Part shown: positions 1 to 41,999 of the stretch, in pieces
Numbering within the stretch: the first letter of the stretch is position 1
Layout: every line of letters starts with the position of its first letter
Source of the DNA: a virus
Direction: 5' to 3' (one strand)
DNA length: 41,999 nt
IMG/VR virus record: IMGVR_UViG_3300021420_000010
Location: 1-41,999 of that record
Notes under the pieces: model-generated
Seen by the model: only the letters and a program-made list of their open reading frames with translations
Databases searched by the model: none
Told to the model about the DNA's origin: nothing
Program-made: the position numbers and the translations under genes

Positions 1-127
1 ACTACCAGAGACAGACGCCGCGCTGCCTGCTGTGCCGTTACCTTGTCCACCACTATGCCCCGCGCCCCCGGCCCCAGAAGCATATGTGAAGGTCTGTCCG
101 CCGCTGCAGCCAATATTTGCACTCTTA
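1..127. repeat. contig-end overlap, left copy
   Basis: Bases 1-127 are identical to 41873-41999. The overlap lies inside a coding gene, and joining the ends restores that gene in frame. The length of 127 equals a k-mer size commonly used by de Bruijn assemblers. I therefore read it as the assembly overlap of a circular contig, not a physical terminal repeat. The true virion ends are not visible here. Confidence 0.9.
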
Positions 128-321
128 GAGTACCCACCTCCGCCTCCTCCGCCTCCGACGAAGGTGTTAGCGGACTCTCCGCCCCCCGCGCCGTCTCCCC
201 ATACTTCGATAGTAACATGGCTAGCACCATTAGGAACTGTTTCAGTCCCAGATGATCCAGTATATGTGTTGGTTACGGGAGTAAAGGTGTTACCTATCCC
301 CAGCAGCATATTCATGAACAT
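1..321 (-). CDS. glycine-rich tail protein, N-terminal part (cut by contig end)
   Basis: This is the first part of a 193-codon gene running leftward from the ATG at 321-319 to base 1. It continues across the circular junction at 41872 and stops at 41614-41612. The start overlaps the stop of the preceding fibre gene as TAATG. After a short N-terminus comes VPNGASHVTIEVWG, typical of phage glycine-rich tail/fibre domains, then a run of eight Gly near residues 60-70 and many GG, GAGG and SGG tracts. Such domains usually sit at the distal tip of fibres and contact the receptor; that role is inferred. It stands between a fibre-like gene and the candidate ejection proteins. Confidence 0.75.
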   Translation of the reverse strand, partial: MFMNMLLGIGNTFTPVTNTYTGSSGTETVPNGASHVTIEVWGDGAGGGESANTFVGGGGGGGGYSKSANIGCSGGQTFTYASGAGGAGHSGGQGNGTAGSAASVSGS

Positions 322-1715
322 TACGTGACACCAGGTCCACCAACTATACATTCAGTACCAGATTCAAACCATATCGTTGCTATACCCCTAGCTGCTAATG
401 TACGACTGCCTGTTGTCGTTGTTCCTGCAAGACGCATCGTTGTGATAGTTGCAGTAATAGTAATAGAAGCAGCAGTATTATTGTATATAGACAGAGCATG
501 GCCCTGTGAGAATACAGCATTAGGTATAGTGATGCTACCTGCGGCATTGATCATCTTACCGACATCAGTTACAGCAGCCGTAGTATTGCTACTAGCAGGT
601 ACACCGAAGAATAATTGGTTCCCATTGATATACAGACCAGAAACAACGTTAAGTGTACCAGAACCTTGCGAGGTAGCCGCCCCGCCTACGGTAGCTCCGC
701 CGCCTGGGAACAGTTTGATCTGCTCGCCGCCTACAGCATTAACCAGAAGGAACCCGTTCGTATTATCCCAGAAGATCTGACCCTTAGCAGTAAGGTTATT
801 TGTAAATGCTAGGGTGGAGAACTGTCCGCCTGTCTGACAATCAATCGTGATCTGATTATCACTAGGGCTGGATACAATAAGGGCCCGTGTAGCAGCTACG
901 CCAGTCATAGTAAGCGCCACGCCACTTGTCGGCTGTGCGATAGTTATGCTTCCTGTAGAGCTTCCACTTAGGACTTGGACAGAACCACTATTACCTAATT
1001 GAAAAGAGCCGTCGCCCAGAACCTTAAATAGACCCTTACTCCCTGCTTGATTTCCACAGTTAATTGCGAAATCAGATGAGTTAGTACCTGCATCTATAAA
1101 TAGTCCGTTTGATCCTCCAGTAGTAGCATTGCCGAATACAGCTATGCCATAATTACCATTATTACCAGTAGTTGTTAACGTATTTCCGCTTGTTGGCGGA
1201 TTAATAGTTACATTACCTGTAGTGATTTTAAGAGCAGTTGTACCTCCGGTAGTAGTGCCTATGCGCACTGAATTGCCTGCAGAAACAATACACAAGTCGC
1301 TATTAGCAGAATCGCTCAGCAATACTTGTGTACCGTCTACACCAATACGAGCTTCGTTAGTGCCTCCCTGTTGTAGCTGTATGATCGCACGATTAGTAGG
1401 GACACTAGAATTGACATTGATAAATGCAATATCTGAACCATTAAAGGTAGCAGCAGGGGAACCTGAGATGCTAGTTACAATCAAGGCCGCTACCGAAGTA
1501 CTAGGCGGTTGAATCGTGAGGGTAGTGCCCGCGCCTGTAGTAATCGTAATCGGCCCAGCCATAGACGTCGTAGTCGAGTCATATTTACTAGCGATAGCTA
1601 TCGCTATATTACCGAACTCTACGTCATACGCAGCCCCGAAGATAGTCTTAGCTGGATTGGAAGTCGGCAGAGAGTCCTTCGGAGTGAAGAACGTTGTCTG
1701 AGAATAATTTGACAT
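321..1715 (-). CDS. tail fibre / appendage protein (464 aa)
   Basis: A Ser/Thr/Gly/Asn-rich, beta-type protein without visible catalytic motifs. Short modules recur: PTSGVALTMTGVA near residue 265, PPTSGNTLTTTGNNG near 173 and PPSTSVAALIVTS near 70. Near residue 340 it has GGATVGG followed by GSGTLNVVSGLYING, a signature common in phage tail fibre and virion appendage proteins. The same pair of motifs occurs in the gene at 4445-5551, so the two look like paralogues. Its ATG overlaps the stop of the upstream nozzle gene (TAATG at 1717-1713) and it has no Shine-Dalgarno (SD) sequence of its own, which suggests coupled translation. Role inferred from composition and position. Confidence 0.6.
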   Translation of the reverse strand: MSNYSQTTFFTPKDSLPTSNPAKTIFGAAYDVEFGNIAIAIASKYDSTTTSMAGPITITTGAGTTLTIQPPSTSVAALIVTSISGSPAATFNGSDIAFINVNSSVPTNRAIIQLQQGGTNEARIGVDGTQVLLSDSANSDLCIVSAGNSVRIGTTTGGTTALKITTGNVTINPPTSGNTLTTTGNNGNYGIAVFGNATTGGSNGLFIDAGTNSSDFAINCGNQAGSKGLFKVLGDGSFQLGNSGSVQVLSGSSTGSITIAQPTSGVALTMTGVAATRALIVSSPSDNQITIDCQTGGQFSTLAFTNNLTAKGQIFWDNTNGFLLVNAVGGEQIKLFPGGGATVGGAATSQGSGTLNVVSGLYINGNQLFFGVPASSNTTAAVTDVGKMINAAGSITIPNAVFSQGHALSIYNNTAASITITATITTMRLAGTTTTGSRTLAARGIATIWFESGTECIVGGPGVT

Positions 1716-3469
1716 TATGCAGTTCGTCCAATTTTAACAGCAAGTTGTATCTGCTGTATAGAGAATAAGTTAGTCACGCTGGAGGTAATGCCGATCTGAT
1801 AGTATTGGCCACGAGCGCGTGCATCATACTTCTGGATCGATAGAGTGAGGCCCCCGCCGTATTGAGATACGCCGTATTGGCCTAGTCCGTACTGCGCGGG
1901 AGCGCCTCCGGCACCAATCACAAATGTAGCAGTTAGCGGAGTAGCTCCGAAATCTGTATTCCAGTTAAGTGTAATAGGCGTCTGGCCGCCAGCAAAGACA
2001 ATAACCTCAAAGCGCTTCAACATCTTAAGCTTCTGCGCTACCTGCGTGCCTAGGTTAAGCCAGCCAGAGAGGTACGTGAATATGTATGGACTTCCTTCAT
2101 CTGTATTACCTGAATAGATACCTACTGTTCCAGGAGTGCGCGCTATATACGTCACGTTTGTGTGCGTAGTCATTAACGCTGTAGCAGTCATGATCCAACT
2201 TGTCATGATACCACATACATCCTGCACTTCGTCTTGATACTCTCGCCGGACGTCTAAGCACCATATAGTGTTTGAGCTTGGCAGGCTGAGATAGAATTGT
2301 CCTAGGAAGTTATTATAACTAGTCGTTATAGTCGCTGTCGTCTCTAATGAGACTTGCTGTAATAGATTATCTCTCACATACTTGGAGAGATTGGACATAG
2401 GGAAAGAGCGTCCATTCTGCAGATTAGAAATACTTTGTAGACCATTACGGCCTAGAAAGACTATATCCCCCTCCCCTATTGGCTGTATGCCCCACTGACT
2501 GAACGCTCCCACGGATGTAAGTACGTCGAAGACATATGCCTGTGTGGGATCAAGGCCGAGCATGCTCCCCCGCCCATCGGTAAAAAAGACAACGTGGTTG
2601 GTTCCAAATACGACGAGAGCGGCATTGAAGGCAACGATGGCAGTAACCTGGTCTGTACCTGCGGACCAGATGGTGTGCATGTCGATAATACCAGAACTGG
2701 CAGATCCCCAATCTGTTTCATTTAATAGTCCGCTGTATTGTATGGTTTGTCCGTCTGACTGGGTGGCCCAAACTCGTCCAAAAGCAGTGCATCCAACCCC
2801 GCCACTAGGCGCTGTACCTGCGCTTTCGACCACTGTCGCAAAGTTTCCAGTTCCTGTCCAGACAATGGGCTTCTGTCCAGCTTGAAATCCAATGACTTTG
2901 TTATTGAAATTGCCGAAGAACCATTGTCCGTTATTAGCATTCACTGCTCCCTGGATCTGAGAACTGAGAGGATTAGCAACATTATTTGAGATGCCGCCAG
3001 ACCAGGATACAATATTCTGGAAACTGCTAGCACCTAGCGATGCCTCGAAAGCGGTCAGGATAGGCATAGCCGCCACACCCGCAGTGGTTGGGGTTCCAGT
3101 AACTGGTGTTGCCCAGGTTACAGCAGTAGAGCCTTGCGTGAAGGTAGCAACAACGACTTGCCCTGTACTGAATGTAAGATTATATGTTCCTGTGATAGGC
3201 GTCCATGCGGCAGTCAGTGTTCCGCCACTACCTGTAGGCGGAGCCGTAAAAGTCACCGACTTAGTGATAGGCGTGGTGGTCTGTGTAGTTACGCCGAACC
3301 TAGCAGACAAGCGACCAGAAGTATCAATGACTGCGTTACTTGCAGTCACGCAATAGCTAGGATCTAATAGCGATCCTGCCTGCACGGTGTTAATCCCGCG
3401 AAAACCAGGACTCACCAGATCCAGAGGCTGGAGTTGATAAGTCGGCTGAACTTTATCTAGCGAGAACAT
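1715..3469 (-). CDS. tail nozzle / DNA stabilisation protein (tail tubular B- or P22 gp10-like)
   Basis: 584 aa. The middle part (RVWATQSDGQTIQYSG, LNETDW, AFNAALVVFGTNHVVFF, about residues 230-300) has the repeating beta-strand character of the propeller-like nozzle proteins that plug the short tail of podoviruses. Residues about 72-133 hold an inserted module (FTAPPTGSGGTL ... FSTGQVVVATFTQGSTAVTW ... TGTPTTAG) that is also in the adjoining gene at 3469-4443. The C-terminus has QYGLGQYGVSQYGGG repeats. The start overlaps the preceding stop as TAATG. Calling it nozzle versus stabilisation protein rests on gene order after the tail tubular A candidate. Confidence 0.55.
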   Translation of the reverse strand: MFSLDKVQPTYQLQPLDLVSPGFRGINTVQAGSLLDPSYCVTASNAVIDTSGRLSARFGVTTQTTTPITKSVTFTAPPTGSGGTLTAAWTPITGTYNLTFSTGQVVVATFTQGSTAVTWATPVTGTPTTAGVAAMPILTAFEASLGASSFQNIVSWSGGISNNVANPLSSQIQGAVNANNGQWFFGNFNNKVIGFQAGQKPIVWTGTGNFATVVESAGTAPSGGVGCTAFGRVWATQSDGQTIQYSGLLNETDWGSASSGIIDMHTIWSAGTDQVTAIVAFNAALVVFGTNHVVFFTDGRGSMLGLDPTQAYVFDVLTSVGAFSQWGIQPIGEGDIVFLGRNGLQSISNLQNGRSFPMSNLSKYVRDNLLQQVSLETTATITTSYNNFLGQFYLSLPSSNTIWCLDVRREYQDEVQDVCGIMTSWIMTATALMTTHTNVTYIARTPGTVGIYSGNTDEGSPYIFTYLSGWLNLGTQVAQKLKMLKRFEVIVFAGGQTPITLNWNTDFGATPLTATFVIGAGGAPAQYGLGQYGVSQYGGGLTLSIQKYDARARGQYYQIGITSSVTNLFSIQQIQLAVKIGRTA

Positions 3470-4443
3470 TACGCTACGATCATCTCAATACCACCGGACT
3501 CTTCATTGTCGCGGCTAATAGCGTCATCCAGTGCCGTGCGGAATCGCTCCTCAGTAAAGACCGTACTTGTGCCAAGTTCTTCGCCTCTTTCTTGTAGCGC
3601 GTACCAGATCGTCCCGTACTCAATTGGCTGCGTTGGTATCGTAATGAGCGTGTCAAGGCCCCCAGTTGTTCCTGCAACTGTTGGGTCGATTCTAGGGACA
3701 GGGGTGCAGAGGGTAAGCTGTATAACACGATTAGCGCTCGCTGGCGGATAGACAAGAAGATTCATCTGGTCTCCGCTCGTATTGTCCACGGCAAAGCCAG
3801 TCGAGTATTGAACGGGTGTTTGATTCAATACGGTATTGAAGTAGTAGATAGATGCTTTCGACATCTCCTCCAGAGGGAAGGGGATGCCGAATGTGGTCAC
3901 ATCGAAGCATAGTGCAACCTCTTTACCTACTCGCTTATCTTGCATTCTTACTGTACGAGAGCGAGTATTAGGAACGATCCCAGTCAAAGAATCTATAATC
4001 GCGGTAACGTTTATAGCTGCATTGATTGTAGGCGTGCCCGTCAGCGCAGTCTTAAGAGTGACAGTTGTTGATAGATTTGTGAACTGTCCCGTTATCACTT
4101 CACCGTCTGAGAAGACGATCTGATAGGGCCCTGTTGAGTTGATCCACGGAGTACTGAGAGTAGTGCTTATTCCAGTAGGCGGTATAGAGAAGACTATTGG
4201 ATACGTCGGGAATATCGGTACAGGAATAGTCTGCAGAGGCGTAATTGCTAGATAATTGATATTGTATGTCTGCCATAGCGCTCTCCAGTTCCACGCATCC
4301 TCCACTTCCTCGCGGATCTGATTCAAGAAACTAGCAACCTGAAGCTGGTATGTATCAGTGATAGTAGTGTTCGTGGCAGGTATCTGCGGGGAGCCGATAG
4401 TCCCTAACACACTATTCATCATCTGTCGAAATGTCATTGCCAT
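3469..4443 (-). CDS. tail tubular protein A-like adaptor
   Basis: 324 aa. The N-terminal helical part (LQVASFLNQIREEVEDAWNW, about residues 34-53) resembles the start of T7 gp11-type tail tubular A / gatekeeper proteins, which join the portal to the nozzle. Residues about 84-150 carry the inserted module PPTGISTTL ... FSDGEVITGQFTNLSTTVTL ... TGTPT, shared with the next gene. After it come MQDKRVGKEVALCFDVTTFG and FRTALDDAISRDNEESGG at the C-terminus. The stop overlaps the next start (TAATG). Its own ATG lies one base after the stop of the fibre-like gene upstream. No catalytic motif is visible. Confidence 0.55.
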   Translation of the reverse strand: MAMTFRQMMNSVLGTIGSPQIPATNTTITDTYQLQVASFLNQIREEVEDAWNWRALWQTYNINYLAITPLQTIPVPIFPTYPIVFSIPPTGISTTLSTPWINSTGPYQIVFSDGEVITGQFTNLSTTVTLKTALTGTPTINAAINVTAIIDSLTGIVPNTRSRTVRMQDKRVGKEVALCFDVTTFGIPFPLEEMSKASIYYFNTVLNQTPVQYSTGFAVDNTSGDQMNLLVYPPASANRVIQLTLCTPVPRIDPTVAGTTGGLDTLITIPTQPIEYGTIWYALQERGEELGTSTVFTEERFRTALDDAISRDNEESGGIEMIVA

Positions 4444-4444
4444 A

Positions 4445-5551
4445 TTAAGGATTCGTGTAAGCAGTGCCGTTTAGGAAGACGCCCGTGGCGACGTTGATAG
4501 TGCCTGCGCCTTTAGAGGCGCCAGTGGGCGAGCCTACCGTAACTCCGCCATCGCTATGGATCTCAAAAGCTATTACCGTGCCCCCGTTCACAGATACAAG
4601 TATATTAGCGCTCTCAGAAACTACAGTAAGATCGCCCGCCGCTGACCCTGTAATACTCTCGTTAGCTTTGGAGGCTAATTGAATAAATGCTTTGCCAGTA
4701 GATCCTAGAAGGAAGCCTATTGCCGGGCCTACTGTACCGCTAACTCCAACGAGATCTATGGCATCTGAGGCTGCATTCGAGACGTTAATCTGAACTGCTG
4801 GAGATACGGCCCCTACAGGGGCGGCTACAACAATTCTACGATCTGGTCCTATCTGTAGCGAAGCACTAGCTCCAATTAGGAAGTTAATACCTGTCGGAGT
4901 AGTGCCAGCAGTAGACTGGAAATTAATAATTGTATTGGTAGTGCTTATCCGCAGTTCAGTCGCATTAGCGCCAGGATCTATAAGATCAACTCCAATACCA
5001 CCAGAGCCCTGCTTCAGTAGTAAAGTCGCAACTGATGCTACACCATTAACAGTTAGTGCTACGCCGCTAGCTGGAGTAGGAATTATTACATTAGGAGCAA
5101 AACTTAGAACTACTGCGCCTGTCGTAGGAGAGGCAACTATCTCATTAGCCGTTCCTGTGACAGAAGTCACTATAGTAGTGACGGGTACTCCAGCAATTAC
5201 TATACCATTACTAAAGACGTTTGAAGGAGCCGTGTCCCAGATGCCTGGAGTGTAACATACAAATTCTGCTGCAGTTCCAACTCCGGAAAGAGCGATGGGA
5301 GTTCCGGCAGTTGAACCTTGTATGGCATCAGCGGCTTGTGGCTGGACAATAATATTGTTAGCTGAGACAACTTTGACATAGTAAACAAGGCCCGGTTTAG
5401 ACAGCGGTAAGGTTATCGTGATCACACCAGTTGCTGGCGCATTCGTGAAAGCCTTACCAGAATCCGTACCTGTGAGAGAAAAGTTAGCCGATAGCGTCTT
5501 AGAGCCTATAAAGGCTTGACCTAGAAGCGGATAACCATGTTGATTTGACAT
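4445..5551 (-). CDS. fibre/decoration-like structural protein (368 aa)
   Basis: A Gly/Thr/Val/Ala-rich beta protein. Residues about 25-100 resemble the common fibre domain that starts GTDSGKAFTN and ends FVCYTPGIWD. PTPASGVALTVNGVAS near residue 153 and GGVTVGSPTGASKGAGTINV near the C-terminus match the modules of the gene at 321-1715. It follows the major capsid gene, from which it is separated by an intrinsic terminator-like hairpin. The bases just upstream of its ATG are pyrimidine-rich (CCTCCTTTTCT) and offer no SD. It may therefore be made at a lower level than capsid. Function unproven. Confidence 0.5.
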   Translation of the reverse strand: MSNQHGYPLLGQAFIGSKTLSANFSLTGTDSGKAFTNAPATGVITITLPLSKPGLVYYVKVVSANNIIVQPQAADAIQGSTAGTPIALSGVGTAAEFVCYTPGIWDTAPSNVFSNGIVIAGVPVTTIVTSVTGTANEIVASPTTGAVVLSFAPNVIIPTPASGVALTVNGVASVATLLLKQGSGGIGVDLIDPGANATELRISTTNTIINFQSTAGTTPTGINFLIGASASLQIGPDRRIVVAAPVGAVSPAVQINVSNAASDAIDLVGVSGTVGPAIGFLLGSTGKAFIQLASKANESITGSAAGDLTVVSESANILVSVNGGTVIAFEIHSDGGVTVGSPTGASKGAGTINVATGVFLNGTAYTNP

Positions 5552-5554
5552 TAG

Positions 5555-5580
5555 AAAAGGAGGGGTGTAAGTCCCCCTCC
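5555..5580 (-). terminator. intrinsic terminator-like hairpin after the capsid gene
   Basis: On the minus strand GGAGGGG and CCCCTCC pair around an 8-base loop and are followed by TTTTCT. In plus coordinates the arms are 5559-5565 and 5574-5580, with the A-tract at 5555-5558. It lies between the capsid stop (5591) and the next start (5551). The short U-tract suggests partial read-through. Confidence 0.6.
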
Positions 5581-5590
5581 CAATTACCTA

Positions 5591-6622
5591 TTAAGCATCC
5601 AACAGGGTCGGGACGACATAGGCGAAGATAGACGCTGGACGGAGTCCCTGCGTACCATAGACCATATCGGCAGTGAACAGATCAGCAAGGAACTCTTGCT
5701 TGTACTGTTGCTGCGTCCGAATACCCATCTGCTCGACAAGGACCGCTGCATCGCGCTGGAACAGCAACGACACCGCGCCGCCTTGCACGCCGTTCGCGTT
5801 CAACACACCCGGAAGGTTGTTGGACACGTACACTTCAACAGCGTACACGTTACCAACGAGTCCATTGCGGATCGTGTTCGCAGGACCAGCCTCGCCCGTG
5901 AAGGCTTGCTGAGTGAACCGCGCCACGCCCAACAGGAGGGCCTTAGCAACCGGAGGAAGAACCAGGTAGCGACCCGCCATCGGGGCATCCACGCTGTCCA
6001 ACTTGAAGATACCACGGCGAATGCCGAGGTCAGTCAAGTCAGTCGCGTTACCAGCACCAGCGCTATTCCACGCCGTCTGGCCGTCACCAATGAACGCATT
6101 CCAGGTGGAAGCACTCGTGATGTTACCAGTCGTAGGATCTTCAACCGCAGTACCGCCCAACTGCGCAGAAGCCGCAAGCTGGAAGAAAATATCGCGGTCT
6201 ACGCGCTTAGCAATCGCATAACCCGCATCGTCAGTATAGAACCGACGGAGGCTGGGGAGCGCCTGGATGTCCACGATATCCTCAATTAAGCGCGAGTATT
6301 CCTTGTGCTTGTTGATCAGAATCGTGATACCACCAGTGCTGGAGGCATCGACGAACGGCTGCAAAGTGACCACGTTCTGGGCAACTTTGTTGTTCGCCAC
6401 ACCGCGCGCAGGAGTCGGGATACGGATAGTATCGCCTTTCTTACCGCGATGATTCAATTTACGGATAAGGTTCGCGAGGACAAGATTGCTCTTGTAGACC
6501 GCAACTACCTCATCAGACCAAAGTACTGGGACAAACCCAGCGGCTCGGACGTCATTAGGACTACCAGGGCCACCGAATAGGCTAGTACTAATGTCATTTG
6601 TTAAAACAAGTGATGTAGCCAT
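5591..6622 (-). CDS. major capsid protein
   Basis: 343 aa, a usual length for an HK97-fold capsid protein in small podoviruses. Visible features are WSDEVVAVYKSNLVLANLIR near residue 35, KKGDTIRIPTPARG near 60, the long helix region IEDIVDIQALPSLRRFYTDDAGYAIAKRVD (in pieces, about residues 112-142), GRYLVLPPVAKALLL near 217 and QQYKQEFLADLFTADMVYGT near the end. These match the E-loop, spine helix and A-domain pattern of major head proteins. It directly follows the scaffold gene. AGAAGAG before the ATG is a good SD, and a terminator-like hairpin follows, consistent with separate strong expression. Confidence 0.85.
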   Translation of the reverse strand: MATSLVLTNDISTSLFGGPGSPNDVRAAGFVPVLWSDEVVAVYKSNLVLANLIRKLNHRGKKGDTIRIPTPARGVANNKVAQNVVTLQPFVDASSTGGITILINKHKEYSRLIEDIVDIQALPSLRRFYTDDAGYAIAKRVDRDIFFQLAASAQLGGTAVEDPTTGNITSASTWNAFIGDGQTAWNSAGAGNATDLTDLGIRRGIFKLDSVDAPMAGRYLVLPPVAKALLLGVARFTQQAFTGEAGPANTIRNGLVGNVYAVEVYVSNNLPGVLNANGVQGGAVSLLFQRDAAVLVEQMGIRTQQQYKQEFLADLFTADMVYGTQGLRPASIFAYVVPTLLDA

Positions 6623-6667
6623 TAGACTCTTCTATAAGTGATTATTATGCCTAACAGCTACCTAGAT

Positions 6668-7516
6668 TTACTTATATCTACCTTCGGCAATAGCCTTGAG
6701 CAATTCATTCTGAAATGCCGGGCTATCATACTTATCCGGGTCAGATATACGGAGTGCTTGCGCATCCCGTCTATAGATCACTTTGCCTGTAGGCTTCGTA
6801 TCCTCACCAGCGGTAGTCGATCGTTCAAGTCCTACTTGCCGAGCAGCGTCCAGATTTGTACTCTGAGCGGTGGCTTTATTCAGTAGAGGCTTATAGACCT
6901 TATACTCGCTGAGAAGAGCATCTGCCGCAGCCAGATCCTCAGCAGCAGCACGAGCGGCCAGGTTCTGTCGATAGGGCGTTTGTCGCGCCCAGTTAACAAA
7001 CTCTGGATCATTCGTCTCTTGCTGCCAGTCCGGATGCCTACTAACGAACTGCTGTTGAGCCATCTGCGCTTCTTGTCGCGCAAGCCGGTCTTTCAGTTCC
7101 TTAGTGGTAGTCGATTCTCGTGCTTCTAGATAACTATTAAGGGCTTCAGTTGGATTTTGGAGCAAGTCCGCTGCAGTGATCTCTTTCGCCTCGGGGAGAC
7201 GTTGGACATTCTGCGCGCCGCTTGATCGTAAATCTTGTTCCCGTTTCTGCTGAAGTAGCTGATCCACGCTCTGTCGAGTATGGCCCAAGTCGTTCGCGAG
7301 TCTGCCGCTATGTGCCTCAAGATTCATATACGCTTTAATGATCTCTTCCTGTGACTTCCCCTTGAACTTATCGGGAATCTGGAAGGTCGATTGCGTGGTC
7401 TGAGTCGTCTGAGTCTGCTGCTGCTTACTCTCGGTTATCAACTCTGCTGCCGTCGTCAACGCTGCGTTAGGATTACCAGCGATTTCCTCTGTCGGGTCAA
7501 TAATGGTGTTAGCCAT
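6668..7516 (-). CDS. capsid scaffolding protein
   Basis: 282 aa, strongly hydrophilic and rich in Gln, Glu, Ala and Arg, with long predicted helices (LKDRLARQEAQMAQQQF near residue 140) and no Cys. FQIPDKFKGKSQEEIIKAYM near residue 45 is typical of podovirus scaffold proteins. The basic, charged C-terminus (FQNELLKAIAEGRYK) fits a capsid-binding end. Its position between portal-associated genes and the capsid gene supports the call. TAGGAG seven bases before the ATG is a strong SD. The protein would guide procapsid assembly and be lost before packaging. Confidence 0.8.
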   Translation of the reverse strand: MANTIIDPTEEIAGNPNAALTTAAELITESKQQQTQTTQTTQSTFQIPDKFKGKSQEEIIKAYMNLEAHSGRLANDLGHTRQSVDQLLQQKREQDLRSSGAQNVQRLPEAKEITAADLLQNPTEALNSYLEARESTTTKELKDRLARQEAQMAQQQFVSRHPDWQQETNDPEFVNWARQTPYRQNLAARAAAEDLAAADALLSEYKVYKPLLNKATAQSTNLDAARQVGLERSTTAGEDTKPTGKVIYRRDAQALRISDPDKYDSPAFQNELLKAIAEGRYK

Positions 7517-7524
7517 GATACTCC

Positions 7525-7551
7525 TAATACCGCCAATTGGTTATGGTATTA
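7525..7551 (-). promoter_or_regulatory. stem-loop just before the scaffold SD
   Basis: TAATACC (7525-7531) and GGTATTA (7545-7551) form a perfect 7-bp stem with a 13-base loop in the 58-base gap upstream of the scaffold gene. In the leftward mRNA the downstream arm runs directly into the GGAG SD. It could tune scaffold translation or stabilise the mRNA. Confidence 0.4.
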
Positions 7552-7574
7552 ATATTTGTGGTTTAAAGGTCGAA

Positions 7575-7853
7575 TCAATCAGATCCAGGAGCTTTGCCGT
7601 AGTCGCCGTGCTCCTTGAACGTCTTTTCTTCGATTATCTTTCGCTGCTGGTGTAGTCTGTCGAAGTGTGCGATGCTCTCAGGGGAGGCCCCTGCGGTAAG
7701 AGCAATGGCGCTTCGATCTATTCTAACTGCCGACAGTATACGTCGTGCGGGTGCCGAACACTGAGGACAGGGAATATGCGTCATCGCACTATCCGTGAAT
7801 TCCTCAAAGATCCGATCGCAGTCAGTGCAGTGGAAGTCGAGATGGCGTAACAT
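7575..7853 (-). CDS. FmdB-like zinc-ribbon protein
   Basis: 92 aa. It begins MLRHLDFHCTDCDRIFEEF and continues to IPCPQC: Cys at about 9, 12, 34 and 37 form two CxxC knuckles, as in the small FmdB / putative regulatory zinc-ribbon family. The C-terminal half is charged and helical (FDRLHQQRKIIEEKTFKEHG). The start overlaps the preceding stop (TAATG). It sits inside the head morphogenesis cluster, between portal and scaffold. In that place it may act in assembly or as a small regulator; the sequence does not decide. Confidence 0.6.
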   Translation of the reverse strand: MLRHLDFHCTDCDRIFEEFTDSAMTHIPCPQCSAPARRILSAVRIDRSAIALTAGASPESIAHFDRLHQQRKIIEEKTFKEHGDYGKAPGSD

Positions 7854-8164
7854 TATTCGTTCTCCGCCTCGTCTTCCGCTAGTGCTTTAGCTTGCGCTGC
7901 GCGCACAAGCTCTAAAAACTGATTCTCTATTCCTGCCTCTAGATTAACGATTTCCTGATAGGAGGCTCGCTGCCCTCGGCAGTACTGGATCTGGTCCCAG
8001 GTCTTAGATTGAAGTTCACGTCCCTCGACGGCTTTAACCTGTGCCTCAGCCCAGGCAACTGTCTGTTGCCAATCTTCTGATTCAAACTTACGACGGTAAG
8101 CATTGTAGATCTGCTTAGCTCCGTCATCTAGGAAGAGAATATCTTCCTGACTCAACTGTTCCAC
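7853..8164 (-). CDS. hypothetical protein between portal and scaffold
   Basis: 103 aa, acidic and helical (LDDGAKQIYNAYRRKFESED; C-terminus AKALAEDEAENE). No known domain recognised. The reading frame opens with GTG at 8164-8162, preceded by GGAG. An ATG two bases upstream is in another frame and is followed at once by a different reading. The stop overlaps the zinc-ribbon start. It lies directly after the portal gene, so a small head-assembly role is plausible but unproven. Confidence 0.6.
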   Translation of the reverse strand: MEQLSQEDILFLDDGAKQIYNAYRRKFESEDWQQTVAWAEAQVKAVEGRELQSKTWDQIQYCRGQRASYQEIVNLEAGIENQFLELVRAAQAKALAEDEAENE

Positions 8165-8182
8165 ATTACTCTCCAGTAGTGG

Positions 8183-10270
8183 TTATTTAGCGGCAACTTT
8201 CCCTTTATTCTTAGCCGATATAAGCGCCGCATGAGCCAACATCGCCTTAATTGGCAGTTCTGCAGCAGCGATTTGATTCTGCTCAGCAAACTGCTGTCCT
8301 TCCTGTTTCTTAATCTGCAGGGCTTCCCACTGCTGATGAAGCTTGGCCACATTCGCAGTAGCGTCGTGGGCCGTCTCTTCCGCCTGTCCGAGCAATCTCT
8401 TGATCTCCGCCACAAGTTTCTGGTTCTGCAAAGTCTTTTCTTGCAGTAATAGATGCTGCATCTCAGTCTGCAATTGCTGCTGCTGGGCAGCTTGCTGTTG
8501 CGCCTGTTGCTGCTGCTGTGGGGACGGATGCGTTACAGCCTGAATAGCGGCCATAATCTCAGTCTTGTTCTGCAGGCTAGTGCTATCCACAATGCCCTCT
8601 ATCAACATCAATTGGACGGCATGGAACTCCTGCGGCATCATCCCAATAAGCTGTGTCATCTGCGCAGCTTCCACTTCACGGGCTACTATGCCCATCGTGG
8701 TCTTAATCTTTAATTCATAGTCTGCTGGATAGCGCACTGGATCGAACTGCATATATCGCCACTTGACCTTGTTCAGGAGAGGCGATAGGAAGTTACGATC
8801 TATGTTATTGATGCTTCGTTTGGCACGCTTGACAAACGCACCCATGAGCATCGAGTTGGCGCCTGCAGAGTTCGCGCCACTTTGACTCTGGTTCTTCAAA
8901 GCTGAAGCTGTATCGAAGGCGCCAGTGCCCATTTGCACCATACGCTCCATTTCCTGCGTCTGCTCGAAGGTTAGCGTTGAATAGTCGCCAATCTTGACTG
9001 GAACCAGCACTTCTGCCGGGGGGCCTTGAGTTGTCCACACTTTACCCGGTTTGACTTCAAATCTGAAGCCTTTAGGCATTCTACCCGCATCAATAGCCAG
9101 CATAGGCGCATTGATGAACCCCAGCGCGTCTACGCGCGCCCTCAATTCACTATCCAAAGCCTTCTGGGGATTGTAGCCTTTCTCGGCTACGCCCCGTCCC
9201 CAGAACCGTCCGGGGACTTTTTCAAATTGGGCCGCTACTATAGAGCGATCCTTCATCACGAACGGATTCAGCATTGCCCGGAGCAATGTGCCCGTATTCG
9301 CGACTGTTACAATAGCCTCAACCAAAGGACCATCGCCATTCTGTAGACGCGCGGCCATACGAGTGTCAGACTCTAGCTGAGTTTCTGCTTCTGTCTTTAC
9401 TTCTTTAACAGCAGTAATAAGATGTAGAGGAACCTTTCCATGATACTCTATGATGTCCACTTGTGAAGATTCATAAGTAGTGTTGACAGACATGGGATCA
9501 TCCTGGTCCACATCTGAGTTCTTAATTCGGCGAGAAGCCGACAACTGAGTAAGTGCATCTTTACGATATACTCCTTGCTCAATTCGTTCTAGAACATAGT
9601 GCATCGTACGCTGGATGCGCTGAGCGCACCCGAGCATATCCTGAATCGTCTGTCCGACAGGATCTGGGATGAATTGGTCGGGACGTACACTCTCGATAGT
9701 AACGAATACACGCTGCGAACCCCCTACCTTCAATTCAAAGGTAGATTTGTCTCTATGCGGTTTCTTATCTTCGCCAACGAAGACATTAACCTTAGCGATC
9801 ATGGTACCGAATATGGCGCCATTCATGATGGCTTCGATGATCTGATCTCGTGCATTCACCTTATCTAGATCATCAATCAACTGATCTCGTAGTTGGATAG
9901 CGAGCTTATCTACAATATCATCAGCTACGTCGAACCATTCTTCCTTGGAGAAGATCGCCTCTTCCAACTCCGAAACAGTCATTTCGATCGCTTGAGATAA
10001 TGCAGGGGCGACGAGTCTCGAACGTTCCGATAGACGATTCATGTCTACTTCGTTCCACTTTCCCCGCCACATCCTCCAATACTCGCCCCAGAGCCGTTGA
10101 TAGCCACGATTCCGGACATCTTCCCATACATTCACCTTTCCTACGATCCAGCCAACCAATTCCTGGGCAGGCTGCATCTGTCGAGTACCATACTTTGCAG
10201 CCTCTTCCGCCGCAGACTCTGGCGTCTCTACGATAATTGATTGCCCACGAGTGGGCGTTTCATTACTCAT
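8183..10270 (-). CDS. portal protein (head-tail connector)
   Basis: 695 aa, at the long end for podovirus connectors. Visible pieces are WGEYWRMWRGKWNEVDMNRL (about residues 65-84), VAPALSQAIEMTVSELEEAIF (in part, about 88-108), RDQLIDDLDKVNARDQIIEA and RFWGRGVAEKGYNPQKALDS (about 355-375). All are typical of podovirus portals. The C-terminal quarter is a long Gln-rich coiled coil (HPSPQQQQQAQQQAAQQQQL, about 580-600), as in portals with a helical barrel. The start overlaps the terminase stop as TAATG. Portal directly after terminase is the expected order. A dodecameric ring role is inferred from the family. Confidence 0.85.
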   Translation of the reverse strand: MSNETPTRGQSIIVETPESAAEEAAKYGTRQMQPAQELVGWIVGKVNVWEDVRNRGYQRLWGEYWRMWRGKWNEVDMNRLSERSRLVAPALSQAIEMTVSELEEAIFSKEEWFDVADDIVDKLAIQLRDQLIDDLDKVNARDQIIEAIMNGAIFGTMIAKVNVFVGEDKKPHRDKSTFELKVGGSQRVFVTIESVRPDQFIPDPVGQTIQDMLGCAQRIQRTMHYVLERIEQGVYRKDALTQLSASRRIKNSDVDQDDPMSVNTTYESSQVDIIEYHGKVPLHLITAVKEVKTEAETQLESDTRMAARLQNGDGPLVEAIVTVANTGTLLRAMLNPFVMKDRSIVAAQFEKVPGRFWGRGVAEKGYNPQKALDSELRARVDALGFINAPMLAIDAGRMPKGFRFEVKPGKVWTTQGPPAEVLVPVKIGDYSTLTFEQTQEMERMVQMGTGAFDTASALKNQSQSGANSAGANSMLMGAFVKRAKRSINNIDRNFLSPLLNKVKWRYMQFDPVRYPADYELKIKTTMGIVAREVEAAQMTQLIGMMPQEFHAVQLMLIEGIVDSTSLQNKTEIMAAIQAVTHPSPQQQQQAQQQAAQQQQLQTEMQHLLLQEKTLQNQKLVAEIKRLLGQAEETAHDATANVAKLHQQWEALQIKKQEGQQFAEQNQIAAAELPIKAMLAHAALISAKNKGKVAAK

Positions 10271-11631
10271 TAATGCACACTATCCGCATAGATCATGTCT
10301 TCTCTAGACCCATATTCGTAGGTATCAAGGCTAGGATCAACGAAATTAGCCATTGCCATCTGGTCCACATAGGCCAGAGCATCAATTCCGTCGTCATGTG
10401 CCAACGGATCAGGAAAATCAGCCACCTGTTGCAGAAACCAGTCATTCCATTTACGTTCCTGGTCAACGTCAGAGCAAAGTCTTACTTTATGCCGCTCTGC
10501 TCGTCCTTGTAGCGCCCACTTGATACGATCCTGCTTCTTCGTACCACCGTGAGTAAGAGGTTCGGGAGTGACATAGCGATTATATGTTCGCATGTACTCT
10601 TCAAGATAAGGTCCGCAAGCGTTAAGCAGCGCTCCAGCCTCAATTCCAAGGCGACATCCAGGATGGTTACGTACTTCCCAAACAATCTGAGCGCACGTAT
10701 CCTTAACATCCCAATGCCCGTGGAGGATCTTCAGGACAGTCCAAACATCCTCCTGTACCAATGTGATACAGATCACTGTCTCGTCGGTATCCAGCTTCTT
10801 ACTGCCCTGCTGAGTCTTGAACCCGGCAAGGTCTACAGTAATGAAGATGCTACCCGCTCCAGGATCGACTCCCTGGACCACCGGGAACCATTGTGGACGT
10901 AATACAGCCCCACCACCCGAGATGAAGGAAGCGTTCAATTCCTGCTGGATGATCTCCATCGGGCGATTGCCCGCCTGCATCATCCGCTTGAGTTCTTTCA
11001 CCTTCAGGAAGGGATTGTCTGTTGAGGCGAAGTGGAACGCCTCCCAGTCCTCCCAATCTGATTCTCCAGTCTTGGGATTGATTGGGTGCTGCAGAGCCCC
11101 CATAAACATCTTGTAGAAGTGATTCTTGCCCTTGGGTGTTCCAATGAATAGAGCTTGTGCTTCCACGTCCATCAAAGCAGGCTCTATGATCTCGTACCAT
11201 ACTTCTGGCTTCATGTCAGCGTATTCATCCATTACGATGAATGCGGGGCTAATACCACGTAAAGAGTCAGGATTGTCTGCACCACGTATATAAATACGAT
11301 GGCCGTTAACAAGCTCAATCCAGCCATCATTAGTATTTTCATTGGCGATATATCCGCCAGAAGCAACAAACCCCAACATCTGCCTCAGCTTGGGCCATAT
11401 GATGCGCCTAGCCTGCTCAAAGGTCGGGGCTACGTAGTAGACCGGATGTTCCTGGGTAATCTTGTACCCACGGTAATTAACTTCTTCAAATGCGGCGATA
11501 GAGAGGATTGCGGCCGCTAAATGAGACTTACCAAATCTGCGTCCTGCTGCCACCACCTTAAAGCGAGCAGTCGAATTATATATCGCCTGCTGCCCTGGAT
11601 GCAGCGCTATAGACAGGACGCGCTCAGCCAT
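10270..11631 (-). CDS. terminase large subunit
   Basis: 453 aa. The ATPase domain has Walker A GRRFGKS (residues 30-36) after KVVAA. Walker B is FIVMDEYAD (131-139) with D135 and E136. The coupling motif IGTPKGKNHF is at 163-172. The C-terminal nuclease has ITVDLAG (D267), GIEAG (E331) and HDDGIDALAYV (D413, D414, D417), the acidic triad that cuts concatemers at packaging. Length and motif spacing are complete. Its start overlaps the preceding stop (TAATG) and its stop overlaps the portal start. The sequence alone does not tell the packaging mechanism. Confidence 0.93.
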   Translation of the reverse strand: MAERVLSIALHPGQQAIYNSTARFKVVAAGRRFGKSHLAAAILSIAAFEEVNYRGYKITQEHPVYYVAPTFEQARRIIWPKLRQMLGFVASGGYIANENTNDGWIELVNGHRIYIRGADNPDSLRGISPAFIVMDEYADMKPEVWYEIIEPALMDVEAQALFIGTPKGKNHFYKMFMGALQHPINPKTGESDWEDWEAFHFASTDNPFLKVKELKRMMQAGNRPMEIIQQELNASFISGGGAVLRPQWFPVVQGVDPGAGSIFITVDLAGFKTQQGSKKLDTDETVICITLVQEDVWTVLKILHGHWDVKDTCAQIVWEVRNHPGCRLGIEAGALLNACGPYLEEYMRTYNRYVTPEPLTHGGTKKQDRIKWALQGRAERHKVRLCSDVDQERKWNDWFLQQVADFPDPLAHDDGIDALAYVDQMAMANFVDPSLDTYEYGSREDMIYADSVH

Positions 11632-11852
11632 TACTGATACTTATTCATCGCGTCCGTGGATTGAGCATCTCTACCAGCATTGCTAGCAGTATCAGCATCA
11701 CCAGACATACGATCAGCAGTCTCCATAGGAGTTTCAACACTTGGACCATCATCGGTGTCTACGCGATGACGCATTTGTCCGCCTTCATTGTCCACATCAA
11801 TTACAGTCCCTTTACGAGGACCGGAACCGATGGTGATTTGACGGCCAGGCAT
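11631..11852 (-). CDS. hypothetical protein upstream of terminase
   Basis: 73 aa. The N-terminal 40 residues contain GRQITIGSGPRKGTVIDVDN and RHRVDTDDG, an alternating pattern like a small beta barrel. The C-terminal part is polar (SGDADTASNAGRDAQSTDAM). It is coupled to both neighbours by TAATG junctions. No family recognised. The location suggests a small virion or packaging accessory protein. Confidence 0.6.
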   Translation of the reverse strand: MPGRQITIGSGPRKGTVIDVDNEGGQMRHRVDTDDGPSVETPMETADRMSGDADTASNAGRDAQSTDAMNKYQ

Positions 11853-12199
11853 TAGGTCACCAGGTTATTCGGGAAACGTGTCGCAACTATACGATACGTG
11901 CCGCTTACCGGAGTGATTGATCCGCCCGTAGCATTCTGGAAATACACTTCCACTGTGCCGGGGGTTGCAGTAGGATATGCAGACACAGACAACCCATTGG
12001 TCGCTGCGCTGGCGGGCGGGAAGATTTCTATCTGGTCGCCTAATTGAACAGTAGCAGGAGATGCGCTGCCTGCAGCACCTAGAGTAAAAGCTGCACTCAC
12101 AGCCACAGTCGTGTTATTGCCAACAGCGCCGGGGGAGACAACAGAGAAACTCATTTCGTTAAGAGGATTCATCTCCTCTTGAAGTCTTTGCTGAAACAT
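11852..12199 (-). CDS. small virion structural protein candidate
   Basis: 115 aa, rich in Ala, Gly, Thr and Val with beta character (NNTTVAVSAAFTLGAAGSAS; TPGTVEVYFQNATGGSITP). It resembles head decoration or tail-associated beta proteins in composition only. The ATG directly follows the stop of the gene upstream (TAAATG). The overlapping sequence at the start contains ATTTAAAC, one mismatch from the recurrent GTTTAAAC element. No enzyme motif. Confidence 0.55.
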   Translation of the reverse strand: MFQQRLQEEMNPLNEMSFSVVSPGAVGNNTTVAVSAAFTLGAAGSASPATVQLGDQIEIFPPASAATNGLSVSAYPTATPGTVEVYFQNATGGSITPVSGTYRIVATRFPNNLVT

Positions 12200-12397
12200 T
12201 TAAACGCTCCCTTTGGGGCGGTCAGTCGATTGATTATTGCCTTCGCCTGACTCACCCTGGAAATCTGGAACCATCCGGACATTCACAGCAGAGAGAGGCT
12301 TCATATCGGCAATATTGCCGTCTTCGGCAGTATACGGGGGCGCCCACTGTTCTTTGCGACCAGTGGAATCACCCATTTTGGGGCTAATTGCTTCCAT
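12200..12397 (-). CDS. hypothetical protein
   Basis: 65 aa, polar and Gly/Pro-rich (GRKEQWAPPYTAEDG; GESGEGNNQSTDRPKG), probably largely disordered. It starts inside the 3' end of the DUF5681 gene (14-base overlap) and its stop abuts the next ATG. No family recognised. Support is the intact frame within a tightly packed operon. Confidence 0.5.
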   Translation of the reverse strand: MEAISPKMGDSTGRKEQWAPPYTAEDGNIADMKPLSAVNVRMVPDFQGESGEGNNQSTDRPKGSV

Positions 12398-12767
12398 TTT
12401 CTTTGATTTCCTGAAATTGTACGTCTATTGGTTGATTAGTCTTAGCGAAAGTAGCGTTTTCTATACGAATTGTGATGCCTCTAGACTCGTGACCCTTATC
12501 ATCTGAGTCTTCTGCATCTGTAGCAGAACTTATGAACTTGTCGAGAATAAGTCTAGCTGCTTTGGTGTCTCCATCGAGAGCCAAGGCAGCCATTTTATCA
12601 ATGATACGCTTAAGTTTGTCGGCTGACATGCCTTCGCGTACGGCAATTTCAAGCTTTCTCTTAGCCGAGACAAGCTTGTTCCTAGTTCCAGGGGGACGTC
12701 CGGCAGGATTGCCGGACACCCCCTCAAGGAATTTTCCACCTTCATCTCGAACTGCTACTTCGCTCAA
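12384..12767 (-). CDS. DUF5681-type protein, candidate terminase small subunit
   Basis: 127 aa. GVSGNPAGRPPGTRNKL (about residues 16-32) is the hallmark of the DUF5681 family, often found just ahead of phage terminase genes. A helical segment follows (SAKRKLEIAVREGMSADKLK; ALDGDTKAARLILDKF), which looks like a DNA-binding or oligomerisation region. Location four genes before the large terminase supports a DNA-recognition role in packaging; this is inference. The first in-frame start is TTG at 12767-12765, eight bases after the preceding stop. No better start is visible. Confidence 0.6.
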   Translation of the reverse strand: MSEVAVRDEGGKFLEGVSGNPAGRPPGTRNKLVSAKRKLEIAVREGMSADKLKRIIDKMAALALDGDTKAARLILDKFISSATDAEDSDDKGHESRGITIRIENATFAKTNQPIDVQFQEIKENGSN

Positions 12768-12775
12768 GATTGCTC

Positions 12776-13549
12776 TTAGAACAGATCGTAGGTCACGTCA
12801 GTCTGCGCGATGCCGTTAGCAACGCCAGTCGTGAACGTACCGCTAAACGCAATCGGGCTAACGCCGGTCGATTGCTGCACAGTGATCGTACCAGTGCCCT
12901 GCACAGTCGCAGCCGGGGTGATAACCAGGTTACCCAGAACCAGCGTACCGCTGGAGATCACAGGAGCAAGCTGATTCTTCGTGGTGGGCGATAAGAAGGC
13001 CGGGACGCCGGTCATAACCGAGGTCGTACCAGCAGTGCTGTTCGTCGCACCAGCAGGAAAGCTCAGAGTCGCTTTGCCGTCGCCACCAACTTTGTAGCGA
13101 ACCGTCACGTTCGTGCCTGCGCCACCATTAGTGATCACACCAACGAAGGTACCAGACTGCACGTCGTTCTCAGGCAGAGTCTGCGAGGGAACGCTGGTCC
13201 AGGTCGGAGCAGAACTATTCCAAGCAGTCGTGGCCGAGACAACAGTTTTCGTGCCAGCAATGAAATTCACATGGCGACCGCCGTTGGCCGAAGCCAGGAC
13301 TAGATCGCGCGTGAGGTTAGTAGCCGAAGTAAGCGTACCAACGCCCGTTTCGGTGTTCACACCGTCCGAGATCTGATAGCCAACGCCGGAAATAGGATAA
13401 GCAATCGTGCCATTCAGGGTGAAGGCCGTCGCAAACGTAGTAGCCGGGACACCATTGATGGTAATCGCTTGGGCAGTGCCCGAAAGCGTGACCGCGCCCG
13501 TACCAGTCGTGGTCGTAGTATCTGCAGCAGCAACTGCAACAATCGTCAT
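12776..13549 (-). CDS. abundant virion protein candidate (257 aa)
   Basis: A Thr/Gly/Ala/Val-rich beta protein. Residues about 50-105 (IAYPISGVGYQISDGVNTET, NLTRDLVLASANGGRHVNF, GTKTVVS) match a module frequent in phage minor structural and tail-associated proteins. The rest resembles Ig-like domains (ENDVQSGTFVGVITNGGAGT; GNLVITPAATVQGTGTITV). AAGGAC about 8 bases before the ATG is a good SD, rare in this coupled operon, suggesting independent and strong translation. Decoration protein or head fibre are both possible. Confidence 0.55.
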   Translation of the reverse strand: MTIVAVAAADTTTTTGTGAVTLSGTAQAITINGVPATTFATAFTLNGTIAYPISGVGYQISDGVNTETGVGTLTSATNLTRDLVLASANGGRHVNFIAGTKTVVSATTAWNSSAPTWTSVPSQTLPENDVQSGTFVGVITNGGAGTNVTVRYKVGGDGKATLSFPAGATNSTAGTTSVMTGVPAFLSPTTKNQLAPVISSGTLVLGNLVITPAATVQGTGTITVQQSTGVSPIAFSGTFTTGVANGIAQTDVTYDLF

Positions 13550-13560
13550 GATAATAGTCC

Positions 13561-13854
13561 TTAGATTGACTTACCGCTAGCCCAGAATGCAATCTGGCCT
13601 GCGATAAGTGTTGAGTAAACAGCAGAGGCTTCCTTGATCAATTTAGCCTCATCTGTGGTAAGTTCAACTTCAGCTCCTGCGAGCTTCAGTTTAATCCAGA
13701 GTTCAAAACGTTCAAACTTGGATTTGGCGTTATCCGCCGTGTCTGTCAGAAGGGCTTTGCTAAGTACTTTCTTGAAACTAGCCACTTCGCCAGTTTCATC
13801 AGTAACCGCATTACCCACATCATCCACCAACTGGTGGAGTAAATTAAAAGCCAT
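13561..13854 (-). CDS. hypothetical helical phage protein
   Basis: 97 aa, mostly helical. VASFKKVLSKALLTDT and NAKSKFERFELWIKLK are followed by VELTTDEAKLIKEASAV and TLIAGQIAFW. The pattern of a helical N-terminus, then LTxDExxLIK and a short C-terminal VxGQ tail, is common in small phage proteins located near structural genes. I know no assigned function. GGAGAGGAACA before the ATG is a strong SD. Confidence 0.6.
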   Translation of the reverse strand: MAFNLLHQLVDDVGNAVTDETGEVASFKKVLSKALLTDTADNAKSKFERFELWIKLKLAGAEVELTTDEAKLIKEASAVYSTLIAGQIAFWASGKSI

Positions 13855-13872
13855 TGTTCCTCTCCAGGAGTG

Positions 13873-14232
13873 TTAGTAAAGACCAGTGATACAGAGACTG
13901 CCTGTAGTCGAGACTGCATCAAAGATCGCTGAAATTTGTGTAGCGCCCGCCGGGGGCCAGATATCCATAGAGACGCCAGGGCCTACAAGCCACTCATTAG
14001 CCCCGCCCGGCGTGGCGGGACCAGAGCCGAAGCCAAACCAAATCTGCCCAGAAGCAGTTATGCGGTAAGCAGCGTAGGTATTACCTGCAGAGTCTGTAGG
14101 CAGAGTAACCGTAGCACTCGCCGTAGGGGTTATAATAGACGCAGAAGCCCCCAGAGCGACCGGAGCGACTGCTTCGGCCCCATTCACCTGGTAAGGGGCT
14201 CTGCCGCGCAGGGAGCCTGCTGTGATCGCCAT
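13873..14232 (-). CDS. small beta-rich virion protein candidate
   Basis: 119 aa. The middle part (TVTLPTDSAGNTYAAYRITA; GQIWFGFGSGPATPGG; GPGVSMDIWPPAGATQISAI) has the strand-turn pattern of a compact beta sandwich of the kind used by head decoration or tail accessory proteins. The start overlaps the preceding stop as TAATG. No enzyme motif or transmembrane segment. The assignment rests on composition and its place in the late operon. Confidence 0.5.
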   Translation of the reverse strand: MAITAGSLRGRAPYQVNGAEAVAPVALGASASIITPTASATVTLPTDSAGNTYAAYRITASGQIWFGFGSGPATPGGANEWLVGPGVSMDIWPPAGATQISAIFDAVSTTGSLCITGLY

Positions 14233-14504
14233 TACAGTGTACCGCCGATCTTAGGAGCCTTCATAACTCCATGAACTGAAGGCATCCCCACATTGTTCTG
14301 GGCATGGATCATATGTGGAAGGGCCTGGGTAGCCTGGAAGTGGTTAACCGGAGCATTATTACTGCGGACATTCACTTGCGGTTGATGACCAGGGATCGGC
14401 AGAGGTTTAAACGCTGCATCAGCCAGGGGGGTTCCGCCCCCCATGCCACCAGCTACGCTGGAGCCAGTCATGCCTGATGCCTCAGTGGGCGTATATGCTT
14501 TCAT
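14232..14504 (-). CDS. hypothetical protein, disordered
   Basis: 90 aa, rich in Gly, Pro, Asn, Ala and His (GSSVAGGMGGGTPLADAAF; HFQATQALPHMIHAQNNVG). It contains the only leftward-arm copy of the GTTTAAAC octamer (14405-14412), read here as Ala-Phe-Lys-Pro. The start overlaps the stop of the preceding small gene (ATGA). No family recognised. Confidence 0.5.
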   Translation of the reverse strand: MKAYTPTEASGMTGSSVAGGMGGGTPLADAAFKPLPIPGHQPQVNVRSNNAPVNHFQATQALPHMIHAQNNVGMPSVHGVMKAPKIGGTL

Positions 14505-14671
14505 TTGTATTTATTCTCGATGCGTTTAGCAGGGTGTTCCCACATACCGACCTTCTTATCAGCGGTATGGAATTCTTGCCCTACAGATTGTGGGATATAC
14601 TTACCTGGAGGCTCCCAGCCATGAGCGACTGCAGCCATCAGGTGAGCTTCTTTCTTAGATTCAGAGGGCAC
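14501..14671 (-). CDS. small phage protein (56 aa), GTG start
   Basis: The protein starts with GTG at 14671-14669, sharing its G with the TAG stop of the gene before it (TAGTG). It ends in TGA overlapping the next ATG. The sequence KKEAHLMAAVAHGWEPPGKY followed by VGQEFHTADKK resembles a family of small phage proteins with an AHGW-P-x-K core and a C-terminal EFxxADK motif, function unknown. The perfect fit to both neighbours makes it a likely real gene. Confidence 0.65.
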   Translation of the reverse strand: MPSESKKEAHLMAAVAHGWEPPGKYIPQSVGQEFHTADKKVGMWEHPAKRIENKYK

Positions 14672-14859
14672 TATTTATGCCCTATGTCCGGGTATTTCCT
14701 ATGGACAGCAGCGCTGATACGCGCCTCAACCGGCTTACCAGAAGCTCTCGCCAGGGCGTTCCTAGCGTGGTTCTTATCCTCAATAGGATAACTGCGATCC
14801 GGACCTGCAAATTCGCCTGCAGGGAGCGCATTCCGCTCTTTTGCATGTAACTTGCTCAC
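14671..14859 (-). CDS. small conserved phage/bacterial protein (62 aa)
   Basis: The sequence RNALPAGEFAGPDRSYPIED followed by NHARNALARAS matches a widespread family of small proteins whose conserved core is RxxLPxxxFAxPxRxYPIxDxxHAxNAxAR. These are often encoded beside phage structural genes; function unknown. The frame opens with GTG at 14859-14857, after TAAT of the upstream gene. An overlapping ATG at 14861 is in a frame that stops at once. Confidence 0.65.
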   Translation of the reverse strand: MSKLHAKERNALPAGEFAGPDRSYPIEDKNHARNALARASGKPVEARISAAVHRKYPDIGHK

Positions 14860-14860
14860 A

Positions 14861-15439
14861 TTACCTCCGGATAACGGGATCTATCATAATCCCGCCTTGC
14901 TCTGCCTGTCCGCCCGTCCAGGGGGTCAATCCAGAGGATTCATCAGATCCGAACTCTTCATCACTGTGATGCATGTGCGGAAGGTCTCCGCCCTTAGGAG
15001 CCTTGTTGTAGCCTCCGTTATCGTCGTAATCGCCGTCCATCAAGGTATACCCGGTAGGGTAGCACTGCCCGGACAGGAGACGGCTCTCAGCGACTTTAGG
15101 GACGTTAAACGTGTAGTCCATATAGTCATCGTTGTCCTGCCAGCCAGACATGGCCCCAGCTTTCCAGTCCTCTGTAGAGAATGGCAGACTGCCTGAGATG
15201 TTCGGGTCATTGCCGGCGTCGAATAGCGGACCTACATCCAGAGGGCCAGAGCTTCCGCCGTTATCATCGGCGTCGCGGTATTGCACGGCTTCCGTGCCTG
15301 CGACCGACTTCGTCTCTGTGGAGTGATTGGCGGGAACGCCAGTCACGGCTCCGCCCATACCCTTCGGGTACTGGAACAGAGGGTGAGGGCGGGTATCGGC
15401 TTCGCCCTTGGCAGGATACTTATTAATAGGTAAGGACAT
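14861..15439 (-). CDS. first gene of leftward arm, hypothetical
   Basis: 192 aa, acidic and Gly/Asp/Pro-rich, with segments such as DADDNGGSSGPLDVGPLFDA, WKAGAMSGWQDNDDYMDYTF and GDYDDNGGYNKAPKGGDLPH. No transmembrane segment or enzyme motif. No family recognised. It is the promoter-proximal gene of the whole late operon, after a leader of about 345 nt. Its SD (GAGGT, 15451-15447) is the 3' arm of a perfect 5-bp hairpin (15447-15459), seven bases from the ATG, so translation may depend on opening that stem. Confidence 0.6.
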   Translation of the reverse strand: MSLPINKYPAKGEADTRPHPLFQYPKGMGGAVTGVPANHSTETKSVAGTEAVQYRDADDNGGSSGPLDVGPLFDAGNDPNISGSLPFSTEDWKAGAMSGWQDNDDYMDYTFNVPKVAESRLLSGQCYPTGYTLMDGDYDDNGGYNKAPKGGDLPHMHHSDEEFGSDESSGLTPWTGGQAEQGGIMIDPVIRR

Positions 15440-15784
15440 GTATAAGACCTCTTAGAGGTATACTCTTCGCTTCGCCGGAACATGTAGGCGAAGCGGGATG
15501 GGTGTTAGGCGACAGGCTCCAAGGACTGGAGCCGTTAGTGGATATAGGCCGCACCAAGCGGCCAAAGGCGATAGAGGGTAGGAAGGCCCTTAGGGGCCTA
15601 AAACTGATAACCTGTTAAATGATTCGCTATTCGCGAATCGCAGACATAGTTATAGCTTTCTTAAAGATCTTAACTTTGCCATCCCTTGTGGGGATGGCTA
15701 TCTTACTCGGAGGATCTAGTATAGATCCGGAGAGGAAGAAGTTAAGATCATCTTACTCCCCTCCGTAGGTTCCCCTCAAATTGC
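15440..15784 (-). promoter_or_regulatory. structured leader of the leftward operon
   Basis: This non-coding stretch lies between the leftward promoter candidate and the first leftward gene. It holds perfect inverted repeats at 15447-15459 (5 bp), 15468-15495 (9 bp, loop 10), 15515-15533 (6 bp, loop 7), 15547-15563 (6 bp, loop 5), 15584-15599 (6 bp, loop 4) and 15621-15639 (7 bp, loop 5), plus the branched fold at 15666-15749. None is followed by a strong U-tract on either strand, so they do not look like simple terminators. The last hairpin covers the SD of the first gene. Confidence 0.65.
15666..15749 (-). ncRNA. three-way-junction RNA element candidate
   Basis: An 11-bp perfect outer stem (15666-15676 with 15739-15749) encloses two perfect hairpins: 8 bp with a TTGTG loop (15678-15698) and 7 bp with a 3-base loop (15712-15728). 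All helices are Watson-Crick only, so either strand could fold. The leftward strand is favoured because the element starts about 35 nt after the leftward promoter candidate. It could be a cis-acting leader element, a processed small RNA or a packaging or replication structure. No known RNA family recognised. Confidence 0.5.
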
Positions 15785-15790
15785 TGGCAA

Positions 15791-15819
15791 AGTATACAAA
15801 CACAGAATCCAAACTTCAA
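15791..15819 (-). promoter_or_regulatory. leftward sigma-70-like promoter candidate
   Basis: On the minus strand TTGAAG (15819-15814) is separated by 17 bases from TATACT (15796-15791), four and five of six matches to the sigma-70 consensus. TCAACAG (15816-15822) and CTGTTGA (15838-15844) form an inverted repeat over the -35 side, a possible operator. It would drive the leftward late operon, with the start near 15784. A promoter for the phage sigma-like factor could also lie here. Confidence 0.5.
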
Positions 15820-15881
15820 CAGCGCTATCGCCGTAACCTGTTGATTATTAGGCGAAAATATATTTCGTGTTTTGTTAAGGT

Positions 15882-15895
15882 TCTGATATATCAGA
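15882..15895. promoter_or_regulatory. 14-bp palindrome, operator candidate
   Basis: TCTGATATATCAGA is a perfect palindrome in the centre of the divergent region, next to CGAAA-ATATA-TTTCG (15853-15867). Both lie between the leftward and rightward promoter candidates, where a dimeric regulator could act on both arms. Confidence 0.45.
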
Positions 15896-15933
15896 CACGT
15901 AAGTCATTGATTGTTGTTTTGTCTTGACACTTC

Positions 15934-15962
15934 TTAACATTCTAAGTCATTGATTTTATTAT
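15934..15962 (+). promoter_or_regulatory. rightward early promoter candidate
   Basis: TTAACA (15934-15939), a 17-base spacer and TATTAT (15957-15962) give five of six matches at both boxes. The spacer contains one TAAGTCATTGATT repeat, so a protein bound there would block polymerase. The transcript would have a leader of about 500 nt before the first gene at 16476. Confidence 0.5.
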
Positions 15963-16070
15963 GTAGGAATTATCTTACACAGATTCGTAACCCATTGATT
16001 TCCTTAGATTCCTCTTTTTGCCGTTTGGTGAGCTGATAAGGTAACGGCCACGCCCAGGAATGCTTAAAAG

Positions 16071-16191
16071 GGGGTACCCCTACCTTATGGTATATCCCAT
16101 TATGTTCAATTGGATTATGTTCAAATAGATTATGACATTGAATGCGCGTTCAATCAATGACAGATTGTTGCATCAACGTTCAACATGTTGA
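16071..16191. repeat. palindromes and 15-bp tandem repeat in divergent region
   Basis: GGGGTACCCC (16071-16080) and TCAACATGTTGA (16180-16191) are perfect palindromes. Between them ATTATG begins three units with an exact 15-bp period at 16099, 16114 and 16129. The first two units share ATTATGTTCAA and the third is degenerate. Such phased short repeats are typical of protein-binding arrays. No open reading frame of useful length is present. Confidence 0.5.
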
Positions 16192-16302
16192 CAGTGTGTC
16201 AATGACTAGACAACCATCCACCTACGACAGGGACGGGGGGAGCTACTAGGGTAGCGGGTAGGGTATCGATCGCCTATCCTGGGGCATATACGGAGGAGTA
16301 AT

Positions 16303-16332
16303 ATGTTATGTGACGCGACGTGTCACATATGA
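16303..16332 (+). promoter_or_regulatory. nine-codon leader peptide overlapping a hairpin
   Basis: A very strong SD (GGAGGAG, 16292-16298) precedes ATG at 16303 and a nine-codon frame MLCDATCHI ending in TGA at 16332. The frame overlaps a perfect 8-bp hairpin, TATGTGAC (16307-16314) with GTCACATA (16322-16329), loop 7. This resembles a leader peptide whose translation changes folding of the downstream mRNA. The same bases could instead be a TGTGAC-type operator. Confidence 0.4.
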
Positions 16333-16346
16333 GCAGTCTTGGGCGC

Positions 16347-16359
16347 ATTGTGACACAAT
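16347..16359. promoter_or_regulatory. TGTGACACA operator candidate 1
   Basis: ATTGTGACACAAT is a perfect 13-base palindrome around a central A. Its nine-base core TGTGACACA recurs in a second palindrome at 16760-16770 inside another promoter candidate. Further half-sites TGTGAC, TGTCAC and TGTCAT lie at 16310, 16321 and 16361. The cluster is just upstream of the first early gene. Confidence 0.5.
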
Positions 16360-16405
16360 TTGTCATTTACATAATTGTATCATTTGATCTAAGTCATTGA
16401 TATCA

Positions 16406-16434
16406 TTGACAATCGTATATTGGCATGCTACCTG
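16406..16434 (+). promoter_or_regulatory. weak rightward promoter candidate before first early gene
   Basis: TTGACA (16406-16411) is a perfect -35 box. A 17-base spacer ends in TGC followed by TACCTG (16429-16434), an extended -10 with a poor hexamer. It sits next to the fourth TAAGTCATTGAT repeat and about 40 bases before the first early start codon. Confidence 0.35.
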
Positions 16435-16475
16435 CATATCTATTACTAGGTTCATATCAAATAGGAGTAAGGCAA

Positions 16476-16757
16476 ATGGAGATTACAGTTAGAGTTAAGA
16501 ATGTGTATGGCAAAGAGTTAGTGTACGTAGTAGATGCTATTCAACGTGCCAATCTAAGCACGCTGACAGGCTCTAAGACGCTGACTAGCGCACACATAGC
16601 CTGCCTCAAGGGGTTGGGCTTCACGTTCACAGATACCTCCGGTATCGTCGTCATAGAACACAGACAAGCATACATGTTCACATTCTTTGGTAAATGGTAC
16701 AGACTGAACGGCTACATGGGACGTCATACGTACCAGGGACAGCTAGCGAATAGTTGA
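16476..16757 (+). CDS. first early gene, small conserved phage protein
   Basis: 93 aa beginning MEITVRVKNVYGKELVYVVD. I chose ATG 16476 because AGGAG lies eight bases before it; the open frame extends upstream to 16425 without an SD. The pattern VKNVYG, then LTGSKTLT and a helix, resembles small proteins of unknown function in phages and plasmids. The C-terminus is aromatic and basic (AYMFTFFGKWYRLNGYMGRH). As the first gene of the early arm it is a candidate host-takeover factor, by position only. Confidence 0.65.
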   Translation: MEITVRVKNVYGKELVYVVDAIQRANLSTLTGSKTLTSAHIACLKGLGFTFTDTSGIVVIEHRQAYMFTFFGKWYRLNGYMGRHTYQGQLANS

Positions 16758-16780
16758 TTCTGTGACACAGTTCCTATACT
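16754..16780 (+). promoter_or_regulatory. second early promoter with embedded operator
   Basis: TTGATT (16754-16759), 15 bases, then TATACT (16775-16780). The palindrome CTGTGACACAG (16760-16770) fills most of the spacer and shares the core TGTGACACA with 16347-16359. A dimeric protein bound there would block polymerase. The spacer is shorter than ideal, which weakens the promoter call but not the operator call. Confidence 0.45.
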
Positions 16781-16832
16781 GTGCCATGGAATACGCTAAT
16801 CTGGTATCAAGATCTAACACGGAGACTAAATC

Positions 16833-17444
16833 ATGACACGCGAAGAATGGCTGAATATGGCAAGCGCCTACGCTATCCGCCATATCGAATCATCTGCTAA
16901 GGTCTCGCTACAGACTGCTGTGCGCTTTAGCTGTGGCTTCCCTGGTGGACGGGGAGCAGGTAATAAGACGATTGGACAGTGTTGGCCGACTGAATTGTCC
17001 GCTGATCAGACTGCTGAGATATTCATTAGCCCCGTCCTGTCAGACGGATTACAGGTACTTGCAGTCATGGTGCATGAGCTAGTGCATGCGATTGTAGGCT
17101 GTCAGCGTGGTCACAAAGCCCCGTTTGCTAAGGTAGCTAAAGCATCAGGGCTAGAGGGTAAAATGACTAGCACTGTCGCTAGTATGGGACTACTGGTGAC
17201 TATGGGTGGATGGCTGGAAGCGCTTGGCGCGTATCCTCATGCGGCTCTTAGCACAGCAGGCCGTAAGAAACAGTCTACGCGGCTGCTTAAGGCATATTGC
17301 GCGCATACAGGCGCAGCCGACGATAAACCCTACACAGTACGTATCACGCAGAAATGGGTTACGGAATTGGGCGCGCCGCTTTGTCCGTGTCACAATAGGT
17401 CCATGCATGTAGATGGGCAGGACAGCGAAGAGGGGGACGAATAA
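16833..17444 (+). CDS. SprT-like zinc metallopeptidase
   Basis: 203 aa. MVHELVHAIVGCQRGHKAPF contains the zinc-binding HExxH (81-85) and a third ligand H94, followed by KVAKASGLEG, as in SprT/Spartan-type peptidases. The C-terminus has CAHTG (C156) and LCPCH (C184, C186, H187), a second zinc site like the ribbon after SprT domains. Family members cut proteins, including DNA-bound ones in the Spartan branch. In a phage it may remove host or protein-DNA crosslinks; this is inference. GGAG precedes the ATG and the operator-promoter at 16754 precedes the gene. Confidence 0.75.
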   Translation: MTREEWLNMASAYAIRHIESSAKVSLQTAVRFSCGFPGGRGAGNKTIGQCWPTELSADQTAEIFISPVLSDGLQVLAVMVHELVHAIVGCQRGHKAPFAKVAKASGLEGKMTSTVASMGLLVTMGGWLEALGAYPHAALSTAGRKKQSTRLLKAYCAHTGAADDKPYTVRITQKWVTELGAPLCPCHNRSMHVDGQDSEEGDE

Positions 17445-17518
17445 TGGAGATTCTCGCCATCATTGTGATAGTATGGTGCTTAGGTGGGGGCTTAATAGTT
17501 CTCAAGGTACTGGAGTAG
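17444..17518 (+). CDS. 24-aa single-span membrane peptide
   Basis: The ATG shares a base with the SprT gene stop (TAATG), and a G-rich stretch (AGGGGG) lies just before. The peptide is almost all hydrophobic (ILAIIVIVWCLGGGLIVL) with a short charged tail (KVLE). It would insert in the inner membrane. The coupled start supports it being translated. Function unknown. Its stop lies just before the next gene, whose SD it contains. Confidence 0.5.
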   Translation: MEILAIIVIVWCLGGGLIVLKVLE

Positions 17519-17523
17519 CGTAC

Positions 17524-17958
17524 ATGACCAATATGACCGCGTTTAAACTTGCAGCTATCCTGATAGTGGAAGCGCTAGGTATAGCGCACTGTACCAGCGC
17601 TAAGGCTGCGGAATATGCTAGCGCTGAAGCTGCTGCAAAAGCAGGCATCGCAGAATGTATAGCACAGTCTATTGTGCTGGAATACGCTGGGGCTGTGTAT
17701 ACGCTCAATGGAGCGTACTTCTATACGGCTCCAGTCACATCTGGTAGTGATAGGGAAGTAACGGAGTATAAACTGCGTATCCCCGGCAATGCTAAACTAG
17801 TAGCGCTGTTTCATACGCATCCTAAGAGTCTCACTAACGATACATCTGACAGTGTATCTGAACAGGACAAGGACACTGCCAAAAAAATGCATTTACAATC
17901 TTTTATCGGTGTGATAAAGTCGCGGCAAGTCTTGATTTATACCCCGAGGACAATGTAA
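17524..17958 (+). CDS. secreted JAMM/JAB-type peptidase (DUF4329-like)
   Basis: 144 aa from ATG 17524, which has GGAG nine bases upstream; the longer open frame to 17413 lacks an SD. Residues 1-29 form a signal peptide with a likely cleavage at SAKA-AE. The rest matches the JAMM pattern: E53 (VLEYAGAVYTLNGAYFYTAP), HTHP at 97-100, and S112-x2-D115. These are the ligands and acid of zinc isopeptidases. Such enzymes cut peptide or isopeptide bonds; the export signal suggests action in the periplasm. GTTTAAAC lies at codons 6-9. Confidence 0.7.
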   Translation: MTNMTAFKLAAILIVEALGIAHCTSAKAAEYASAEAAAKAGIAECIAQSIVLEYAGAVYTLNGAYFYTAPVTSGSDREVTEYKLRIPGNAKLVALFHTHPKSLTNDTSDSVSEQDKDTAKKMHLQSFIGVIKSRQVLIYTPRTM

Positions 17959-18170
17959 TGCCATACCGAACAATCCAAAATCAGCAGCAGCTAGATGCGC
18001 TGCTGGCTGCCTATCCGTCGGCGCGGAGTAGATCGGTCTGGCGTGTTGGGCATGTCGCGTTTTGGAGTAGTGAAGCGGCTACGCTTATTGACTCCATTAG
18101 CCATACTGGCAAGGCTGCGCGCCGAGCGCTTGAGCGCTGGTGGACAGTAGATGAGGCGCCACTACCATGA
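17958..18170 (+). CDS. hypothetical protein with WWTVDEA tail (paralogue 1)
   Basis: 70 aa. The ATG overlaps the JAMM gene stop (TAATG). The N-terminus MPYRTIQNQQQLDALLA and C-terminus ERWWTVDEAPLP are both similar to the protein at 22585-22815 (MPQITITEQAQLD; KRWWTVDEANLPG). The two are therefore diverged copies with different middles. No known family. The conserved C-terminal tail suggests a shared partner. Confidence 0.6.
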   Translation: MPYRTIQNQQQLDALLAAYPSARSRSVWRVGHVAFWSSEAATLIDSISHTGKAARRALERWWTVDEAPLP

Positions 18171-18313
18171 TACACGGACGTATAAAAGTACAGGTATGGG
18201 CAGACACTTTTAAGCGCTGGAAGACTGTCTACGCTAAGTCTATAGACGCGGCGGACGATTTCTGCCTGCAAATGCGCATCTATGGCTTTCGTTGTCGAGT
18301 GATCCTCAAATGA
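18167..18313 (+). CDS. small basic protein (48 aa)
   Basis: The gene starts in an ATGA overlap with the stop before it and ends in an ATGA overlap with the next start, which strongly supports it. The sequence is basic and aromatic (HGRIKVQVWADTFKRWKTV; LQMRIYGFRCRVILK), shaped like a small beta-alpha-beta nucleic-acid binder. No family recognised. Confidence 0.55.
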   Translation: MIHGRIKVQVWADTFKRWKTVYAKSIDAADDFCLQMRIYGFRCRVILK

Positions 18314-18528
18314 CAGCCACAGTCATATCATTAACAGCGTTTAAACTCGCTAGGCTGTCTGAGTCAGAGACCCGCGAGCATGTGTTGCGATCCTATAGGG
18401 ATCACATTACAGATTGGTGCGGACATGACCTTGCCTGCCAGATTGTCAGCCTGAATACTGGCATATCTGAGCGTATTGTGCGTAACATCATCGACGCGGC
18501 TGCGCCGCTATTTGGGGACAGAGCATGA
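18310..18528 (+). CDS. hypothetical protein (72 aa)
   Basis: I chose ATG 18310, overlapping the preceding stop as ATGA, over the upstream in-frame start at 18292. Residues 7-12 include AFKL encoded by the GTTTAAAC octamer. The C-terminal half (ACQIVSLNTGISERIVRNII) looks like a helix-turn-helix, with NTGISERIV as the turn and recognition helix. A small DNA-binding role is possible. The stop overlaps the next ATG. Confidence 0.5.
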   Translation: MTATVISLTAFKLARLSESETREHVLRSYRDHITDWCGHDLACQIVSLNTGISERIVRNIIDAAAPLFGDRA

Positions 18529-18713
18529 CCGCAGCACTCGAACGATTTAAACAGCTATTGACAGAATTGACTCCAGAGGATAGACTCTCGAACCAGCAAT
18601 GGCTCAGCAGACAGGCACATTATCGCGCTGCAGACATCCAGGCCCGCGAACGCGCTAGACTGCTAGCAGGGATTTACATTTACCGGGCGCGCAATGCCCC
18701 ATACATTATTTAG
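18525..18713 (+). CDS. hypothetical protein (62 aa)
   Basis: A helical, charged protein (LERFKQLLTELTPEDRLSNQ; YRAADIQARERARLLAGIYI). The ATGA overlap with the upstream stop supports it. It contains ATTTAAAC near the start, one mismatch from the octamer. No family recognised. Confidence 0.5.
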   Translation: MTAALERFKQLLTELTPEDRLSNQQWLSRQAHYRAADIQARERARLLAGIYIYRARNAPYII

Positions 18714-18721
18714 GAAAAGAC

Positions 18722-20284
18722 ATGCCAGCACTAATTAGTACTCCGCAGACGGTTGGCGGTATAACATATAATACAGCGCATTTCCATCCCCTAAACGATG
18801 GGATCGAGGATGGAGATTGTTGTATTACCGCAATGGTACAGGCAGCTAAAGAGGGGCGCGCCTCATATACAGGCGAGGATGCCTGCGTCAAAGCGCGCCT
18901 AGCGGTCATACAGCGACTGCATATGATAAATTATCTATCATTGCCCCCTATTATTAGGACGTATCTATTCAAAGGTACAGGCATATCGCGCGAGCCAAGC
19001 TCGCCAAATCACTACAGTATAGCCATAAGCGGTACAGCTTATAGCGACGATACAGGGACAAGCCATCATGTACGCATTGCTGTGGCTTATCTTATAGATC
19101 ATAATTACAGCGGGCCAAGACCGCGCGAACCAGAATATTTAAACAATTATTTTTACCCTGCCCTGCAGGCAGCAGATGCTGCATGGGCGCGCATGCAAAC
19201 ATCGTTTGTATGTATTGAGTGCGAGGATTCTATAACCCCTCCGCATAGTGGTAGCGTATATTTGCGTAGAGGGCAGTTAGATAATAATACCCCCCCTAAT
19301 ATGTGCGCGGGGTGTTTCGCTTCTCAGTATGTCTACAGTAATGTGCAAGGTATGTACATAGTCCGCGACGACGCTATAGAAGTAAGTGCCGTAGGCTGGG
19401 TAACTGAGGAATACGCTAGCGAAAACTTCTATATGCAGGAGGACGGCTATTATTCAGCTGAACAGCCTTCTAGCCGTAGGCTAATGGAATACTCCGCAGA
19501 TCCATTCCATACCTTTGCATGGGACACGCGCAATAAGCCGAATGCTTTGGTGTTTGGCGTTGAGTTAGAAATGGAGCATATAAACCCCTCAGGAGCCAAT
19601 CAGCAAGCGCTGGTGACGGCGCTCGGCGGCAGCAGAGGAAAGAACTTCATTCTTAAGAGCGATAGCAGTTTAAACTACGGAGTAGAATTGGTCACTATGC
19701 CCTTCACGCTGGCACAGCACCTAGACGGCTCCGGAGTAGATTGGAAAGCTGTACTTGATAGCGTCAAGGATATAGGCCGCAGCGGGGTCGCAACTAGCAG
19801 TTGCGGTATTCATATACATATCAATAAAAAGGCGCTGAGTGCTCTTACCATAGGCAAGATGCTGGTATTCTTGAATGATCCAGGATTAGCGCCTCTTATC
19901 ACTACGATAGCGCAACGTCCCTCAAGTCACTATTGCACGCGAAGCGCGAAGAAAATGACAGACGGGTCGCGCTCCAGCGAAAGCCGGTACGACATTATGA
20001 ATGTCTCTGTTAGACATCCTACTTGCGAACTACGCATGTTCCGTGGCAATCTGACTGTTGAACGGATGTACAAGAATCTAGAATTCTGTCATGCGTTGGT
20101 GCAGTATTGCAGGCAGTCAAGTATGCGCACTCTGACAGACTGGGGAGCATTCTCCCAGTGGATGATTAAAAATCGGGGAACGTATCCTAATCTGGTACGA
20201 TTCCTGATCGACCAAAAGACCGTAGGATTTAGGCAGCTAGCACGCGATAGTCGCGACGGCCAAGTAACCATTCGTGACAAATAA
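18722..20284 (+). CDS. amidoligase-family enzyme with N-terminal zinc module
   Basis: 520 aa. Residues 275-470 show the amidoligase (glutamine synthetase-like) core: FGVELEME (278-285), KSDSSL (312-317), ELVTMPF (322-328), CGIHIHIN (361-368) and ELRMFRGNL (436-444). These ATP-dependent enzymes form amide bonds between carboxylates and amines. The N-terminal 270 residues are unusual and hold a CxxC...CxxC zinc knuckle (C164, C167, C195, C198). The next gene is a class-II glutamine amidotransferase, a pairing described for amidoligases, which would feed ammonia from glutamine. AGGAAAAG precedes the ATG. Substrate unknown. Confidence 0.75.
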   Translation: MPALISTPQTVGGITYNTAHFHPLNDGIEDGDCCITAMVQAAKEGRASYTGEDACVKARLAVIQRLHMINYLSLPPIIRTYLFKGTGISREPSSPNHYSIAISGTAYSDDTGTSHHVRIAVAYLIDHNYSGPRPREPEYLNNYFYPALQAADAAWARMQTSFVCIECEDSITPPHSGSVYLRRGQLDNNTPPNMCAGCFASQYVYSNVQGMYIVRDDAIEVSAVGWVTEEYASENFYMQEDGYYSAEQPSSRRLMEYSADPFHTFAWDTRNKPNALVFGVELEMEHINPSGANQQALVTALGGSRGKNFILKSDSSLNYGVELVTMPFTLAQHLDGSGVDWKAVLDSVKDIGRSGVATSSCGIHIHINKKALSALTIGKMLVFLNDPGLAPLITTIAQRPSSHYCTRSAKKMTDGSRSSESRYDIMNVSVRHPTCELRMFRGNLTVERMYKNLEFCHALVQYCRQSSMRTLTDWGAFSQWMIKNRGTYPNLVRFLIDQKTVGFRQLARDSRDGQVTIRDK

Positions 20285-20296
20285 GAGAGTTTAAAC

Positions 20297-21424
20297 ATGT
20301 GCTTAATTGCTTATAGTCCTCAAGGGACGATGATAGATCGCTCGATTCTGGCGTATGCTCATAACCAGAATCCGGACGGCATAGGTATTATGTCCAAGGC
20401 TGGGATACAAAAGTTCCTAGGGCATAAAGCGCTTAAGCGCGCTAGAAGGTATATGGAAGCCTATATAGCTCCGGAAAAGATTCCCTATGCTATACACTTT
20501 CGTTGGGCTACACACGGCGAAGTAGGTGTAGCTAACACACACCCTTATGTGTCTCCAGAGAAAACACATGCTGTAATGCATAATGGTGTTATAAGCCTCA
20601 CTACTGCTGAAAGCAGTAAAGCGGAGTCTGACACTGCTGTATTCGTTCGTAAGTACATGGACAGCATTCAGCCTTATGATGATGCTGCTTACTGGCGCGG
20701 TATTGAAACTAAAATTACATGGGGCAGCAAGCTTTGCATTATGAACTTTGAGGGAGCGTTTAAGCTTTGTAATGAGAATGCGGGCGAATGGATAAACGGG
20801 ATATGGTTCAGCAACACTTATAGTTTGCCTGCGCATGCTGTCCCTCGCAGGGAGTATGTGTATCAAGATACATGGTATAGGGGTACACGTAGCAGCCCTA
20901 CTACTGGATACGTCAACACGTACAGTAAGGATATATGGGACTATGAAACGAACAGTTTCCAGCCTAATCCTAACTATGTTCCTTATATCCCTAAGGAAAT
21001 ATGGGACAAGACGGAAGGTAAAATGGTTCCTAATCCGGAGTATAAAGCTGCGGACGACGCGTCTGTAGTTTGTATGGGCAATAAGGATTTCCCTAACAAG
21101 GATCACAAGCCGGTCAACCTGATTGAATGGCGCGCGCGGAAGGCCGCAGCCGAGCATGGTGTATGGTCTGGCGAGGATCGCCGCAGCTACTACGAAAGCC
21201 TAGAAGCCGGTCTTACGCCCCAAGAGGCGGAGTATTACGACATCGGCACTGTCGCAGCTAGGGCCGCGGAAGCGGAGCTAGAGCGCGCGATCGAGGAAGA
21301 TATTCCCACAATGAAAGACGTAGCGCCTATAGGGGGAGACTTCCCCGAGGAGCAAACAGCCGAGGAGCGGCAAGACTGGAAAACATATCTTTCCGAAGTA
21401 GCAGCAGGGATACATAACTCATGA
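20297..21424 (+). CDS. class-II glutamine amidotransferase
   Basis: 375 aa. Cys2 right after the initiator Met is the N-terminal nucleophile. NPDGIG (24-29), HFRWATHG (67-74), NTHPY (80-84) and MHNG (94-97) are the glutamine-binding and oxyanion motifs of the Ntn-type GATase fold, which ends near residue 180. The C-terminal 195 residues contain repeats such as KDIWDYETNSFQPNPNY and KEIWDKTEGKMVPNPEY and an acidic helical end. The start codon directly follows GTTTAAAC (20289-20296). The enzyme would release ammonia for the adjacent amidoligase. Confidence 0.8.
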   Translation: MCLIAYSPQGTMIDRSILAYAHNQNPDGIGIMSKAGIQKFLGHKALKRARRYMEAYIAPEKIPYAIHFRWATHGEVGVANTHPYVSPEKTHAVMHNGVISLTTAESSKAESDTAVFVRKYMDSIQPYDDAAYWRGIETKITWGSKLCIMNFEGAFKLCNENAGEWINGIWFSNTYSLPAHAVPRREYVYQDTWYRGTRSSPTTGYVNTYSKDIWDYETNSFQPNPNYVPYIPKEIWDKTEGKMVPNPEYKAADDASVVCMGNKDFPNKDHKPVNLIEWRARKAAAEHGVWSGEDRRSYYESLEAGLTPQEAEYYDIGTVAARAAEAELERAIEEDIPTMKDVAPIGGDFPEEQTAEERQDWKTYLSEVAAGIHNS

Positions 21425-22062
21425 AGTTTAAACAGTACATGGATTATGTCTCTAAGCATGTCCCTCCTAAGAGTGACAAGCCTAGCGATATTGTGCAGAG
21501 TCTTACATGTCTTATTGCTACTCGCCTTAGCGCCTCTAATAAGCTGCCTATAGCTTGTGGCAAAGGTAAAGACTTAGACATGGACATAGTCCAAGCGGGA
21601 CTAGTAGCCGGCCTTGCTAAGGCGCCTAGGCATGATGCCTCAAAGGGCACACTGCAGCAGTTTCTATACTCTGATATTGCTGGTGCTATGCTTAACTATG
21701 CCTGGGAACGAGAGAATAGAGTCAGCGATAGCCGTCCTAGAGATTGGCCCGAGGTTATGGGTAGCGACTACGGAAGCACGGACAATGACGAGATGCCTAG
21801 ACAGTTAGTGGACGACCAAAACGCAGAGAGTGCCATGATAGCCGAGGAAGACCGCGAAACCGCCAGGGAAGCTATTAGCGCGGCGATCGATAACATGTCC
21901 GCCGAGGACATCGACATGCTTATGCGAGACGCTAAGATCGGCTATAATGCGGCCCTACGCCAAGCGTGGGCAGCAGAGATAGGCGTCACAATCGGAGCGC
22001 TGTCAATGAAACTCAGCAGGCTCCGCCGACGTGCCCGAGAATGGGCATTGACAGTACAGTGA
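21421..22062 (+). CDS. sigma-70-like RNA polymerase sigma factor
   Basis: 213 aa. MDIVQAGLVAGLAKAPR, HDASKGTLQQFLYSDIAGAM and LNYAWERENR (54-100) match sigma region 2, which binds the polymerase clamp and melts the -10. AISAAIDNMSAEDIDMLMRD (151-170) and a helix-turn-helix AWAAEIGVTIGALSMKLSRL with RRRARE (182-207) match region 4. Region 3 is replaced by an acidic linker, as in ECF-like factors. With no phage polymerase in the genome, it likely redirects host polymerase, perhaps to late promoters. Start overlaps the previous stop (ATGA); GTTTAAAC covers codons 2-5. Confidence 0.72.
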   Translation: MKFKQYMDYVSKHVPPKSDKPSDIVQSLTCLIATRLSASNKLPIACGKGKDLDMDIVQAGLVAGLAKAPRHDASKGTLQQFLYSDIAGAMLNYAWERENRVSDSRPRDWPEVMGSDYGSTDNDEMPRQLVDDQNAESAMIAEEDRETAREAISAAIDNMSAEDIDMLMRDAKIGYNAALRQAWAAEIGVTIGALSMKLSRLRRRAREWALTVQ

Positions 22063-22102
22063 TTTTATGCCAGACTTCAGCGCAATTCAGGAGTATTATA
22101 GA

Positions 22103-22297
22103 ATGTCCGTGTCCCAGAAACCCCGCAGAACTTATGTTAGTCCTCTGCGAAAAGAGCTAGATATCGCTAAGGCGCGTCTTAATGTTCTGGAGACTGCTTG
22201 TCTCCATTGGTATGTGCCAGTCAAGAACCTTGATAGCCCTTGCAAGCAGTGCGGCCTAGCGCTTGGTGACAGCATCCATAAGGATAGGAGCGTTTAA
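22103..22297 (+). CDS. small putative zinc-binding protein
   Basis: 64 aa from ATG 22103, preceded by AGGAG; the in-frame ATG at 22067 lacks an SD. The N-terminal half is basic and helical (YVSPLRKELDIAKARLNVLE). The C-terminal half has CLHW and CKQC, with His residues nearby, as possible zinc ligands. The stop codon lies inside a GTTTAAAC copy (22292-22299), so the element also spans the gene boundary. Function unknown. Confidence 0.55.
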   Translation: MSVSQKPRRTYVSPLRKELDIAKARLNVLETACLHWYVPVKNLDSPCKQCGLALGDSIHKDRSV

Positions 22298-22299
22298 AC

Positions 22300-22353
22300 A
22301 TGCCTCTGCTGAATTTCAGATTCCCCCCCGCGAGAAACTCCGTTACACGTTGA
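22300..22353 (+). CDS. 17-aa leader peptide candidate
   Basis: A short frame beginning MPLLNFRFPPARNSV. It has GGAG (22287-22290) upstream and GTTTAAAC between the SD and ATG. It ends one base before the ATG of the next gene. The next gene has no SD, so this peptide may serve to deliver ribosomes to it. Confidence 0.4.
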   Translation: MPLLNFRFPPARNSVTR

Positions 22354-22354
22354 T

Positions 22355-22504
22355 ATGTTTAAACATCCAGACTTTTTTCGTTATAATTCCAGGAATGGGG
22401 TAGTATACTTTGCCAACACTCCAGGGGTTAAACTAGCAGAGTGTATAAAGAAGCTAGTAAGGCGATACCTTAAGGTTCAAGGACGCAGAATCCCTATCTC
22501 CTAG
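22355..22504 (+). CDS. small basic protein (49 aa)
   Basis: It begins MFKHPDFFRYNSRNGVVYFA and ends with a basic helix (IKKLVRRYLKVQGRR). The start codon runs into GTTTAAAC (22357-22364). No SD is visible, but the stop of the 17-aa leader frame is one base upstream, so reinitiation is likely. Possible nucleic-acid binder. No family recognised. Confidence 0.45.
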   Translation: MFKHPDFFRYNSRNGVVYFANTPGVKLAECIKKLVRRYLKVQGRRIPIS

Positions 22505-22548
22505 CAATGGGGGGTAGGGGGGCTGTTGTCCTTAGGTTCAAGCTATAG

Positions 22549-22571
22549 GCGCGTACCGCCAGAGTACGCGC
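22549..22571 (+). promoter_or_regulatory. perfect hairpin abutting an SD
   Basis: GCGCGTAC (22549-22556) pairs with GTACGCGC (22564-22571) around a 7-base loop. The GGAG SD of the next gene (22572-22575) starts at the very base of the stem. It lacks a T-tract. It may stabilise the 5' end of the mRNA or set access to the SD. Confidence 0.5.
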
Positions 22572-22584
22572 GGAGTGTAGATAT

Positions 22585-22815
22585 ATGCCACAGATAACCA
22601 TTACAGAGCAAGCGCAGCTAGATAGGGGCTTAGCTTCTCGGTTTCAGCACGAGTTTCGACTCGCTGGAATGTGGACTATCGGCACGACTCGCAACGTGCA
22701 TGATGAAGCATACCGCGTTATTATGGGACTACGTCCTGATGACCCGCTCCCGCCAAAAAAGAAACCTCCGCTTAAGAGGTGGTGGACCGTGGACGAAGCT
22801 AATCTACCAGGTTAA
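22585..22815 (+). CDS. hypothetical protein with WWTVDEA tail (paralogue 2)
   Basis: 76 aa. MPQITITEQAQLDRGLA at the start and KRWWTVDEANLPG at the end match the protein at 17958-18170, while the middle differs. The lysine/proline stretch PLPPKKKPPLK before the tail looks like a flexible linker. GGAG lies nine bases before ATG, directly after the hairpin at 22549-22571. Function unknown. Confidence 0.6.
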   Translation: MPQITITEQAQLDRGLASRFQHEFRLAGMWTIGTTRNVHDEAYRVIMGLRPDDPLPPKKKPPLKRWWTVDEANLPG

Positions 22816-22845
22816 GATTGGCAGATCGTGGTAGAATAACTTGCG

Positions 22846-23151
22846 ATGTATAACAATAAACACGAGTTATTCGAGGAACTTGAGGCATTTGATATTAAAT
22901 GGCAGATGCATTTTGCAACGATTGCGAAAGCGGCCCAAGCAGCTAAGGTACTGCCGCTGTATGCAGACTGGTTAAAGTCTGAGGACGGTGTTAGATACTC
23001 TCGCCAGATGCACGGAGTACCAGATAGGGCAGCCCAAGAGGCTGCGGAGCGGCAGATGTGGGATAGGATGCAGACTGTGCTCGTAGATGCATTTGTTGAC
23101 AGTTTTGAAAGTATCGCGGATAAAGCAGTTGACAAATATGATTCGATTTGA
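22846..23151 (+). CDS. hypothetical helical protein (101 aa)
   Basis: Strongly helical and acidic (ELFEELEAFDIKWQMHFATI; AQEAAERQMWDRMQTVLVDA; VDSFESIADKAVDKYDSI). No Cys or transmembrane segment. The SD is weak. A long opposite-strand frame over it is a shadow. No family recognised. A hairpin block follows at 23175. Confidence 0.5.
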   Translation: MYNNKHELFEELEAFDIKWQMHFATIAKAAQAAKVLPLYADWLKSEDGVRYSRQMHGVPDRAAQEAAERQMWDRMQTVLVDAFVDSFESIADKAVDKYDSI

Positions 23152-23174
23152 TACACTGTATTCGCGATGAGGAA

Positions 23175-23217
23175 TAGCCCCGCTAAGCGGGGACACCGCT
23201 AAGTCTAGGCGGGGCTA
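23175..23217 (+). promoter_or_regulatory. alternative-pairing hairpin block
   Basis: TAGCCCCGC (23175-23183) can pair with GCGGGGCTA (23209-23217) in a 9-bp outer stem enclosing AGCGG/CCGCT (23186-23200). Alternatively CCCCGC (23178-23183) pairs with the adjacent GCGGGG (23187-23192), loop TAA. The two folds exclude each other. No T-tract follows, so it is not a standard terminator. It lies about 45 bases before the gene at 23263. Confidence 0.5.
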
Positions 23218-23262
23218 ACGATAGACACATGTGTTGATAGTTTAAACCAATTGGAGAGATAA

Positions 23263-23481
23263 ATGGCTAAAGCTTCTACTGCCACCACGGCTAAGACGAT
23301 TGTAAAGTTGACGATGGGACCGAAAGAGGCGCAATCGCTGCGTAATCTGTTGGCCCGAGTCAAGAAGGGCGGGACGTCCTCGGACATCCTGAATCTCAAG
23401 AGCATCCGTGCGGCCCTTGCTTCACAGGGTTTCCATCGCGATAACGCGAACAGCGACTTGTCGGGTGTCGTTTACGGCTAA
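23263..23481 (+). CDS. small basic protein in its own expression unit (72 aa)
   Basis: The sequence is basic and helical (MAKASTATTAKTIVKLTMG; QSLRNLLARVKKGGTSSDIL; KSIRAALASQGFHRD). The strong SD GGAGAGATAA precedes ATG. A structured block and GTTTAAAC (23240-23247) lie just upstream and an intrinsic terminator just downstream. That makes this gene a separately controlled, possibly highly expressed unit. A small DNA-binding protein is plausible. No family recognised. Confidence 0.6.
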   Translation: MAKASTATTAKTIVKLTMGPKEAQSLRNLLARVKKGGTSSDILNLKSIRAALASQGFHRDNANSDLSGVVYG

Positions 23482-23488
23482 TGCCTCC

Positions 23489-23515
23489 GGGGGAGACTGA
23501 CATCCCCCATTTTTT
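23489..23515 (+). terminator. rho-independent terminator
   Basis: GGGGGA (23489-23494) pairs with TCCCCC (23503-23508) around an 8-base loop, followed by ATTTTTT (23509-23515). It begins eight bases after the stop of the gene at 23263-23481. It would separate the small-gene early block from the replication block unless antiterminated. Confidence 0.8.
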
Positions 23516-23694
23516 CGATTTGCCGCCAAACGATGCATGCCTCTCAAGCGCGGCAAAAGATGACTGCCGCGGCTGTTTACCGCGCAGTCTCGGGCGAAAG
23601 GGGGGTAGAGGGTGATCGGCCCTGTATCCCCCAATTGTTCTAAAGGATGTTTAAACCATAATGATGTCAATTAATATGATTACGTCAGCGAAAC
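23516..23694 (+). other. gap before primase: weak promoter boxes and a short frame
   Basis: After the terminator this gap holds a 36-codon frame (23533-23643) without an SD, probably not a gene. TTGTTC (23635-23640) and CATAAT (23657-23662) are spaced 16 bases apart with GTTTAAAC (23649-23656) inside the spacer. This weak promoter could restart transcription for the replication genes. A 15-codon frame from 23661 overlaps the primase start at 23695, possibly coupling its translation. Confidence 0.4.
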
Positions 23695-24495
23695 ATGATC
23701 ACTCGTGAATGGGCTTTCTCTGTAGTTCCTGGTAGGCATACCTGCCAGCAATGCGATGGAGGGTCTACCCGCGAGCGATCCTGTAATGTCTGGGATAGCT
23801 CAGGCTATCGCTTCGTTCTCTGCCATAGGGCTAGCTGTGGGGCTTTTGCCAAGTACCCGCTACTCTGGTACTCCGAGGAAGAGAAGTCGGCTGTAATGGC
23901 TTCTAATGAGGTTTTACGGCCATACTCCGGGGACAGGTACCCTCTCCGTTCTAATGAACGGGAATGGTTCCAAGAGAGGTTTGGGTTTCTGGCCGATCAA
24001 GAGGCCGTAGGGTACGGGGCGGCGATGGGCCGCTGTATCATGCCTATACGCTCCCCAGATGGCTCGGAGCGGGGGGTAATGGAATGGGGGTATCGCCCCA
24101 AGCATAGGCGTATCTGGAAGGCTAAGAACGAGCCTATGATCCATTGGACGCAGGAGGCCGACTACTTTGATGGGGTTTATCTGGTGGAGGATTGGATTAG
24201 CGCTGAAAAGCTTTGGACGGCATCTAGCGTCCGCGCTGTGGCGCTCCTAGGAACAAGCTTAAACGCTCCCGCCGTCGCGGAGATACAGGCACATGCCAAC
24301 CATGTGATTATCGCGCTCGACTCAGACGCGACATCAAAGGCATTTATGCTTGCGCGACGATGGGGAGCGGCCTTTGCATCATGCAAGGTTCAGATCCTGG
24401 CAAAGGATATTAAAGATATGCCTGTAGAACAAATACAACAAATGGTAGACCGTAATAATGCAGGATTCGACACTTTTAGCCGCATGTCTAGCTGA
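23695..24495 (+). CDS. DNA primase (zinc finger plus TOPRIM)
   Basis: 266 aa. The N-terminal zinc-binding domain has C17, C20 (CQQC), C43 and C48. The central region is RNA-polymerase-like (GRCIMPIRSPDGSERGVMEW). The TOPRIM motifs are VYLVEDWISAEKL (about 161-173; E165) and IIALDSDATSKA (205-216; D208, D210). It corresponds to the primase half of T7 gp4, here a separate protein whose gene overlaps the helicase gene by 38 bases. It would make primers at the fork. The SD is weak; coupling to an upstream leader frame is possible. Confidence 0.85.
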   Translation: MITREWAFSVVPGRHTCQQCDGGSTRERSCNVWDSSGYRFVLCHRASCGAFAKYPLLWYSEEEKSAVMASNEVLRPYSGDRYPLRSNEREWFQERFGFLADQEAVGYGAAMGRCIMPIRSPDGSERGVMEWGYRPKHRRIWKAKNEPMIHWTQEADYFDGVYLVEDWISAEKLWTASSVRAVALLGTSLNAPAVAEIQAHANHVIIALDSDATSKAFMLARRWGAAFASCKVQILAKDIKDMPVEQIQQMVDRNNAGFDTFSRMSS

Positions 24496-25675
24496 TAGGA
24501 CCGCATGGAACAAGATACACAAGCACATAGAGGCGACAGACTTAACCCCCACTGTGGGGTTCTGGTGGAAGGTACTTGCTGAAGCTTATAAGCGTGATAT
24601 ACACGCAAATGCGCTATCTGTTGATTTGCTGGGAGAATTGGGACGCTCGTCAATCCCATCTCCTAAGCAGGCAGATAGTCTATTGGGCGTATTATCGTCC
24701 CTTGTTCCTCCTGTATCGCCCATTAACACGGTACATGTCGCGCTAGAGATAAAGCGCAAGAATCTGACCGCCGAATTCGCATCTGCGCAAATGGGCGGAG
24801 ACAAGAAGAAAGCAAACAAACTGCTGGCGAGTTTAAACGAGATATGGGAGACAGATAGCTTTGAGGAAAAGCAAGCGGAATGGCATGACGCCAGGGCAAC
24901 AATTGCTCTTTTTGATAAAATTGGGCGAGATAAACGCATCCCTTTCGGCTGTCCTGGAATCAATCAGCGACTTGACGGCGGTTTGCTCCCCGGACACCAT
25001 GTCGGCATCTTTGGCCGAACAGAGGTTGGAAAGTCTACTTTTGTTATCGACGCAGTTGCACGGCTGCTTAAACAGCAGCAGACAGTGCTTTATATCGGTA
25101 ATGAGGACCAAATTGATATCCTCAAGCTTAGGCTCGTCGGGCGCTACCTCAAGCAAACGCAAGCACATCTCGAAGCGCACAAAGAACAAGTCGCGGAAGA
25201 TTTCCGAGACGTGGAAGAACGGTTATTGATGACGCAGCTATACCAGGGAGATATTGACGCTATTCGCAAGCGCGTGGAAGAGTTTAAACCTTCTGTGCTA
25301 GTCATAGATCAATTCAGGAACCTGACGGGAAAGGATACTGACGGCATGACCCAGCGCATGGAAGCCAATGCGATTAAACTTAGGGCATTACTTTTGTCAC
25401 ATTCTCTAATCGGTGTTAGTGTAACACAAGCCAACGATAGAAGCGAGAGACATGGTCAGGAAGCGCCGATATATTTATCCACTGGTGATATTGATAGCAG
25501 TCGCGTGGGCCTTCCCGGTCAGTGTGATCTGTTATTGGGGATTGGAGCTAATAGTGACCTTATGGCACGAGGCCAGCGGTTTATAAGCTTCGCCAAGAAT
25601 AAATTATCCTCTGCGCGCGACGCACATGAGGGAGTAATCGTGAATTTTGATTTAGCCATTTCGAGAGTATCATAG
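24458..25675 (+). CDS. DnaB-type replicative helicase
   Basis: 405 aa. The N-terminal 140 residues are a small helical primase-interaction domain. The RecA-like core has Walker A GRTEVGKST (186-194), a glutamate-containing strand YIGNED (212-217), Walker B VLVIDQ (280-285) and VSVTQAN (320-326), ending near FAKNKLSSARDAHEGV (378-393). These are the motifs of hexameric 5'-3' fork helicases. The gene overlaps the primase by 38 bases in another frame. It carries two GTTTAAAC copies (24831, 25282), in two different codon registers. Confidence 0.88.
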   Translation: MQDSTLLAACLADRTAWNKIHKHIEATDLTPTVGFWWKVLAEAYKRDIHANALSVDLLGELGRSSIPSPKQADSLLGVLSSLVPPVSPINTVHVALEIKRKNLTAEFASAQMGGDKKKANKLLASLNEIWETDSFEEKQAEWHDARATIALFDKIGRDKRIPFGCPGINQRLDGGLLPGHHVGIFGRTEVGKSTFVIDAVARLLKQQQTVLYIGNEDQIDILKLRLVGRYLKQTQAHLEAHKEQVAEDFRDVEERLLMTQLYQGDIDAIRKRVEEFKPSVLVIDQFRNLTGKDTDGMTQRMEANAIKLRALLLSHSLIGVSVTQANDRSERHGQEAPIYLSTGDIDSSRVGLPGQCDLLLGIGANSDLMARGQRFISFAKNKLSSARDAHEGVIVNFDLAISRVS

Positions 25676-25676
25676 C

Positions 25677-26330
25677 ATGCCAATCCCAATCAATCCTAGT
25701 CAACCTTCTGTAGATATAAATATCCGGATAGCTACCGCAGAGAGTTTAGAGCAGGACCGCAGATTATTCACTCTGCCCCTCCGCGTAGAAGACACGATTT
25801 CGGAGCGAACATCGCCAGAGAGTGTTAGCTACTTAGATCCGTCATATAGGTATCTATTTTCTCCGCCTATAAATCTTAGTTCAGACACAATTCGGCGTGC
25901 TCAGGAGGCATTGAATGCGCCCCTGCCTGTCGGCCTAAACTCAGCAGCTTTGCGCAGTGTATACGCGCGGCGCTTGGCAGATCCTCGGATCGATGCGCCA
26001 CAATACAGCCCACCGCCGCGCAGTTCGGTTAATTCGATTGCTGATGATACAGCCTTTATAGTACAGTCTCAGAATGATATAGACTTCATATATCGTGTAT
26101 ATAATCCGTACACAGCGTCCATAGGCGAGCCTATACAGCATCGACATTTCACGGTAACGCCTGAAACTTGCTCAGCGCTAGATCTTGTACTTATACGTGA
26201 AATGCGCGCGCGTGCTGGAGTAAATTTGGATTATAGCGCCCGTACGCTAGAGCTAGAGGCTACTCCGCGTATACGAGTGCGAAGCAGGCTACCGCGCGAA
26301 GAAATAGAACCATTACCCCTACCAGGATGA
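25677..26330 (+). CDS. hypothetical protein after helicase (217 aa)
   Basis: A Pro/Ser/Arg-rich protein with no recognised domain. The first half is polar (MPIPINPSQPSVDINIRIA; PESVSYLDPSYRYLFSPP). The second has FIVQSQNDIDFIYRVYNPYT and ends PREEIEPLPLPG. The ATG lies one base after the helicase stop, and its stop overlaps the next gene. Position in the replication cluster is the only clue to role. Confidence 0.5.
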   Translation: MPIPINPSQPSVDINIRIATAESLEQDRRLFTLPLRVEDTISERTSPESVSYLDPSYRYLFSPPINLSSDTIRRAQEALNAPLPVGLNSAALRSVYARRLADPRIDAPQYSPPPRSSVNSIADDTAFIVQSQNDIDFIYRVYNPYTASIGEPIQHRHFTVTPETCSALDLVLIREMRARAGVNLDYSARTLELEATPRIRVRSRLPREEIEPLPLPG

Positions 26331-26668
26331 CCAGGCGCGGCCTCACGCCCGGTACTAAAACGTATAGTTGGCTTGCACTCAGAAGCCGGGCACTTAACAA
26401 GGAATATATGAAAACCGAGATTGCATTAGAAATCATAACCCAGATCATCAAGGATCGCAAGCAGTGGGGACAATCTGCAGGCTTCCGGGTAGCTGCATAT
26501 GAGGTGGCAGACGCGCTATTAGCGCTTGAGGGACGATTTAGCGGGGAATGGGTACCCAAGGAAGACCTAACCCTCTCAAACAGGCGCTACGCGCAGCTTA
26601 ATGCGATACACGAGAAACTTAAGAAACGATTAGGAGTGAAAGATGGCGACACGAGTCAGAGTGATTAA
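26327..26668 (+). CDS. hypothetical protein (113 or 86 aa)
   Basis: ATG 26327 overlaps the preceding stop (ATGA). An internal ATG at 26408 has AAGGA upstream and may be the true start, giving an 86-aa helical protein beginning MKTEIALEIITQIIKD. The core (KQWGQSAGFRVAAYEVADAL; RYAQLNAIHEKLKKRLG) is charged and helical. No family recognised. Confidence 0.5.
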   Translation: MTRRGLTPGTKTYSWLALRSRALNKEYMKTEIALEIITQIIKDRKQWGQSAGFRVAAYEVADALLALEGRFSGEWVPKEDLTLSNRRYAQLNAIHEKLKKRLGVKDGDTSQSD

Positions 26669-26840
26669 TGAGGGACCGCATCACATTATTGTCGGAAGCC
26701 CTGCTTCGCGCGCTTTCGTCGAAAGCGGAAACGCGATTACTCTTGAGGTCTCGGAGGGGCATCCGATTGTGGTTACAGAGTACGAATCGGATATGAACGA
26801 GATTGGATCAATTGTACTGCCAGAAGGGTTTAAACAATGA
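26643..26840 (+). CDS. small hypothetical protein (65 aa)
   Basis: AGGAG six bases before ATG is a strong SD. The protein is beta-type (MATRVRVINEGPHHIIV; SGNAITLEVSEGHPIVV), like a small barrel. It ends GFKQ, encoded over GTTTAAAC (26828-26835), and overlaps the next start by four bases. Function unknown. Confidence 0.55.
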   Translation: MATRVRVINEGPHHIIVGSPASRAFVESGNAITLEVSEGHPIVVTEYESDMNEIGSIVLPEGFKQ

Positions 26841-27142
26841 AAGCCAGTCTTAAACGCAAATGGGTAGAGGCGCTGCGAAGCGGTAAATACCAGCAGGGTA
26901 CGTGCCGCCTTAGGACGAGAGAGAATGGCTACTGCTGCCTTGGAGTGTTAGCGAAGGTCGTGACAGGCCGTGCTCCTAAAGCAGAGGCTGCGTGCTATTA
27001 CGGCGCTAGCCAGGGGCTAATTACAGACGCACAAGAAACTAGACTGGCGAAGTTCAATGACGGGTTTGAGCGCAAAAATGGGACATATGCAGACCCTAAG
27101 ACGTTTAAACAGATCGCTGCATATATCGAAAGGTATGTCTAG
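26837..27142 (+). CDS. conserved phage protein of unknown function (101 aa)
   Basis: KRKWVEALRSGKYQQGTCRL and NGYCCLGVLAKV near the start, FNDGFE and a C-terminal KTFKQIAAYIE match a family seen in many phages: W-x-x-ALRSGxYxQ, a short Cys-rich loop GYCCLGVL, then LxxLND and FxxIAxYIE. Function unknown. GTTTAAAC lies one base before the ATG region (26828-26835) and again at 27103-27110, within KTFKQ. Confidence 0.65.
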   Translation: MKASLKRKWVEALRSGKYQQGTCRLRTRENGYCCLGVLAKVVTGRAPKAEAACYYGASQGLITDAQETRLAKFNDGFERKNGTYADPKTFKQIAAYIERYV

Positions 27143-27168
27143 TTTTCCTTCCAGCGGAGACGAGAAGC

Positions 27169-27384
27169 ATGGGTAAAGCACCAGACTGCGCCGACGATCC
27201 TGCCGATATGCCGTATGTACGGGCATATCGTAAACTTGAGGCAGAGAATGCCTATCTGCGGTCCATTATAGTGCAGTGGCAAAAGAACTGCACCGGCATG
27301 CACGGCTCGCAAAAACCTTGCGGCTTGTCCGCCGACCACACCGTAGAACCGCGCTCACAGTCTGATGCCGGCGGTGTCAAATGA
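27169..27384 (+). CDS. small hypothetical protein (71 aa)
   Basis: The centre is a short coiled coil (YRKLEAENAYLRSIIVQWQK), with polar ends containing three Cys. GGAG lies 11 bases before the ATG. The stop overlaps the next ATG (ATGA). No family recognised. Confidence 0.5.
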   Translation: MGKAPDCADDPADMPYVRAYRKLEAENAYLRSIIVQWQKNCTGMHGSQKPCGLSADHTVEPRSQSDAGGVK

Positions 27385-27476
27385 ACCTTTGCGGCTGGTT
27401 CTATTTTGCCGGTAGCGTCGGAATTGCCCTGACGTTGATTGCTGGTTTCGTTGATGATGCCAAAGTAGAGCAATAA
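27381..27476 (+). CDS. 31-aa single-span membrane protein
   Basis: A short frame starting in an ATGA overlap with the gene before. MNLCGWFYFAGSVGIALTLI forms one hydrophobic span, followed by an acidic tail (FVDDAKVEQ). It ends four bases before the polymerase start. Role unknown. Confidence 0.45.
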   Translation: MNLCGWFYFAGSVGIALTLIAGFVDDAKVEQ

Positions 27477-27479
27477 AGT

Positions 27480-29351
27480 GTGCTTCCTAACTTTCTACAG
27501 AACCTAAATCCAGAGATATACCACAGTGACAATTATACAGTGGTGGATTTCGAGGTGGCGACGAATCACGGGGATTTCGGCAGGCCCATCTTTCCGGACA
27601 ACCAACTACTGCTGGCCGTCTGGTGGACTCCGGAAGGTCTGGTAAAGCGCAAATGGGCCGATGAGCTACATCAGCAAGAACTATATGAAGATCTCTCACG
27701 TTCGGATTTTATCGTCGCACATAATTCGATATATGAATTGGGCTGGCTTAAAAGAGGCGGATTTGAGATCTCTCGACTTCTTCCATTCGATACGCAATTG
27801 GGAGAATACGTGTTACTTGGGAACCTGGTCTCGGGCCATTCTGATTCAGGGGTTCCCCCTACGTCCATTTCACTTGATTCCTGCGCCGCTAGGCGCGGTT
27901 GGTCGCGCAAAGATCCGGTTGTGGATATTCTTATGGGGCATGGGGTTAATCCCGCCAGTATGCCACGTAAATGGGTGGAAGATCGTTGTATCCAGGACGT
28001 AGAGACTACACATGCACTTTTTAGAGATCAACTGGACGTACTTACTCGCAGTAATCGCTTACCTGTCCTCTACACTCGCTGTTTACTTACTCCTGTGCTG
28101 GCTGACATCCAATCAGAAGGAATGCAATTAGATGAAGAACGGGTGGGAATTGTATATGAAGACCATGTCAGACAATCCGTGGCCTTGGAACAAGAAATTG
28201 CAAGCCTTACAGGAGGCATCAATACTAATTCCCCAAAGCAACTCGGAGAATACTTGTATGACACCCTCGGACTTGACGAAATCAGAGATAGACGCGGCAA
28301 CCCGAAGCGAACTGACACAGGCCAACGTAAGACTGACGCGAAGACTCTGCTTGCTCTGGGAGGAAAATCCCCAGCACAGAGAGAATTTCTGGGCCTTTAT
28401 CGAGAACAATCCAAGCTTGCTGACGCTATAAGCAAGAGCCTACGATTCTTTAAGGAAGTTTGTGCCACACAGAACGGACATTTCTGGGCTGATCTTAACC
28501 AGACAAGAACTGCAACACATCGCCTTTCTAGCACAGGAATACCCTCGGATTATGGATCAGTCCAATTCCAGAATCTCGCAAAGGCATTTAAACGCTTGTT
28601 CAAAGCTAGCCGAGAAGGCTGGCTTGTTGCTGAAACAGATGGGTCCGGGCTTGAGTTTCGGGTCGCTGGATTCTTAGGGGATGATCCGCAAATCCGCAAG
28701 GATCTCACAGATCCGGACTTCGACCCGCATGTGACGAGCGGCGCAGTAATGCGCAAGCGAGATTACCGTGAGCTACTTGAGGCATATAGAGCGGGTGATA
28801 AGGACGCAAAGAAAATACGCGATGCAGCCAAGCCGGATACGTTTAAACCATTGTACGGCGGCTCTAAAGGCACTAGTGAGCAGGAGCGGTGGTACAAGGG
28901 CTTCAAAGAGCGCTATAAAGCACTAGCTGAGGTACAGAAGCAGTGGGTAAGCCGAGTATTAATCGAAAAGAAACTGGTAACGCCGTGGGGAATGACCTTC
29001 TTCTTTCCGAATGCGCGCATGAATGCGTCAGGATATGTCAATGTTGGTAATGCTGTCTATAATTATCCTGTTCAGTGCCTTGCTACTGCCGAGATTATCC
29101 CCATTGCTTTGGTTTTTCTTTGGCACACTATTCATTCTACTGGTCTTGCTGATAGGATTAAGCTTGTTAATACGGTCCACGATTCCGTAGTGGTTGAGAT
29201 TCATCCGTCTGTGGTAGATGAATATACCAAGATAGTGGAAGACTGTTTTACAACGAAGGTATATGAGTACCTTAAACGAGTCTATGCCCTTGATTTTAAT
29301 GTGAAATTAGGCGTAGAAACAACAATTGGACAATATTGGGGTGAGGAGTAA
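27480..29351 (+). CDS. family A DNA polymerase with 3'-5' exonuclease domain
   Basis: 623 aa from a GTG start. Proofreading motifs: VVDFEVA (D23, E25), HNSIYELGWL (81-90) and CIQDVETTHAL (D173). Polymerase motifs: motif A VAETDGSGLEFR (383-394, D387), motif B KKIRDAAKPDTFKPLYG (R447, K451, Y459) and motif C NTVHDSVVVE (H567, D568). Motif C has Ser where many family members have Glu. The length is slightly under T7 polymerase, with a compact fingers/thumb. It copies the phage genome with the primase and helicase upstream. GTTTAAAC occurs within motif B (28841-28848). Confidence 0.9.
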   Translation: MLPNFLQNLNPEIYHSDNYTVVDFEVATNHGDFGRPIFPDNQLLLAVWWTPEGLVKRKWADELHQQELYEDLSRSDFIVAHNSIYELGWLKRGGFEISRLLPFDTQLGEYVLLGNLVSGHSDSGVPPTSISLDSCAARRGWSRKDPVVDILMGHGVNPASMPRKWVEDRCIQDVETTHALFRDQLDVLTRSNRLPVLYTRCLLTPVLADIQSEGMQLDEERVGIVYEDHVRQSVALEQEIASLTGGINTNSPKQLGEYLYDTLGLDEIRDRRGNPKRTDTGQRKTDAKTLLALGGKSPAQREFLGLYREQSKLADAISKSLRFFKEVCATQNGHFWADLNQTRTATHRLSSTGIPSDYGSVQFQNLAKAFKRLFKASREGWLVAETDGSGLEFRVAGFLGDDPQIRKDLTDPDFDPHVTSGAVMRKRDYRELLEAYRAGDKDAKKIRDAAKPDTFKPLYGGSKGTSEQERWYKGFKERYKALAEVQKQWVSRVLIEKKLVTPWGMTFFFPNARMNASGYVNVGNAVYNYPVQCLATAEIIPIALVFLWHTIHSTGLADRIKLVNTVHDSVVVEIHPSVVDEYTKIVEDCFTTKVYEYLKRVYALDFNVKLGVETTIGQYWGEE

Positions 29352-29355
29352 GTTT

Positions 29356-29613
29356 ATGATTATTGATGAAATTCTTGCGGAACGCGCTTATCAAGACCAG
29401 AAATGGGGCACCGCTTTCGACGACAAGAATACTATTAACGACTGGGGTACTTATATTGGTATCTATCTCGCTAAGGCTACGAATATGGGTGCAGACGCTG
29501 CTGAGCAGCGCAAGCAGTTGGTTAAGGTCGCTACGCTGGCCGTGGCGGCGATTCAGACTTTTGACCGTAATGCGGGCTTTCCTGCCCGCCATTATGACCA
29601 GGCGGTAGCGTAA
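29356..29613 (+). CDS. conserved phage protein (85 aa)
   Basis: I chose ATG 29356, which follows GAGGAG; the open frame extends upstream inside the polymerase gene. ILAERAYQDQKWGTAFDDKN is typical of a family of small phage proteins with ERxxQDxKWG and a C-terminal helix (QLVKVATLAVAAIQTF). Relation to MazG-like nucleotide pyrophosphohydrolases has been suggested by such motifs, but the catalytic ExxE pattern is not evident here. Its stop overlaps the next ATG. Confidence 0.6.
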   Translation: MIIDEILAERAYQDQKWGTAFDDKNTINDWGTYIGIYLAKATNMGADAAEQRKQLVKVATLAVAAIQTFDRNAGFPARHYDQAVA

Positions 29614-30215
29614 TGATTCAAGGATATGTTAAGAAAGTCAACACAAAAGATGGGAAAGGTAAGCGCGGGCCGTGGACGCTCTACTCTTGCATCATCGAAC
29701 AAGATGATGGCACGGAAAGCGGGTGGATATCCTGCGGGTTTGACAAGCCGCCGTTTGCTGAAGGGAGTTACATCAGCCTGGAAACGTCGAAGGATGGCAA
29801 TTACACGAATCTCGTCCCAGGCTCGGTTAAGCAACTCGATCCGCCGAAACGCGCCCCTGCCCCTACTGCCCAGGGAATGGCTACTGGAGGCAGCCCGGCG
29901 CCTGCTGAACGAAAGGATACGTATGTAAATACGCAGGATAGTATCGTCTATCAGTCCTCGCGTAAGGATGCGCTAGCGCTTGTAGCGCTGCTGCTAGAGA
30001 ACGACGCGCTTCCTATGAGCGCTAGCGCTGCAAAGGCAGGCATTGCTAAGCGCTTTGAAGAGATTACAGCTTTCGTAGATAAACTGACGGTGCAATATGT
30101 CCGAGACGTACAAACTGGGCGAGTTCTTCAGTCGGTGGTGGATGCAGGGGCAGAATCTCCCGCCACAGCCGGTAGAGCAGCCAGTGCTGAAGGAAGTACC
30201 CCAGACAACGACTAA
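29613..30215 (+). CDS. ssDNA-binding protein candidate (OB-fold)
   Basis: 200 aa. Residues 1-70 (MIQGYVKKVNTKDGKG; GPWTLYSCIIEQDDGTESGW; FAEGSYISLETSKDGNY) follow the strand pattern of an OB fold. A Pro/Ala linker, a helical part (DALALVALLLENDALPM) and a polar acidic end (EGSTPDND) follow. A disordered acidic tip is typical of phage SSBs and recruits replication partners. Location between polymerase and 5'-3' exonuclease supports the role. Confidence 0.6.
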   Translation: MIQGYVKKVNTKDGKGKRGPWTLYSCIIEQDDGTESGWISCGFDKPPFAEGSYISLETSKDGNYTNLVPGSVKQLDPPKRAPAPTAQGMATGGSPAPAERKDTYVNTQDSIVYQSSRKDALALVALLLENDALPMSASAAKAGIAKRFEEITAFVDKLTVQYVRDVQTGRVLQSVVDAGAESPATAGRAASAEGSTPDND

Positions 30216-30256
30216 GCTAGTTCGCGCCGCGAACAGCGCATCTAAGAGGAAATCTA

Positions 30257-30538
30257 GTGGCAAAGCGAAAACAAAAAGAATCCGACGCCGAGCTACCGGA
30301 ACTTCAGCAACCTGAATATGACCAGACGATAGATTATGCCATTATTGTCGAGCACTACCAGAGTCAGCGTAGCCTCACAGGGCAGGACTCTGGATATGGT
30401 ATTCTCAACAAGAATACAGGAGTAGTAGAGATGCGCTGGTCGTGTTACTCAGAAGCCCTACAAGGGCTCATACTCTGCCAAGAGACTTATGATAAGTATA
30501 TGACTATCTACAAGCAGAAAATGGGAATGTTAAATTGA
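30257..30538 (+). CDS. hypothetical protein (93 aa), GTG start
   Basis: GTG at 30257 has AGAGGA seven bases upstream, clearly favouring this start. The N-terminus is basic then acidic (AKRKQKESDAELPELQQPEY). The body (DYAIIVEHYQSQRSL; GYGILNKNTGVVEMRW) looks like a small alpha/beta domain. Its stop overlaps the TTG start of the exonuclease. No family recognised. Confidence 0.55.
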   Translation: MAKRKQKESDAELPELQQPEYDQTIDYAIIVEHYQSQRSLTGQDSGYGILNKNTGVVEMRWSCYSEALQGLILCQETYDKYMTIYKQKMGMLN

Positions 30539-37700: not shown

Positions 37701-39181
37701 TACTGAGGAACTCCTACTGTTATGCCTTTAGCCTTGTAGGCGTCTAGGATCTCTTGACGAGTCTTGCCGTGCTTCGTCATATCAGCAGCAATGTCTTGCT
37801 CTGTGGCAACAGGCCCTGAGGGCACCTTAGGGTTATCACTAGCCTCTGCAAGACCTCTAGCGCGGATCATATCCTGAATCGTAGCTTTGGAGCCGTTCTG
37901 TTGCTTAGCGAGTTCCGTCACATCATGCATCGTGAATGGAATCGTCGTCTGTAGCTGTGCCAAGTCCTGCGACATTTGATCCTTGAGCGACTGAGGGAAC
38001 TGCGGGTTATTCAGCATCGTGCGACTACCGCGCTCAATGATCTGCCTAGCCTCCGCCAGTTTCGTCAGAGCATCAATACCCTTCGGATCATCTCCCGCAC
38101 GGAACGAGATACGATCAAGACTGTTGATGAATGTGCCTCTTGGAAGCATACCTGCCGTCTCGATGTTAGCAAGGTTTTGCGACAGACCTGTCACCATTAC
38201 GTTATAGCGCCGCACATCGTCGCTAGACATACTATTCCGCAGAGTATCAACACTAGACTGCATCAGGGAGTGTCCCGGCGCAGCGCCTATGCCAAATACA
38301 CCAGTGCTGCTGCCGATAGGCAGTTCAGTGATGTTCTGCAGGGTAGGTACTGCCAAGGAGACTGCGTTGCTGACTCGCGCAGCAATAGACATAGAGCGAG
38401 AATCCATCTGCCCTGCCTGCCCTTTAGCAAGAATATCCTGCAGGCGATTCTGGCCGTCAAGCTGCGCCTTCTGAACAAGAGCCTGCGCGCGTATAGCAGC
38501 AGTAGAGTCCTTGCTGTTGATGAAGTCCGTAACCTTCATCGGCATGACGTCATCACCGTTCGCTTTAGCATCATTGATGATCTTTAGCGCTTTCTGCGCA
38601 TAGTCAGGATCGCTAGGATCAAGAGTACCCATACTGATAAGCCCGGTAGGCAATCCATTCTCTTCTGGTCCCTTCTTAGCGAACACTACCTGTCCAGTAG
38701 CTGCGTTAACTTGATCCTGTCTCGCCTTCTCTACCTGGTTCTGCTTAGCTGTAGCAACCTGCGTCTGCAGTAGATCCTGCTGCGTCTTGGCTTGCTGAAG
38801 CTGCGCGGTCTTTTGTAGCGCCTGCAGAGCAATAGCAGGGGAGATATTCATCATCTGCTTGCTGATCGCTTCAGATACCCGGATGTTCTTATCCAGGGGA
38901 TCTTCATCTTCTGGCGACGTAGCATTGACTCCTGCCACTACGTTCTTCATCGCATCGGAGATGTGGCGAGCCTGGACAACCCTAGGATCTCCTATATCAG
39001 GATTACCTGTAGCTTGAGATAATCCGTTGGCTGCGGTATTGAATCCCTGATTAGCTACTGCCAGTCCCCTGGACATCCAATCCTTAGAGCCAATAACCTG
39101 ATTTTGCAGGTTAGCAGAGACCCCCGCCTCTACATCATTCGGGTCTTGAATATCAAACGGATCTGGTTCTTGTTGTGCCAT
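37700..39181 (-). CDS. internal/ejection protein candidate (493 aa)
   Basis: Long, hydrophilic, helical, Gln/Asp/Ala-rich. Coiled-coil character is strong around residues 115-160 (LQKTAQLQQAKTQQDLLQTQ; AKQNQVEKARQDQVN). Further on are NITELPIGSSTGVFGIGAAP and MLPRGTFINSLDRIS. No enzyme motif. Position and size are as for podovirus internal core proteins. AGAGAGA precedes the ATG. The stop overlaps the next start. Confidence 0.5.
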   Translation of the reverse strand: MAQQEPDPFDIQDPNDVEAGVSANLQNQVIGSKDWMSRGLAVANQGFNTAANGLSQATGNPDIGDPRVVQARHISDAMKNVVAGVNATSPEDEDPLDKNIRVSEAISKQMMNISPAIALQALQKTAQLQQAKTQQDLLQTQVATAKQNQVEKARQDQVNAATGQVVFAKKGPEENGLPTGLISMGTLDPSDPDYAQKALKIINDAKANGDDVMPMKVTDFINSKDSTAAIRAQALVQKAQLDGQNRLQDILAKGQAGQMDSRSMSIAARVSNAVSLAVPTLQNITELPIGSSTGVFGIGAAPGHSLMQSSVDTLRNSMSSDDVRRYNVMVTGLSQNLANIETAGMLPRGTFINSLDRISFRAGDDPKGIDALTKLAEARQIIERGSRTMLNNPQFPQSLKDQMSQDLAQLQTTIPFTMHDVTELAKQQNGSKATIQDMIRARGLAEASDNPKVPSGPVATEQDIAADMTKHGKTRQEILDAYKAKGITVGVPQ

Positions 39182-39190
39182 ATATCTCTC

Positions 39191-41380
39191 TTAATACATC
39201 GGTATCTGTTCAGCACTCAGGCCCTGAAAGTCGCTATTATAAATGCTAGTCAGATCCGGATTACTGTAGTTAATACCGCCAGTTACATCTGTCCCTGCCG
39301 GAACTCCATTAGCTGCATTATAGGCATTGGTAGACTGTCCGCCTGCTCCTGTGAGAGCGTTGAAGGCTCCGCCGATGGAGCTACCCAAGGCAGGATTGCC
39401 GAGAGCGTTACCGATTGCGCTGAGTCCATTAGTAGTCTGCCCCGAAGATACCACTCCTGCCGCGTTACGAATGGCATTGTTGTATTGATTCCCCTGCTGT
39501 GTCCCTGCTCCGAGCGCTGCTTGGAAGCCAGATAGATCGATATTATTAGCCGCTGTAGCTCCAGCTAGTCCAGCATTCGCATTCTGCTGATACGCCCCAG
39601 CAAGCTGCGCAGGAACTGCTGCCCCAGTGATCTGGTTGTTCAGGTTCTGCTGTCCGTACTGGTTCCCAAGTTGGCTGATAGTGGAGTTTTGATTGAAGAT
39701 ACTATTAGCGGTATTGGCGTTAAGCTGGCTGGTATTGTTAAATTGGCCATACGCATTTGCGAGTAGGCCATTAGCCGTGCTGAGATTATTGTTGGCAGAA
39801 TTGTTGAGTGTAGCTGCATTGGAGGTAGCCGAGTTCTGCGCATTAAGCGCTTCATTATATGCCGTCTGTTGATTGCCTAGGTAGGCTTGCCCTAAGCCTG
39901 TAGCGAAAGCTTGAGTCTGCAAGGCGCCGCCAGAAGTGCCAAGCTGCCCCCTGCCGAATTGCTGATTAGCCATCTCAGCTTCAGCTTGCTGCGTAGGCAA
40001 AGCAAGTTGCTGGTTAAGCGCGCTAAGCTGATTATTATATGTATTAGTAAACGACTGCCCGGCAGTGCCAAGTTGTGTCTGGGCTGCTTGCTGTAGATTA
40101 CCAGTCAGGGGGTTATTAAGCTGGTTAGTGCCCGCTTGTATTGTATTAAACTGACTACCCTGTACTGCTCCCTGCAGACCTAACTGACTGCCCAGCACGC
40201 CTTGCGTCCCTGTTGGCGCTTGCTGCTGACTCTGAGAGTTGATGGCATTCTGAATGTTGGCAGGCGTAACACCGTTGAATGATCCCGCTATTGCAGACTG
40301 CTGCCCAGCTAGATTGCTAGATCCCGTATTGGCGGCGCTAAGCCCGCCATTAAGAGCAGTATGAACCTGCCCATTAGCTATAGTAGCATTACTATTAGGA
40401 CCATTGAAGCTAGTATTAGTGCCGATCCCAGTACCAGCAGAAGCCTCACTGAGAACATTCCCGTTAGCATTAGCTTGCTGTGTAGCACCTATAGTGCCTA
40501 GGATGCCGCCAGCAGTCCCTAGCAGCGTACTCCCGAGTCCTAACCCGCTGCCCACATTCCCCGTATTCGTTACTGCCATATTGTTTCCGCCATTTGCGAT
40601 AGAGCCTGCGGCTCCGATAGCGCCGATTCCGGCGTTAACTCCGTTATTAATATTACTGTTATTTGATGAATATGACGGGGCTGGCGTCATAGCATTGTTC
40701 GCCGCTCCTACCGCTGCGCCCACGCCCTGCTTAACGAGCAGATTAGAAGCTCCCTGACCGAGCCCTGTGTTGTCAGAAATAGCCTGGCTCGCGCCAAGAT
40801 TATTAGCCCCTGCGGTTAATCCTCCGCCTACGGCTCCTATAAGAGCCCCCTTACCGATATTCTGCCCTGTTAAGGCAGCACCAGCAGTACCTGCCGTTGC
40901 TCCTGTAATTGCTCCTGCGGCGATTGTTCCAGTACCTGCGCCTATCCCAGCGGCAGCTTCCGGACCAAATATTGCACCTACGCCCGCTGCTGTGGCGAGA
41001 TCTATCGCTTTATCAAAGCCGGATTGCAGAGCATCTTCTGTATACCAATTAGAGCGCGTTACATCGCCTAAGACGGCTGACTGCTGCGGCGTATAATTTA
41101 GAGTATTGACTTGTCCGCTGGCTGCGGTATTCCCCCCTTGCGCGCGAAGGGGGATGTTAGATTGTCCTGCCCTGGCCCCGCTTAGGAGGGTAGTATCGTG
41201 AGCAGCCTGACTAGCTTGTACAGCGGAGGCGCTAGGCCCTGATAACGAATTAAAATAATTCGTCATCTGTTGCGAAGTTAGGCCCTTAAAAGTACCTGTC
41301 GTAATAGGCGAATTAGCACTGGATACGAAAGGACTAGCAGCAGGATGTGAGGCCGGAGGAGTAGCCGGAGTAAAGGCCAT
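39191..41380 (-). CDS. large Gly/Asn/Gln-rich ejection protein candidate (729 aa)
   Basis: Low-complexity, rich in Gly, Ala, Asn, Gln and Ser. Residues about 130-200 (LATAAGVGAIFGPEAAAGIG; GAITGATAGTAGAALTG; GALIGAVGGGLTAGANNLG) form a glycine-zipper membrane region, as in ejection proteins that cross the envelope. Later segments repeat polar stretches (AEMANQQFGRGQLGTSGGAL; QTAYNEALNAQNSATSNAAT). It is the first of three such genes after the tail genes. TAATG overlap with the preceding stop. Fibre or needle is an alternative. Confidence 0.5.
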   Translation of the reverse strand: MAFTPATPPASHPAASPFVSSANSPITTGTFKGLTSQQMTNYFNSLSGPSASAVQASQAAHDTTLLSGARAGQSNIPLRAQGGNTAASGQVNTLNYTPQQSAVLGDVTRSNWYTEDALQSGFDKAIDLATAAGVGAIFGPEAAAGIGAGTGTIAAGAITGATAGTAGAALTGQNIGKGALIGAVGGGLTAGANNLGASQAISDNTGLGQGASNLLVKQGVGAAVGAANNAMTPAPSYSSNNSNINNGVNAGIGAIGAAGSIANGGNNMAVTNTGNVGSGLGLGSTLLGTAGGILGTIGATQQANANGNVLSEASAGTGIGTNTSFNGPNSNATIANGQVHTALNGGLSAANTGSSNLAGQQSAIAGSFNGVTPANIQNAINSQSQQQAPTGTQGVLGSQLGLQGAVQGSQFNTIQAGTNQLNNPLTGNLQQAAQTQLGTAGQSFTNTYNNQLSALNQQLALPTQQAEAEMANQQFGRGQLGTSGGALQTQAFATGLGQAYLGNQQTAYNEALNAQNSATSNAATLNNSANNNLSTANGLLANAYGQFNNTSQLNANTANSIFNQNSTISQLGNQYGQQNLNNQITGAAVPAQLAGAYQQNANAGLAGATAANNIDLSGFQAALGAGTQQGNQYNNAIRNAAGVVSSGQTTNGLSAIGNALGNPALGSSIGGAFNALTGAGGQSTNAYNAANGVPAGTDVTGGINYSNPDLTSIYNSDFQGLSAEQIPMY

Positions 41381-41610
41381 TACTTATGCTCTATGCGACC
41401 TAGCGTATCTTTGATATCCTTCAGATCCTGCTTCATATCTTTCTGCCCCTGATCTAAGCGAATAATCGTATCATGATCCACTTGAACTGTTTCTTGCTTT
41501 CCTTTTAGGTCAGCAACGTCCTGGTGAAGTGTGCCGAAGGCAAAGCACCCGCCGAGAACTGTAGCCGCGAACGGCCATCCCTTATCAAGAACATTAAGTA
41601 TTGGTGACAT
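41380..41610 (-). CDS. small membrane-anchored coiled-coil protein (76 aa)
   Basis: I chose ATG 41610, one base after the stop of the glycine-rich gene; the longer frame to 41703 lies within that gene. It begins MSPILNVLDKGWPFAATVLG with one membrane span, then a coiled coil (LHQDVADLKGKQETVQVDHD; LDQGQKDMKQDLKDIKDTLG). This is the form of phage membrane proteins such as Rz-like spanins or holin partners. Without a matching lipoprotein nearby I leave it unassigned. Stop overlaps the next gene (TAATG). Confidence 0.55.
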   Translation of the reverse strand: MSPILNVLDKGWPFAATVLGGCFAFGTLHQDVADLKGKQETVQVDHDTIIRLDQGQKDMKQDLKDIKDTLGRIEHK

Positions 41611-41611
41611 A

Positions 41612-41999
41612 TTAGGTATACGAGAATTTACATTGACCAGGATTGCCGTTACCGGCACCGGTGGGCTGCCCAGTGCCCTGTCCACCAATACCAATAGTTC
41701 CATTGACTAGGCCGGGATTGCCGCCCGCGCCTCCGCTCGCGCCAGAGGCGCCTGTTACACCGGAGGTATTCGTTGTAGTGCCTCCGGAGGCTCCGCCTCC
41801 AGCACCGCCAGTACCATTACCCGCAGCGCCTGTGCCAGGCTGCGCAGCAGTAACCGATAGGGTAGTGATAGAACTACCAGAGACAGACGCCGCGCTGCCT
41901 GCTGTGCCGTTACCTTGTCCACCACTATGCCCCGCGCCCCCGGCCCCAGAAGCATATGTGAAGGTCTGTCCGCCGCTGCAGCCAATATTTGCACTCTTA
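41612..41999 (-). CDS. glycine-rich tail protein, C-terminal part (cut by contig end)
   Basis: Continuation of the gene that starts at 321. Bases 41873-41999 repeat the segment already present at 1-127. From 41872 the frame reads SITTLSVTAAQPGTGAAGN and then GGAGGGASGGTTTNTSG, ending GNGNPGQCKFSYT with TAA at 41614-41612. Almost half of the residues here are Gly or Ala. The frame is unbroken across the junction, which supports circularity. A tail-tip role is inferred as for the first part. Confidence 0.75.
   Translation of the reverse strand, partial: KSANIGCSGGQTFTYASGAGGAGHSGGQGNGTAGSAASVSGSSITTLSVTAAQPGTGAAGNGTGGAGGGASGGTTTNTSGVTGASGASGGAGGNPGLVNGTIGIGGQGTGQPTGAGNGNPGQCKFSYT
41873..41999. 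repeat. contig-end overlap, right copy
   Basis: Identical to 1-127 (see that entry). It should be counted once when the genome is closed. Confidence 0.9.

Follow-up and report, generated by a model that had tools for sequence, protein, structure and literature searches.

Genomic setting

The DNA analysed here comprises positions 1-41,999 of IMG/VR virus record IMGVR_UViG_3300021420_000010, from an uncultured phage, and this whole stretch of 41,999 nucleotides is referred to as the window. Its first and last 127 bases are identical (1-127 = 41873-41999), which probably makes the window a complete circular assembly, about 41.87 kb long; an exact end repeat of 127 nt matches a common assembler k-mer size, which probably points to a circular assembly and not to a true terminal repeat. 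The phage appears to belong to a podovirus-like lineage for which phage-record searches returned no close relative, and DNA similarity to the window, sought directly in 50,697 phage records, was found in none of them.

Leftward late genes and rightward early genes diverge from an intergenic gap at 15440-16424, which houses an 84-nt three-way-junction element (Table 1). On the circle, the late transcription unit spans about 21 kb, from 15439 leftward to 1 and then from 41.9 to 36.2 kb. Elsewhere in the early region (18722-21424), an amidoligase-like gene lies beside a glutamine-amidotransferase-like gene, the latter below the Pfam cut-off.

The initial annotation had placed the element about 35 bases behind a leftward promoter candidate, and a sigma70-like consensus match at 15819-15791 bears out this spacing. 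In the window and in one of the two relatives described below (L236), the best minus-strand promoter candidate near the element sits 35-45 nt before it, while in the other (L237) the late promoter candidate is weak. Two further observations concern promoters. An exact 13-mer, GTATACTTTGCCA, lies within a longer stretch of similarity at each of two presumed promoters, 15785-15797 (-) and 22403-22415 (+), and the leader behind the second (22403-22584) is strongly folded (z -5.2). The string CTTGACACTTCTTAACA is common to window 15925-15942 (+) and L237 6635-6652 (-), but with the late genes as reference the two copies point in opposite directions.

Table 1. Features at and around the element, in window coordinates
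Feature	Position	Strand	Remark
Terminator-like hairpin	5581-5558	-	just past gene 5591-6622, the presumed (major) capsid gene
Portal/head-tail adaptor	8183-10270		leftward late gene
TerL	10270-11631		leftward late gene
First late-operon gene, 192 aa	14861-15439	-	no family match; homologues follow the element directly in both relatives
Small palindrome ACCUC-UAA-GAGGU	15447-15459	-	overlaps ribosome-binding site of first late gene; read from sequence
Leader hairpin, 9 bp, loop 10	15468-15495	-	
Leader hairpin, 7 bp, loop 5	15515-15533	-	
Leader hairpin, 6 bp, loop 5	15547-15563	-	
Leader hairpin, 6 bp, loop 4	15584-15599	-	
Leader hairpin, 7 bp, loop 5	15621-15639	-	
Three-way-junction element, 84 nt	15666-15749	-	folding, descriptor search, orthologues via covariance models
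P1, outer stem, 11 bp, 100% complementary	15739-15749 with 15666-15676	-	
Arm P3, simple hairpin, 8 bp, loop CACAA (5 nt)	15678-15698	-	
Arm P2, compound hairpin	15702-15738	-	from predicted fold
Late promoter candidate TTGAAG-17-TATACT, sigma70-like	15791-15819	-	consensus match only
Five putative IHF-consensus sites, at 15834, 15900, 15943, 15988, 16390	15834-16402	-	consensus match
Early promoter candidate TTAACA-17-TATTAT	15934-15962	+	consensus match only
Primase, DnaB-like helicase, DNA polymerase, exonuclease	from 16425		rightward early genes

Structure of the element

The pairings first read at 15666-15749, an 11-bp outer stem enclosing hairpins of 8 and 7 bp, are all present there. 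The 7-bp hairpin (15712-15728) had nevertheless been understated: its stem (15722-15728/15712-15718, loop UAC, 3 nt) stands, and the arm runs on through an internal loop, UCC/UCC (15729-15731/15709-15711), into a second stem of seven positions with one C-U mismatch (15732-15738/15702-15708). Because the hairpin is prolonged in this way, the junction has almost no unpaired bases.

On the late (minus) strand the element folds with an MFE of -39.6 kcal/mol (z -5.3), and on the plus strand with -43.1 (z -4.7) into the same fold; for neither strand was any of 200 shuffles as good, and DNA parameters also return this fold for both strands. A descriptor for perfect three-way junctions matched two places in the window, compared with 0.07 weaker ones per shuffled window, and among 60 window shuffles there was no match as strong as the element. 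The four Dam sites (GATC) within the 84 nt were dropped as a signal, as they are a consequence of the repeats.

Conservation in related phages

Two syntenic genomes, IMG/VR 3300042090_000130 and 3300048822_000012, with TerL 54-56% identical (tblastn), served as relatives; they were reached by helicase search (loci L232 and L233, records G001 and G002), and their late regions are L236 and L237. Both late regions carry homologues of the first late gene with a hairpin-dense stretch immediately upstream. Each also holds a three-way junction when folded by energy minimisation of its own sequence alone, the two spanning 82 to ~97 nt (L237: 6365-6446(-), MFE -45.5, z -7.8; L236: 6225-6307(-), MFE -42.3, z -6.8); with a longer 5' flank included in L236, an upstream hairpin competes with P1. 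The architecture is common to all three phages: P1 of 10-12 bp, a compound P2 with a short loop, and then P3 of 7-9 bp. On the late strand, the P2 internal loop reads UCC/UCC in the window and UCC/UAC or CC/UAC in the relatives (consensus UCC/UMC). Position and orientation before the same first late gene are likewise kept in all three.

A covariance search in related phages, proposed as a check by the initial annotation, returned both orthologues as the top two matches. A model built from just the window element and applied unfiltered to both relatives (~47.5 kb) ranked L237 first (E 1.5e-5) and L236 second (E 9e-4), with the next match at 0.2, all covariance-model E-values being rough. Reciprocally, a model of the L237 element alone placed window 15667-15748(-) at the top in 42 kb, with an E of 7.7e-4 against 0.53 for the runner-up, and matched the L236 element with an E of 3e-7.

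Since MAFFT alone misaligns the three elements, their alignment was built through the covariance model. Compensatory double changes are found at 27 of its 33 pairs, and 93.9% of cells are paired versus 39-46% after sliding by 1-3 columns, with none of 500 shuffles reaching any pairing measure; the alignment is fitted to structure, so that these pair counts lean towards structure, and the independent folds and model searches do not depend on it. Paired-column identity of the window to the relatives is 19/65 and 21/65 (~30%), with no significant blastn match, and about 30-50% among all three orthologues. Fold and place are the same while almost all base pairs differ, so selection acts on the shape. 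Relatives that kept the sequence and lost the pairing had been named beforehand as the sign against a functional fold; what they present is the opposite, with the pairing kept and the sequence not. The existence of the fold, the compensatory changes that conserve it, and the constancy of its place and orientation are thereby established.

The three-element model gave no match in the remoter TerL relatives, and no further member over the whole 0.69 Mb of loci that include them. Pattern scans of IMG/VR for the neighbouring genes and the outer stem were empty. A half-element pattern retrieved 10 loci, none with the junction (0/10), and a route through proteins around phrog_6361 ended in unrelated phages; both were set aside.

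Against the element, no Rfam 15 covariance model scored above its gathering threshold, and a permissive Rfam search gave only one match, of 12.8 bits, elsewhere in the leader. ARAGORN reported neither tRNA nor tmRNA at the element. An intrinsic terminator scan was empty there too, and no U tract lies behind the element or the other leader hairpins. The earlier impressions that it resembles neither a terminator nor a recognised RNA family are therefore in line with these searches: the fold is real, conserved, and in no catalogued RNA family.

A hairpin-packed presumed late leader

The presumed leader of the late unit, 345 nt long, contains seven perfect hairpins against 0.66 expected, a number reached by none of 500 shuffles, and the fold of the whole leader has a z of -6.4. 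It is the densest hairpin region of the window genome, with the element as its first domain. The 605 bp upstream of the promoter hold three hairpins against 1.2 expected, matched in 64 of 500 shuffles and hence not significant. The same applies to the relatives, whose leaders hold five hairpins each (0.66 and 0.43 expected) and whose upstream stretches are not significant; all three phages have a leader packed with hairpins, of which the element is one domain. The small palindrome at the start of the first late gene is only partly formed in the predicted leader fold.

In remoter TerL relatives (40-46%), inverted repeats follow a strong late promoter, which in the broader lineage is CTTGACTTTT-N11-TGNTATAATA-like. 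Enclosing inverted repeats (p<=0.05) follow the late promoter in 10 of 40 leaders, the window included, compared with 5 of 95 control promoters (Fisher p 0.002). In clade A1 a single palindrome, directly repeated, supplies both arms and shows no compensation; these repeats are therefore not counted as the same element.

Some of these leaders have features of their own. In L026, L038, L040, L060, L061 and L018, the late promoter is followed by two CTTAAGTATMCTTAAG palindromes at a spacing of ~70 bp. They vary in the manner of direct repeats, a pattern that suggests paired operators and not pairing in RNA. The late leaders of one clade (L049:265-340, L075:5979-6055, L203:3119-3190, L213, L224) carry a different conserved hairpin, GUUCGUAUAGAUCCC...GGGACUCAUGCGAAC, in which the internal-loop letters are conserved and two pairs are compensated. 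Many remote relatives have an extended IHF-like form, TAAGTCATTGATTT, close to their late promoter, often 80-133 bp before it.

Discussion

The initial annotation had left three options for the element: a new cis-acting leader, a processed phage small RNA, or a DNA structure for replication or packaging. Of these, the cis-acting leader is best supported, on account of the place and orientation that the fold has kept before the first late gene and of the hairpin-packed leader around it, in three genomes; the processed small RNA has gained no specific support. On balance, we consider it more likely than not that the element is a conserved, structured part of the 5' leader of the late transcription unit and acts in cis, and the broader statement that it acts in cis at the RNA level is, if anything, slightly more probable. 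In either form, we infer that the late RNA is the functional molecule.

A role of the DNA itself is less likely, but it is the main rival. The inverted repeats would then form a cruciform or a folded single strand in a replication origin or a packaging or recombination site at the divergent region, close to DNA bent by IHF. One example would be a single-strand initiation site used by a primase and a DnaB-like helicase of the phage, which does encode its own primase, helicase and polymerase. The predicted late-strand folds of the three elements contain not one G-U pair among 98 pairs (P ~0.007 at a G-U rate of 5%, 3e-5 at 10%), which is unusual for an RNA-only constraint and counts against the late-RNA reading, and their DNA folding energies are extreme as well (z -5.4 to -8.6). 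Five of the six matches in 42 kb to WATCAANNNNTTR, which we take to be the IHF consensus, cluster upstream of the late promoter, all in one orientation. They are at least 85 nt away from the element, however, whereas the only such site of L236 adjoins its element, and L237 has a near-match a few nucleotides from its own. The cumulative GC skew of the window has its minimum at ~15 kb, but it tracks gene orientation and so is not independent evidence for an origin. RNA is favoured by the confinement of the hairpins to the interval from late promoter to start codon in three genomes, by the place and orientation kept before the late gene, by a promoter candidate 35-45 nt before the element in two of the three, and by the enclosing repeats and the compensated hairpin that follow the late promoter in parts of the broader lineage.

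Were the transcript read from the opposite strand, the element would be an antisense or early RNA with G-A pairs in its internal loop, acting in trans or against the late leader. Mismatches and internal loops, mostly pyrimidine-pyrimidine on the late strand, become G-A rich on the plus strand, where these positions read G-A, G-G or U-G, and the plus-strand MFE is lower by 3.5-5.6 kcal/mol in all three elements. The z-scores are alike on both strands and do not favour the plus strand, which weakens this energy gap as strand evidence, since composition explains much of it. Since none of the three genomes has a convincing rightward promoter leading into the element, and no clear terminator follows it, we regard this alternative as improbable. 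A chance inverted repeat or a MITE-like mobile repeat is suggested by the 11-bp terminal inverted repeats, which resemble those of a small repeat element; yet the element is single-copy in the window genome, shuffles produce nothing as strong, and covariation refutes it, two relatives having this fold at the orthologous position in another sequence, which leaves this explanation a negligible probability.

Among known systems, single-strand initiation hairpins occur in phage and plasmid origins (ssi/PAS, and ssiA/ssiB of IncQ). The likeness is that perfect hairpins adjoin an AT-rich region carrying repeated protein sites and that the replicon encodes a primase and a helicase of its own; the difference is that the hairpins here fill a presumed mRNA leader. 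Intrinsic terminators and attenuators share the GC-rich leader hairpins, but the U tract of a terminator is absent here. The element also recalls the pRNA of phi29-type phages, which is likewise a three-way junction from a phage and likewise joins an outer helix to two arms, of which one is interrupted. It lacks a match to the Rfam covariance model, however, and the arm loops of the three elements (UAC/CACAA, UACG/CAAG and AACCAA/CCUAGU) are not mutually complementary, whereas pRNA loops are complementary for the formation of multimers. In addition, where phi29 has its ATPase and protein-primed polymerase, the window phage has a TerL of the common kind and a polymerase that is family-A-like.

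For the preferred structured late leader, a known system in a comparable place is the put antiterminator RNA of HK022, which comprises two adjacent stem-loops of ~70 nt near the promoter, binds the beta' zinc-binding domain of RNA polymerase and suppresses termination (PMC9378689). As with putL and putR, a structured RNA close behind a phage promoter and ahead of a long operon would be read from the nascent transcript. In contrast to put, known here by description, the element is an 84-nt three-way junction with a closing P1 and falls outside the put fold, and its stems are almost fully turned over where put members share sequence.

On the preferred reading, leftward transcription would start at the promoter near 15791, and the nascent RNA, from about 35 nt onward, would fold into a compact three-way junction of P1, P2 with its UCC/UMC loop, and P3, as one domain of an almost fully paired leader reaching the start codon of the first late gene. 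The folded leader may then act on the transcribing RNA polymerase, with put-like processivity, to allow read-through of the long late operon. We prefer this mechanism to other leader functions because the late unit is ~21 kb long and has a terminator-like site behind the presumed capsid gene, but the preference is tentative, and protection of the 5' end of the long late mRNA is nearly as likely. More doubtful still is the idea that the element, with a fold unrelated to put, stands for a hitherto unrecorded class of cis-acting phage RNA for antitermination or late control, one that would commit host RNA polymerase to the 21-kb late operon with no antiterminator protein.

Because compensatory pairs already exist in nature, the RNA and DNA readings are directly testable. 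The element marks a control point ahead of the entire late programme; should it prove to be an RNA that acts on the polymerase, phage antitermination would have a second protein-free fold, and if it acts as DNA, it would mark an origin or a packaging site.

Follow-up and report, generated by a model that had tools for sequence, protein, structure and literature searches.

A predicted amidoligase and class-II glutamine amidotransferase pair in the genome of a VpV262/Zobellviridae-like podophage

Genes for an amidoligase and a class-II glutamine amidotransferase (GATase) lying side by side have been described in phiEco32, the LUZ24-like phages, Marvin, MEP401/402, the RIO-1-like phages and others (PMC3890496, PMC5498523, PMC10580990). 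The papers take up a prediction by Iyer et al. (2009; cited in PMC10580990) that such genes either modify cell-wall peptides and so block superinfection, or make metabolites. A role in nitrogen and amino acid metabolism has been proposed for Phage-ZRK32, which carries such genes and for which growth effects were reported (PMC10945688). No biochemical test of any member of an amidoligase-GATase pair was found in the literature searched. An earlier note on the DNA considered here stated that pairs of this kind are known and predicted to make amide bonds, and this stands, with the qualification that the pair is already published in many phages together with a cell-wall or peptide hypothesis. The present pair is a further member of that known family and nothing new as a system.

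In the cassette of phiEco32 and LUZ24 an Amidoligase_2 gene adjoins that of a class-II GATase in the replication arm of a podophage, and the same arrangement is seen in the stretch analysed here (hereafter the window), which is the entire IMG/VR virus record IMGVR_UViG_3300021420_000010, 41,999 bases in length. LUZ24 gp18 aligns with the profile of the window amidoligase family with a probability of 95%, but it has no long N-terminal extension and the LUZ24 cassette contains additional genes for a COOH-NH2 ligase, a RimK-like protein and a cyclotransferase. In MEP402, as in the window, the genes run amidoligase, GATase, primase, helicase, polymerase (PMC10580990), and the Methylophilales phages MEP401/402 and other Zobellviridae-like phages also share with it an N-terminal extension that is long and carries CxxC pairs. 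However, the MEP401/402-type N-terminal part belongs to another class, is about 290 aa long and cannot be aligned with the window N-terminus, and in many relatives of this type the pair is immediately followed by a RimK-like ATP-grasp gene, where the window has none. Mycobacteriophage Marvin likewise has an adjacent amidoligase and GATase (gp105-gp106) and a CxxC module preceding its amidoligase domain, although identity to the window proteins is 27-30% and the host and genome type are unrelated.

The phage genome and the neighbours of the pair

The earlier note took the DNA to be that of a phage and this is borne out by the complete record, in which a leftward arm encodes the terminase, portal and major head proteins and a rightward arm the primase, a DnaB-like helicase, a DNA polymerase and exonucleases. 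The DNA polymerase is 37-39% identical over its full length to those of the VpV262-group vibriophages and it is because of this that the window is assigned, by sequence, to the VpV262/Zobellviridae-like podophages. The amidoligase and GATase genes are located in the rightward replication arm, 5' of the primase gene, and it is from this position among the replication genes, opposite the structural arm, that the pair may be regarded as belonging to an early region. No Rfam RNA was found near the pair and promoter-like and terminator-like sites were no more frequent there than in shuffled sequence. Further along the same arm, 31614-32084 (+ strand) encodes a DUF4406 protein (E 2e-16).

The gene following the pair (21421-22062, + strand) overlaps the end of the GATase gene by 4 bases (ATGA) and encodes a divergent, weakly sigma-factor-like protein of 213 aa (E 0.02-0.03), a relative of which is found 3' of the GATase in locus L009 (L009:7308-7700; pairwise E 2e-7); it may be regarded as an operon neighbour of the pair. 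In the same arm, outside the core pair, 17524-17958 (+ strand) encodes a JAMM/DUF4329 metallopeptidase-like protein with an HTHP...S..D motif and a signal-peptide-like start, whose homologue in locus L010 (L010:4056-4514) is encoded by a gene overlapping the start of the amidoligase gene. A search of the PADLOC defence library gave no match save a weak JAB match to this 17524-17958 gene. An SprT-like HExxH protein of PHROG 6361, a group with no annotated function, is encoded at 16833-17444 (+ strand), and its homologue in L010 (L010:2631-3293, 47% identity) is also upstream of the pair.

The amidoligase and its GATase partner

The two open reading frames are found at the positions given in the earlier note, adjacent and with the key residues of their families in place. 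The amidoligase gene (18722-20284, + strand) encodes a protein of 520 aa consisting of an N-terminal part (residues 1-150), a zinc-like module (about 160-215) and a domain resembling glutamine synthetase (GS; residues about 265-502, encoded by 19514-20227, + strand). It matches Amidoligase_2 (PF12224) with E=3.1e-9 and 37.5 bits, passing the Pfam cut-off of 22. Its PHROG matches are 16683 (E=3.6e-26) and 2443, 'amidoligase enzyme' (E=3e-11). Its score against the NCBIfam YbdK model is far under the cut-off. A scan of IMG/VR with this single protein yielded no close relative. In an alignment of 33 sequences the residues G279, E281, E283, D314, E322, H364, R399, E436, R438 and F440 are invariant.

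When the amidoligase profile was compared with the sequences of solved structures only chance matches were obtained, and the fold was therefore checked by structure prediction. The AlphaFold2 model, built from the 33-sequence alignment, is confident at residues about 250-500 and poor over the first 160, and YbdK and glutamine synthetases occupy the top Foldseek ranks. The earlier note had tied its amidoligase reading to a GS-like fold of residues 275-470, and it is the GS/GCS fold that was found: residues 272-502 match YbdK with a Z of 12.8 and glutamine synthetases with a Z of about 12, with an rmsd of 3.2-3.7 A (VIA-align) and a sequence identity of about 10-16%. The window protein thus shares with YbdK and glutamine synthetase the fold and the active-site constellation of the catalytic domain, but these have no zinc module. 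An HH alignment with E. coli GlnA places GIHIH on GMHCH and CELR on IEVR, pairing H364/H366 with H-x-H and E436/R438 with E-x-R, with E 0.0015 and a probability of 17%, which is low because the target is one single sequence. Inspection of motifs indicates that E281/E283 are the counterpart of the E-x-E found in GlnA and YbdK, and that the spacing of D314 and E322 is that of the second Glu pair of GlnA. We take it from these comparisons, in part alignment and in part motif and spacing, that the amidoligase keeps an intact GS-type metal/ATP site.

The extra N-terminal part with its four-Cys module is present (C164, C167, C195 and C198; CIEC ... CAGC, 19211-19315, + strand) and is predicted to bind zinc. 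The earlier note did not recognise the module, but it is in fact recurrent in the family, most relatives having it in the form of one to many CxxC pairs. Its composition makes it an unlikely chance product, as two CxxC motifs occur in about 0.8% of shuffles of the window N-terminal part, and the pLDDT at the two Cys-bearing blocks is about 80 and 73. Two or more CxxC are found in 63 of 74 nonredundant amidoligase extensions, compared to about 19 expected from shuffles and to 13 of 351 other long ORFs. From the second CxxC of the window onwards, through the catalytic domain, the L011 protein can be aligned with 39% identity, and the alignment with a gut phage protein containing six CxxC begins at residue 151. 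For residues 1-150 no relative was detected, nor was any fold found among the PDB matches listed for this poorly modelled region, and a profile built from N-terminal parts of the Zobellviridae type did not match the window N-terminus. The extensions of the family comprise one large class from marine phages, a second class of zinc arrays and, besides these, a number of small groups and singletons, among which is the window extension. In view of these varied classes and the recurrence of CxxC, the front end looks, by sequence comparison, interchangeable across the family, and it may determine the choice of substrate or partner. The amidoligases of L020, L022, L036 and L047 have very long zinc-finger-like arrays ahead of the catalytic domain, with 16-18 CxxC motifs.

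The GATase gene (20297-21424, + strand) encodes a protein of 375 aa with a glutaminase domain (residues 1-176) and a tail (177-375) that is both poorly conserved and poorly modelled. Its match to GATase_6 (E=4e-5, 24.1 bits) falls below the Pfam cut-off of 27 and for this reason the assignment to the class-II GATases is based on the fold and the invariant residues. The residues invariant among 25 sequences (C2, R69, T72, H73, N96, G97 and D112) are the class-II signature, and the pLDDT of residues 1-176 is mostly above 90. The best Foldseek matches to this domain are the glutaminase domains of GlmS and GFAT (GlmS 1e-7), all of the Ntn-hydrolase fold. The class-II assignment of the earlier note is therefore upheld by a GlmS-like Ntn fold in which Cys2 and all the signature residues are intact. 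Decay of the amidoligase and GATase genes was considered and rejected, as their active sites are intact.

Pairing, spread and fuller cassettes

The two genes of the window are separated by 12 bases; both have plausible ribosome-binding sites, that of the GATase being the sequence AAGAGAG. A scan of IMG/VR using the GATase alignment alone as query found 404 loci, the best 80 of which were examined for pairing, and in 74 of these 80 an amidoligase gene was directly upstream, with gaps mostly between -10 and +20 bases, a rate that is biased upwards since the query was made from amidoligase-paired proteins. The gene-neighbourhood search that the earlier note had proposed thus finds the pair to be recurrent in phages. 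Of the remaining six loci, three begin too near a contig end for an upstream gene to be judged, one has the amidoligase downstream and two (L061 and L087) are without it over the stretch covered. Distances in the domain trees of the amidoligase and GATase are correlated (r 0.48, a value reached in none of 500 label permutations), as expected for co-travelling partners, although shared vertical history alone could also give this result. L106 seems at first to encode an amidoligase-GATase fusion but is not counted as one, for there is an internal Met-Cys GATase start and the linker resembles read-through of another frame. Two tandem pairs are present at each of two loci (L039:4319-9175 and L096:6121-10181).

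Phages carry the pair commonly, across widely differing hosts, and it is found also in bacterial genomes and on plasmids. The cellular carriers, several Actinobacteria and Firmicutes, include Eggerthellaceae, Adlercreutzia, Collinsella, Nocardia, Labedaea, Mycolicibacterium and Ruminococcus-type bacteria, and the plasmids are mycobacterial. Resolvase, relaxase or transposase genes are close by at some of the plasmid and cellular loci, and a Pfam scan of the cellular neighbours of the pair revealed no consistent partner.

A RimK-like ATP-grasp gene was found in 35 of the loci examined (e.g. L043:6915-7664), downstream of the pair or close to it and often with a 4-base overlap with the GATase gene, but a profile of 31 homologues gave no match in the window. 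No gamma-glutamyl cyclotransferase was matched in the record, whereas control genomes did match, and neither the record nor any control genome matched the COOH-NH2 ligase model, which does detect LUZ24 gp16. It is because none of these three was detected that the window is read, by sequence search, as carrying a reduced two-gene cassette of amidoligase and GATase. Such a stripped-down pair, lacking recognised extra ligases or a cyclotransferase, provides a clean start for establishing the core reaction and its target, and the zinc-module front end, in varying over the family, hints at where the choice of substrate may reside.

The likely reaction and its possible targets

Comparison of sequences or structures supports the folds, the active sites, the pairing and the modular N-terminus, and it is probable that the pair constitutes one two-subunit, glutamine-dependent, amide-forming enzyme, a statement that concerns the type of reaction and not the target. 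In the scheme that we infer, the two proteins would form a complex in which Cys2 of the GATase, N-terminal after removal of Met, would split glutamine to release ammonia. The amidoligase would bind Mg-ATP in its glutamine-synthetase-type site and activate a substrate carboxylate as an acyl phosphate, and ammonia transferred from the partner would be joined to this to give a primary amide. The module, with zinc bound, and the variable N-terminal part would most likely serve in substrate selection or docking. It is the GATase partner that points to ammonia as the nitrogen donor, for the GS fold serves gamma-glutamyl ligases too. Both target and benefit to the phage are matters of conjecture; the leading guess for the former, carried over from the published prediction, is a peptide precursor of the host cell envelope, of the peptidoglycan type, and it is put forward tentatively.

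As the main alternative, the same reaction might be directed at a macromolecule of host or phage, either a protein or a nucleoprotein, which the zinc module would recognise and which amidation would inactivate or retune, for instance in host takeover or counter-defence. This is somewhat unlikely. The family is marked by zinc-like CxxC modules (as many as 18 CxxC per protein), but modules of this sort also serve in protein-protein assembly or stability. The presence of the pair on plasmids and at cellular loci, in some cases near mobility genes, and the sigma-like gene after the GATase in both the window and L009 would fit such a target, but against this the defence library gave nothing beyond the weak JAB match to a neighbouring gene. 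The more specific version, a reduced two-gene amidation system of phages and other mobile elements in which swappable zinc-module front ends aim carboxylate amidation at a host protein or nucleoprotein, the modification serving to take over the cell or to disarm it, is to be considered unlikely.

An alternative that dispenses with ammonia transfer is that the GS-like enzyme is a gamma-glutamyl ligase, coupling glutamate to an amine, and the GATase-like protein a gamma-glutamyl amide hydrolase, as with EgtA and EgtC in ergothioneine synthesis. The nearest folds of the amidoligase do include GCS-type ligases (YbdK and plant GCL), EgtC is among the fold matches of the GATase and some of the fuller phage cassettes contain a gamma-glutamyl cyclotransferase. 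However, EgtC is outranked by the glutaminase domains of GlmS and GFAT, the strict adjacency of the genes better suits a two-subunit enzyme and no cyclotransferase was detected in the window, and the ligase and hydrolase reading is judged quite unlikely.

As both folds belong to glutamine metabolism, the pair might alternatively aid nitrogen assimilation or amino acid synthesis in the host, as has been suggested for Phage-ZRK32, but the growth effects seen with that phage were obtained with the whole phage and not with these genes (PMC10945688). Moreover, the host normally has such activities, and zinc-type modules in the domain architecture speak for one specific target; this explanation is very unlikely. 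Hypermodification of bases in the phage DNA is highly improbable, since thymidylate synthase-like, hydroxymethylase and other base-modification genes were not recognised in the ORFs scanned, although the pair does lie in the replication arm and class-II GATase domains are known from some base-modification enzymes.
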